Assembly: GCA_025363675.1 (NCBI GenBank)
Contig: JANYDJ010000036.1
Location: forward strand, 1 to 39,184
Length of the DNA: 39,184 nt
Direction: 5' to 3'
Source of the DNA: Flavobacteriaceae bacterium
GTDB lineage: Bacteria > Bacteroidota > Bacteroidia > UKL13-3
The position numbers were made by a program, and so were the translations under genes. A model generated the notes under the pieces. It did not search any database, was not told the DNA's origin, and saw only the letters and a program-made list of their open reading frames with translations. Shown in pieces: positions 1 through 39,184 of the stretch. Numbering within the stretch: the first letter of the stretch is position 1; each line of letters begins with the position of its first letter.

Positions 1-15
1 TGTGAATCAGATAGT

Positions 16-110
16 GCAAGTTTTTTAACTTGCGTGAACTAGCCATATATAGTCTCGTCAGTCAAGAGACTGACTGTATGGTACTCACAAGTTACGCTTC
101 GCTAAACTTG
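16..110. repeat. Cluster of three short hairpins
   Basis: Three inverted repeats lie within 95 bases. The first has 7-bp arms at 16-22 and 27-33 around a TTTT loop. The second has 7-bp arms at 57-63 and 68-74 around a 4-base loop. The third has 6-bp arms (CAAGTT/AACTTG) at 88-93 and 105-110, with GCTTCGC in the loop. The CAAGTT/AACTTG pair occurs in both the first and third hairpins, so this looks like a small palindromic repeat element, not a simple terminator. It runs into the start of the ORF that follows. Its identity is not established. Confidence 0.55.
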
Positions 111-443
111 CGAAGGCGAATTGAAAGTGAAAAAGAAGCTCAAAAATCTGCTAAAATTCAAGCTGACAAGCAAAAGGAAGAAGAACAACAAATTGACAAT
201 TTCAGCGGCAGTTGGAAATTATGCGATGACCATCATAAAGCAAAATATGATTGTGAAATTATTAAACAAGGGAGTGTTTATGATCTGAGGGTTAATGGGA
301 GTGATTTTATTTTAGATAAAAAAACCAATGAACTACTTTCAGGTGTTGGAGGGTTAGTTACAATTAGGTATGACAAGTCTAGCAATCATTTATTCCTTAA
401 TGATACTGGGCCATTAAGAGAATTATGCCGAGTGTGGCATTAA
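78..443 (+). CDS. Hypothetical protein, possibly N-terminally truncated
   Basis: A frame of 121 codons from the ATG at 78. A TTG at 30 would extend it, but that would translate through palindromic repeats. The first ~40 residues are a highly charged Lys/Glu/Gln-rich helix. A compact region follows that begins SGSWKLC and looks like a beta-rich small domain of the lipocalin type (inference). No signal peptide or membrane segment is visible. The hairpin cluster overlaps the N-terminus, so the gene may have lost its original 5' end to a repeat insertion. I do not recognise the family. The frame stays open and has a plausible protein-like C-terminus, but it may be a remnant. Confidence 0.45.
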   Translation: MVLTSYASLNLRRRIESEKEAQKSAKIQADKQKEEEQQIDNFSGSWKLCDDHHKAKYDCEIIKQGSVYDLRVNGSDFILDKKTNELLSGVGGLVTIRYDKSSNHLFLNDTGPLRELCRVWH

Positions 444-452
444 TATATCTAA

Positions 453-899
453 TTACCCCTGCTGCATATTCTCCGAAGGCAAGTTAAACATCCAGCGGAT
501 GCCGAAGCGGTCGAGGCAGCAGCCCCAGTAGCCCCAAAACTCGTCACGCATGGGTGCCAAGTCGCTTCCGCCTTGCGAGAGGGCAGCAAACAACTTGTCG
601 GCCTCTTCGCGGCTGTCGGGTTGTAGGCTAATGGTGGTATTGTTGCCAATAACCAGTTTGTGGCCCATGCTTTCTAGCATATCGGTTCCCATAATTTGGG
701 TGCCGCCCAGTATGGGCAGTGCCACATGCATTACGGCGTTTTGCTCGTTCTCGGGCAATGCGGGTGCATCGGGGTTTGGGGGCATGTCCTTCATATACAT
801 AAAGGGTGCAGAAAACTCAGTTGCAAAAGTGGCTTTGTAGAAATTGAAAGCTTCCTGGCAATTGCCCTGGAAGTTAAGATAGATTGATACGTTACTCAT
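453..899 (-). CDS. VOC superfamily (PhnB/glyoxalase-like) protein
   Basis: This is a 148-residue protein of the vicinal-oxygen-chelate fold, PhnB-like subgroup. It starts with a typical YLNFQGNCQEAFNFYKATF segment. It ends with WGYWGCCLDRFGIRWMFNLP, the usual second-half signature DPFGxxWxxN in slightly altered form. Length is normal for the family. Members are often misnamed 3-demethylubiquinone methyltransferases, and the substrate cannot be told from sequence. It is probably cytosolic, with no signal peptide. A near-match to the Bacteroidota -7 box (CATATTTG on the minus strand, 926-933) lies 26 bases upstream. It stands alone, convergent with the upstream orphan ORF. Confidence 0.85.
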   Translation of the reverse strand: MSNVSIYLNFQGNCQEAFNFYKATFATEFSAPFMYMKDMPPNPDAPALPENEQNAVMHVALPILGGTQIMGTDMLESMGHKLVIGNNTTISLQPDSREEADKLFAALSQGGSDLAPMRDEFWGYWGCCLDRFGIRWMFNLPSENMQQG

Positions 900-970
900 G
901 TTTTTATAATAGTTTTTTTAGGGTGCAAATATGGGGGGAAATTTGGTGAAATGGCAAGGGGGGCTTACTC

Positions 971-1174
971 ACCTCATCCGGCCTGCGGCCACCTTCTCCA
1001 CCTGGAGAAGGACAAAGCTATTAATGGAGAGAGATGGTACTCTTCGGGAATTTCAAAACGGTCGCACCCGTCATAGTTATTGATGAGATGCAAAGAGTAA
1101 GATGGGTGCTATAATATAATGTTGCCCGATTAGTACCGTCCTTCTCCCTGCGGAGAAGGATAAGAGGATGAGGT
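971..1174. repeat. REP-like inverted doublet
   Basis: Two related palindromic units lie in opposite orientation. The left unit (971-1013) starts ACCTCATCC and contains a hairpin with 8-bp arms CCTTCTCC/GGAGAAGG (992-999, 1004-1011). The right unit (1138-1174) is the reverse complement of the same pattern, with its hairpin at 1140-1147 and 1152-1159, and it ends GGATGAGGT. The ~125 bases between them show no gene. The right unit stops 2 bases before the RNase R stop codon, so it may also end or protect that transcript. The arrangement resembles REP/BIME doublets. Confidence 0.75.
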
Positions 1175-1176
1175 TA

Positions 1177-3285
1177 CTATTGCACCACCTCAAAATCCAA
1201 CTGTCTTTTTTCCAGATTGGCCTTGGCTACCCTTATCTTAATTGGATCGCCGAAGGTAAATTTGTACTTGCGGTTTTTCAGGGTCATGCTGCTTTCGTCG
1301 AAGGAGAAGGGGCCGCCGCTCATGGTATTGCTGCGTATCATGCCCTCGCATTTGTTTTCTACCACTTCTACAAACACGCCCCATTCAGTTACGCCCGATA
1401 TAATACCATCGAACACTCGGCCTACATTGGTTTGCATCAGCTCTACCTGTTTGTATTTGGTGCTGGCACGCTCGGCCTCGGTGGCTTGTATCTCCTGCTG
1501 GCTGCTGTGTTTGCAATATTCTTCGTATTTTAATGCATCGGCATTTTTACCCGATGCTAGGTAATGCTCCACCAGTCTGTGCACCATTACATCGGGGTAG
1601 CGGCGAATGGGTGAAGTGAAGTGGGTATAATAATCGAAAGCCAAACCGTAGTGCGAGGTTTCTTTGGTGGTATATAGTGCCTTTGCCATGGTGCGAATAG
1701 CCATTCCCTGTAATATGTTTTGCTCGGGTTTGCCTTCAATATTTTCGAGCAGGGCATTAAGGTTGTGCGATAGCTTGGCAATATTTTTCACCTCGATACG
1801 GTGGCCAAACTTGCGGGCAAGTTTTTCAAATGCGGCAAGTTTATCCATATTGGGCTTATCGTGCACACGGTATACAAAAGTTAGTTTGGAAGGCCTGCCA
1901 TCTTTGCCTTTGCCAGCATATTCAGCAATCTTTCTGTTTGCCAATAGCATAAAGTCTTCTATAAGTTTATGGGCATCTTTCCGTTCTTTTATATATACAG
2001 AAAGCGGTTTTCCGTTTTCGTCTAGTTTGAATTTTACCTCGGCCGTTTCAAAAGAAATAGCTCCGTTTTTAAACTTTGCTGCTCTAAGGGCATGGGCAAT
2101 TTTGTTAAGTGTGAGCAGCTCATTGGCAAGCGGGCCTGCTTTGTTTTCTAATACTTCTTGGGCATCTTCGTAAGCAAATCTTTTGGTGGAACGTATCACA
2201 GTTCTGCCAATCCAGGTATCATATACAGTACCATTAATGTCCATTTCAAATACTGCCGAGAAACAAAGTTTGTCCTCATCAGGCCGCAGCGAACAGAGGC
2301 CGTTCGACAACTTCTCTGGAAGCATGGGTATGGTTCTATCAACCAAATAAACCGAGGTGGCACGCTTGTATGCTTCTTGGTCCAGCAAGCTGCCCGGTGT
2401 TACATAGTGCGACACATCGGCAATATGAACCCCAACACGATAACGACCGTCGCCAAGGTCTTCGTACGATATAGCATCGTCAAAATCTTTGGCATCGGCT
2501 GGGTCTATGGTAAAAGTAGTAATGCCTCTAAAATCTCTGCGTTTGGCAATTTCTTCTTGGCTTATAGTGGTTGGAATTTGGTCGGCTTCTTTCTCCACTT
2601 CGGGTGGAAACTTGGTAGCAAAGCCAAACTCAGCTACAATAGCGTGCATTTCTGTATCGTTATTTCCGGGCCTGCCCAATAGTTCTAATACCTTGCCGGT
2701 GGGCGAAAGTTTGGGGTTTTCCCAACCGGTCATTCGCACCAATACTTTGTCGCCATCTTTAGCCTGTAGGGCATCTTTAATGGGTATATGTATTTGGGTA
2801 TACATTTTACGATCGTCAGCATCAAGCGTACCGTAGTTTCCATTGATTTGTATAATACCCACCCAGTCGGTTTTTTTGCGACTGATTATTTCTGCTACAC
2901 GACCAAAAGGCTTTCCGTTTTGCAAGCCCTTTTCTAATATCACCCTCACCTTGTCGCGGTCAAGGGCAGTATTCAGCATGTCTTTGCTAATAAAAACATC
3001 GGGAGTTCCATCATCACAAATCAAATAACCATTTGCTTTTTGGTTCAGGTCTAAAATTCCTTCTTTCGATAGGGGAATATATTTTTGAATATAACGACCA
3101 GTCGATATTTCTTCTATATCGCCTTCGTGTTTCAGTTGGTCTAATACCAAGTGAAGGGTCTCCATATCATTTTTGTTGCCGATAAATAGTTTTGAGCCAA
3201 GTTGCTTGGCATTAAATGGTTTGTTGCCGAAGCTTTGTATAGCGTCTAAACAGGTTTTAATAAATTCTTTGAGTGGTGTTGCCAT
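1177..3285 (-). CDS. rnr: Ribonuclease R
   Basis: This 702-residue 3'-5' exoribonuclease belongs to the RNB (RNase II) superfamily and degrades structured RNA processively in the cytoplasm. An N-terminal winged-helix and cold-shock region occupies about residues 1-230. The RNB catalytic block begins near residue 255 with FTIDPADAKDFDDAI, which carries the magnesium-binding aspartates. It continues through the GVHIADVSHYV and YTHFTSPIRRYPD motifs. An S1 RNA-binding domain closes the protein (GRVFDGIISGVTEWGVFVE, about residue 620 onward). The ATG start gives a normal family length. It is monocistronic and is followed immediately by one unit of a REP-like repeat. Confidence 0.96.
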   Translation of the reverse strand: MATPLKEFIKTCLDAIQSFGNKPFNAKQLGSKLFIGNKNDMETLHLVLDQLKHEGDIEEISTGRYIQKYIPLSKEGILDLNQKANGYLICDDGTPDVFISKDMLNTALDRDKVRVILEKGLQNGKPFGRVAEIISRKKTDWVGIIQINGNYGTLDADDRKMYTQIHIPIKDALQAKDGDKVLVRMTGWENPKLSPTGKVLELLGRPGNNDTEMHAIVAEFGFATKFPPEVEKEADQIPTTISQEEIAKRRDFRGITTFTIDPADAKDFDDAISYEDLGDGRYRVGVHIADVSHYVTPGSLLDQEAYKRATSVYLVDRTIPMLPEKLSNGLCSLRPDEDKLCFSAVFEMDINGTVYDTWIGRTVIRSTKRFAYEDAQEVLENKAGPLANELLTLNKIAHALRAAKFKNGAISFETAEVKFKLDENGKPLSVYIKERKDAHKLIEDFMLLANRKIAEYAGKGKDGRPSKLTFVYRVHDKPNMDKLAAFEKLARKFGHRIEVKNIAKLSHNLNALLENIEGKPEQNILQGMAIRTMAKALYTTKETSHYGLAFDYYTHFTSPIRRYPDVMVHRLVEHYLASGKNADALKYEEYCKHSSQQEIQATEAERASTKYKQVELMQTNVGRVFDGIISGVTEWGVFVEVVENKCEGMIRSNTMSGGPFSFDESSMTLKNRKYKFTFGDPIKIRVAKANLEKRQLDFEVVQ

Positions 3286-3440
3286 AATAAAGGTGCAAGT
3301 TGCAGCATAATAACGGTTTGGTAAAATTAAGTTTTTTTAACCAAGCTTTAATAGCAGCAGAAACGGTTAAATATTCCGTTTAAATAATAAGAGAAGCAAT
3401 GAATATTCCCGAACATGCTAAATTGTTGAGCATACACTCG

Positions 3441-3480
3441 TTGAGATTGCCGCGTCGGAAGCCTCCTCGCAATGACGGGC
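3441..3480. repeat. Palindromic intergenic repeat
   Basis: An imperfect palindrome with outer arms ATTGC/GCAAT (3446-3450 and 3469-3473) around a GC-rich core, CGCGTCGGAAGCCTCCTC. Its composition is unlike the AT-rich spacer around it. It resembles the widespread ..ATTGCGAGGAGG../GCAATC.. intergenic repeat seen in many bacterial genomes (recalled, not searched). It lies between the divergently transcribed rnr and etfB genes. The 3286-3584 spacer otherwise shows only the etfB promoter. Confidence 0.55.
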
Positions 3481-3529
3481 TTAAAGAGTAAAGAGTTCAT
3501 TCTAATTTTTTTTGGCGGTTTACGAGGCT

Positions 3530-3537
3530 TAACTTTG
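3530..3537 (+). promoter_or_regulatory. Promoter -7 box for etfB
   Basis: TAACTTTG matches the Bacteroidota TAnnTTTG element perfectly, 47 bases before the etfB ATG. A TTTG lies upstream at 3511-3514, but its spacing is short for a -33 element. Confidence 0.6.
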
Positions 3538-3584
3538 CCGCCCGAAACATATATTCAGTTTCGGTTTATTCCTTTCACAAAAAA

Positions 3585-4322
3585 ATGAAAATATTAGTCT
3601 GTATAAGCAATGTACCCGACACCACTACCAAGGTAACATTTACCGAGGGAAACACCCAGTTTAACAATACGGGAGTACAATATATTATAAATCCCTACGA
3701 CGAATTGTCATTGACCAAGGCTTTGGAACTTACCGAAGCACAGGGAGGAACTGTTACTGTAATTAATGTGGGATTGGTAGATACCGAAGCAAATATTCGC
3801 AAAGCATTGGCTATTGGGGCACACGATGCTATTAGAATAAATGCCACACCGGTAGATGCATATTATGTAGCCGAACAAATAGCCGAAGTTGCTAAAAATG
3901 GCGGTTATGATATAGTGATGACGGGCCGCGAATCGATAGATTATAATAGCGGACAAGTATGCGGCTTGCTTGCAGAAATGCTTGGCTGGCCAGGAATTAA
4001 TGTGATTACAAAAATTGATATAGAAGACGGCAAAGCTATTTGCGAAAGAGATATTGATGGTGGTAAAGAAAAAGTAAGCTGCCCATTGCCCTGCGTAATA
4101 TCAGCACAAAAAGAACTAACAGAACCTCGCATACCAAACATGCGTGGCATTATGGCAGCCCGCAGCAAACCATTACAGGTATTAGAGCCTACATCGAACG
4201 AACCCTACACCAAAATTTCGGTATATGAAATGCCACCTGCAAAAAGCAGTTGTAAAATGATAGATGCAGCAAATGCAGGTCAGTTAATAGACCTATTGCA
4301 CAACGAAGCCAAAGTAATTTAA
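3585..4322 (+). CDS. etfB: Electron transfer flavoprotein, beta subunit
   Basis: This 245-residue EtfB/FixA-family subunit pairs with EtfA to carry electrons from acyl-CoA and related dehydrogenases to the quinone pool. The N-terminus MKILVCISNVPDTTTKV is the usual family start. The adenine-nucleotide-binding fold is recognisable around YDIVMTGRESIDYNSGQV (about residues 106-123). A C-terminal EPRIPNMRGIMAARSKPLQVLEP segment is the conserved EtfB signature that contacts the partner. It lies 21 bases upstream of etfA on the same strand, as expected for an operon transcribed from the TAACTTTG box. Confidence 0.96.
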   Translation: MKILVCISNVPDTTTKVTFTEGNTQFNNTGVQYIINPYDELSLTKALELTEAQGGTVTVINVGLVDTEANIRKALAIGAHDAIRINATPVDAYYVAEQIAEVAKNGGYDIVMTGRESIDYNSGQVCGLLAEMLGWPGINVITKIDIEDGKAICERDIDGGKEKVSCPLPCVISAQKELTEPRIPNMRGIMAARSKPLQVLEPTSNEPYTKISVYEMPPAKSSCKMIDAANAGQLIDLLHNEAKVI

Positions 4323-4343
4323 TTAGTATTATATATTACAAAC

Positions 4344-5309
4344 ATGAACGTATTAGTATTTGCCGAACATATAGATGGGTCATTTAAAAAATCGACTTTT
4401 GAAGCTATTTCTTATGCCAAGGCTATAACAGGAACCTCTTCTGTAACAGCAGTTGTGATAGGTGAAATAGATTCATCAAAACTATCAGAACTTGGAAAAT
4501 ATGGAGCCAGCAAAGTGCTTCACAATTCACAAGCATTATATAATACTTTTGATGGAGCAGCTTATGCAAGTATTATAGCAAGTGCAGCACAAAAGGAGCA
4601 AGCCAGAGTATTGGTAATATCGAACAGCTATTGCGGAAAGAATATAGCCCCGCGAGTGGCGGTTAAATTAAAAGCAGGTATTGTATCAGGTGTGGTTAGT
4701 TTACCAAAGATTGATGGAACGAGTTTCATAGTTCGCAAACCTGTGTTTAGTGGCAAAGGCTTGGCCGATGTTGCTATAGAAACCGATATAAAAATATTGG
4801 CAATAACACCAAACTCGTATCAGTTGAACGAAAGCCCAACAGATGCAGCTATTGAAAATATACAAAGCGATGCACAGCCAGCTTGCCAAAGCATGGAGAT
4901 AAAACGTGTAACAGGCAAAATACCGTTAACAGAAGCAGAGATAGTAGTGAGCGGTGGTCGTGGATGGAAAGGCCCCGAAAACTGGGGGATGATAGAAGAG
5001 CTGGCACAAATACTAGGCGGAGCAACCGCATGCAGCAAGCCTGTAAGCGATATGCACTGGAGAGGGCACGAGGAGCATGTGGGGCAAACAGGGATTACTA
5101 TTAAGCCCAATTTATATATAGCTACAGGAATTAGCGGAGCCATTCAACACTTAGCGGGTGTAAGCTCATCGAAAGTGATTGTGGTGATAAATAAAGACCC
5201 AGAAGCTCCTTTTTTTAAAGCTGCAGATTATGGAATAGTAGGAGATGTATTTGAGGTAATGCCCCAAATAATTGATGCCGCAAAAAAATTCAAAGCATCA
5301 TCCAATTAA
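4344..5309 (+). CDS. etfA: Electron transfer flavoprotein, alpha subunit
   Basis: This is the 321-residue alpha subunit that holds the FAD. The N-terminal domain (about 1-190) is the variable alpha/beta part. The C-terminal FAD-binding domain begins at IVVSGGRGWKGPENWGMIEE and includes VGQTGITIKPNLYIATGISGAIQH and the VVINKDPEAPFFKAADYGIVGD signature of the family. Length is normal. It is cotranscribed with etfB. With acyl-CoA dehydrogenases encoded elsewhere it would serve fatty-acid or branched-chain amino-acid oxidation (known role of the family). Confidence 0.96.
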   Translation: MNVLVFAEHIDGSFKKSTFEAISYAKAITGTSSVTAVVIGEIDSSKLSELGKYGASKVLHNSQALYNTFDGAAYASIIASAAQKEQARVLVISNSYCGKNIAPRVAVKLKAGIVSGVVSLPKIDGTSFIVRKPVFSGKGLADVAIETDIKILAITPNSYQLNESPTDAAIENIQSDAQPACQSMEIKRVTGKIPLTEAEIVVSGGRGWKGPENWGMIEELAQILGGATACSKPVSDMHWRGHEEHVGQTGITIKPNLYIATGISGAIQHLAGVSSSKVIVVINKDPEAPFFKAADYGIVGDVFEVMPQIIDAAKKFKASSN

Positions 5310-5322
5310 TATATAATAACAG

Positions 5323-5330
5323 TACATTTG
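5323..5330 (+). promoter_or_regulatory. Promoter -7 box for the bifunctional nuclease gene
   Basis: TACATTTG matches TAnnTTTG perfectly, 35 bases before the TTG start at 5366. The gene may therefore be transcribed separately from etfBA, although it follows closely. Confidence 0.55.
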
Positions 5331-5365
5331 TATTATAATATAAATACGATAAAACATTTTTTAAA

Positions 5366-5974
5366 TTGAACAAAGTACAACTTAGCGTAATCGGTCTAAC
5401 ATCGGGGCAAACACAAGGTTCTTATACCCTTATATTGGGCGAAAAGAATGGGAGGCGTAAGCTAGCTATCATCATAGGTAGTTTTGAGGCACAAAGTATT
5501 GCGATAGAGATAGAAAAAATTGTTCCTTTCAGACCCATGACCCACGATTTGTTTGTTAGCCTTTCGCATTTGTTTGACATAGAACTGCAAGAAATAATGA
5601 TTCACAAACTACAAGAAGGCGTATTTTATGCCAAATTGGTTTGTGTAAAGAATGGCGAAACCCACGATATTGATGCACGCACCAGCGACGCCATAGCTTT
5701 AGCGGTTAGGTTTAAATGCCCTGTTTACACCACAGATGAAATTATGCTTGCAGCGGGGCATGAAATTAATATTGAAGAAAAGATAGAGGACGAAAGCGAT
5801 GATATCGCCGATGAGGAATTTGAGCCAGAAAGAACACATATTCCCGGATTTGAACTAGACGAGTTTTCAAGTTTAAGCCAAGAGGAACTAAACATATTGC
5901 TGGATGAAGCAATAAAAATTGAGGATTACCAGAGAGCAGCACTTATTAGAGACGAGCTGAACAAAAGGACTTAA
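5366..5974 (+). CDS. Bifunctional nuclease-domain protein with UVR motif
   Basis: This 202-residue protein has two parts. Residues ~1-135 form the BFN domain (PF02577), with GRRKLAIIIGSFEAQSIA and the HDIDARTSDAIALAVR signature. An acidic linker follows. The C-terminus from ~170 is a UVR-type helical hairpin, LSQEELNILLDEAIKIEDYQRAALIRDEL, of the kind found in UvrB/UvrC and McsA. BFN proteins have reported DNase/RNase activity in plants, and the bacterial role is unclear. The start is TTG, because no ATG lies near the conserved N-terminus. The gene follows etfA and converges on the minus-strand gene 8 bases beyond its stop. Confidence 0.88.
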   Translation: MNKVQLSVIGLTSGQTQGSYTLILGEKNGRRKLAIIIGSFEAQSIAIEIEKIVPFRPMTHDLFVSLSHLFDIELQEIMIHKLQEGVFYAKLVCVKNGETHDIDARTSDAIALAVRFKCPVYTTDEIMLAAGHEINIEEKIEDESDDIADEEFEPERTHIPGFELDEFSSLSQEELNILLDEAIKIEDYQRAALIRDELNKRT

Positions 5975-5982
5975 AAAAGAAC

Positions 5983-7002
5983 TTATTTCTTCGCCTCTAA
6001 CAATTTTGATTTGAAACCGATGGTAAAGCCACAGGTAAAATCAATGAAAGCAGCACCAAGTGTTTTACCCTTTATACCTGGGCGAGAGCCCATTTCTGTT
6101 TTAAAGTTAAACCCGAGAATTTTTGGGTTAGGATCGGCAAAAAACCACCCAATTTTCCAGCCACTATATTTTTTTGCATCTATATGCATATCATATCTAC
6201 TGCCGTCTTTTAAATATACATCACTAACCAGAATAGCAGGAGCAAATAAGTAGTCTATGTAAAACCAACTCAACTTTTTATTCGATCTACGGCCATAACC
6301 ATCGGCATACACAGATAGGTTGGTGATAGACTTGAAAGATATACCAGCACTAAGCACAAAAGTATTCAGTACGCTATAACCATTATAGATTGAACTCCCT
6401 CCTTTGGAAGTGCCGTATTCGCCTATTTTTAAGGTATCTGTTTTATCGGCAGTGTTAACCCCATATAATTTATTTTTAATATCGTTAAAAGCTATAGCGG
6501 TTCTCATATTATACATGCCACCTTTTAATGATACTATTTTACGCACATGTGCAGGAACGGAAATAGATTTTGAATTGGTATAAGTGTATCCTCCCGACGA
6601 ATAAGACGAGGAACTAAGGACTACAGGCAAATAAGTACTTTTGTTTTTATCTATAAAATTAAACAAAGCACAGGCTTCCATTCTCGATAGTTTTGGTAAA
6701 ACTCCATCTTTGGCGGAGTTAGGCAAATCTAAACCAGCATGCGTGCGGCCATTGATATCTAAGTACGCTTTTCTAAATCCAGCCATTACCGAAAGTCTTT
6801 TACCAATATCTACCCTAGCCTCGGCTTGCCAACCTATGGTGATGTTAACCCCCCAGGCATCGGCATAAAAAGGGACAAGGTCAATTTGGATTGGTTTAAC
6901 ATTATAGGGGTCATCCTCTTTTACTTTATAACTAATGGTTTGAGACAAAGAAGACTGAGACCACAGAGTAACAGCAAGTAAAAAAAAGAATATTCTTCTC
7001 AT
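5983..7002 (-). CDS. Exported protein, probable outer-membrane beta-barrel
   Basis: The first ~20 residues are a signal peptide ending SQSSLSQ, the SPase I style common in this phylum. The mature 319-residue protein has many alternating hydrophobic/polar stretches rich in Gly, Tyr and Ser. It ends in strands such as AAFIDFTCGFTIGFKSKL, which fits an outer-membrane beta-barrel. A YGVNTADKTDTLKIGEYGTSKGG region looks like a surface loop. I do not recognise a named family. It stands alone on its strand and no consensus -7 box is visible upstream. Confidence 0.7.
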   Translation of the reverse strand: MRRIFFFLLAVTLWSQSSLSQTISYKVKEDDPYNVKPIQIDLVPFYADAWGVNITIGWQAEARVDIGKRLSVMAGFRKAYLDINGRTHAGLDLPNSAKDGVLPKLSRMEACALFNFIDKNKSTYLPVVLSSSSYSSGGYTYTNSKSISVPAHVRKIVSLKGGMYNMRTAIAFNDIKNKLYGVNTADKTDTLKIGEYGTSKGGSSIYNGYSVLNTFVLSAGISFKSITNLSVYADGYGRRSNKKLSWFYIDYLFAPAILVSDVYLKDGSRYDMHIDAKKYSGWKIGWFFADPNPKILGFNFKTEMGSRPGIKGKTLGAAFIDFTCGFTIGFKSKLLEAKK

Positions 7003-7092
7003 GGTTTTGTTTTTTTAGTTGTGGGGCAAAGGAAATATAGAAAGTACATGTAACCCAATACCATGTGAAGGGTATTTTTTAACAAATGAGCA

Positions 7093-7100
7093 TATTTTTG
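7093..7100 (+). promoter_or_regulatory. Promoter -7 box for trmB
   Basis: TATTTTTG matches TAnnTTTG, 23 bases before the TTG start of trmB. Confidence 0.55.
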
Positions 7101-7123
7101 CAGAAATTTAACACGTACCAAAC

Positions 7124-7765
7124 TTGAGCAGAAATAAAAAACTAGCACGCTTTGCTGAATTCTCCCAATTCTCAAACACCCACGAAACCAAAGAAGGGTT
7201 GAAGGGCAATTGGAAAACAAAAATATTCAAGAATAATAACCCAGTAGTATTAGAACTAGCTGCAGGCAAGGCAGAGTATACGGTGGGCATGGCTCGCTTG
7301 TTTCCCGATAAAAACTTTGTAGCTATTGACAAGAAGGGCAATAGAATGTGGGTGGGGGCAAAAAAGACACAAGAAGAAAATCTGATTAATACCGCATTTA
7401 TCCGCACCCAAATAGATTTTTTAACAGATTGGTTTGGCCATAACGAGGTAGATGAAATATGGATTATACACCCCGATCCGCAAATTGATAAAGCCCGAAA
7501 AAGATTAACTGGCCCGATGTTTATTCCTCGCTATCGAGAAATATTAAGACCAGGTGGCATTATACATTTAAAAACAGATAGCACTTTGTTATATGAGTAT
7601 ACTTTAGAAATTATTGAGCAAGAGAACCTGAAATTGATAAACCACCATCCCGATATATATCATTCAGAACTGTATAATGAAGTACTTGCTATTAAAACTT
7701 ATTACGAGCAAATGTTTACGGCAAAAGGTGAAACAATAAAATATATATCTTTCACCCTCGATTAG
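7124..7765 (+). CDS. trmB: tRNA (guanine-N7-)-methyltransferase
   Basis: This 213-residue class I SAM-dependent methyltransferase makes m7G46 in the variable loop of tRNA. The SAM-binding motif VVLELAAGKAEYTVGMA is at about residues 38-54. The family-specific EIWIIHPDPQIDKARKRLTGPMF block (~108-130) is the counterpart of the PDPWxKxxHxKRR motif. RPGGIIHLKTDS follows. The start is a TTG just before the conserved SRNKKLARFAEF segment, and no ATG is available there. It stands between divergent and convergent neighbours, so it is probably monocistronic. Confidence 0.94.
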   Translation: MSRNKKLARFAEFSQFSNTHETKEGLKGNWKTKIFKNNNPVVLELAAGKAEYTVGMARLFPDKNFVAIDKKGNRMWVGAKKTQEENLINTAFIRTQIDFLTDWFGHNEVDEIWIIHPDPQIDKARKRLTGPMFIPRYREILRPGGIIHLKTDSTLLYEYTLEIIEQENLKLINHHPDIYHSELYNEVLAIKTYYEQMFTAKGETIKYISFTLD

Positions 7766-7772
7766 TTAAGTG

Positions 7773-8273
7773 TTATAGGCTTTTGTGCGTTACCCTCAAG
7801 CCAATACCCTTAACACCCGTTAAGTTGTCAGTCCGCATCATTTGGCGGAATTCGAAACGATACTTGCCTGCTTTTTTTAGCACCACTTCTTTAAATTTAT
7901 CTTCATCAATAAGGCGGTAATCATATATATCGCCAAGGCCATGCCCCAGCCACTTGCCATTATCTTCGGCTAGTTTATATTCTACTAATTCCTTGGTGAG
8001 CCGGCCATCGGGGTTGTAAGCGTACACCAATAAGAAAATATTGCTATAAGGATAAGTTGCGGCAATTCTTAAATTGGTATGAAAATCATACACGCCCGTA
8101 GTATCGGTTATATCAAATTCAAAAGGAATTTTAAGGGTTTTGGCCCAGCTACCATTGTCAATGTATATATTTTTTTCAAACACGCGGTCGTTCTCAAAAG
8201 CAGAGGCAATGAATAAAACCAAGCCAACCAATGTGAAAAGGACTATAGAGATATAATTTTTTACAGATTTCAA
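7773..8273 (-). CDS. gldH: Gliding-motility protein GldH family, without lipobox Cys
   Basis: This 166-residue protein matches GldH, a gliding-motility protein of Bacteroidota normally anchored as a lipoprotein. The evidence is the N-terminal FENDRVFEKN segment, the IPFEFDITDTTGVYDFHTNLRIAATYPYSNIFLLVYAYNPDG core, the WLGHGLGDIYD turn, and the KAGKYRFEFRQMMRTDNLTGVKGIGLRV end. The N-terminal hydrophobic segment (residues ~8-25) ends IASAFENDRV, and no cysteine is present where the lipobox normally sits. The protein would therefore be an anchored or SPase I-cleaved variant. The start is TTG, 7 bases after a perfect promoter box. Gliding itself cannot be inferred from one gene. Confidence 0.85.
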   Translation of the reverse strand: MKSVKNYISIVLFTLVGLVLFIASAFENDRVFEKNIYIDNGSWAKTLKIPFEFDITDTTGVYDFHTNLRIAATYPYSNIFLLVYAYNPDGRLTKELVEYKLAEDNGKWLGHGLGDIYDYRLIDEDKFKEVVLKKAGKYRFEFRQMMRTDNLTGVKGIGLRVTHKSL

Positions 8274-8280
8274 TTGCTTG

Positions 8281-8288
8281 CAAAAGTA
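8281..8288 (-). promoter_or_regulatory. Promoter -7 box for gldH
   Basis: On the minus strand the sequence reads TACTTTTG, a perfect TAnnTTTG match. It ends 7 bases before the TTG start, so the 5' leader would be very short. Confidence 0.55.
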
Positions 8289-8336
8289 ATAAGCAAATAG
8301 ACATTTTTTTGATGCAGGTTTATAATTATCATATTT

Positions 8337-8344
8337 TATATTTG
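8337..8344 (+). promoter_or_regulatory. Promoter -7 box for bshA
   Basis: TATATTTG is a perfect TAnnTTTG match, 44 bases before the bshA ATG. It is divergent from the gldH box 48 bases away. Confidence 0.55.
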
Positions 8345-8388
8345 TGACATCTTAAAACAAAAACCCAGTTGTTAGGTGTTATGAATGT

Positions 8389-9528
8389 ATGAAAATAGGA
8401 ATTGTGTGTTTCCCAACATATGGAGGTAGCGGAGTTGTGGCTACAGAATTAGGCAAGGCCTTGGCTGCCCGAGGACATCAAATACATTTTATCTCGTACA
8501 ATTTACCGGCACGCGTAGATATTTTTAACAATAATTTGTTTTACCACGAGGTGAATGTGAGCAGTTATCCCTTATTTGATTATCCCCCTTATGAAACATC
8601 CTTGGCCAGCCAAATGGTTAATATAGTTAAGAATGAAAAGTTAGATGTGCTACATGTACATTATGCTATCCCGCATGCTTCAGCAGCAATTTTTGCCAAA
8701 CAAATTTTGGCAGCAGAAGGCATATATATTCCTGTAGTTACCACCTTGCACGGCACGGATATTACCTTGGTGGGCAAAGACCCGCTATATGAACCCGTGG
8801 TGAGCTATTCTATTAAACAAAGCGAAGTAGTTACTGCGGTATCAGAAAGTTTGAGGGTGGATACTTATAAGCATTTTCATGTGGAGCAAAAAGAGATAAA
8901 AGTGATTCCAAACTTTATAGATTTCAGCAAGTTCAGCAAACAGAAAGTAGAGCATTTTAAAAAACTGATAGCACCCAATGGCGAGCATCTCGTAGTTCAC
9001 ACATCCAATTTTAGAAAGGTGAAAAGGGTGGATGATGTAGTGAAAATTTTTGCGGGGATAATTAAAGAAGTTCCTGCCAAACTATTGCTTATCGGCGATG
9101 GTCCAGAGCGTGCAAATATAGAACAGTTAACCAGAGAGCTTGGTGTGAACAATAGTACCACTTTTTTGGGCAAGCAGGATGCCATTGACGAGATAATGTC
9201 AGTAAGCGATTTGTTTTTGTTGCCTTCCGAACAGGAAAGCTTTGGGTTGGCGGCATTGGAAGCCATGGCTTGCGAAGTACCTGTTGTATCGAGCAATGCT
9301 GGAGGTATTGCAGAGATGAATCTCGACGGCTTTAGTGGTTTTAACTGCAATGTGGGCGATGTGGAGACGATGACAAAAAGAGCTTTGGAAATATTATCAA
9401 ACGCAGAAACTTTAGCCAAGTTTAAGAGCCAAGCTTTTCTACAAGCTAAAAAGTTTGACATTGAAAACATATTGCCAATGTACGAAGATGTTTACGAGAG
9501 CCTTTGCACAGCCCACCGACTAGCCTAA
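8389..9528 (+). CDS. bshA: N-acetyl-alpha-D-glucosaminyl L-malate synthase
   Basis: This 379-residue GT4 glycosyltransferase carries out the first step of bacillithiol synthesis, joining UDP-GlcNAc to L-malate. The start MKIGIVCFPTYGGSGVVATELGKALAARGH is the BshA signature, followed by VDVLHVHYAIPHA-like and TTLHGTDITLVG segments. The donor site lies near EQESFGLAALEAMACEVPVVSSNAGG (about 285-310), with the E(x7)E motif of GT4 enzymes. Length fits the family. It is transcribed alone and overlaps the convergent YqeY gene by 9 bases at the stops. Bacillithiol use is known in several Bacteroidota. Confidence 0.95.
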   Translation: MKIGIVCFPTYGGSGVVATELGKALAARGHQIHFISYNLPARVDIFNNNLFYHEVNVSSYPLFDYPPYETSLASQMVNIVKNEKLDVLHVHYAIPHASAAIFAKQILAAEGIYIPVVTTLHGTDITLVGKDPLYEPVVSYSIKQSEVVTAVSESLRVDTYKHFHVEQKEIKVIPNFIDFSKFSKQKVEHFKKLIAPNGEHLVVHTSNFRKVKRVDDVVKIFAGIIKEVPAKLLLIGDGPERANIEQLTRELGVNNSTTFLGKQDAIDEIMSVSDLFLLPSEQESFGLAALEAMACEVPVVSSNAGGIAEMNLDGFSGFNCNVGDVETMTKRALEILSNAETLAKFKSQAFLQAKKFDIENILPMYEDVYESLCTAHRLA

Positions 9529-9969
9529 TATTTGTTTTACCAAGGCACCAATGGTTTTGCCATCGGCTTTTCCAGCAAGTTGTTTCATAGCCACGGGCAT
9601 TATTTTTCCAGTATCGGCAGCCGATGTGGCACCCACTTCAGCAATTATTTTTTCAAGCACCGAACGTAATTCGCTTTCATCCATTTGCACCGGGAGGAAA
9701 GTATTAATTACGTCAAGTTCTTCTTGTTCTTTTAGGGCAAGCTCAGGACGGTTGTTCTGCGTAAAAATCTCCAAACTGTCTTTGCGTTGTTTCGCAAGTT
9801 TTTGAAGAATTTGTATAGCTTTTTCATCGCTTACTTCTTCTGCTGCCCCTTTTTCAGTAGCAGCTAAAAGTAGGGCTGCTTTTATGGAACGTAATGCACG
9901 AAGTTTAGCTTCTTCTCTCGCCAACATAGCTTTTTTAATGTCGTCGTTAATTTGATTGGAGATACTCAT
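9520..9969 (-). CDS. GatB/YqeY family protein
   Basis: This 149-residue protein is of the YqeY type, related to the C-terminal tRNA-binding tail of GatB. It opens SISNQINDDIKKAMLAREEAKLRALRSIKAALL and ends TGKIMPVAMKQLAGKADGKTIGALVKQIL, both typical of the family. Two adjacent ATGs are present (9972 and 9969), and I give the inner one. The biochemical function is unproven in the family, but RNA binding is likely from homology. It is convergent with bshA, their stop codons overlapping, and no strong promoter box is visible upstream. Confidence 0.9.
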   Translation of the reverse strand: MSISNQINDDIKKAMLAREEAKLRALRSIKAALLLAATEKGAAEEVSDEKAIQILQKLAKQRKDSLEIFTQNNRPELALKEQEELDVINTFLPVQMDESELRSVLEKIIAEVGATSAADTGKIMPVAMKQLAGKADGKTIGALVKQILG

Positions 9970-10010
9970 CATTATTATATATTATAGTTTTTTCTTGCTC
10001 ATAAGCGGTT

Positions 10011-10018
10011 TAATTTTG
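10011..10018 (+). promoter_or_regulatory. Promoter -7 box for the DUF3109 gene
   Basis: TAATTTTG is a perfect TAnnTTTG match, 25 bases before the GTG at 10044. This spacing favours that start over the ATG at 10086. Confidence 0.5.
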
Positions 10019-10043
10019 CAGGCTCAAAACAAAAACGTAAAAC

Positions 10044-10652
10044 GTGCAAAACACCGAAGAAGAAGGGCAACAAAATTACAGCCCAATGTTTATTATAGGA
10101 AATACTATTGTGAGCAATGAGATTGTGGAACAAAATTTTGTGTGCAATATTGAAAAATGCAAGGGTGCTTGCTGTATTGAAGGCGACCAAGGTGCTCCGC
10201 TTGACCCTGAAGATATACAACGTATCACAGAGCATATAATGAATATAAAACCCTACATGTCAGAAAAAGGGAAGAAGCTGTTGGCTGAAAAAGGGTTTTA
10301 TGAAATTGATAGCGACGGAGATAAAGTGACCACCTGCCTGCCAACGGGAGAATGTGTTTTTGTGGTATACGACAATTTAAACTTGGGCTGTGCTATACAA
10401 AAAGCAAATGCAGAGCAGAAATTTGATTATCCCAAACCTATTTCTTGTCACTTATATCCTATTAGGGTTTCTAATTTTAAACAATATGATGCGTTGGGCT
10501 ACCATGAGTGGCAAGTATGTTCTCCTGCCTGTGCACTTGGGAAACAACTAAAGGTGCCAGTATATAAATTTTTACAAGAGCCGTTAGTCCGCAAGTACGG
10601 CCAGCAGTGGTGGGACGAATTGGATACCATTGCAAAAGACTGGGGCAAGTAA
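10044..10652 (+). CDS. DUF3109 family cysteine-rich protein
   Basis: This 202-residue protein belongs to DUF3109 (PF11307). Its cysteines are arranged like YkgJ-type metal or Fe-S binders: FVCNIEKCKGACCIEGD, then CLPTGECVFV, GCAIQ, PISCHLYPIRV and VCSPACALG. The function is unknown and metal binding is an inference from the cysteine pattern. Homologs often begin at the segment matching MFIIGNTIVSNEIVE, so the ATG at 10086 is an alternative start. The GTG fits the promoter spacing. It is followed by an independently promoted flippase gene. Confidence 0.88.
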   Translation: MQNTEEEGQQNYSPMFIIGNTIVSNEIVEQNFVCNIEKCKGACCIEGDQGAPLDPEDIQRITEHIMNIKPYMSEKGKKLLAEKGFYEIDSDGDKVTTCLPTGECVFVVYDNLNLGCAIQKANAEQKFDYPKPISCHLYPIRVSNFKQYDALGYHEWQVCSPACALGKQLKVPVYKFLQEPLVRKYGQQWWDELDTIAKDWGK

Positions 10653-10659
10653 TTGATAC

Positions 10660-10667
10660 TATATTTG
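10660..10667 (+). promoter_or_regulatory. Promoter -7 box for the flippase gene
   Basis: TATATTTG is a perfect TAnnTTTG match, 28 bases before the TTG start at 10696 and just past the DUF3109 stop. Confidence 0.55.
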
Positions 10668-10695
10668 CCGGAGACTTCATAATAACAATATCCAT

Positions 10696-12201
10696 TTGAG
10701 TTTCGTAAAAAACCTAGCCTCTCAAACAGCCCTGTATGGCCTCACAAATATGTCGAGGCTAATCAATTTTTTGATTTTGGCCAAGCTTCATTCCACCGTT
10801 TTAAGTCAAGTGGAGAGCGGGGTTCAGGGCAATTTTTATTCCTATATCTCTTTTTTCAATGTACTTTTTACTTATGGTTTAGAGACCGCATTTTTTAGAT
10901 TTGCAAGTAAAACCGCAGACCCGAAATCGGTTTTTGGAACAGCTTATATATCATTAATGGTTAGCTCGGTATTGCTCATCTTTTTAGGGTGGACGATATG
11001 GCCAAGCTTAGCAGGATTAACGGGATTTGCATCGCAACCAAAATACTTAATATATTTAGCGGCAATTTTATTGGTTGATACATTAGCTGCCATTCCTTAT
11101 GCCAGATTAAGGCAGCAAAATAAACCTATCAAATTTGCGGCAATAAAAATAGCAGGAATGCTTGCATTTTTATTGCTTAATCTTTTTTTCTTATGGTTTT
11201 GCCCTGCGGTTTCTGAAGGAAAATTTTGTGGTTTTGCTCAGGATTGGATAAATAGTTTTTATGATTCCCAAAATAAGTTGGAGTATATATTTTTGGCCAA
11301 CCTTTTTTCTAGTCTGCTCAGCTTTATTCTACTGTCTCCACAAATTTTTGGATTCAGATATGGCTTTGATAAACAATTATGGAAGCAAATGATGCAATTT
11401 GCTTGGCCATTACTATTGATGGGTTTGTTGGGAATGACTAACGAAACCTTAGACAGAATACTTATCCCAAAATTAATAAATGGGAATGATGGGTTAATAC
11501 AAAACGGGATATACTCCCAATGTTATAAGATTAGTATTTTTCTAACGGTATTTGTGCAAGCATTTAAGTTTGCAGCGGAACCTTTTTTCTTTTCAAAAGC
11601 TAACGACAACAACGCTCAAAAAATATATGCATTGGTAATGGACTGGTTCGTATTGGTTTGTATATTTGTTATTACAATATTGCTATTATATATCGATTTG
11701 GCAAAACACCTGTTGGATGAGAAGTTTTGGGAAGGATTAAAGATTGTACCAATTTTACTGTTTGCAAATTTATTTATGGGGATACATACAAACTTAAGTA
11801 TCTGGTATAAGGTAACAGATAAAACTATTTGGGGTTTCCTTATTGCTATGTGTGGTGCGGTTTTTACTATTACACTAAATATTATCTGGATACCAAAACA
11901 GGGATATATGGGAGCAGCATGGGCTACATTAATTAGTTATGCAGCGATGGCTCTTTTAAGTTATTTTATCGGTCAAAAATTTTATAAAATACCCTATAAT
12001 GTTCTGAGATTTGGGTTATTGCTTTTGTCGGCACTTGTAATAACGAACCTGAGCGATTTTTTGGTTTTATATTTTTATATTACAGAACTTTGGCACAAAC
12101 TTTTTTTAAACACAGGTTTGCTAATCATTTATATACTTTTTATTGTGAAATTATATATAAAACCTCTGAGCAAAGAAAGTGCGTTATTGTCAGGCCGCTA
12201 G
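10696..12201 (+). CDS. Polysaccharide/lipid-linked oligosaccharide flippase (Wzx/MATE-like)
   Basis: This 501-residue integral membrane protein has about 12-14 predicted hydrophobic helices. It starts with SFVKNLASQTALYGLTNMSRLINFLILAK, typical of polysaccharide-biosynthesis (Wzx-type) transporters of the MOP superfamily. The repeated two-bundle pattern and the mid-protein segment WKQMMQFAWPLLLMGLLGMTNETLDRILIPKLI support the call. It likely moves a lipid-linked glycan or a cell-envelope precursor across the inner membrane. The substrate is unknown because no glycan cluster surrounds it. The start is TTG. Its stop overlaps the convergent histidine kinase by 12 bases. Confidence 0.85.
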   Translation: MSFVKNLASQTALYGLTNMSRLINFLILAKLHSTVLSQVESGVQGNFYSYISFFNVLFTYGLETAFFRFASKTADPKSVFGTAYISLMVSSVLLIFLGWTIWPSLAGLTGFASQPKYLIYLAAILLVDTLAAIPYARLRQQNKPIKFAAIKIAGMLAFLLLNLFFLWFCPAVSEGKFCGFAQDWINSFYDSQNKLEYIFLANLFSSLLSFILLSPQIFGFRYGFDKQLWKQMMQFAWPLLLMGLLGMTNETLDRILIPKLINGNDGLIQNGIYSQCYKISIFLTVFVQAFKFAAEPFFFSKANDNNAQKIYALVMDWFVLVCIFVITILLLYIDLAKHLLDEKFWEGLKIVPILLFANLFMGIHTNLSIWYKVTDKTIWGFLIAMCGAVFTITLNIIWIPKQGYMGAAWATLISYAAMALLSYFIGQKFYKIPYNVLRFGLLLLSALVITNLSDFLVLYFYITELWHKLFLNTGLLIIYILFIVKLYIKPLSKESALLSGR

Positions 12202-12945
12202 TTTTTTGGGTATTGAAAACGAAAAAACACTACCCACACCAAGTTTGCTTTCGAACCATATTTTACCATGATGAAGCTCCACAAAATCTTTACATAGCAA
12301 TAGGCCCCAACCAGTGCCTGTTTCGCCCGATGTTCCTTGGGCGGTAGGCATATGTTCGGTAAGTAACACCTTACCTACGGCATCGTTAATGCCAACCCCT
12401 TGGTCTTTAATGCTTATAATGTGATCATTGTTATCGCTTACATATAAAACCTCAACAGTACTGTTTTTTTGAGAGTATTTAATTGCATTACCTAATAAAT
12501 TGCGAACTACAGTGCCAATCATATTCTTATCTGCACTTAATAACAATCCCTCCACTGCATTATGTATTATATGTATTTTTTTTATTGAAAAGGAATATTC
12601 TACATGTGCGAGCTCTTCATCGATGAGTTGCTTAAACGTGAAAGAAGATATATTTGGTTTTAGAATACCTTGTTTACTTTTTACCCAACCCAATAAATCA
12701 TCCAATAAGTTTAATGTTTTATTTGCTGAAACTTGAAGCATTTTTACTACTTCGCTATTACGCATGGCTTCATCATCCATTAACATAGCTAACTGCACCA
12801 TGTTGCTTACTGGGCCTCGCAAATCGTGAGCTAATAGAGATAAAAACTTGTCATGGGAAAGGTTGAGCATGCTCAGTTCCGCAATTTTTTTTTCTAAACG
12901 ATTTAGTCCATCGTCGTTTTTATATATCGAATTTGAGTTATCCAC
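12190..12945 (-). CDS. Soluble sensor-less histidine kinase
   Basis: This 251-residue HisKA-HATPase_c protein has no membrane helix and no PAS or GAF domain. A short charged N-terminal helix (~12-35) leads to the H box FLSLLAHDLRGPVSNM, with phospho-acceptor His40. The N box is RNLLGNAIKYS (148-158), the G1 box DQGVGI (181-186) and the G2 box GTGWGLLL (210-217), so all catalytic motifs look intact. Such a short kinase probably takes input from a partner protein or another kinase's receiver. No response regulator lies nearby. It is monocistronic, with no clear promoter box. Confidence 0.9.
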   Translation of the reverse strand: MDNSNSIYKNDDGLNRLEKKIAELSMLNLSHDKFLSLLAHDLRGPVSNMVQLAMLMDDEAMRNSEVVKMLQVSANKTLNLLDDLLGWVKSKQGILKPNISSFTFKQLIDEELAHVEYSFSIKKIHIIHNAVEGLLLSADKNMIGTVVRNLLGNAIKYSQKNSTVEVLYVSDNNDHIISIKDQGVGINDAVGKVLLTEHMPTAQGTSGETGTGWGLLLCKDFVELHHGKIWFESKLGVGSVFSFSIPKKLAA

Positions 12946-13157
12946 TTTTTTAATTTTTTCTTACACACGCAATTTTACAAATTAGTAAAAAAGAAAGGGT
13001 GTATGGTTTAATTTGTTTCTGTGATAGAAACGAGTTAACAAATGTTCTTTATATTATATAGGTATAAGGAATAGTTGTTATTTCCGCTTTTTATCTTTAA
13101 CAAAGTTATCACATAAAAAACAACCACCAAATACATTTTTCATATCTCCTTACACAA

Positions 13158-13185
13158 AAAAACCCAACCAACAGGCCGGGTTTTT
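13158..13185 (-). terminator. Rho-independent terminator after sod
   Basis: On the minus strand this is a 12-bp stem (AAAAACCCGGCC paired with GGTTGGGTTTTT, including two G-U pairs) around a TGTT loop, followed by more T. It lies 20 bases beyond the sod stop. The T-rich flanks on both strands could let it work in both directions. Confidence 0.8.
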
Positions 13186-13205
13186 ATTTTATCGTGTTTT
13201 AATAT

Positions 13206-13814
13206 TTACTTGACAGCCTCTTCAAAACGAGCGGCCACGGCATTCCAATTTACTAAATTCCACCATGCTGAAATATAATCGGGACGACGGTTTTGGTAAT
13301 GTAAATAGTACGCATGTTCCCATACATCAAGTCCCATAATAGGAGTACCTTTTACTTCGGCCACATCCATCAATGGGTTATCCTGATTGGGGGTCGAGCT
13401 GATGGTAAGCTTACCATCGTGAACAAGAAGCCATGCCCAACCACTTCCAAAACGTGTAGTGGCGGCTTTATTAAATTCTTCTTTCATTTTATCGAAAGTA
13501 GTGAAAGCCGCATTAATAGCATCAGCCAATTTTCCCGAGGGGCTTCCTCCTGCATTTGGGCCAATAATGGTCCAAAACAAGCTGTGATTATAATGGCCTC
13601 CTCCATTATTGCGAATAGGGGCTGGGTATTTAGAGATATTTTTACAAATGTCTTCTATACTCATGTGTTCTGCATCGGTACCAACTATTGCATTATTTAG
13701 ATTGGTAACATAGGCATTGTGGTGTTTGTCATGGTGAATTTCCATGGTACGTGCATCGATGTGCGGCTCTAAGGCACTGAATGCATAAGCGAGGTCGGGT
13801 AATTTAAAAGGCAT
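13206..13814 (-). CDS. sodA: Superoxide dismutase, Mn-type (Fe/Mn family)
   Basis: This 202-residue enzyme dismutes superoxide to oxygen and hydrogen peroxide. The metal ligands are His27 (MEIHHDKHH), His77 ([11 protein letters not shown]), Asp163 and His167 (DVWEHAYY). The second-sphere residues look like the Mn-specific class: Gly in [10 protein letters not shown] and Gln144 in [11 protein letters not shown], where Fe enzymes carry Gln and Ala respectively. Cambialistic use of iron cannot be excluded. No signal peptide is present, so it is cytosolic. It is monocistronic, with a perfect upstream promoter box and a strong terminator. Confidence 0.95.
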
Positions 13815-13840
13815 AATTATTATAGTGTTTTATTATTTGG

Positions 13841-13848
13841 CAAATGTA
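13841..13848 (-). promoter_or_regulatory. Promoter -7 box for sod
   Basis: On the minus strand this reads TACATTTG, a perfect TAnnTTTG match, 26 bases before the sod ATG. Confidence 0.6.
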
Positions 13849-13906
13849 TATTGCTTTGTTTGTATAACAGCATTCTTTAAAGATTTGTTTTTACATTATT
13901 TAATAG

Positions 13907-14356
13907 CTACAACGTAATTTGACTTTTTAAAACTTTTGCTGTTGATTTAACTTGATTTAGCATTTCATATAATCTCATTAATGGCTCAGGGGCTGTATAA
14001 TTAGTCTCTCCCCAAGTATAATCAGGAATACGGGTATTGTTTTTTAATGAAATAAAGTAATAAACATTACCAGGGTGTACAAAAAGAACCGCAGTTTTTT
14101 GCACAGAATCAGCTAGGGCAAATATTTTTTTGAGATTTTTTTGAGATACTTTTATTTTCAGCTCTCTTACTGAATCCTCAGTATTTGCTACAGTGAGTTT
14201 GCCATAAGAAGAAAGTTTGTAAGTATGTTCTTTCCCCACAAAGCCGCCCCCATGTCCAAAAACTATATACCGTTCAGGTCCTTTAAGTTTTGCTGTTTTG
14301 CACGAAGCAAATAAAAATAAAGCAAAAATAATTATATAAAGAGGTGTTGTTTTCAT
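13907..14356 (-). CDS. Small lipoprotein of unknown function
   Basis: This 149-residue protein starts at the ATG at 14356 with the lipoprotein signal peptide MKTTPLYIIIFALFLFASC, where Cys19 sits in the lipobox. An upstream in-frame extension exists but would read through the MFS gene. The mature part begins KTAKLKGPERYIVFGHGGGFVGKEHTYKLSSYGKL, a pattern seen in small Bacteroidota lipoproteins that I cannot name. The ATG overlaps the stop of the upstream MFS gene by 4 bases (ATGA), so translation is coupled and the two products probably act together. Confidence 0.75.
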   Translation of the reverse strand: MKTTPLYIIIFALFLFASCKTAKLKGPERYIVFGHGGGFVGKEHTYKLSSYGKLTVANTEDSVRELKIKVSQKNLKKIFALADSVQKTAVLFVHPGNVYYFISLKNNTRIPDYTWGETNYTAPEPLMRLYEMLNQVKSTAKVLKSQITL

Positions 14357-15528
14357 AGTTGTATTTTTTTCTTCGACGGAACAAAAATAAACAAAACGAA
14401 ACAAACGGCAACGCCGCCTGCAGAAATCAAAAACAATGTTTTGCCTGAGTAGACATCCCAAATTAACCCTGCCAACAGACCTGTTATTATTTGCAATAAG
14501 CCGGTGGCAGCACCATAAAAGCCAAGAGCAGTGGCTGTTTGCGGGCTGTTACATATATTCGTAATCCAAGCTTTGCTATTGCCTTCTACACAGGCGGCAT
14601 AAAGTCCATAAACGCCAAACAAAAAGAAAATAGCGTTCGTTTCTTTCGCAAAAGGCAAAAAGAAATAGGTTGTTATAAAAAACAAAAAGCCCAATAGCAA
14701 AACTTTCTTATTTCCTATTTTATCAACCAGATAGCCAGCAGGATATGAAGCCATGGCGTAAATGAGATTATATATTATATAAGCCTCTATGGCGGTTTGT
14801 GTATTGGTTAGCTGTTTTACCCATAGAATAAGAAACACATCGGAAGAATTGAATAATGTGAAAACCAGTAAGACCCTCATCAGTTTTTTGAAATCAGTAT
14901 TTGAATGCCGCCAATAAGAAAAAAAATTAAATGGGTTTATTATTGTGTCGGCTTTTTTTCCAAGCTTTTTTTCCTGAACAAAAAATATATAGACTAGCGA
15001 CAGAGCCGCAGGGATAAAGGCATAGGAGAATATAGATTGTAATTCCACCTCATTCTTTATGAGAAATAGTGCAACGAGTGGACCGATTACCGCTCCTAAA
15101 GTATCCAAAGCCCGATGAAATCCAAATACCTTTCCTTTGTTTTCCTTGTTTGTTTCTGCCGAAAGCATTGCATCTCTTGCCGATGTACGAATGCCTTTAC
15201 CCATCCTATCCAGCAGCCTAGCTGAAAAAATAAGGGGAACAAAAGAGGAAATACCCATAAGCAACTTTGATATAGCAGAAAGACCATACCCGGCTCCCAC
15301 AAAAGATTTGCGTTTTCCCAGCTTATCGCTCAATGATCCGAAGAAGCCTTTCCCATACGATGCAATCATTTCAGCCAAACCTTCCATGAGCCCGATAGCA
15401 GAACCTGTAAACCCGATGTGTACTAAATAAATTGGCAATACAGGAAACAGCATTTCGCTGCTAATGTCTGTAAACAAACTTACTAATGAAAGTAGCAATA
15501 TGTTTTTTGTAATGAGTTTCACTTGCAA
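14353..15528 (-). CDS. MFS transporter
   Basis: This 391-residue major facilitator superfamily permease has about 12 hydrophobic helices. The first helix carries SLVSLFTDISSEMLFPVLPIYL, and the loop 2-3 signature is GSLSDKLGKRKSF. A second such loop, GYLVDKIGNKKVLLL, marks the C-terminal half. The substrate is unknown. The family includes drug and sugar exporters, and the FTDISSEMxFPxLP start belongs to a subgroup of uncharacterised permeases. It lies just beyond the terminator of the GT117 gene and is translationally coupled to the lipoprotein gene that follows it. Confidence 0.88.
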   Translation of the reverse strand: MQVKLITKNILLLSLVSLFTDISSEMLFPVLPIYLVHIGFTGSAIGLMEGLAEMIASYGKGFFGSLSDKLGKRKSFVGAGYGLSAISKLLMGISSFVPLIFSARLLDRMGKGIRTSARDAMLSAETNKENKGKVFGFHRALDTLGAVIGPLVALFLIKNEVELQSIFSYAFIPAALSLVYIFFVQEKKLGKKADTIINPFNFFSYWRHSNTDFKKLMRVLLVFTLFNSSDVFLILWVKQLTNTQTAIEAYIIYNLIYAMASYPAGYLVDKIGNKKVLLLGFLFFITTYFFLPFAKETNAIFFLFGVYGLYAACVEGNSKAWITNICNSPQTATALGFYGAATGLLQIITGLLAGLIWDVYSGKTLFLISAGGVAVCFVLFIFVPSKKKIQL

Positions 15529-15532
15529 TAAA

Positions 15533-15559
15533 AAAAGGGAAGCTTGTGGCCTCCCTTTT
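15533..15559 (-). terminator. Rho-independent terminator after the GT117 gene
   Basis: Read on the minus strand, an 8-bp stem AAAAGGGA/TCCCTTTT with an 11-base loop is followed by a run of T. It lies 18 bases past the stop of the GT117 gene and immediately before the MFS gene, separating the two transcripts. Confidence 0.8.
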
Positions 15560-15577
15560 CGATAAATTACGTTTTAG

Positions 15578-18571
15578 TTAATTATTATGGGCAGCCAGTG
15601 TATCAATTTGTTGAATAAAATAACGATATTGGCCTTTATCATTTTCAATACCCGGCGAAGAGCTCAGTTTTTCTAGGTGATTTAGCATAGCCGTATAATA
15701 AGCTTTTGTTTTATTTATATATAACAATCCCTTTGTTTTATTACCAGCTCTATAGTAGGCTTCGGCAAGAGAAACACCACTTCTTTCTAGGGGCACGTTT
15801 TTCTCGGGCAACACTTTCATTGCCAAGTCTAGCAAATCTTCCGCTTCTTTTTTGCGGTTTTCAAACGATAATGCATTTGCCACGGTGATAAAGACATAGT
15901 GTCTTAAAGTAACACATTGACGCATCGAGGTTTCATCTATATAAACACCCTCTATATCTGTTCCGCCAAATTTGAATTTGTTTTTAATTAAGTTGAGTGA
16001 TTTGGTGGTGTTTACATAACCCATTTCGGAGTTGGGGCTCTGTTTTAATCCGGGTACCAATTTGTAACACAGCCCGTCAACTTGAAAATAGCGTTGTAGG
16101 GCTTTAAAATCGCTAGCACCAGAGGTTGTAGTAAAACAAACCGGGCGTTTACCAAAATTATTCGCAATATAGTCCAACACGGCAATTTCACTTTTATTAA
16201 AAGATTTATGATCACTGAAATCCATATATATTATATCTTCTATTAAAGAAGTGTCTTTTAGTTCTATTACTTTGTTAGCTATCATTTCTTGTTTGTTCAC
16301 TTTTATATAAAACTTATTGGTGGGGAAGAAAGCTCCGCCATCATTGCTGCGGCCCGCACCATTGTTTAGTTTAGGGCAATCGTCGCTGCCTACAAAATCC
16401 ATTACAGCTTTAAGAGAAGAGAACCCAGTATCAGCTATACCAAAGCGAGAAAGACCCGGAGTAGGGATTACCTCGCACTGATTCATTTTTTCACCCGCAT
16501 ATACTTCGTGACGCAGGCTCATATTTATAGGTTTAGAATCATAAGCTTGGCGTTTCATAACATCAATATACCAATCGGTATTAAGCAAAGAAAGATTTAT
16601 TACACGCACATCGGTGCGAATACCTTCTACGGCTTGTGCATACCACAATGGGTAGGTATCGTTATCTCCATTGGTAAATAATACGGCGTCTTTATCGCAC
16701 GACTCTAAATAATCAATGGCACATGATAATGCTATTGTGCGTTTGCTGCGATCGTGGTCATCCCAGTTCTGGGTAGCCATTAATATGGGGGAAGCTAATA
16801 AACAAATACCAAAAGCTAGGCCTGTTGCAGTTTGCATCTTCATTCGTTTTGAAAGAAACTCGATAAGTCCTAAAACCCCCAGCCCTATCCATACACAGAA
16901 GTATTGAAAGGAACCTACAAAAGCATAGTCTCGTTCACGTGGTTGATACGGGGGCGTATTTAGATATACCACAATTAGCAAACCTGTGAGTAGGAATAAA
17001 GATAGGATTACAAAGAAATCTTTGCTGTCTCTTTTATATTGCCAATACATACCCAGTATACCTAGAATGAGCGGTAAAAAGAAAAAAGTATTGTGCCCTT
17101 TATTGTTTTTCTCGCTCTCAGGCAAATCGTTGCGATCTCCTTCCCATAGTTGATCTATAAAGCTAACCCCTGAAGAAATTCCTCCATTGATTGGATCCCA
17201 TTCGGTGCTTTGTTTATCGTTTTGACGACCCACAAAATTCCACATAAAATAACGCCAGTACATAAAACCTAGTTGATATTTGAACATGAATTCGAGGTTG
17301 TGTTTAAATTTAACTTTTTCGTCTGGTCGCAGGCCTGTCCAGTTCCGGTAGCCTTGTTTTTTATTTTCTTCCATATTCCACATACGTGGGAACAAGGTGC
17401 AGGATTTAGGGTCCCATTTGTAATCAAGTTTGTTGCCCGTGGCATCATATCGCCCAGTTTTTTCATTTCGCACATATAGTTTGCGGCCTTTCACCACATC
17501 TATGGGTTTCGCATCAAAGTTTTGTCCATAAAGTAGCGGCCAGTTACCATATTGCTCTCTATTCAAATATGATAGAAGGTTATTGGGGTCTTCCACATTT
17601 TGGTGGTCTAAGGGTACATCGGCCAGCGAGCGTATAACGAGCATGGCATAAGAGCCGTATCCTATAGAGATGTATAACGCACATAAAGTTACCATATTCC
17701 AAATGGTTTTACCTTTACGTTTGGTATACATTAGTAAAAAGGTGAATAATGCGGCCATTATTATTAAAAAGCCAAAATATCCCGTATTGAAAGGCATGTG
17801 GAATACATTAACGAACAAAATTTCTATTTGTAAAATAAGCCAAGGATAGCCAGGTATAATTACATTTTGCACCACAATGATAGCAGACAAGGCCACTATA
17901 ATAGCGATAATAAACCGCTTGGTATCGATATGGTATTTCTTAAAGAAATACACAAAAACAACCGCAGGGATTACCAATAAATTAAGCAAGTGAATACCTA
18001 CAGAAACGCCCACTAAAAAGGCAATCATTACAAGCCACTTATCTGCATTTTTCGGATCGGTATCCATCGTATTTTCCCATTTAAGAATGCTCCAAAAAGC
18101 AATAGCTGAGAAGAAACAACTTGCCGCATACACCTCGCTTTCCACAGCTGAAAACCAAAAGGTATCCAGAAAAGTACAGGTGAGGGCTCCCACAAAACCT
18201 GCTGCCATTATAGCATAAGTTTTTTCAGAGGTTAGCTCCTGTTTACCGGCAGTATATATTTTTTTTGCCAAATGTGTGATGGTCCAGAAGATGAAAAGTA
18301 CTGTTAAAGCACTGGTAAAGGCTGATAGAACATTGGTCCAATAGGCCACATTCGCTTGGTTTCCCAAAGCAAATAATGAGAAGAATTTTCCCAACAACAA
18401 AAACATAGGAGCACCAGGAGGATGCACAACCTGCTGTTTGTCGGCAGCGGACAGAAATTCTCCGCAGTCCCAAAAACTGGCGGTAGGCTCGAGGGTGAGC
18501 ATATATACAGCAAGCGAAATGGCAAAAGCAACCCAGCCAATAATATTGTTTAGTTTTTTAAATTGAACCAT
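15578..18571 (-). CDS. DUF2723 / GT117 family membrane glycosyltransferase-like protein
   Basis: This 997-residue membrane protein belongs to DUF2723 (PF11028), now grouped as glycosyltransferase family 117. The human member TMEM260 is a protein O-mannosyltransferase. The N-terminal half has about ten or more hydrophobic helices of the GT-C type. The first luminal loop carries LEPTASFWDCGEFLSAA (Asp35 and Glu38, the conserved acidic pair), and HPPGAPMFLLLG follows. The second half is soluble and contains YLESCDKDAVLFTNGDNDTYPLWYAQ and a TPR-like C-terminus. By family it may glycosylate exported proteins in the periplasm, but acceptor and donor are unknown. It follows the 4-TM gene by 50 bases. 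Confidence 0.92.
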   Translation of the reverse strand: MVQFKKLNNIIGWVAFAISLAVYMLTLEPTASFWDCGEFLSAADKQQVVHPPGAPMFLLLGKFFSLFALGNQANVAYWTNVLSAFTSALTVLFIFWTITHLAKKIYTAGKQELTSEKTYAIMAAGFVGALTCTFLDTFWFSAVESEVYAASCFFSAIAFWSILKWENTMDTDPKNADKWLVMIAFLVGVSVGIHLLNLLVIPAVVFVYFFKKYHIDTKRFIIAIIVALSAIIVVQNVIIPGYPWLILQIEILFVNVFHMPFNTGYFGFLIIMAALFTFLLMYTKRKGKTIWNMVTLCALYISIGYGSYAMLVIRSLADVPLDHQNVEDPNNLLSYLNREQYGNWPLLYGQNFDAKPIDVVKGRKLYVRNEKTGRYDATGNKLDYKWDPKSCTLFPRMWNMEENKKQGYRNWTGLRPDEKVKFKHNLEFMFKYQLGFMYWRYFMWNFVGRQNDKQSTEWDPINGGISSGVSFIDQLWEGDRNDLPESEKNNKGHNTFFFLPLILGILGMYWQYKRDSKDFFVILSLFLLTGLLIVVYLNTPPYQPRERDYAFVGSFQYFCVWIGLGVLGLIEFLSKRMKMQTATGLAFGICLLASPILMATQNWDDHDRSKRTIALSCAIDYLESCDKDAVLFTNGDNDTYPLWYAQAVEGIRTDVRVINLSLLNTDWYIDVMKRQAYDSKPINMSLRHEVYAGEKMNQCEVIPTPGLSRFGIADTGFSSLKAVMDFVGSDDCPKLNNGAGRSNDGGAFFPTNKFYIKVNKQEMIANKVIELKDTSLIEDIIYMDFSDHKSFNKSEIAVLDYIANNFGKRPVCFTTTSGASDFKALQRYFQVDGLCYKLVPGLKQSPNSEMGYVNTTKSLNLIKNKFKFGGTDIEGVYIDETSMRQCVTLRHYVFITVANALSFENRKKEAEDLLDLAMKVLPEKNVPLERSGVSLAEAYYRAGNKTKGLLYINKTKAYYTAMLNHLEKLSSSPGIENDKGQYRYFIQQIDTLAAHNN

Positions 18572-18621
18572 AAGGAATTAATATGAGATAAATTTTAAGG
18601 ATGAATATGTTGTTGAATTTA

Positions 18622-19068
18622 TTAAAATCTGAATAAGGGTCTTGCCCAAGGGATTGCAGCCAAAACAAAAAGTAATGCTGCGGCAGACCATATAAATAAA
18701 TGTTTGTGCTTTAGATTATCAGAGGTTGCTTTTTTGCTTTTGATACGAGCAATATGAACAAAAACCCATGCCAAGGTCATCAGGGAGATATGTTCAATTC
18801 CAATTACACGAATAGAAGCGTCCTTCATAATGTCGCCCATCAACCTTCCTTTCATCACATCAGGATAAAAATACACCCAATATTGTAGCATCCCCAATAA
18901 AAACATGAGGTCGGCAGTAATCATATAAAAGAGGCTATATTTATTGTCCGTTGATGTGAAAGGCATTGCCATACGCCACCCGCGAACGGAGCGAACAATC
19001 ACAATAAGTGCCAAGGCTAAATAAATCCAACGAAGCCAACTGTGCGAATTAAGTAATAAGGTTTTCAA
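18622..19068 (-). CDS. Conserved 4-TM membrane protein
   Basis: This 148-residue protein has four hydrophobic helices at about 10-25, 46-68, 85-105 and 123-145. It has histidines near the membrane faces (NSHSWLRWIYL, IGIEHISLMTLAWVFVHIARIK) and a C-terminal IPWARPLFRF. The layout resembles small cytochrome b561-like membrane proteins, and the paired His residues could bind heme, but this is only an inference. The start is a TTG, 23 bases after a perfect promoter box. It is the first gene of a probable two-gene unit with the GT117 gene. Confidence 0.72.
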   Translation of the reverse strand: MKTLLLNSHSWLRWIYLALALIVIVRSVRGWRMAMPFTSTDNKYSLFYMITADLMFLLGMLQYWVYFYPDVMKGRLMGDIMKDASIRVIGIEHISLMTLAWVFVHIARIKSKKATSDNLKHKHLFIWSAAALLFVLAAIPWARPLFRF

Positions 19069-19091
19069 TTTCTATGATTTTTTATATTGGG

Positions 19092-19099
19092 CAAAGATA
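19092..19099 (-). promoter_or_regulatory. Promoter -7 box for the 4-TM gene and GT117 unit
   Basis: On the minus strand this reads TATCTTTG, a perfect TAnnTTTG match, 23 bases before the TTG start. Confidence 0.6.
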
Positions 19100-19169
19100 A
19101 TGGGAGCGAGGTTTATTTTAGGAATGTTAATTTCCAAAAAAATCAATTTTATTAAAACCAATTTACCGT

Positions 19170-19177
19170 TAATTTTG
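19170..19177 (+). promoter_or_regulatory. Promoter -7 box for the thioredoxin-like gene
   Basis: TAATTTTG is a perfect TAnnTTTG match, 14 bases before the ATG. It is divergent from the 19092-19099 box. Confidence 0.55.
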
Positions 19178-19191
19178 TCTGCTTAAATATT

Positions 19192-19737
19192 ATGAAAAAA
19201 TATATTCACTCATTTTTGTTGGTTCTTGGGGTTTGGGTCTTTGTTTTTATGGCTCTCCATTTTACGTCTACCTCCCAGAATCAAAAACCAGCTATGGCGG
19301 TGTCACACAATATAGAGGACTCAGCCCGTAGCAAGCATTTTACTATAATGGAAATAGATTATTTCCTTAAGAACTACAACAAACCAAAAAATGAAATATG
19401 GGTGTGTTATTTTTGGGCCACTTGGTGTATGAACTGTACCCGTACCCACCGAACCCTTTCGCAACTCGACGAGCAGTTTAAAGCCAGTAATGTGCGTTTG
19501 ATATCTTTGTCAATGGACAAAAAGAAGAAAAAATGGAGCAAGTTTTTGGAAGAGAATGGTGCAGAATGGGAGCAAATATTTGCGACAGGCATGAGTTTCG
19601 ACAAAAGATTTGTGAGAGACTTTGGAAACATAACAGCCCTGCCACAATGTTTTATTATATATAGAACAGGAGAAGTAAAAAGGGTTAAACTTTTAAACCA
19701 ATTGAGAGGCGAAATAATGAAAGCTATTGAACAATGA
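19192..19737 (+). CDS. TlpA-like membrane-anchored thioredoxin
   Basis: This 181-residue protein has an N-terminal membrane helix (residues ~5-24, probably an uncleaved anchor). The rest is a periplasmic thioredoxin fold. The redox motif is WCMNC (Cys79 and Cys82) in VCYFWATWCMNCTRTH, and the cis-proline loop is ITALPQCFII. A basic KKKKKWSKFLEENG stretch follows the second strand. The likely role is thiol-disulfide exchange in the periplasm, for example reducing apocytochrome or partner lipoproteins. Its stop overlaps the PabA-type gene by 4 bases (ATGA), so the two are coupled, although no functional link is obvious. Confidence 0.88.
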   Translation: MKKYIHSFLLVLGVWVFVFMALHFTSTSQNQKPAMAVSHNIEDSARSKHFTIMEIDYFLKNYNKPKNEIWVCYFWATWCMNCTRTHRTLSQLDEQFKASNVRLISLSMDKKKKKWSKFLEENGAEWEQIFATGMSFDKRFVRDFGNITALPQCFIIYRTGEVKRVKLLNQLRGEIMKAIEQ

Positions 19738-20336
19738 GCGGCAAACCGCAACTATTGTTGATTGATAACTTCGACTCATTTACCTATATACTTAAGCACT
19801 ACATAGAGGCACAAGGCTATACTGTGCATGTTGTTAGAAACGACACCCCGGCATTAAATTTAGTAGACAATCATTATCAAGGGATAATTATTTCGCCAGG
19901 GCCAGGTACTCCGACCCAATCGGGAAATTTGTTGGAGTTTTTGAATCAGATTGTTGGCACACTTCCCATACTTGGTATATGCCTAGGTATGCAAGCAATA
20001 GGAGAATATTATGGGTTGGTATTAGAACACGGTAGTCAGCCTTTCCATGGCAAGCAAACAGCAGTGAGACACACCGCACACCGTATGTTTGCCCACATAC
20101 CACCCCAGTTTTTTGTAGGGCGTTATCATTCATTGGTGTTAAAAAAGAACAACGAATCATCTTTTGAAATAACGGCAACATCGGTAGAAGGCGAGCTAAT
20201 GGCTATAGCACATAGGGATATGCCTATATGGGGAGTACAGTTCCATCCTGAAAGTTGTATGACGGAATACGGGCCACAGCTAATTAAAAATTGGTGCGAT
20301 TTAGTTAATCGCTATGCTCTTCAACAGAAAGCGTAA
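19734..20336 (+). CDS. pabA: Anthranilate/aminodeoxychorismate synthase glutaminase subunit
   Basis: This 200-residue class I glutamine amidotransferase supplies ammonia for anthranilate (TrpG) or 4-amino-4-deoxychorismate (PabA) synthesis. It has LLLIDNFDSFTYILKHY, the PGPGTP oxyanion region, the nucleophile Cys83 in GICLGMQ, and the His171/Glu173 pair in GVQFHPES, so the triad is complete. The choice between PabA and TrpG cannot be made from sequence alone. No trp or pab partner gene is adjacent, so it probably serves folate or tryptophan genes elsewhere. Its 3' end overlaps a convergent small gene by 32 bases. Confidence 0.9.
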   Translation: MSGKPQLLLIDNFDSFTYILKHYIEAQGYTVHVVRNDTPALNLVDNHYQGIIISPGPGTPTQSGNLLEFLNQIVGTLPILGICLGMQAIGEYYGLVLEHGSQPFHGKQTAVRHTAHRMFAHIPPQFFVGRYHSLVLKKNNESSFEITATSVEGELMAIAHRDMPIWGVQFHPESCMTEYGPQLIKNWCDLVNRYALQQKA

Positions 20337-20664
20337 GCAGGTTTTCTATATGGGCTTTAGCCGCAAGGTCTGTTTGCAATAATTTACGCAGAGCTATCAA
20401 ACCAATACTTCCGCCAGGCAGCACAAACAAAGCAGCCATGCTGGAAATTTTTAATATATCTTCGATAGATTGCTTTAAATTCTCGGCAGCCATATCGTTG
20501 GAGAATACTTCTCCACTTTTTAAATCATTGAGGGCTTTACAGGAATTATTTTTTAATATAATGGCAACCTCTTTATTCTGATGAAAAGTGTGAAGCATCT
20601 TTTCTTTTATATGACTCATTTTATCGCAAACGAGTTCTAAATCAAATTTCAGTTTTTCCATCAT
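20305..20664 (-). CDS. Small hypothetical protein
   Basis: This 119-residue protein is mostly helical. The hydrophobic segment ISSMAALFVLPGGSIGLIALRKLL (about 73-96) recalls the LETM1-type sequence around a membrane helix, but I would not assign that family. Two adjacent ATGs start it. It follows coaD by 18 bases on the same strand and probably belongs to the iscX-coaD unit. It runs 32 bases into the end of the convergent pabA gene, so the last ten codons are shared DNA. Confidence 0.65.
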   Translation of the reverse strand: MMEKLKFDLELVCDKMSHIKEKMLHTFHQNKEVAIILKNNSCKALNDLKSGEVFSNDMAAENLKQSIEDILKISSMAALFVLPGGSIGLIALRKLLQTDLAAKAHIENLLTLSVEEHSD

Positions 20665-20682
20665 ATTATAATAATAGCTATA

Positions 20683-21141
20683 TTATATTTTAACCCCAGG
20701 CGGCATAAACTGTTGTATGTTTCCACCATTTTTATATATATCTCGCACAATGCTTGAATTGATAGCTGTTAAACTGGGCGGACATATAATAAATACTGTT
20801 TCAACATCAGCAAGGAGGGCCTGATTCATTTGGGCAATATTTTTTTCAAACTCAAAATCAGTACTATTTCTTAACCCACGCAATATATATTTTGCATCTG
20901 TTTTTTTGCAGTAATCCACCGTAAGCCCTTCATAACTATCTATTACTACATTCTCTATAGTCGCAAAAGATTGTTGTAAAAACAAGAGTCGCTGTTCTAT
21001 AGTAAACAGAGATTTTTTATCAGAATTATTGCCGATAGCAACAATTACTTTGTCGAATAAAGAGGCGGCTCTTTCAACAATATTATGGTGACCTATAGTA
21101 ACTGGATCGAAACTGCCGGGAAATACTGCTATCTTTTTCAT
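20683..21141 (-). CDS. coaD: Phosphopantetheine adenylyltransferase
   Basis: This 152-residue enzyme transfers AMP from ATP to 4'-phosphopantetheine in coenzyme A synthesis. It starts MKKIAVFPGSFDPVTIGHHN with the nucleotidyltransferase TxGH motif (Thr15 to His18), then YILRGLRNSTDFEFE, and near the end SSIVRDIYKNGGNIQQFMPPGV. The ATG at 21141 is used instead of an upstream TTG two codons earlier, because homologs begin at MKK/MKR. It follows iscX by 34 bases and is transcribed with it. Confidence 0.95.
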   Translation of the reverse strand: MKKIAVFPGSFDPVTIGHHNIVERAASLFDKVIVAIGNNSDKKSLFTIEQRLLFLQQSFATIENVVIDSYEGLTVDYCKKTDAKYILRGLRNSTDFEFEKNIAQMNQALLADVETVFIICPPSLTAINSSIVRDIYKNGGNIQQFMPPGVKI

Positions 21142-21175
21142 GGACAATATAATACTAGTTTAAAGGCTTGTGAAA

Positions 21176-21412
21176 TTATTTCTGACCGTCTCGCCATTCA
21201 TATACCCACGTACTTTGAATCATTTCCAAATGCCCTTCGGTACATTCTTCTTTGGTGCCTTTAAAGTTGGGGAGTTCTAATACCCACCCCATCAGTTCGG
21301 TAAACCTAATCCGGTAAATTTTTGATTCACCAAATTCATCACCAAATTTTTCGAATAATGCCATGGCGATATCTTCATAATCATTCCAATATATAGGGAG
21401 TTCAAAGCTCAT
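21176..21412 (-). CDS. iscX: Fe-S assembly protein IscX
   Basis: This 78-residue acidic protein matches IscX (YfhJ). It has an IYWNDYEDIAMALFEKFGDEF segment, then IRFTELMGWVLELPNF and a C-terminal STWVYEW. IscX binds IscS and frataxin and modulates iron delivery in Fe-S assembly (known in E. coli). Here it is separated from its usual isc operon but lies next to an ISC-type ferredoxin gene, which has its own promoter. It is the first gene of the unit with coaD. Confidence 0.93.
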   Translation of the reverse strand: MSFELPIYWNDYEDIAMALFEKFGDEFGESKIYRIRFTELMGWVLELPNFKGTKEECTEGHLEMIQSTWVYEWRDGQK

Positions 21413-21441
21413 TTTATTTTATTTATAGGTGGTTTTGGTTG

Positions 21442-21449
21442 CAAAGTTA
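21442..21449 (-). promoter_or_regulatory. Promoter -7 box for iscX-coaD
   Basis: On the minus strand this reads TAACTTTG, a perfect TAnnTTTG match, 29 bases before the iscX ATG and beyond the ferredoxin stop at 21488. Confidence 0.6.
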
Positions 21450-21487
21450 TAAAAGAGGTGAATAGGCACCCGCTTCTTTGTTGGAGT

Positions 21488-21817
21488 TTAATGCCCTACA
21501 AAACTGTTTTGATCGGGAATAAGAAGTGTAACATCGCCATGTATTTCGCACTGGCAAGCAAGGCGACTCTCCAAGGTTAAATTTTCGGCCATGTCGATTC
21601 TGTCTTCTTCGTTTTCTTCCATTTCGCTTAGGTTTTTCATTCCAGATTTGATATACACATGGCAGGTTGTGCAGCCACAAACGCCACCACAGTTGTGTTG
21701 AAGTTTCACATTGTGTTCCATGGTAACATCCAAAATGTTTTCTCCTTCATCGGCAACAAGGGTTATTGGCTGGAGGGTTTTATCGGCGAATAAAAAAGTA
21801 ATATTATATTGATTCAT
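21488..21817 (-). CDS. ISC/adrenodoxin-type 2Fe-2S ferredoxin
   Basis: This 109-residue ferredoxin has the Cys-x5-Cys-x2-Cys pattern HNCGGVCGCTTCHVYI (Cys43, Cys49, Cys52), with the fourth ligand Cys88 in SRLACQC. Adrenodoxin-type proteins of this kind supply electrons to Fe-S assembly (Fdx). The adjacent iscX supports that role. The ATG at 21817 is used because a TTG four codons upstream would fall inside the promoter box. An acidic NLSEMEENEEDRIDMAENL segment before Cys88 is the usual partner-binding region. Confidence 0.92.
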   Translation of the reverse strand: MNQYNITFLFADKTLQPITLVADEGENILDVTMEHNVKLQHNCGGVCGCTTCHVYIKSGMKNLSEMEENEEDRIDMAENLTLESRLACQCEIHGDVTLLIPDQNSFVGH

Positions 21818-21826
21818 TGATTGGGG

Positions 21827-21834
21827 CAAAAATA
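21827..21834 (-). promoter_or_regulatory. Promoter -7 box for the ferredoxin gene
   Basis: On the minus strand this reads TATTTTTG, a perfect TAnnTTTG match, only 9 bases before the ATG. It decides the start of the gene. Confidence 0.6.
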
Positions 21835-21853
21835 TATATAAAACGGTAACAGT

Positions 21854-22597
21854 TTAGTTCTTTTGTAAATCTTTATTCAGTTGTTCTATCGCCTTACGCA
21901 TGGTAATTTTATCTGTTTCAAAATTAATAGCCTGTAATAGATATGGCTCGTTATTGCTATCGTATATAATTTTAAACACATGATAATTATATTTTGTTTT
22001 GCCAATTAGGTAAGGGGAAGTTACCATATCTGGATTTTTATTTATTTCAATTTCTCCTAACAATAACGATGAATCTTTCATCGTATAATGATATTTTAAT
22101 CTTTCAAAATAGTCAGGGGAAAACTTTTCTTTGAACATTACAATATTTGTGGTGTCAAAAGCGAAATCAATTTTTTTTGTGCGTGCACTCAATTCTTTTG
22201 TGGCCATATTATTACAAAATTTACAATCCCAAACAAAAACTATATATTCAAGTTTGGATTGAGAAATTTTTATAATAACATTTGATTCATAGAGAGTTTT
22301 GTCGAGTATAATTTTATTATAGAATTCGGAACTATAGGGATATAGAAATTTGATTGTGAGCGGAAGAGCAATCAATATTTGCACGAATATTCTTGTAGTA
22401 TTTGCCAGTTTTACTTCACGCAACCAATAATCAAAAACAATAATTACCAACAAGCCAAAAATAGCAAAAACACGTTGCAATGCTTCGAAGTTTTGTTTGT
22501 CGAAAAACAAAATGATAGCTTCGGTGACAGCAAAGAAAATTAAAAAGAAAGCCACATAGAAAAGTGGTGAACGCAAATAACCAGCCTTTTTAAACAT
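21854..22597 (-). CDS. Hypothetical 3-TM membrane protein with CxxC motif
   Basis: This 247-residue protein has three hydrophobic helices in its first 90 residues (about 11-32, 40-57 and 68-84). An exported or cytosolic domain follows and carries YIVFVWDCKFCNNMATKEL, a CxxC pair that could be redox-active or metal-binding but lacks the rest of a thioredoxin signature. Tyr- and Lys-rich beta segments fill the C-terminus. I do not recognise the family. The ATG is only 4 bases from a perfect promoter box, so the transcript is probably leaderless. It is followed by the independently promoted ferredoxin gene. Confidence 0.7.
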   Translation of the reverse strand: MFKKAGYLRSPLFYVAFFLIFFAVTEAIILFFDKQNFEALQRVFAIFGLLVIIVFDYWLREVKLANTTRIFVQILIALPLTIKFLYPYSSEFYNKIILDKTLYESNVIIKISQSKLEYIVFVWDCKFCNNMATKELSARTKKIDFAFDTTNIVMFKEKFSPDYFERLKYHYTMKDSSLLLGEIEINKNPDMVTSPYLIGKTKYNYHVFKIIYDSNNEPYLLQAINFETDKITMRKAIEQLNKDLQKN

Positions 22598-22601
22598 GCG
22601 G

Positions 22602-22609
22602 CAAAGTTA
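22602..22609 (-). promoter_or_regulatory. Promoter -7 box for the 3-TM CxxC gene, near-leaderless
   Basis: On the minus strand this reads TAACTTTG, a perfect TAnnTTTG match. Its end is 4 bases from the ATG, so transcription would begin at or next to the start codon. Confidence 0.55.
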
Positions 22610-22635
22610 GCTAGGAAATGGGAAACGGGGTTTGT

Positions 22636-23634
22636 TTAAGGGAGCTCTAATTTTTTGGCGTGCCAACAATGTATATCCATTATATAAATATCATGTTTTT
22701 CTTGCACATAACTGCCATCTAATTTGTCTCTTGTTTTTTTGGTAAAAACAATCCGGTTCCCATCGGGAGATACGTTTGGCATTTCGTATGAACGGCTCAC
22801 ACAGTTGGGTCGGAGATATTCTTTTACCGTAGAATCGGTGAGGTTTATTTTTAGTATCCAGTTTTTTGTGGACATGATAGCTTCGTATCCAATAGGCAAA
22901 AGCCCGATATCACTAAACTCAGATAAGGGATCAGCAGTAGAAGTATTTGTGCTTTTTTGATAGTCGGCATTGTACTGAAATATTTGATTATTGTTTTTAT
23001 TCAGCCCAACCAAAACTCCATCAACACCTGTAAAAGAAAGATTACCATTGCCCACATTTAATACAGATTTTGTACTGCCATCTAAATCCATGATGGTGTT
23101 TTTTTGAGTTATTTGGTCGTAAAATAAAATTTGTGTTCCGTCTTTGCTCCATGAGGGGCCACTTGCCTTCTCCCTAATTTTACGCATGCAGGTACCATCT
23201 TTTTTCACCTTCCAAATATTTCTATGGTCGTCTCCAAAAAGTATCCAATCGTATGGACCGGGACAATATGAAACAAACCCAGTATTTGCTTCAGTACCAC
23301 CAGAAATGCCGTCAGGTTTTTTTCCTTTGTATATAATTAAGGAATGTTCATTTGTTCTAAGATTGTAGGCCACAAGTTGCTTTGATAATTGACCCACAGC
23401 AGCATGACGACTCATATCCAAAGCGGCGTACGACAGTTTTATATAATATAATATCTCTGGATAAAAAGGGTCAAACTTGGCTTGCTCTCTATTAAACTGC
23501 GAGGGCATTTTATTATACGAACTAGGCAAATCAACACAAACCTCTGGCTCGTCTGGATTGTCCAAATCGGGCTTGGCTTTACGACAAGCCGCAAGGCAAA
23601 CAATTAGAAGCAACAAATAAATGCCTTTATACAT
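22636..23634 (-). CDS. TolB-like beta-propeller lipoprotein
   Basis: This 332-residue lipoprotein begins MYKGIYLLLLIVCLAAC, with a lipobox Cys at 17. The rest shows repeated beta-propeller blades of the TolB/PD40 style, such as GPSWSKDGTQILFYDQ and MPNVSPDGNRIVFTKKTRDKLDGS near the end. SPDG/SKDG motifs are typical of PD40 repeats. The function is unknown. Such proteins often sense or bind partners at the cell surface. It stands alone, and a perfect promoter box lies 23 bases upstream. Confidence 0.82.
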   Translation of the reverse strand: MYKGIYLLLLIVCLAACRKAKPDLDNPDEPEVCVDLPSSYNKMPSQFNREQAKFDPFYPEILYYIKLSYAALDMSRHAAVGQLSKQLVAYNLRTNEHSLIIYKGKKPDGISGGTEANTGFVSYCPGPYDWILFGDDHRNIWKVKKDGTCMRKIREKASGPSWSKDGTQILFYDQITQKNTIMDLDGSTKSVLNVGNGNLSFTGVDGVLVGLNKNNNQIFQYNADYQKSTNTSTADPLSEFSDIGLLPIGYEAIMSTKNWILKINLTDSTVKEYLRPNCVSRSYEMPNVSPDGNRIVFTKKTRDKLDGSYVQEKHDIYIMDIHCWHAKKLELP

Positions 23635-23657
23635 CGGCTATTGGGGTTTTCGTTCTA

Positions 23658-23665
23658 CAAATATA
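23658..23665 (-). promoter_or_regulatory. Promoter -7 box for the propeller lipoprotein gene
   Basis: On the minus strand this reads TATATTTG, a perfect TAnnTTTG match, 23 bases before the ATG. Confidence 0.6.
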
Positions 23666-23798
23666 ACGCTTTGTTTTTATATCCAATTACTTAAACCCCA
23701 AAAAACAGTATGGGGTTGTATTGCATAGTTTAAAAAATGCGTAAAAAATCGCAAAGCACAGTAAACCAACACAGTAAAAACTTTGATTTTTGTTCCCT

Positions 23799-23806
23799 TA
23801 TATTTG
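23799..23806 (+). promoter_or_regulatory. Promoter -7 box for the arginase-family gene
   Basis: TATATTTG is a perfect TAnnTTTG match, 11 bases before the ATG at 23818. It lies inside an in-frame upstream extension, which argues against the ATG at 23737. Confidence 0.6.
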
Positions 23807-23817
23807 CACACATCCAA

Positions 23818-24780
23818 ATGAAAAGCCGCCGACCTATCCATATCATACAACTCATTAGCGACCTAGGTGCAAATCCCGCAAAGCAGGGTTCCGCATTGGG
23901 GCCTGCCGCATTTCTCGATTATGATAAACAGCGACAAAACGTATGCGGACAGTTTCCGATTACCGCAATAGAAGTCCCCGAAACATATTCACGCCCCGGT
24001 ACTTTATATAGCCATGCTAAGTATATCGACATTATTGGACAGCATCAATTAAGAGCTACGGCACAAATTTCAAATATTATAGAGCAAGGAAGTTTCCCGT
24101 TTATATTAAGTGGCGACCATAGCAATGCAGCATCGGCGATAGCGGCCATAAAAAATAAAAACCCAGATAAGAAAATAGGCGTAATATGGATTGATGCCCA
24201 TGCTGATATACACACACCTTATACCACCCCTAGTGGGAATATGCACGGAATGCCCGTAGCAATTAGCTTGGGTATTGATAACAATATATATAATAAAAAC
24301 ACACCTAGCGATATTGAAAAAACGTGGTGGGAGAAACTTAAAACTCAGAACGGTTTAGAAACCAGTTCAATTTCGCCACAAGATATTGTTTTTGTTGGTA
24401 TAAGAGATTTAGAACCCGAAGAGTGGGATTATATACATTTACACAAAATAAAATATTACAGTCCCAAAGAAATTAATACAGGAAGTATGGAGCAATTGTA
24501 CCATAATATAAATGCTTATTTTAACAACTACGATTTACTATATGTTTCGTTTGATATAGATAGCTTGGACAAAGAACTAGTGCCAGGTACAGGCACACCT
24601 GTTTCTAATGGGTTAAGTATTGTGCAGGCAGGAGAGCTTCTTTACTATTTGTGGAACACACCCAAACTATATGGCTTTGAAATAGCAGAGATAAACCCAC
24701 AAATTGAAAAGGAAGAAACCTTAAAAAATGTATATGAGGTGGTGAAAATAATGTTCTCACCAAGGGGGAAGGCTAATTAA
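23818..24780 (+). CDS. Arginase/agmatinase-family hydrolase
   Basis: This 320-residue ureohydrolase superfamily enzyme has its binuclear metal ligands in place: the His of LSGDHS, the Asp/His residues of WIDAHADIH, and the two aspartates of SFDIDSLDKELVPGTGTP. HGMPVA follows the second ligand set. The start at 23818 (MKSRRPIHII) is chosen because a perfect promoter box lies between it and the ATG at 23737. Arginase, formimidoylglutamase and agmatinase are all possible. The GTGTP and EINPQIEKEE segments look more like arginase. It is monocistronic. Confidence 0.85.
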   Translation: MKSRRPIHIIQLISDLGANPAKQGSALGPAAFLDYDKQRQNVCGQFPITAIEVPETYSRPGTLYSHAKYIDIIGQHQLRATAQISNIIEQGSFPFILSGDHSNAASAIAAIKNKNPDKKIGVIWIDAHADIHTPYTTPSGNMHGMPVAISLGIDNNIYNKNTPSDIEKTWWEKLKTQNGLETSSISPQDIVFVGIRDLEPEEWDYIHLHKIKYYSPKEINTGSMEQLYHNINAYFNNYDLLYVSFDIDSLDKELVPGTGTPVSNGLSIVQAGELLYYLWNTPKLYGFEIAEINPQIEKEETLKNVYEVVKIMFSPRGKAN

Positions 24781-24810
24781 GAAATCGACCATTTTGAGGA
24801 TATTATGTTT

Positions 24811-24818
24811 TACTTTTG
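24811..24818 (+). promoter_or_regulatory. Promoter -7 box for rpiB
   Basis: TACTTTTG is a perfect TAnnTTTG match, 28 bases before the rpiB ATG. Confidence 0.6.
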
Positions 24819-24846
24819 CAGGAGTATAAAGTAATTATATAAAACT

Positions 24847-25275
24847 ATGAATATAGCTATTGGAGGAGACCATGCTGGATTTGAATACAAAGAAATATTG
24901 GTTTCTTGGCTTAGGGGCTTGGGGTACGAAATAAAAGATTTTGGACCTTTTTCAAACGACTCCTGCGACTATCCCGACTTTGCACACCCACTAGCTGCTG
25001 CGGTGGCCAACAAAACTTATACTTTAGGCATTCTTATTTGTGGTAGTGGCAATGGTGTGTGTATTACAGCGAACAAGCATGCAGATATTAGAGCAGCTTT
25101 GTGCTGGGATATTGAATTAGCCAGCCTTTCACGACAACATAACGATGCGAATATTATAGGTATTCCTGCACGATTTGTAGATATTGATAAAGCAAAACAA
25201 ATGGTTCAAATATTTATTGATACACCTTTTGAGGGGGGAAGACACCAAAAAAGAGTGGATAAGATAAACCTATAA
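24847..25275 (+). CDS. rpiB: Ribose-5-phosphate isomerase B
   Basis: This 142-residue enzyme interconverts ribose-5-phosphate and ribulose-5-phosphate in the pentose-phosphate pathway. The start MNIAIGGDHAGFEYKE and the segment ILICGSGNGVCITANK are the family signatures, with catalytic Cys65 in the second. The anionic pocket includes His9 and the C-terminal arginines. The RpiB family also includes allose and galactose-6-phosphate isomerases, so a related sugar phosphate is possible. The next gene starts 1 base past its stop. Confidence 0.94.
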   Translation: MNIAIGGDHAGFEYKEILVSWLRGLGYEIKDFGPFSNDSCDYPDFAHPLAAAVANKTYTLGILICGSGNGVCITANKHADIRAALCWDIELASLSRQHNDANIIGIPARFVDIDKAKQMVQIFIDTPFEGGRHQKRVDKINL

Positions 25276-25276
25276 T

Positions 25277-25660
25277 ATGAAGAATTTCTTTATAAGATTG
25301 TTGGTGTCGGCCGTGGCAGTAATTTTTGCTGTGTATTTGCTAGACCCACATGTAAAATTGATAGGGGGTTTTGAAGAAGCGTTGCTGTTGGCGTGTGTAT
25401 TGGGCTTTTTAAACGCGGTACTTAAACCTTTGTTAGTATTACTTACGCTTCCTATTACGGTGCTTACTATGGGAATATTCTATTTGTTTTTAAATGCATT
25501 TATTATATATATAGCATCCTATCTAGATGAAAATTTTAAAGTACAAAGTCTTTGGTGGGCATTCTTATTTAGTGTAATAGTTTCGGTAATTACTTCTATA
25601 ATAGAATCGGTATTGCGTAGGGATAAAATATTGGATACAAAACAGGAAGAAGAAGGATAG
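25277..25660 (+). CDS. Holin-4-like (phage holin family) small membrane protein
   Basis: This 127-residue protein has four hydrophobic helices and matches the bacterial "phage holin family" (Phage_holin_4_2, PF04020). The segment FLNAVLKPLLVLLTLPITVLTMGIFYLFLNAF is its hallmark. These are housekeeping membrane proteins of unknown role, and no phage genes occur here. It starts 1 base after rpiB and is cotranscribed with it. A charged tail (RRDKILDTKQEEEG) is probably cytoplasmic. Confidence 0.88.
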   Translation: MKNFFIRLLVSAVAVIFAVYLLDPHVKLIGGFEEALLLACVLGFLNAVLKPLLVLLTLPITVLTMGIFYLFLNAFIIYIASYLDENFKVQSLWWAFLFSVIVSVITSIIESVLRRDKILDTKQEEEG

Positions 25661-25677
25661 GTTTCTTTAGGGAGCTA

Positions 25678-26571
25678 TTACCAAAAAGGATTTCCTTTTT
25701 TCTTATATATTAATTTGTCTTTGTTAATTTTATAGCGAAAGCCAATCGTAACTCCCCAATACATAGATTCAATAGCTTTTACTTCTCTATATTTCCGATA
25801 GATATACCCAAGAGTTAATTCAGAAAACAGGTTGAATTCGCAGTCCAAATTATATTTGAAACCTACTAAAGCATAGTCAGATAGAACCGCAGAAGATTTG
25901 CCATATAATATAGTTTGTGTTTGTGGGTTTAAATTTTTATCTTTCATTTGGAGGTCTGTTTCAGAACCATCCATCCAGCTATTTGATGATCGGACATAAC
26001 ATATATATTTGTTTTGTATAGAAAGCCCAATACTTGCACCTATTCCCATGTAGAAAGCCCCATTTCTCAGCGATTTGGTGTTTAATAAATAACTAAAGTC
26101 TAAACTTAAATCTTTAATTATAGGGTGAAACTGATGATAGTTATAACTCCACTTTTCTTTTATAACAACAGCAGGGATTGAATTAGCATTAAATCTCACA
26201 CCTATTCGTAATTCTTGATTTCGCAGCAAAAAAGTATTGGTCTTTCGTTTGAAAGTAGCTGTGAGGTTTACTGCATTTCTTGCTTGCATGGGAACATAGT
26301 TATATTCCGTATCAACATTGTTTTTGTCGATATTTTTAAGCACATCTGGTATATTGTTTCCTGAACTTTTTGTATCATATAATATATGAAAAAGCTCATC
26401 TGAGCTCATGCTCGGGTTTAAAACTTTGGGCTGCAATACTTGATATTGGAGGTCGTATCCATTTATAAACCAGTTCTTTTTTAGAATACGAATTTTGTAT
26501 ATACCCGTATCTTGAGCAAACACACCCATTGAAAAGAAAATAAATGAGACAAACAGACCAATGTTTTTCAT
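25678..26571 (-). CDS. Exported protein, probable outer-membrane beta-barrel
   Basis: This 297-residue protein has a signal peptide ending MGVFAQ (about residue 20). It is rich in Tyr, Asn and alternating strand-like patterns, with a late segment LFSELTLGYIYRKYREV and MYWGVTIGFRYKI suggesting terminal transmembrane strands. The N-terminal part (RILKKNWFINGYDLQYQVLQPK) has no recognised domain. It follows dxs by 30 bases on the same strand with no visible promoter of its own, so it is probably a downstream passenger of that transcript. Confidence 0.65.
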   Translation of the reverse strand: MKNIGLFVSFIFFSMGVFAQDTGIYKIRILKKNWFINGYDLQYQVLQPKVLNPSMSSDELFHILYDTKSSGNNIPDVLKNIDKNNVDTEYNYVPMQARNAVNLTATFKRKTNTFLLRNQELRIGVRFNANSIPAVVIKEKWSYNYHQFHPIIKDLSLDFSYLLNTKSLRNGAFYMGIGASIGLSIQNKYICYVRSSNSWMDGSETDLQMKDKNLNPQTQTILYGKSSAVLSDYALVGFKYNLDCEFNLFSELTLGYIYRKYREVKAIESMYWGVTIGFRYKINKDKLIYKKKGNPFW

Positions 26572-26601
26572 AAAAAAAAAGTATTATAGTATTATCAGAA
26601 A

Positions 26602-28518
26602 CTACGCGTTTACCATTACACGCATTACGGCACTTATTATAGCATCAGTATCATATCCGCATTCATGATACAATTCATCCTGTTCGCCATGTTCAATTAC
26701 TTTGTCGGGCATACCCAGTATGTGCACTTGTGCATGGTAGTTATGCTCGGCCATAAATTCTAATATAGCACCTCCCATTCCGCCTTTAATAGTGCCATCT
26801 TCCACCGTAATTATTTTATCGAAGTTGCTGAATACTTCGTGTAACATTTCTTCATCGAGTGGTTTTACAAAACGTATATCATAGTGAGCAACAGAATGTC
26901 CATTTTCTTCTAATTTTTCTATGGCTTGTGTTGCGTAGTTTCCTATATGACCCAATGATATAATAGCAGCATCGCTTCCATCTTTTAATTTACGTCCCTT
27001 GCCAATTTCAATCTCAGCAAAAGGTGTACGCCAATTAGCCATTACACCGTTTCCGCGAGGATAGCGAATGGTAAAAGGACCTTCGTATTTACCCAATTGA
27101 GCAGTATACATAAGGTTACGCAATTCCTCTTCATTCATAGGTGCGGATACTATCATATTGGGCACACATCGCATATAGGCAACATCCAGGGCACCATGGT
27201 GCGTTGCCCCGTCAGCACCGGCAATGCCAGCACGGTCGAGACAGAAAACAACATTTAGTTTTTGTATGGCTACATCGTGCACTACTTGATCGTAAGCACG
27301 CTGCATAAACGAACTATATATATTGCAAAAAGGCAACATACCTTGTGTGGCAAGTCCTGCTGAAAATGTTACTGCATGTTGTTCGGCAATCCCCACATCA
27401 AAAGCACGATCGGGCATGGCTTTCATCATTATGTTCATGGAACTGCCACTGGGCATTGCAGGCGTAACCCCTACAATTTTGTCATTCATCTCAGCCAACT
27501 CAACCAAGGTATGTCCAAACACATCTTGGTATTTGGGAGGTTGGGGCATATCATAAGTTTTCTTATATATTTCGCCCGATATTTTATCAAACAATCCAGG
27601 GGCATGCCATTTGGTTTGATCTTTTTCGGCCAATGGAAATCCTTTGCCTTTTACCGTTAAAACATGTAGTAATTTTGGCCCAGGTATTTTTTTCAAGTCA
27701 CGCATTACTTCTACCAAATGGTGAACATCGTGGCCATCAACAGGTCCAAAGTAACGGAAGTTGAGGCTTTCAAAAAGATTGCTGTGTTTGAGCAATAAAG
27801 CCTTAACACTTTTACGCAATTTACTGGCAAATTTCTGGGCATTGGGACCAAGTTTATCTATGTGGCCTGCCAAATTCCACAGTTCGTCTTTTACTTTATT
27901 ATAAGTTCCGCTTGCAGTTATATCAGTTAAATAATCTTTAAGTGCACCCACATTTGGGTCGATACTCATACAGTTGTCGTTGAGCACCACCAATAGGTTT
28001 GCATTTTCAACACCCGCATGGTTAAGTCCTTCAAAGGCCATTCCCGCCGTCATGGCACCATCGCCTATCACAGCTATGTGTTGTCGGTCGTGTTCGCCTT
28101 TAAGTTTGGAAGCTACTGCCATACCCAATGCCGCAGAAATAGAGGTGGAAGAGTGGCCCACGCCAAAAGTATCATATTCACTTTCGCTGCGTTTGGGAAA
28201 TCCGCTCAGTCCTTTATATATGCGGTTGGTATGAAACAAATCGCGGCGACCGGTAAGTATTTTATGCCCGTATGCTTGGTGACCTACGTCCCACACTAAC
28301 TGGTCGTAAGGTGTGTCAAAAATATAATGGAGGGCAACAGTTAATTCAACCACGCCCAAGCTTGCCCCAAAATGGCCACCATTAATAGAAACATTGTCAA
28401 TAATAAATTGCCTCAAATCACTACAAACCTTAACAAGTTCTTTTTCCTTGAACTGTTTGAGGTCGTTGGGTGTTTGGATTTTTGACAGGTATTTTCCCGG
28501 TTCTATTTCGTAACTCAT
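26602..28518 (-). CDS. dxs: 1-deoxy-D-xylulose-5-phosphate synthase
   Basis: This 638-residue thiamine-diphosphate enzyme condenses pyruvate with glyceraldehyde-3-phosphate, the first step of the MEP isoprenoid pathway. The thiamine-binding segment is AVIGDGAMTAGMAFEGLNHAG (about 150-170), the N-terminal half has VWDVGHQAYGHKILTGR, and the pyrimidine domain has FDVGIAEQHAVTFSAGLA. The C-terminal domain ends with the transketolase-C region (IITVEDGTIKGGMGGAILEF). Length is normal. It heads a transcript with the exported protein that follows. A near-match to the promoter box (TATTTTCG) lies about 30 bases upstream. Confidence 0.96.
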   Translation of the reverse strand: MSYEIEPGKYLSKIQTPNDLKQFKEKELVKVCSDLRQFIIDNVSINGGHFGASLGVVELTVALHYIFDTPYDQLVWDVGHQAYGHKILTGRRDLFHTNRIYKGLSGFPKRSESEYDTFGVGHSSTSISAALGMAVASKLKGEHDRQHIAVIGDGAMTAGMAFEGLNHAGVENANLLVVLNDNCMSIDPNVGALKDYLTDITASGTYNKVKDELWNLAGHIDKLGPNAQKFASKLRKSVKALLLKHSNLFESLNFRYFGPVDGHDVHHLVEVMRDLKKIPGPKLLHVLTVKGKGFPLAEKDQTKWHAPGLFDKISGEIYKKTYDMPQPPKYQDVFGHTLVELAEMNDKIVGVTPAMPSGSSMNIMMKAMPDRAFDVGIAEQHAVTFSAGLATQGMLPFCNIYSSFMQRAYDQVVHDVAIQKLNVVFCLDRAGIAGADGATHHGALDVAYMRCVPNMIVSAPMNEEELRNLMYTAQLGKYEGPFTIRYPRGNGVMANWRTPFAEIEIGKGRKLKDGSDAAIISLGHIGNYATQAIEKLEENGHSVAHYDIRFVKPLDEEMLHEVFSNFDKIITVEDGTIKGGMGGAILEFMAEHNYHAQVHILGMPDKVIEHGEQDELYHECGYDTDAIISAVMRVMVNA

Positions 28519-28721
28519 TCAGATTGTTTTGAGATGCATATACGCTTCGAAAATATAAAATGTTTGCAAATTTCCGTAATTATTTGCTAATAACGACAAT
28601 AAAAATTATGCACCCATTAATAATTCAAGCAACGAAGACGTAAAATTTTGGACACAAATTTGTTTTGTGGCAAAAGTGTTTATAATATTGTAAAGGAATA
28701 AGAACCGCTTTTTAAAACAAC

Positions 28722-29546
28722 ATGCTCAAATACAAATTGATGCACAATAAATTTAAAACAGGGTTACTGGGAACTATGATACTGATTTGCTTCGGCATGC
28801 AGGGGTTTGCTCAGCAATCTTCAAAAATATTTGTGCCATACAGAATGGGAAACCTTTGGGGATATAGCGATACCTCGGGTAAAATATTGATTAAACCTCG
28901 ATTCGCAGAAGTATTTCCGTTTGATGGGCTTTACGGAATGGTGAGGGAAAATGGAATTTGTAAGTGGATAGATCGAAAAGGGGAGGTGCATGACAAGATG
29001 TTTGGTGGCGAGCCCGATTGCGAAGAATACGAAGATTTTGGCCATGTGGTAGAAGACATTACCGGACTAGAAAATGTGGCGGGCAAATACGGACGGGCAG
29101 ATAGCGTGTCGTATAGTATTCCTTTTATATACGAAAATTTTAAGTCAAGTGGTATTGAGAATAGATTTGCTTTGATGAAGAACGGTTTGTGGGGGGTAGT
29201 CGATAGAAAAAATAAAACACTCGTGCCCTTTAAATACAGCGATATGCTTGTGCTAGACGAAAGCCATTTTTTAGCAAAAAACGACAGTGCTTATGGTGTA
29301 ATAGATATTACAGGAAGAATCACTGTCCCTTTTACTTATGATGGTATCAAAGATTTTGATGGGAAGATACTGATTGCCCGAAAAGGAGATTATTGGGGAT
29401 ATGTAAATGCAAAGGGACGACAGATAACAGCTTTTAAATATGCGGCTTGCAAACCTTTTGTAAAAGGCCTTGCTATTGTAACGCTTCCGAATGAACAAAT
29501 AGGATATATAGACATGAGGGGTAGAGAATATTGGAAAGAATTATAA
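28722..29546 (+). CDS. Exported WG-repeat protein
   Basis: This 274-residue protein has an N-terminal signal peptide ending FGMQGFAQ. An alternative ATG at 28740 would give a shorter leader. The mature part is a series of WG (KWG) repeats: NLWGYSDTSGKILIKPRF, GLWGVVDRKNKTLVPFKY, AYGVIDITGRITVPFTYD, DYWGYVNAKGRQITAFKY and a last YIDMRGREYW. The role of these repeats is unknown, but they often sit in exported or surface proteins of this phylum. A weak box (TAATATTG, 28683-28690) precedes it. It is followed without a gap by the Rieske-like lipoprotein gene. Confidence 0.85.
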   Translation: MLKYKLMHNKFKTGLLGTMILICFGMQGFAQQSSKIFVPYRMGNLWGYSDTSGKILIKPRFAEVFPFDGLYGMVRENGICKWIDRKGEVHDKMFGGEPDCEEYEDFGHVVEDITGLENVAGKYGRADSVSYSIPFIYENFKSSGIENRFALMKNGLWGVVDRKNKTLVPFKYSDMLVLDESHFLAKNDSAYGVIDITGRITVPFTYDGIKDFDGKILIARKGDYWGYVNAKGRQITAFKYAACKPFVKGLAIVTLPNEQIGYIDMRGREYWKEL

Positions 29547-29548
29547 AC

Positions 29549-29995
29549 GTGCAAAAATTATTATATATATATATTTTTTTTACAATAATTGCTTGTGGCA
29601 AAAGCACAAAAGATGATGCCATACCCTATGTGCCTGTTGACACTTATATTAATATAACCATTAACCAATATCTCAAACTACAAAACCCTGGTGGCTGGGC
29701 CGTAATAGAGAATGTGGGAGTGAGAGGTATTGCGGTTTTTAAAAATATAGCTGGAGAATTTAAGGCTTTCGATTTAACTTGTAGCTATCATCCCTTGGAC
29801 ACAGCTTCGAGATTGGTGGTTGATTCTTCGGGGTTTTATATGAAATGTGGTAGATATGTTGGAGGTACATTTACTCCTTTTTGCGGATCTCTGTTTGGCA
29901 CGGACGGTATGCCCACAAAGAATCCTGCAACACGGCAATTGCGAGAATATTATACAGTACTTACAGGGAATCTTTTGCATATATATAGTAATTAA
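29549..29995 (+). CDS. Rieske-fold lipoprotein lacking cluster ligands
   Basis: This 148-residue lipoprotein probably starts with GTG at 29549, 2 bases after the previous stop, giving the signal peptide MQKLLYIYIFFTIIAC. A TTG at 29531 would overlap the upstream gene. The C-terminal half has the outline of a Rieske domain: LTCSYHPLD where CxH is expected, then TPFCGSLFGTDGMP in place of CPCHGSxFD. The positions of the second Cys and His are altered, so a normal [2Fe-2S] cluster is unlikely. Similar cluster-less Rieske-like lipoproteins are common in Bacteroidota. It is coupled to the WG-repeat gene. Confidence 0.75.
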   Translation: MQKLLYIYIFFTIIACGKSTKDDAIPYVPVDTYINITINQYLKLQNPGGWAVIENVGVRGIAVFKNIAGEFKAFDLTCSYHPLDTASRLVVDSSGFYMKCGRYVGGTFTPFCGSLFGTDGMPTKNPATRQLREYYTVLTGNLLHIYSN

Positions 29996-30001
29996 AATCT
30001 A

Positions 30002-30508
30002 TTATTTAAAAAAAATATTAACTTTAGAAAATAGATTTGGGTCTATTGATTTAGAATTATAGAGTTCTTCGGTTGAAAAATATTTTTTTTCGCCAGGACG
30101 AATTAATAATAAAGCAGGACTTGAATATACTTGAAATTGTGAAAAGAGACTATTCTCTTTTGATTTCTGTGCTATAAACTCTGTTCTCTTAGCAGTATAA
30201 TCAAAAAGAACCCCATCAATTGAATTTTCCAACGAGGAAATTTCATACGTACTAAAAATGCAAGAATCTGTTAGTATGATTGCAATTATAGAATCAACAA
30301 TTTTAGCTTTCTTTATACTATCGAATAATGGCTTTAATTCTTCAAAACAATTAAAACAGTAACGGTTATTTTTTAAAAGCACCAGATATTTCACATGCAA
30401 TGTGTCTAAATATACAGGGGCGTTTTTTTTAGTATATAGTGGAGCATTCTGACTAAATGTAGTTTGCGAAAATATAATAAATAAGAATATTAAAAAACAA
30501 TATTTCAT
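30002..30508 (-). CDS. Exported thioredoxin-like protein with CFNC motif
   Basis: This 168-residue protein has a signal peptide ending TTFSQ. The mature part has a thioredoxin-like pattern: VKYLVLLKNNRYCFNCFEELKPLFDSI with Cys51 and Cys54 as a CxxC pair, then IIAIILTDSC. Near the end comes FQVYSSPALLLIRPGEKKYF, which looks like the cis-proline strand. It lacks the usual WCxxC tryptophan. The likely role is periplasmic thiol chemistry, perhaps on the Cys-containing exported proteins of the same operon (inference). Its ATG overlaps the stop of the preceding gene by 4 bases (ATGA), so it is translationally coupled to it. Confidence 0.72.
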   Translation of the reverse strand: MKYCFLIFLFIIFSQTTFSQNAPLYTKKNAPVYLDTLHVKYLVLLKNNRYCFNCFEELKPLFDSIKKAKIVDSIIAIILTDSCIFSTYEISSLENSIDGVLFDYTAKRTEFIAQKSKENSLFSQFQVYSSPALLLIRPGEKKYFSTEELYNSKSIDPNLFSKVNIFFK

Positions 30509-31725
30509 CTGTTGTATTTAAATACATTAATTCCCCAGATTCGACCTTTTTCTTTATAAAACTCACCACAAGCTTCAGTCATCTGTTTGTTGGTCTTTTG
30601 AATAGTCAAAGAAAATGGACAAAAGCAATCGGTCATTACATATAAATAATTATCACAAGAATAAATATCATTGGAATAAATTAATTCAGGAAAAGGTCTG
30701 TTAGACGTCATAATTACCTCGCTTGTTAAGAAGAGTTCTTTGGTAGAAATCCGAATATTAGAATCTGTTAAGATCATTTTACCTTTTTTCCACTTCCACA
30801 AATCAACGCTGCGAAAATCTTTCCCTTCACCATCCTTATAAGAGACAAAAATGTTTGATTTGTTAAAAGGTATAATTTTTTCTACTCTGTAAAGTTTTTG
30901 ATCTAATTCATATAAATTTTCTATGAACTGTTTTAAATTTGTATTAGATGAAGTAGCACTATCTATGTTAAATTTTGTCCAACTTAAAATATTTCTAGAT
31001 ATTGAATCTATCAAAACTAAATTCTTATCATAAATTCGTATTTTATAGTCTAATGTATTAGAAAAATACATTCTATTTTTAACAATTTCAATCCAATTAT
31101 TAATTAAATGAGAGAATTCAATACCTCTATAGTTGGGGAAAACAGAAACAGAAACGGAATCATTATTTATATTATATTTTGAAAAAACCACTCTTTCTTT
31201 TTGGTCCAGGGGATTACTATTATAACAGAAGGAAAAAAGAAAATTCTCCTTGTCAAATTGTTTGATATTGTCATAATAATAACTTGTTTTTATTCTTCTG
31301 TGGAATACATACTCTGCCTTATTCTCTTTCCTAAAAACAATAATACAATTATTATTATTAATAAACACATATTTTTCATTTTCTGAAACAAAGAAATTAA
31401 TAAACCAGCCTGAAGTAAAGTCAGTGTTAAAAGAGTAATTTTTCATACTCAAGCATAGAGAGTCTGTTTTTTTGTTGGAAAAACCAAATGAATATAATTT
31501 TATTAGCGAGTCTTTTTTATCAATGATATTGTAAATATAAGAAGATTCAAAATCGGCAAAATAAAGCTTATTATTATTTGATGAAGTTATAGTCTTTTTG
31601 TAACCATAAGTGTGGTTTTTAATACTGGTATTATAAATATTATCTAATTTAATAACCTCTTGTCCGTTAGATAAGTTTAACCAAATTAAGAATAAGATAA
31701 AAAAAAAATCTCTTTTATATCGCAT
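30505..31725 (-). CDS. Exported protein, probable beta-propeller (paralog 2)
   Basis: This 406-residue protein has a signal peptide ending LNLSNGQ. The rest is strand-rich, with repeated Asn/Tyr/Ile-rich segments typical of a beta-propeller, but no named family is clear. It is a paralog of the gene just upstream. Shared blocks include ERVVFSKYNI, IEFSHLINNW, IENLYELDQKLYRVEKI and SNRPFPELIYSNDIY. The C-terminus has CFCPFS and a later ACGEFYKEKG, cysteines also present in the paralog. It starts 9 bases after that paralog's stop and its own stop overlaps the thioredoxin-like gene. Confidence 0.7.
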   Translation of the reverse strand: MRYKRDFFFILFLIWLNLSNGQEVIKLDNIYNTSIKNHTYGYKKTITSSNNNKLYFADFESSYIYNIIDKKDSLIKLYSFGFSNKKTDSLCLSMKNYSFNTDFTSGWFINFFVSENEKYVFINNNNCIIVFRKENKAEYVFHRRIKTSYYYDNIKQFDKENFLFSFCYNSNPLDQKERVVFSKYNINNDSVSVSVFPNYRGIEFSHLINNWIEIVKNRMYFSNTLDYKIRIYDKNLVLIDSISRNILSWTKFNIDSATSSNTNLKQFIENLYELDQKLYRVEKIIPFNKSNIFVSYKDGEGKDFRSVDLWKWKKGKMILTDSNIRISTKELFLTSEVIMTSNRPFPELIYSNDIYSCDNYLYVMTDCFCPFSLTIQKTNKQMTEACGEFYKEKGRIWGINVFKYNR

Positions 31726-31734
31726 ATTATAAAA

Positions 31735-32982
31735 TTAGTTTATTTCTAAAATAACAACTCCAAAATTATTGCCATGTTTATCAATATATTCACGACAATT
31801 TTTTGAGTACTCATTTTTTAAGCAACTATTACAGTCAGGACAATAAAACTGCTGTATAAAATACCCCTTTTTGTTATAAAAATATAAATCAGAAGAATAT
31901 GTTATTTCAGGAAATGACCTATTAGAATAATATAGTGTATCACCCAAATCAAGCAGCGATGTTGTATTTACTATAACATCTAATTTTTGAGGAATCCATC
32001 CTCTGTCTTTTTTCTCCCACAAGTCAATGCGACGAGTATTCGAATTGTCTCCAGGGTGCTTATAAGAAATCAGTAAATTCTCATTTCCAATAAAATATAT
32101 TTTCTCTATCCTGCTTATTTTAGCGTCGAGTTCATGAAGATTCTCAATGGTATTTTTTAGGTTAAAGTTATTGTAAATAGAATTTATAATAGAATCTTCA
32201 GCCCTAATCCACATATTACTTTCGCGGTTAATTGTATAAATAGAATCAAAATTAAAACTATAAAATGTAATAGAGTAATTCAATGAGTTTGCAATAGCAA
32301 AATACTGATTAGTAACATCGAACCACTTGTGGGTTAAATGACTATATTCGATTCCATTTAAGTGTAGTTTTAAATGTTTAACAATCTTGTTTTTCTTAAT
32401 ATTATACTTTGAAACAACAACTCGTTCACTGTCAGAAATATCCGTATAGTTATAAATTTGGAATAAAAGAAATTCTTCTTCTGATATTTGTACTATACTT
32501 TCATACGCATAAGGTTTTACAAAAAAACTTGCAAATTCATAATTTAAATACTTCGCTCTTTTAAAAATTAATACATGGTCATAAAAATTCAAGAGAACTG
32601 TTTTTTCATCTTCTGAAAAGGTAAATGATTTTAACCCATACTGAATAAAGAAATCTAACCCAATAATACCTTTAAAGTTACAAGTTACCTTGGAAGTTTT
32701 TCTAGTATTGGTAGTAAATTTATAAATAGTAAGCGTTGAGTCATTAGTACTCAATAACTTCTTTAAGTTTTTATATTCGTAGTTTGTAAAATAAAGATTT
32801 TCTTTACATCCAAAATGTAGTGGACTTCTAGAGTCACTATATTTGTTTTTAATACCTATATCAATGTTGTTTTCATATTTAAATAGCTGCTGTCCAAAAC
32901 CTTTATTTAATAATGCTAAAAAGATAAAGAAAAGTTTTGGACAGCAGCTATTTTTGAATATATATTTTTTAAAGTAATCCAA
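31735..32982 (-). CDS. Exported protein, probable beta-propeller (paralog 1)
   Basis: This 415-residue protein starts with TTG at 32982, inside the end of the upstream gene (14-base overlap). Its N-terminus is unusual: a long n-region with NSCCPK precedes the signal-peptide core LFFIFLALLNKGFGQ. The segments NSCCPK and FGQQLF are encoded by the two arms of a perfect 20-bp inverted repeat. The mature part resembles the next gene closely (IEYSHLTHKWFDV, IENLHELDAKISRIEKI, YYSNRSFPEITYSSDLY). The C-terminal cysteine cluster is FYCPDCNSCLKNEYSKNC. The fold is inferred to be a propeller and the function is unknown. Confidence 0.68.
   Translation of the reverse strand: MDYFKKYIFKNSCCPKLFFIFLALLNKGFGQQLFKYENNIDIGIKNKYSDSRSPLHFGCKENLYFTNYEYKNLKKLLSTNDSTLTIYKFTTNTRKTSKVTCNFKGIIGLDFFIQYGLKSFTFSEDEKTVLLNFYDHVLIFKRAKYLNYEFASFFVKPYAYESIVQISEEEFLLFQIYNYTDISDSERVVVSKYNIKKNKIVKHLKLHLNGIEYSHLTHKWFDVTNQYFAIANSLNYSITFYSFNFDSIYTINRESNMWIRAEDSIINSIYNNFNLKNTIENLHELDAKISRIEKIYFIGNENLLISYKHPGDNSNTRRIDLWEKKDRGWIPQKLDVIVNTTSLLDLGDTLYYSNRSFPEITYSSDLYFYNKKGYFIQQFYCPDCNSCLKNEYSKNCREYIDKHGNNFGVVILEIN
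32881..32953. repeat. Perfect 20-bp inverted repeat in a coding sequence
   Basis: Arms at 32881-32900 and 32934-32953 are exact reverse complements, with a 33-base A+T-rich loop. Neither the base outside nor the base inside the arms pairs, so the match ends abruptly. On the mRNA it would form a very stable stem beginning 30 bases after the TTG start of the 31735-32982 gene. No T tract follows, so it is not a standard terminator. Confidence 0.95.
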
Positions 32983-33379
32983 GTGCAGTCGCTTCTGGTA
33001 TAGTATAAATTCTAATAATTATTTGACCAGGAATATCTGTGGTGCTTATCCTCATGTAAGCGTCAGGAAAAAGAAAGTTATTGTTTGTATTTCCTTGAGC
33101 AATTTGTAAATCTGCAAAGCCCACTAATTCATTAATACGAGGTAAAGCAAGTTCATTTGGTCCTGGGGTCAATTTTGTCCAAACACAAGCCGTTGTTCCA
33201 GGTTCTTCACAATCTAGCACATGTGCACTGCCTCCACCAGAAACAGGTGTATGTTTTTCAGTAATAAGTCTATAACCACTGCTACCACCATTAATGCGGC
33301 AAATGGTCACAGTTGCCAACGAATTAAAGGAAATTGCGATAAAAGCAATCAGTAAATAACGTTTTTTAAAAAGTTTCAT
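32969..33379 (-). CDS. Small exported Cys protein (paralog B)
   Basis: This 136-residue protein has a signal peptide ending around ISFNSLA. The mature part begins TVTICRINGGSSGYRLITEKH and carries SGGGSAHVLDCEEPGTTACVWTKL, with Cys27, Cys57 and Cys65. The tail ends IYTIPEATALGLL. It shares with the gene just upstream the blocks GG(S/T)AHxLxCExPGxTxCxW and the C-terminal EAxxLGLL. It is the second gene of an apparent five-gene unit. I do not recognise the family. The shared motif suggests a secreted or surface-associated domain. Confidence 0.7.
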   Translation of the reverse strand: MKLFKKRYLLIAFIAISFNSLATVTICRINGGSSGYRLITEKHTPVSGGGSAHVLDCEEPGTTACVWTKLTPGPNELALPRINELVGFADLQIAQGNTNNNFLFPDAYMRISTTDIPGQIIIRIYTIPEATALGLL

Positions 33380-33416
33380 AATTTTATAGTTTTAAGGATT
33401 TATTTTACATAAGAAA

Positions 33417-33815
33417 TTAATTTAGTAAACCAAGTTGTTGGGCTTCTAAAACGGTATAAACAGTAAAGGTATAATTGTTAAGTCCTGTAGCAGACCAAAC
33501 AACAAAATTTGCACTGCCGAATAGAGCTTGACCATCAAGTATGTTTTGTGAAATTTTATTAAGTACAAAATTTTCAATTATACTGCACGGTGCCTCTTCT
33601 TCTCCTTTGGGAGGAGAAGTAATCCAAGAACATGGAGTGTTACCAGGTGCTTCGCATACTAATTTGTGTGCCGTACCACCACTTCCATTGGGCTGATGGG
33701 TTTCACATACTCTAAAGTAGCCACCAGGACCTTTATTACTTTTACAAATTTGATAATAGCCAAAAACTGGTGATAGCATTAATGCTAAAAGGGGAACAAG
33801 AATTAATTTTTTCAT
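33417..33815 (-). CDS. Small exported Cys protein (paralog A)
   Basis: This 132-residue protein starts at the ATG at 33815 with the signal peptide MKKLILVPLLALMLSPVFG. An upstream in-frame TTG would put a foreign stretch before this peptide. The mature protein has Cys24, Cys37, Cys54, Cys62 and Cys77 in YYQICKSNKGPGGYFRVCET, SGGTAHKLVCEAPGNTPCSW and APCSI. The tail ends YTVLEAQQLGLLN, like paralog B. An acidic, proline-rich PPKGEEEAPC segment differs from its partner. It is probably the first gene of the unit. No perfect promoter box was found, only a tandem 14-bp repeat upstream. Confidence 0.7.
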   Translation of the reverse strand: MKKLILVPLLALMLSPVFGYYQICKSNKGPGGYFRVCETHQPNGSGGTAHKLVCEAPGNTPCSWITSPPKGEEEAPCSIIENFVLNKISQNILDGQALFGSANFVVWSATGLNNYTFTVYTVLEAQQLGLLN

Positions 33816-33852
33816 AATAATAATTTGTTTAAATTTTGATGATAATAAAAAA

Positions 33853-33880
33853 CAAATGAACATAAACAAATGAACATAAA
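33853..33880. repeat. Tandem 14-bp direct repeat
   Basis: The unit CAAATGAACATAAA occurs twice in tandem (33853-33866 and 33867-33880), 38 bases upstream of the first gene of the small-protein operon. It could mark a regulator site or simply be a short duplication. Confidence 0.8.
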
Positions 33881-33926
33881 ATAAAAATCACAATGTTCTT
33901 AAAATCAACAAAATAAAATCATTAAT

Positions 33927-34298
33927 CTATTTTTTAAAATTATTTTTTAAACGGCAAGTAATATAGTAATAAGCTAAAATACAAATTCCAAACGAAAATA
34001 ATATAGTAGCTATAGGTTTTCCGGTATCTTCAAACTCAAAAAACTCAGAGCACATCCACATAGAGTTGGCCGCTATCCAAAAACAAACAGCCAGGTTATG
34101 ATATAGTTCTGATATATTTTTCTTGCTTAAATATGTTATATATATTCCCAATAATAAAGTAGGAACCATCATAATGATACCACCCAGTTTAAAAGTAGTA
34201 ACCCAGCACAAATCTTTGAATAACCACAAAACTATATGTCCGTTTTCAAACCAGCGGATAGTATATATTGGCGGGGGGGAATTTTCTTCAGACGACAC
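33927..34298 (-). CDS. Small 3-TM membrane protein
   Basis: This 123-residue protein starts with GTG at 34298, 14 bases past the stop of the M28 peptidase gene, so the two are probably cotranscribed. It has hydrophobic helices at about 37-55, 68-82 and 95-113. The N-terminus contains FENGHIVLWLFKDLCWVTTFK, a segment conserved in small Bacteroidota membrane proteins of unknown role (from memory). It ends in a basic CRLKNNFKK. No function can be assigned. Confidence 0.7.
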   Translation of the reverse strand: MSSEENSPPPIYTIRWFENGHIVLWLFKDLCWVTTFKLGGIIMMVPTLLLGIYITYLSKKNISELYHNLAVCFWIAANSMWMCSEFFEFEDTGKPIATILFSFGICILAYYYITCRLKNNFKK

Positions 34299-34312
34299 TG
34301 TAATACTATATC

Positions 34313-35689
34313 TTAAAACCCGTTTTCGCTAAGTAACCATATCAATGAACTAATAGTTGCTGAACCAAGCTCCAATTCTCTTTTATTTACATATTTGAAC
34401 TGGTCAATATCGGTGTGGTGGAAATCGAAATAACGCTGTGGGTCGGGAATAAAACCGATCATAGCTACTCCTTGGTCTTTAAGAGCACTAATATCTGCAC
34501 CGCCGCCACCCACTTGCCATTCGGTTACCCAATAGGGTTTAAATAGCGGAGCCCATTTATATAATAAACTCCACTGATTGCTATCGCAAGTTGCATTGAA
34601 ACCACGTGGGGTAAATCCACCCTCATCGGTTTCAATAGCTGCTATATGTTTTTCTTTATTTTCTTTGGCAAGTTCTGCATATTTTTTACCACCACGCAAT
34701 CCGTTTTCTTCATTCATAAATAATACAACTCTAATAGTACGTTTGGGTTTTAGGTTTAAGTGTTTATATATATTTGCTACTTCCATACTTTGCACACAAC
34801 CAGCACCATCGTCTTGTGCACCATCGCCATTGTCCCAGCTATCGAGGTGCCCACCAACTATTATAATCTCGTGCGGTTTTTCGTAGCCTTTTATTTCTCC
34901 TACTACATTATAACTTAACACATCGGGCAAGGTTTCGCAATGCAATTGAATATGTAGTTTTATATGGGGCGAAGTGCGTAACCACTTACTTAGTTTTTCA
35001 GCATCGTTGGTACTAATAGCAGCACAGGGTATTTTATTATATAAGGTATCGTAACGCATGGAGCCAGTATGTGGATGGTCGCTCAAGCCCACCTCCATAC
35101 TGCGGCATATAGTTCCCACGGCTCCATATTTTGCTGCTGTTGATGGACCCGCCCAACGCTGATCGACGGCTCCACCATAAGCTTCGAAAGTAAAAATTTT
35201 TGCGGGATCCATTGGTCGGTTAAAAAAAACAATTTTACCTTTTATTTTCTCTTCTCCTAGTTTGGCCAAATCAGCTACGCTATCCACCATTATAATTTCT
35301 GCTTTCAGGCCACCTTCAGGTGTTGCCACACTTCCACCTAGTGCTATAATATTTAGTTTCATATATCCTAAATGCGGATGAAAAACAGCAGCACTTTCTT
35401 TTTTACCCCTTACCCAATGAGGAACCATAACAGGCTGCAGCCATACTGAGTCGAAACCTTTTTGTTCCTTCATTAAATGTTCCATCAACTCCACAGCTTT
35501 GTTTGCTTGGGGCGAACCACTTAATCGGCCACCCACTTTGGTACATAATTGTCCCAGGTTTTTATAACATTGTCCTTTGGTAAGGGCGGTATGATATATA
35601 TGTGCAATAGTGGTAGAATCGTGGTTTTGCGAAAAACTTGTTATATAGTTTAACGATAATAAAATAAGGAGGGAGAGGTTTTTTATCAT
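34313..35689 (-). CDS. Exported M28-family metallopeptidase (carboxypeptidase Q-like)
   Basis: This 458-residue zinc peptidase has a signal peptide ending NYITSFSQ. A PA-domain-like insert lies in the first half (LGEEKIKGKIVFFNRPMD), followed by the M28 catalytic core. The metal ligands are GGHLDSWDNGDGAQDDGAG, FMNEENG (catalytic Glu pair), ETDEGG and FDFHHTDID. By family it acts as an exported aminopeptidase or dipeptidase on peptides in the periplasm or outside the cell. The ATG lies only 4 bases from a perfect promoter box, so the transcript may be leaderless. The small GTG-started membrane protein follows in the same unit. Confidence 0.92.
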   Translation of the reverse strand: MIKNLSLLILLSLNYITSFSQNHDSTTIAHIYHTALTKGQCYKNLGQLCTKVGGRLSGSPQANKAVELMEHLMKEQKGFDSVWLQPVMVPHWVRGKKESAAVFHPHLGYMKLNIIALGGSVATPEGGLKAEIIMVDSVADLAKLGEEKIKGKIVFFNRPMDPAKIFTFEAYGGAVDQRWAGPSTAAKYGAVGTICRSMEVGLSDHPHTGSMRYDTLYNKIPCAAISTNDAEKLSKWLRTSPHIKLHIQLHCETLPDVLSYNVVGEIKGYEKPHEIIIVGGHLDSWDNGDGAQDDGAGCVQSMEVANIYKHLNLKPKRTIRVVLFMNEENGLRGGKKYAELAKENKEKHIAAIETDEGGFTPRGFNATCDSNQWSLLYKWAPLFKPYWVTEWQVGGGGADISALKDQGVAMIGFIPDPQRYFDFHHTDIDQFKYVNKRELELGSATISSLIWLLSENGF

Positions 35690-35693
35690 GTTA

Positions 35694-35701
35694 CAAATGT
35701 A
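35694..35701 (-). promoter_or_regulatory. Promoter -7 box for the M28 peptidase gene, near-leaderless
   Basis: On the minus strand this reads TACATTTG, a perfect TAnnTTTG match ending 4 bases from the ATG. Confidence 0.55.
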
Positions 35702-35742
35702 GATATTTAATGATTTAGCGAGTATGGGTTGAAGATTTATTT

Positions 35743-36483
35743 TTAAAAACCAATGCCCAACTGTATTCCTATTTTGTTTCCTGCGTTTGATGCTGTTCCT
35801 TTACCTAAAACAACTTTGCTGTTGGCATCATAAACGGTGTATTCGCTACCTGAATTATTAATAGGAGTATTGGGAACAGATAAAAAGCAATTAACAGAAA
35901 GAACACTAAACGGAAGTTTGATTGTAGCTCCCAGGTGCAGTTCAGCACAAACAAGGTGGGTATTGTATGCTCCAATATTGCTCATATTATATAGTTTCCA
36001 CTCCATAATTTCTTTCTTACCTGGTTGGTCTTGTGCAAGGATAGCTGCACCCCAAGCCCCATAATAATTATAGGCAATACCAGCTCCCGCAGTTATATAT
36101 AATTTTTCATTAGTATATATTTTTCTGTGTATAGCTAGTGGAATAGACACACTGCCCAGAATAGGAATTATAGGAATATGTTCTGCATAATCAGAATTGT
36201 TGGCAACGGACTTTACACCAAGCTTAAAACTATTTATGCTTGCATTTAATCCAACATCTATTATATAACGTTTATTCAAATTATACGAGTATTTTACCCC
36301 GGCCCCATAAAAAAAAGACTGGTTAATAAATATACGTTCGTTGGGATTTGAAGAAGTTACTTTATAAGGCATTGCACCAAATAGAATAGACGCTGTGAAA
36401 GAATGTTTTTCAGATTTTTTTTTCTTTTGTGCAAAAGAAAAGGAGACAGAAAAAATTAAAATAAGGGTAAGAAAGTTTCTCAT
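35743..36483 (-). CDS. Exported protein, probable outer-membrane beta-barrel
   Basis: This 246-residue protein has a signal peptide ending SVSFSFAQ followed by KKKKSEKH. The rest has regularly spaced beta-strands: SFTASILFGAMPYKV, YGAGVKYSYNL, LYITAGAGIAYNYYGAW and a terminal IGIQLGIGF that fits an outer-membrane beta-barrel signal. The porin/OmpW-like class cannot be assigned more closely. It starts 10 bases past the gmhB stop and is cotranscribed with it, which may place it in an envelope-related unit. Confidence 0.75.
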   Translation of the reverse strand: MRNFLTLILIFSVSFSFAQKKKKSEKHSFTASILFGAMPYKVTSSNPNERIFINQSFFYGAGVKYSYNLNKRYIIDVGLNASINSFKLGVKSVANNSDYAEHIPIIPILGSVSIPLAIHRKIYTNEKLYITAGAGIAYNYYGAWGAAILAQDQPGKKEIMEWKLYNMSNIGAYNTHLVCAELHLGATIKLPFSVLSVNCFLSVPNTPINNSGSEYTVYDANSKVVLGKGTASNAGNKIGIQLGIGF

Positions 36484-36493
36484 AAAAAAGGGG

Positions 36494-36988
36494 TTAAAAA
36501 AAATTGGTTTGTATTAGTTCTAGAATATTTAAAGTATTGTTATCTTCAATCAAAGCTCCTTTAATTCCACACACAGCAGCAGCTTCCAAATCGCGGTCAC
36601 GGTCGCCAAACATCATGCTTGCTGTGGGGTTTATATGATAATGTTTGATTGCTTTTTCAATTAACAAACTACCAGGTTTGCGGCAGAGGCATTGGCCAGA
36701 AATATCGGGATGGTGGGGACAATAATATATAGCATCAATTTCTGCACCCTCTTCTTGCAAAAGCAAAATCATTTTTTCATGTATCTGCTCTAGTATTTCT
36801 TCAGTATATAATCCCTTGGCAATACCACCCTGATTGGTAATTACAATAACCAAACAACCATTTTCATTGGCGTATTTAATAGCCCGGGCAATACCAGGGT
36901 TTAATATAAATTGGTCGGGATGTGTAACATAATCGCCCATTTCACGGTTTATGATTCCATCGCGGTCTAAAAACAAAGCCTTTTTCAA
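36494..36988 (-). CDS. gmhB: D-glycero-D-manno-heptose 1,7-bisphosphate phosphatase
   Basis: This 164-residue HAD-superfamily (histidinol-phosphatase-like) enzyme removes the 7-phosphate from heptose bisphosphate in LPS/ADP-heptose synthesis. The catalytic motif is LFLDRDGIIN (Asp8 and Asp10), then VITNQGGIAKG and the late GDRDRDLEAA. The zinc-binding loop YYCPHHPDISGQCLCRKPG (Cys90, His92, Cys100, Cys102) identifies the GmhB branch. The start is TTG. It is divergent from the mannosyltransferase gene, with two facing promoter boxes between them. Confidence 0.9.
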   Translation of the reverse strand: MKKALFLDRDGIINREMGDYVTHPDQFILNPGIARAIKYANENGCLVIVITNQGGIAKGLYTEEILEQIHEKMILLLQEEGAEIDAIYYCPHHPDISGQCLCRKPGSLLIEKAIKHYHINPTASMMFGDRDRDLEAAAVCGIKGALIEDNNTLNILELIQTNFF

Positions 36989-37001
36989 GAGAGGTTGGTG
37001 T

Positions 37002-37009
37002 TATATTTG
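37002..37009 (+). promoter_or_regulatory. Promoter -7 box for the mannosyltransferase gene
   Basis: TATATTTG is a perfect TAnnTTTG match, 17 bases before the first TTG. It lies 4 bases from the gmhB box on the other strand. Confidence 0.6.
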
Positions 37010-37013
37010 CCGC

Positions 37014-37021
37014 CAAAAATA
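37014..37021 (-). promoter_or_regulatory. Promoter -7 box for gmhB
   Basis: On the minus strand this reads TATTTTTG, a perfect TAnnTTTG match, 25 bases before the gmhB TTG start. It is placed so that RNA polymerase bound here would overlap the facing promoter. Confidence 0.6.
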
Positions 37022-37026
37022 CAACA

Positions 37027-37761
37027 TTGTTGGACAAGTTAGTTATTATACCGACCTATAACGAAATAGAAAATGTGGAAACCATGATTCGCAAAGTGTT
37101 TTCTTTGCCCGGCGGTTTTCATATTTTAATAGTGGACGATGGCGGGCCTGATGGCACTGCGGATAAAGTAATCGAACTACAAAAAGAATTTTCCCAGTCG
37201 TTACACCTTATGCAACGCAAGGGCAAGCAAGGACTAGGCACTGCCTACATTGCAGGATTTAAGTGGGCACTACAGAAAGATTATCAATATATATTTGAAA
37301 TGGACTGCGATTTCAGTCACAATCCCGAAGACTTGATACGCCTTCACGAGGCTTGTGTAAATGGAGCAGATATAGCAGTAGGTTCTCGATATAAAACAGG
37401 AATTAATGTGGTTAACTGGCCCATCGGTCGTGTGCTGATGAGTTATTATGCATCAGCCTATGTACGTTGGATTACGGGATTAAAAGTACGCGATACCACA
37501 GCTGGCTTTGTATGCTATACCGCAGAAGTATTAAAAACTATTGAGCTCGATAAAATCAAATTTAAAGGCTATGCTTTCCAGATAGAAATGAAATTTACAG
37601 CATGGAAAATTGGCTTTAATTTGGAAGAGGTTTCTATTATATTTTATGATAGAACACTGGGTCAATCAAAAATGAGTTCAGGTATTTTTAAAGAAGCATT
37701 TTTTGGTGTGCTTGATATGAAAATAAATAGTTGGTTTAGGAAGTTTCCTAAGAAAAAATAA
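37027..37761 (+). CDS. Polyprenol monophosphomannose synthase-like GT2 (Dpm1 family)
   Basis: This 244-residue GT2 enzyme transfers a sugar, typically mannose, from a nucleotide donor to polyprenyl phosphate. It has LVIIPTYNEIENVE, IVDDGGPDGTA (37-45), the metal-binding DxD in FEMDCDFSHNPED (Asp93 and Asp95), and the acceptor region FYDRTLGQSKMS. No C-terminal membrane helix is present, so it is likely soluble or peripheral. The DDGGPDG motif has Gly where most members have Ser. TTG start (37027 or 37030). Two small genes follow closely. It may supply the lipid-linked sugar used by GT-C enzymes such as the GT117 protein (inference). Confidence 0.9.
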   Translation: MLDKLVIIPTYNEIENVETMIRKVFSLPGGFHILIVDDGGPDGTADKVIELQKEFSQSLHLMQRKGKQGLGTAYIAGFKWALQKDYQYIFEMDCDFSHNPEDLIRLHEACVNGADIAVGSRYKTGINVVNWPIGRVLMSYYASAYVRWITGLKVRDTTAGFVCYTAEVLKTIELDKIKFKGYAFQIEMKFTAWKIGFNLEEVSIIFYDRTLGQSKMSSGIFKEAFFGVLDMKINSWFRKFPKKK

Positions 37762-37772
37762 ATAATTTAGTT

Positions 37773-38117
37773 ATGGAATATAAAATATATTATCTTGAAG
37801 ACAAGGGCGTAAATTCATTGATGGTGGCGGGAGATAGAATTCTTATTAGCTCTAAAAAATATTCAGAACCGGAAAAATTTGTAGAAGCGTTTGAATCAAA
37901 AAGCTTATTAGAGACGAAGAAGGAAATTCCATTGAACGGCGTTACCAAAATATCATTTTCAGACAACACCTCATCAATGTATATAGGTTATACCAACGAA
38001 AAGGGCAAGGATACAGCTGTTCTATATGAACTTGAAAATGCAGCGAATGTAGTAGAATTGGCTCAGTATATTTCACAGAGGAAAGATTTCAAGAAAAGCC
38101 TTTTATGGCTGCTTTAG
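37773..38117 (+). CDS. Hypothetical protein, N-terminal part of a possible split gene
   Basis: This 114-residue protein starts MEYKIYYLEDKGVNSLMVAGDRILISSKKY and looks like a small PH-like beta domain, with EIPLNGVTKISFSDNTSSMYIGYTNEKG as strands. It ends abruptly in FKKSLLWLL. The next frame begins at 38105, overlaps by 13 bases, and encodes two membrane helices. The two may form one protein interrupted by a frameshift, since together they resemble ~200-residue membrane proteins of this phylum (recalled). It follows the mannosyltransferase gene by 11 bases. Confidence 0.6.
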   Translation: MEYKIYYLEDKGVNSLMVAGDRILISSKKYSEPEKFVEAFESKSLLETKKEIPLNGVTKISFSDNTSSMYIGYTNEKGKDTAVLYELENAANVVELAQYISQRKDFKKSLLWLL

Positions 38118-38377
38118 CACCTATGGTAGGTGTATTATTTACAGTATTTTTTACTTGGGTACTGTATGGTTGGGCTCAACAAGCTGAAGCGGGAGAGCAA
38201 ATTGAAATAACGGGAAGGAGGAAAGGTATTATTAGAATTCTTGCATCATTTGCAGAGATGTTGGGCACAACAGGAGTTATAATAATAGGAGTTTTGGCAT
38301 TGGCTTATTTTATATACAAAAGCGTCAAAGAATATAAAACCCCAGCCATGGGTACTAATTATATTAAGAAAGTTTAA
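38105..38377 (+). CDS. Small 2-TM protein, C-terminal part of a possible split gene
   Basis: This 90-residue frame has two hydrophobic helices (MAALAPMVGVLFTVFFTWVLYGW and GTTGVIIIGVLALAYFIY) separated by a charged loop, EAGEQIEITGRRKGIIRILASFAEML. It starts at ATG 38105, inside the previous frame. Upstream codons in the same frame read RFQEKPF without a stop, which would continue smoothly from the previous protein if one base were gained or lost. Alternatively it is translated by reinitiation. No good -1 slippery heptamer is present, so programmed shifting is not clearly supported. Confidence 0.55.
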   Translation: MAALAPMVGVLFTVFFTWVLYGWAQQAEAGEQIEITGRRKGIIRILASFAEMLGTTGVIIIGVLALAYFIYKSVKEYKTPAMGTNYIKKV

Positions 38378-38405
38378 ACACTTGTATAATTCTTTGTTGT
38401 ATAAT

Positions 38406-38699
38406 TTACTTTGGTAATTTCTTCGGGTTTTGAGAAGTATGAAATAGGGACCAAATAACTACAACTTTTTTTGTCTGATCAACTTCAAATACTATCACAA
38501 ATGGAAATGTTTTTACGGGTAGGAAGCGGTAGTCTTTATATCTTACTTGGAAGAAAGGATTGATCCTTATTATCTCTATACAGCCAGAAATTTCATTAAA
38601 AAACTTTTTGCCCAATCCCGGTTCAAGTTCATCATAATAAGAAACAGCAGCATTTATTTCAGAATAAACAGGCTGTTCTATGATAACCTTATATTTCAC
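38406..38699 (-). CDS. ParE/RelE-family toxin
   Basis: This 97-residue protein fits the ParE/RelE type II toxin family. It begins KYKVIIEQPVYSEINAAVSYYDEL, continues EPGLGKKFFNEISGCIEIIRINPFFQVRYKDYRFLPVKTFPFVIVFEV, and ends VVVIWSLFHTSQNP. Toxins of this family act on gyrase or as mRNA interferases, and which applies is not clear from sequence. The start is GTG, overlapping the antitoxin stop by 4 bases (GTGA), the usual antitoxin-first coupling. The gene pair stands near an IS fragment, a common accessory setting. Confidence 0.85.
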   Translation of the reverse strand: MKYKVIIEQPVYSEINAAVSYYDELEPGLGKKFFNEISGCIEIIRINPFFQVRYKDYRFLPVKTFPFVIVFEVDQTKKVVVIWSLFHTSQNPKKLPK

Positions 38700-38920
38700 T
38701 TATCCTTGAAAGTTAGCATTCCTTTCACGTCTTCCCAATTTATTCTTTTGCTAGGGTCTGATGTCCTTTCACGTTCATCTAAAATATCCTTTTGCCATTG
38801 CGGTATTGATTCGTCCCAGGGTTCTGGCAAGGGGAATTGTTCCTTTAGGGCATTCCATTCAGATATAGGAATAAACACGCCTGTAGGGTTTCCTTTATTG
38901 TCGTTAATTAGCTGCAACAT
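38696..38920 (-). CDS. Antitoxin of the ParE-type system
   Basis: This 74-residue protein starts at the ATG at 38920: MLQLINDNKGNPTGVFIPISEW. A longer in-frame start at 38980 exists, but a promoter box between the two (38940-38947) rules it out. The N-terminus looks like a small dimerisation fold. The C-terminal part, EPWDESIPQWQKDILDERERTSDP, is acidic and proline-rich and would wrap the toxin. The pattern matches a common Bacteroidota antitoxin associated with ParE/RelE toxins (recalled). It precedes and overlaps the toxin gene. Confidence 0.8.
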   Translation of the reverse strand: MLQLINDNKGNPTGVFIPISEWNALKEQFPLPEPWDESIPQWQKDILDERERTSDPSKRINWEDVKGMLTFKDK

Positions 38921-38939
38921 TTCTTTATGATTTTGAAAA

Positions 38940-38947
38940 CAAAGATA
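38940..38947 (-). promoter_or_regulatory. Promoter -7 box for the toxin-antitoxin pair
   Basis: On the minus strand this reads TATCTTTG, a perfect TAnnTTTG match, 19 bases before the antitoxin ATG. Confidence 0.6.
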
Positions 38948-38983
38948 GGTATTTCGATATAAAACTAAAAGAGAAATCATTTC

Positions 38984-39184
38984 GGGTCACTTGTTTTTTA
39001 ACGAGAGCAGTCATATTAGGCAAATATTTTTTCAAGCCTAAATAGGAAGAATTTAATATCAGTAACACCTCTTAAATTAGCCCTAAATAATTTTAGTTTT
39101 GCATTATATGATTCAGCATGTGCATTGGTGCTTCTGTTGTTGAAGAAGTTTAATATATTTTCCCAGTGATAGTTTATAGAGTTG
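38984..39184 (-). mobile_element. ISL3-family insertion sequence, one end (partial)
   Basis: The window ends inside an insertion sequence. It holds the C-terminal transposase codons and the 3' flank. The GGGTCACTTG at 38984 onward could be the terminal inverted repeat, but the other end is outside the window so this cannot be confirmed. Confidence 0.5.
39016..39184 (-). CDS. ISL3-family transposase, C-terminal fragment (cut by window edge)
   Basis: The reverse-strand frame from 39183 to the stop at 39016-39018 gives 55 residues with the signature of the C-terminus of ISL3 (IS204/IS1001/IS1096/IS1165) DDE transposases: NYHWENILNFFNNRST, NAHAESYNAKLK, FRANLRGVTDIKFFLFRL and a final EKIFA. This part includes the family's conserved Glu, in HAESYNAK. 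The start and the first catalytic residues lie beyond the window, so intactness is unknown. It is close to the toxin-antitoxin pair, which suggests an accessory boundary here. Confidence 0.85.
   Translation of the reverse strand, partial: NSINYHWENILNFFNNRSTNAHAESYNAKLKLFRANLRGVTDIKFFLFRLEKIFA

Follow-up and report, generated by a model that had tools for sequence, protein, structure and literature searches.

A three-part envelope module of Bacteroidota with a small cysteine protein, a predicted beta-propeller and a thioredoxin-like protein

The closest described counterparts of the operon discussed here are the NVEALA loci of gut bacteria related to Bacteroides, in which a small exported cysteine peptide is encoded directly upstream of a propeller gene, thioredoxin-like genes with a CTSC motif are found nearby, and part of the peptides contain a C-x3-G-x3-C core. 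For the individual proteins, the described systems to be compared are the propellers XusB, BtuG/BtuK, BF0058 (4raa) and DUF4221 3s9j on the one hand, and the TlpA/DsbD-type thioredoxin-fold oxidoreductases on the other. The present operon shares with the NVEALA loci the small exported cysteine protein directly upstream of a propeller-family gene, and it also includes a thioredoxin-like gene. It differs from them in that its small proteins have neither an NVEALA leader nor a match to PF14055, measure 120–165 residues across their family and are predicted to form a beta3-alpha-beta3 domain, and in that no signal peptidase or transglutaminase-like gene belongs to the module. The operon is one version of a three-part envelope module that is found across the phylum Bacteroidota, consisting of a small protein (S), a propeller-family protein (L) and a thioredoxin-like protein (T). 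A literature search returned no description of this S-L-T module.

The window, by which we mean the whole analysed stretch of 39,184 nucleotides (contig JANYDJ010000036.1), contains the following features of interest.

33417..33815, minus strand: S1, 132-aa exported small protein with 5 Cys, core CEAPGNTPC
32969..33379, minus strand: S2, 136-aa exported small protein with 3 Cys, core CEEPGTTAC; paralog of S1
31735..32982, minus strand: L1, 415-aa exported beta-propeller-family protein; TTG start, 14-base overlap with S2; fold from homologue model
30505..31725, minus strand: L2, 406-aa exported beta-propeller-family protein, paralog of L1; fold from homologue model
30002..30508, minus strand: T, 168-aa exported thioredoxin-like protein, C51-F-N-C54, P131 at the cis-Pro position; 4-base (ATGA) overlap with L2
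33816..33926, minus strand: presumed operon leader/promoter, with a 14-nt tandem direct repeat AAACAAATGAACAT x2 at 33850-33877; putative function
32881..32953, minus strand: near-perfect inverted repeat in the first codons of L1; 29-nt arms, 93%; predicted RNA hairpin of about -42 kcal/mol, z -7.1

The first-pass annotation had described positions 30002-33815 as five same-strand genes with export leaders and short gaps or overlaps, comprising two small cysteine proteins, a paralogous pair of large proteins and a protein with a CFNC motif, and this description holds. The intergenic distances along S1-S2-L1-L2-T are 37, -14, 9 and -4 bases, and all five frames begin with a hydrophobic leader as judged by eye. 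S1 and S2 are 33% identical (E 2e-19), L1 and L2 are 29% identical (E 4e-52), and the CFNC motif corresponds to residues 51-54 of T. None of the five proteins matches Pfam or NCBIfam, and a PDB sequence search with the window proteins gave no match. The inverted repeat in L1, which was not found in the sister genomes, could tune the translation of L1 or be a templated mutation. The AAACAAATGAACAT x2 repeat, a possible operator, precedes the start of S1 by about 40 bases. Tail to tail with the operon lies a lipoprotein gene (window 29531-29995) that gives a weak, degenerate Rieske-like match (E 0.15) and is kept across the genus at about 80% identity.

The block had also been described as rich in A/T and in Asn, Lys and Ile codons, which is correct in part. 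The GC content of the operon is 0.283, compared to 0.379 for the remainder of the window, and the AT bias concerns all five genes, their GC3 values being 0.19–0.25 and the lowest value among the 34 other window genes being 0.251. The excess of Asn, Lys and Ile is present in L1 and L2 (fractions of 0.29 and 0.31, with a maximum of 0.27 elsewhere), and S1 and S2 are unexceptional in this respect. At 22 of 23 loci in the relatives, the module genes have a higher AT content than the flanks. The bias belongs therefore to the module, and is by itself no proof of recent transfer.

The conservation of the genes was examined with separate S and L profiles across the GTDB family of the window (64 genomes), and each profile matches 16 genomes. 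S and L are adjacent on the same strand at all family loci where the contig permits. L comes directly after S at nearly all S loci and is usually followed by T, which gives the order S (1-2 copies), L, T, with all genes on one strand and either overlapping or separated by short gaps. In at least three genomes L and T form a single open reading frame, of 547 residues in G003 (L036) and 546 residues in G022 (L033), while in G025 (L034) the fused frame includes the CxxC motif ahead of the contig end. G086 (L082) has the arrangement of the fusions with a frame break. Since they are fused into one frame in some species, L and T would be expected to work together, and we consider the fusion strong evidence for this.

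A held-out test was performed with a profile of L only over 395 genomes of the phylum, S and T being unused in the search. Five new genomes outside the window's class were matched, and at these loci S is found directly upstream (5/5; S-profile E 4e-6 to 7e-17) and T directly downstream (5/5; T-profile E 1e-10 to 3e-22). A profile of S only yields more loci, in other families of the window's class, where S is followed, if the contig permits, by an exported gene of 365-500 codons that matches the L profile at L247, L248 and L250-L255 (weakly at L255, E 0.009). T is missing at L081, L085, L245, L246 and L250-L252, where the S cysteines are retained; T is therefore common but not obligatory. The profile searches, the gene order and the held-out loci show that S, L and T are passed on together, one or two S genes preceding L and L preceding T, with reading frames that often overlap. 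A lack of joint conservation in any other genome, named in the first-pass annotation as a refuting observation, is thus contradicted.

The distribution among deposited records is as follows. For the window protein P0004, a single-protein scan of named genomes gave no match, nor did plasmid or phage collections, and the L-T fusion has no relative in viral contigs. The fusion alignment matches four named records, one of which is the complete chromosome of Bacteroidetes bacterium UKL13-3, described from a cyanobacterial co-culture of Upper Klamath Lake (PMC5248499). The named records with the fusion are uncultured freshwater Bacteroidetes. Two further arrangements were seen among the relatives: an orphan L gene beside degenerate tandem repeats that encode short repeated Cys-containing frames (L035 7400-10100, G018:C1), and tandem modules beside S-L-T that are composed of a small lipoprotein, a lipoprotein of about 360 residues and a CxxC protein (L030 5876-11496, L033 3901-5997), the latter without Pfam matches.

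Concerning the proteins themselves, the C-x3-G-x3-C pattern is present in 49 of the 49 S proteins examined. The predicted structure of S is globular, with a beta3-alpha-beta3 topology and a pLDDT of 77 (above 85 in the C-terminal part), and it has no significant PDB match.

The propeller assignment comes from a structure prediction of the fused L-T homologue L036. A Foldseek search with this model gives 64 PDB matches with E <= 0.001. Most of the top matches are propellers (E about 1e-6) and include B. fragilis BF0058 (4raa), XusB and BtuK1; DUF4221 3s9j is matched at E 1.5e-4. L is thus predicted to have a beta-propeller fold, on a model that is of the homologue and not of the window protein, with a pLDDT of 75 and TM values of at most about 0.48. 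What L shares with XusB, BtuG/BtuK, BF0058 and 3s9j is the fold class; no sequence similarity to them was detected, and no TonB receptor lies near the module.

For T, the residues C51, C54 and P131, that is, the CxxC motif and the cis-Pro position, are invariant in 19 of 19 homologues. Within the L036 fusion model, DSSP assigns to the T domain (pLDDT about 85) the order beta-alpha-beta-alpha-beta-beta-alpha, and the CxxC motif opens the first helix. By profile the thioredoxin homology is weak, the best single member being Redoxin at E 0.0013 (for one homologue), and in the PDB profile comparison BdbD is at E 0.096. T (P0005) has no Pfam match, and no signal was obtained against the TlpA-like protein of the window. 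Judged by the model, T combines the CxxC and cis-Pro residues with the secondary-structure order of the thioredoxin fold, which agrees with the earlier reading of the CxxC protein and is the likeness to the TlpA/DsbD-type oxidoreductases. It differs from these in being below the Pfam thresholds, short, exported, and the gene neighbour or fusion partner of a propeller.

Only two cysteine pairs are fixed across the module, the C-x3-G-x3-C pair of S and the CxxC pair of T. The C-terminal cysteines of L1 and L2, which had been pointed out in the first-pass annotation, are not kept in the family and are already missing in the sister species G001. Because they are not conserved, a disulfide role for them is unsupported. 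It should be added that the two cysteines of C-x3-G-x3-C could serve as metal ligands rather than form a disulfide.

The relation to the NVEALA loci had been suggested as an analogy, and it turns out to be closer than that, with a common C-x3-G-x3-C core and a linkage to a thioredoxin-like gene. The operon is nevertheless not an NVEALA locus, because PF14055 is unmatched (no match over the cut-off in the window's GTDB family), the propeller families differ and no profile similarity is found; the NVEALA leader is likewise missing. L matches none of the TolB_like, DUF5128 and DUF4221 Pfam propeller families, whereas control NVEALA propellers do, and homology between L and the NVEALA propellers was not found by profile comparison (probability 0.2). 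When the S profile is compared with the NVEALA peptides, the two core cysteines align (probability 60). In a sample of 62 non-redundant mature NVEALA peptides, collected from other genomes, C-x3-G-x3-C occurs in 14 against 1.7 expected from shuffling, and C-x-G-x-G-x3-C in 10 against 0.2. If the loci from which the thioredoxin-like profile was built are set aside, a thioredoxin-like gene comes next for 5/11 peptides with the core and for 0/42 without it (Fisher p 1.6e-4), a difference that overstates the independent events since the loci counted include close relatives; the motif itself was first noticed in the discovery loci. The NVEALA peptides fall into cysteine-spacing classes (L125, L126, L157, L158, L160, L164, L167), and the class with C-x3-G-x3-C is associated with a lipoprotein that contains a thioredoxin-like domain of the CTSC type.

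The reading that we prefer, and to which we would give an even chance, is that L and T, as propeller and thioredoxin, form a pair dedicated to handling the disulfide of the secreted small protein S. That T acts on S is argued mainly from the NVEALA loci, a second setting in which the core is coupled with a thioredoxin-like partner. According to this mechanism, S would be exported and would bind, either in the periplasm or on the cell surface, to the propeller L. T, either docked on L or fused to it, would then make, break or reshuffle the nine-residue disulfide loop of S. With L holding S and T handling its loop, the cassette would thus be a dedicated maturation or holding apparatus for a small secreted disulfide protein.

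The sequence divergence of the operon bears on what S might do. The operon occupies a common chromosomal site in three species of the genus, between which the flanking proteins are 76-96% identical, as opposed to 24-57% for the operon proteins. By their operon genes G000 and G002 belong together, whereas in four of the six flanking genes G000 is nearest to G001. A single L copy is present at the site in G001, and two copies each in G000 and G002. This variability fits either a whole-cassette exchange or strong diversifying selection, and suggests an outward-facing role. Because the cassette is hypervariable and apparently exchanged at a fixed chromosomal site, S would most likely act outward, either to recognise other cells or to compete with them, and L would be its cognate partner.

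The same hypervariability and the topology conflict at this site would also fit a toxin-immunity or bacteriocin-like cassette. In that case S would be a secreted antagonist that is folded by T and neutralised by L in the producer, and L would duplicate and diverge with S as in arms-race loci. The duplication of both S and L in the window and in L086 speaks in favour of this, as does the presence of several independent S loci in each of G275, G300 and G385. However, no toxin fold or family was found, the globular S model having no significant PDB match, there is no dedicated exporter gene, and one L often serves two S. We therefore regard this explanation as unlikely, while giving it some weight.

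Another option to be considered is the capture of a ligand or metal. Here, L would bind a small molecule or metal in the manner of XusB and BtuG/BtuK, to which the Foldseek matches with the Bacteroides siderophore- and B12-binding propellers XusB and BtuK1 point, and S would be a secreted, hemophore- or chalkophore-like carrier whose cysteines are kept reduced by T. A reduced cysteine pair is a common metal ligand. This scenario seems quite unlikely to us, as no TonB-dependent receptor or SusCD-like gene was recognised beside the module in the loci read, and as the extreme sequence variability is unusual for nutrient carriers.

A role in periplasmic redox or stress sensing was considered as well, in which S would be a thiol switch, read by L and reset by T, with local regulators setting the expression. 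Such regulator genes do exist: XRE-type genes adjoin L032, L034, L036, L082, L104, L106, L107 and L246, a NarL-type regulator is present at L033 and L078, and a LytTR-type one is located upstream at L084 (all types assigned by eye). However, the regulator type varies by locus, the window locus has none, and the module includes no transmembrane sensor, which makes this role improbable.

The XRE-type genes are directly beside S at eight loci and are mostly divergent. Leader elements were also seen at the relatives' loci. The DUF805b RNA (RF02914) is found 20-55 nt upstream of S starts at L030 (9309-9341 and 7096-7128) and L085 (3201-3233), with weaker matches at L036 (6806-6838), L082 and L034. 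It was considered as a module-specific riboregulator and rejected: it occurs in 53 of the 64 family genomes, before genes as different as those for rhodopsin, exported proteins and an HNH nuclease. Because it is a general 5'-leader element there, we do not use it as functional evidence, and as such it may interest workers on this orphan RNA. A second conserved leader, AAAGTTTTC(A/G)GCAGGTTTTGA..TTATAAACCGCAA, lies just upstream of the S start at four loci and has no Rfam match above threshold.

L033, ~8000-8055: second leader
L078, ~3440-3494: second leader
L079, ~5209-5265: second leader
L081, ~7746-7800: second leader

Finally, that the genes are accidental neighbours on an AT-rich foreign island, for which the low GC and GC3 could be cited, is refuted by the gene order kept across genera, families and classes, by the L-T fusions and by the 5/5 held-out loci, with nothing found in plasmid, phage or viral collections, and retains next to no probability.

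Returning to the propeller-thioredoxin pair acting on S, a broader version can be formulated, which we put forward tentatively and would place somewhat short of an even chance. There may be a phylum-wide class of secreted disulfide-loop proteins with a C-x3-G-x3-C core, including part of the NVEALA peptides, whose maturation or regulation is the task of dedicated pairs of a propeller and a thioredoxin. The window operon would be the first described non-NVEALA branch of this class, and the L-T fusions would show how propeller and thioredoxin-like domain are partnered.

Three protein families without a database entry thus constitute one conserved envelope module across Bacteroidota, and the common cysteine core ties this module to the abundant, functionless NVEALA loci of gut Bacteroidales. 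For S-L-T and NVEALA alike, this provides a testable hypothesis, namely that a propeller-docked thioredoxin would act on a secreted disulfide loop, and the fused propeller-thioredoxin protein could be purified directly.
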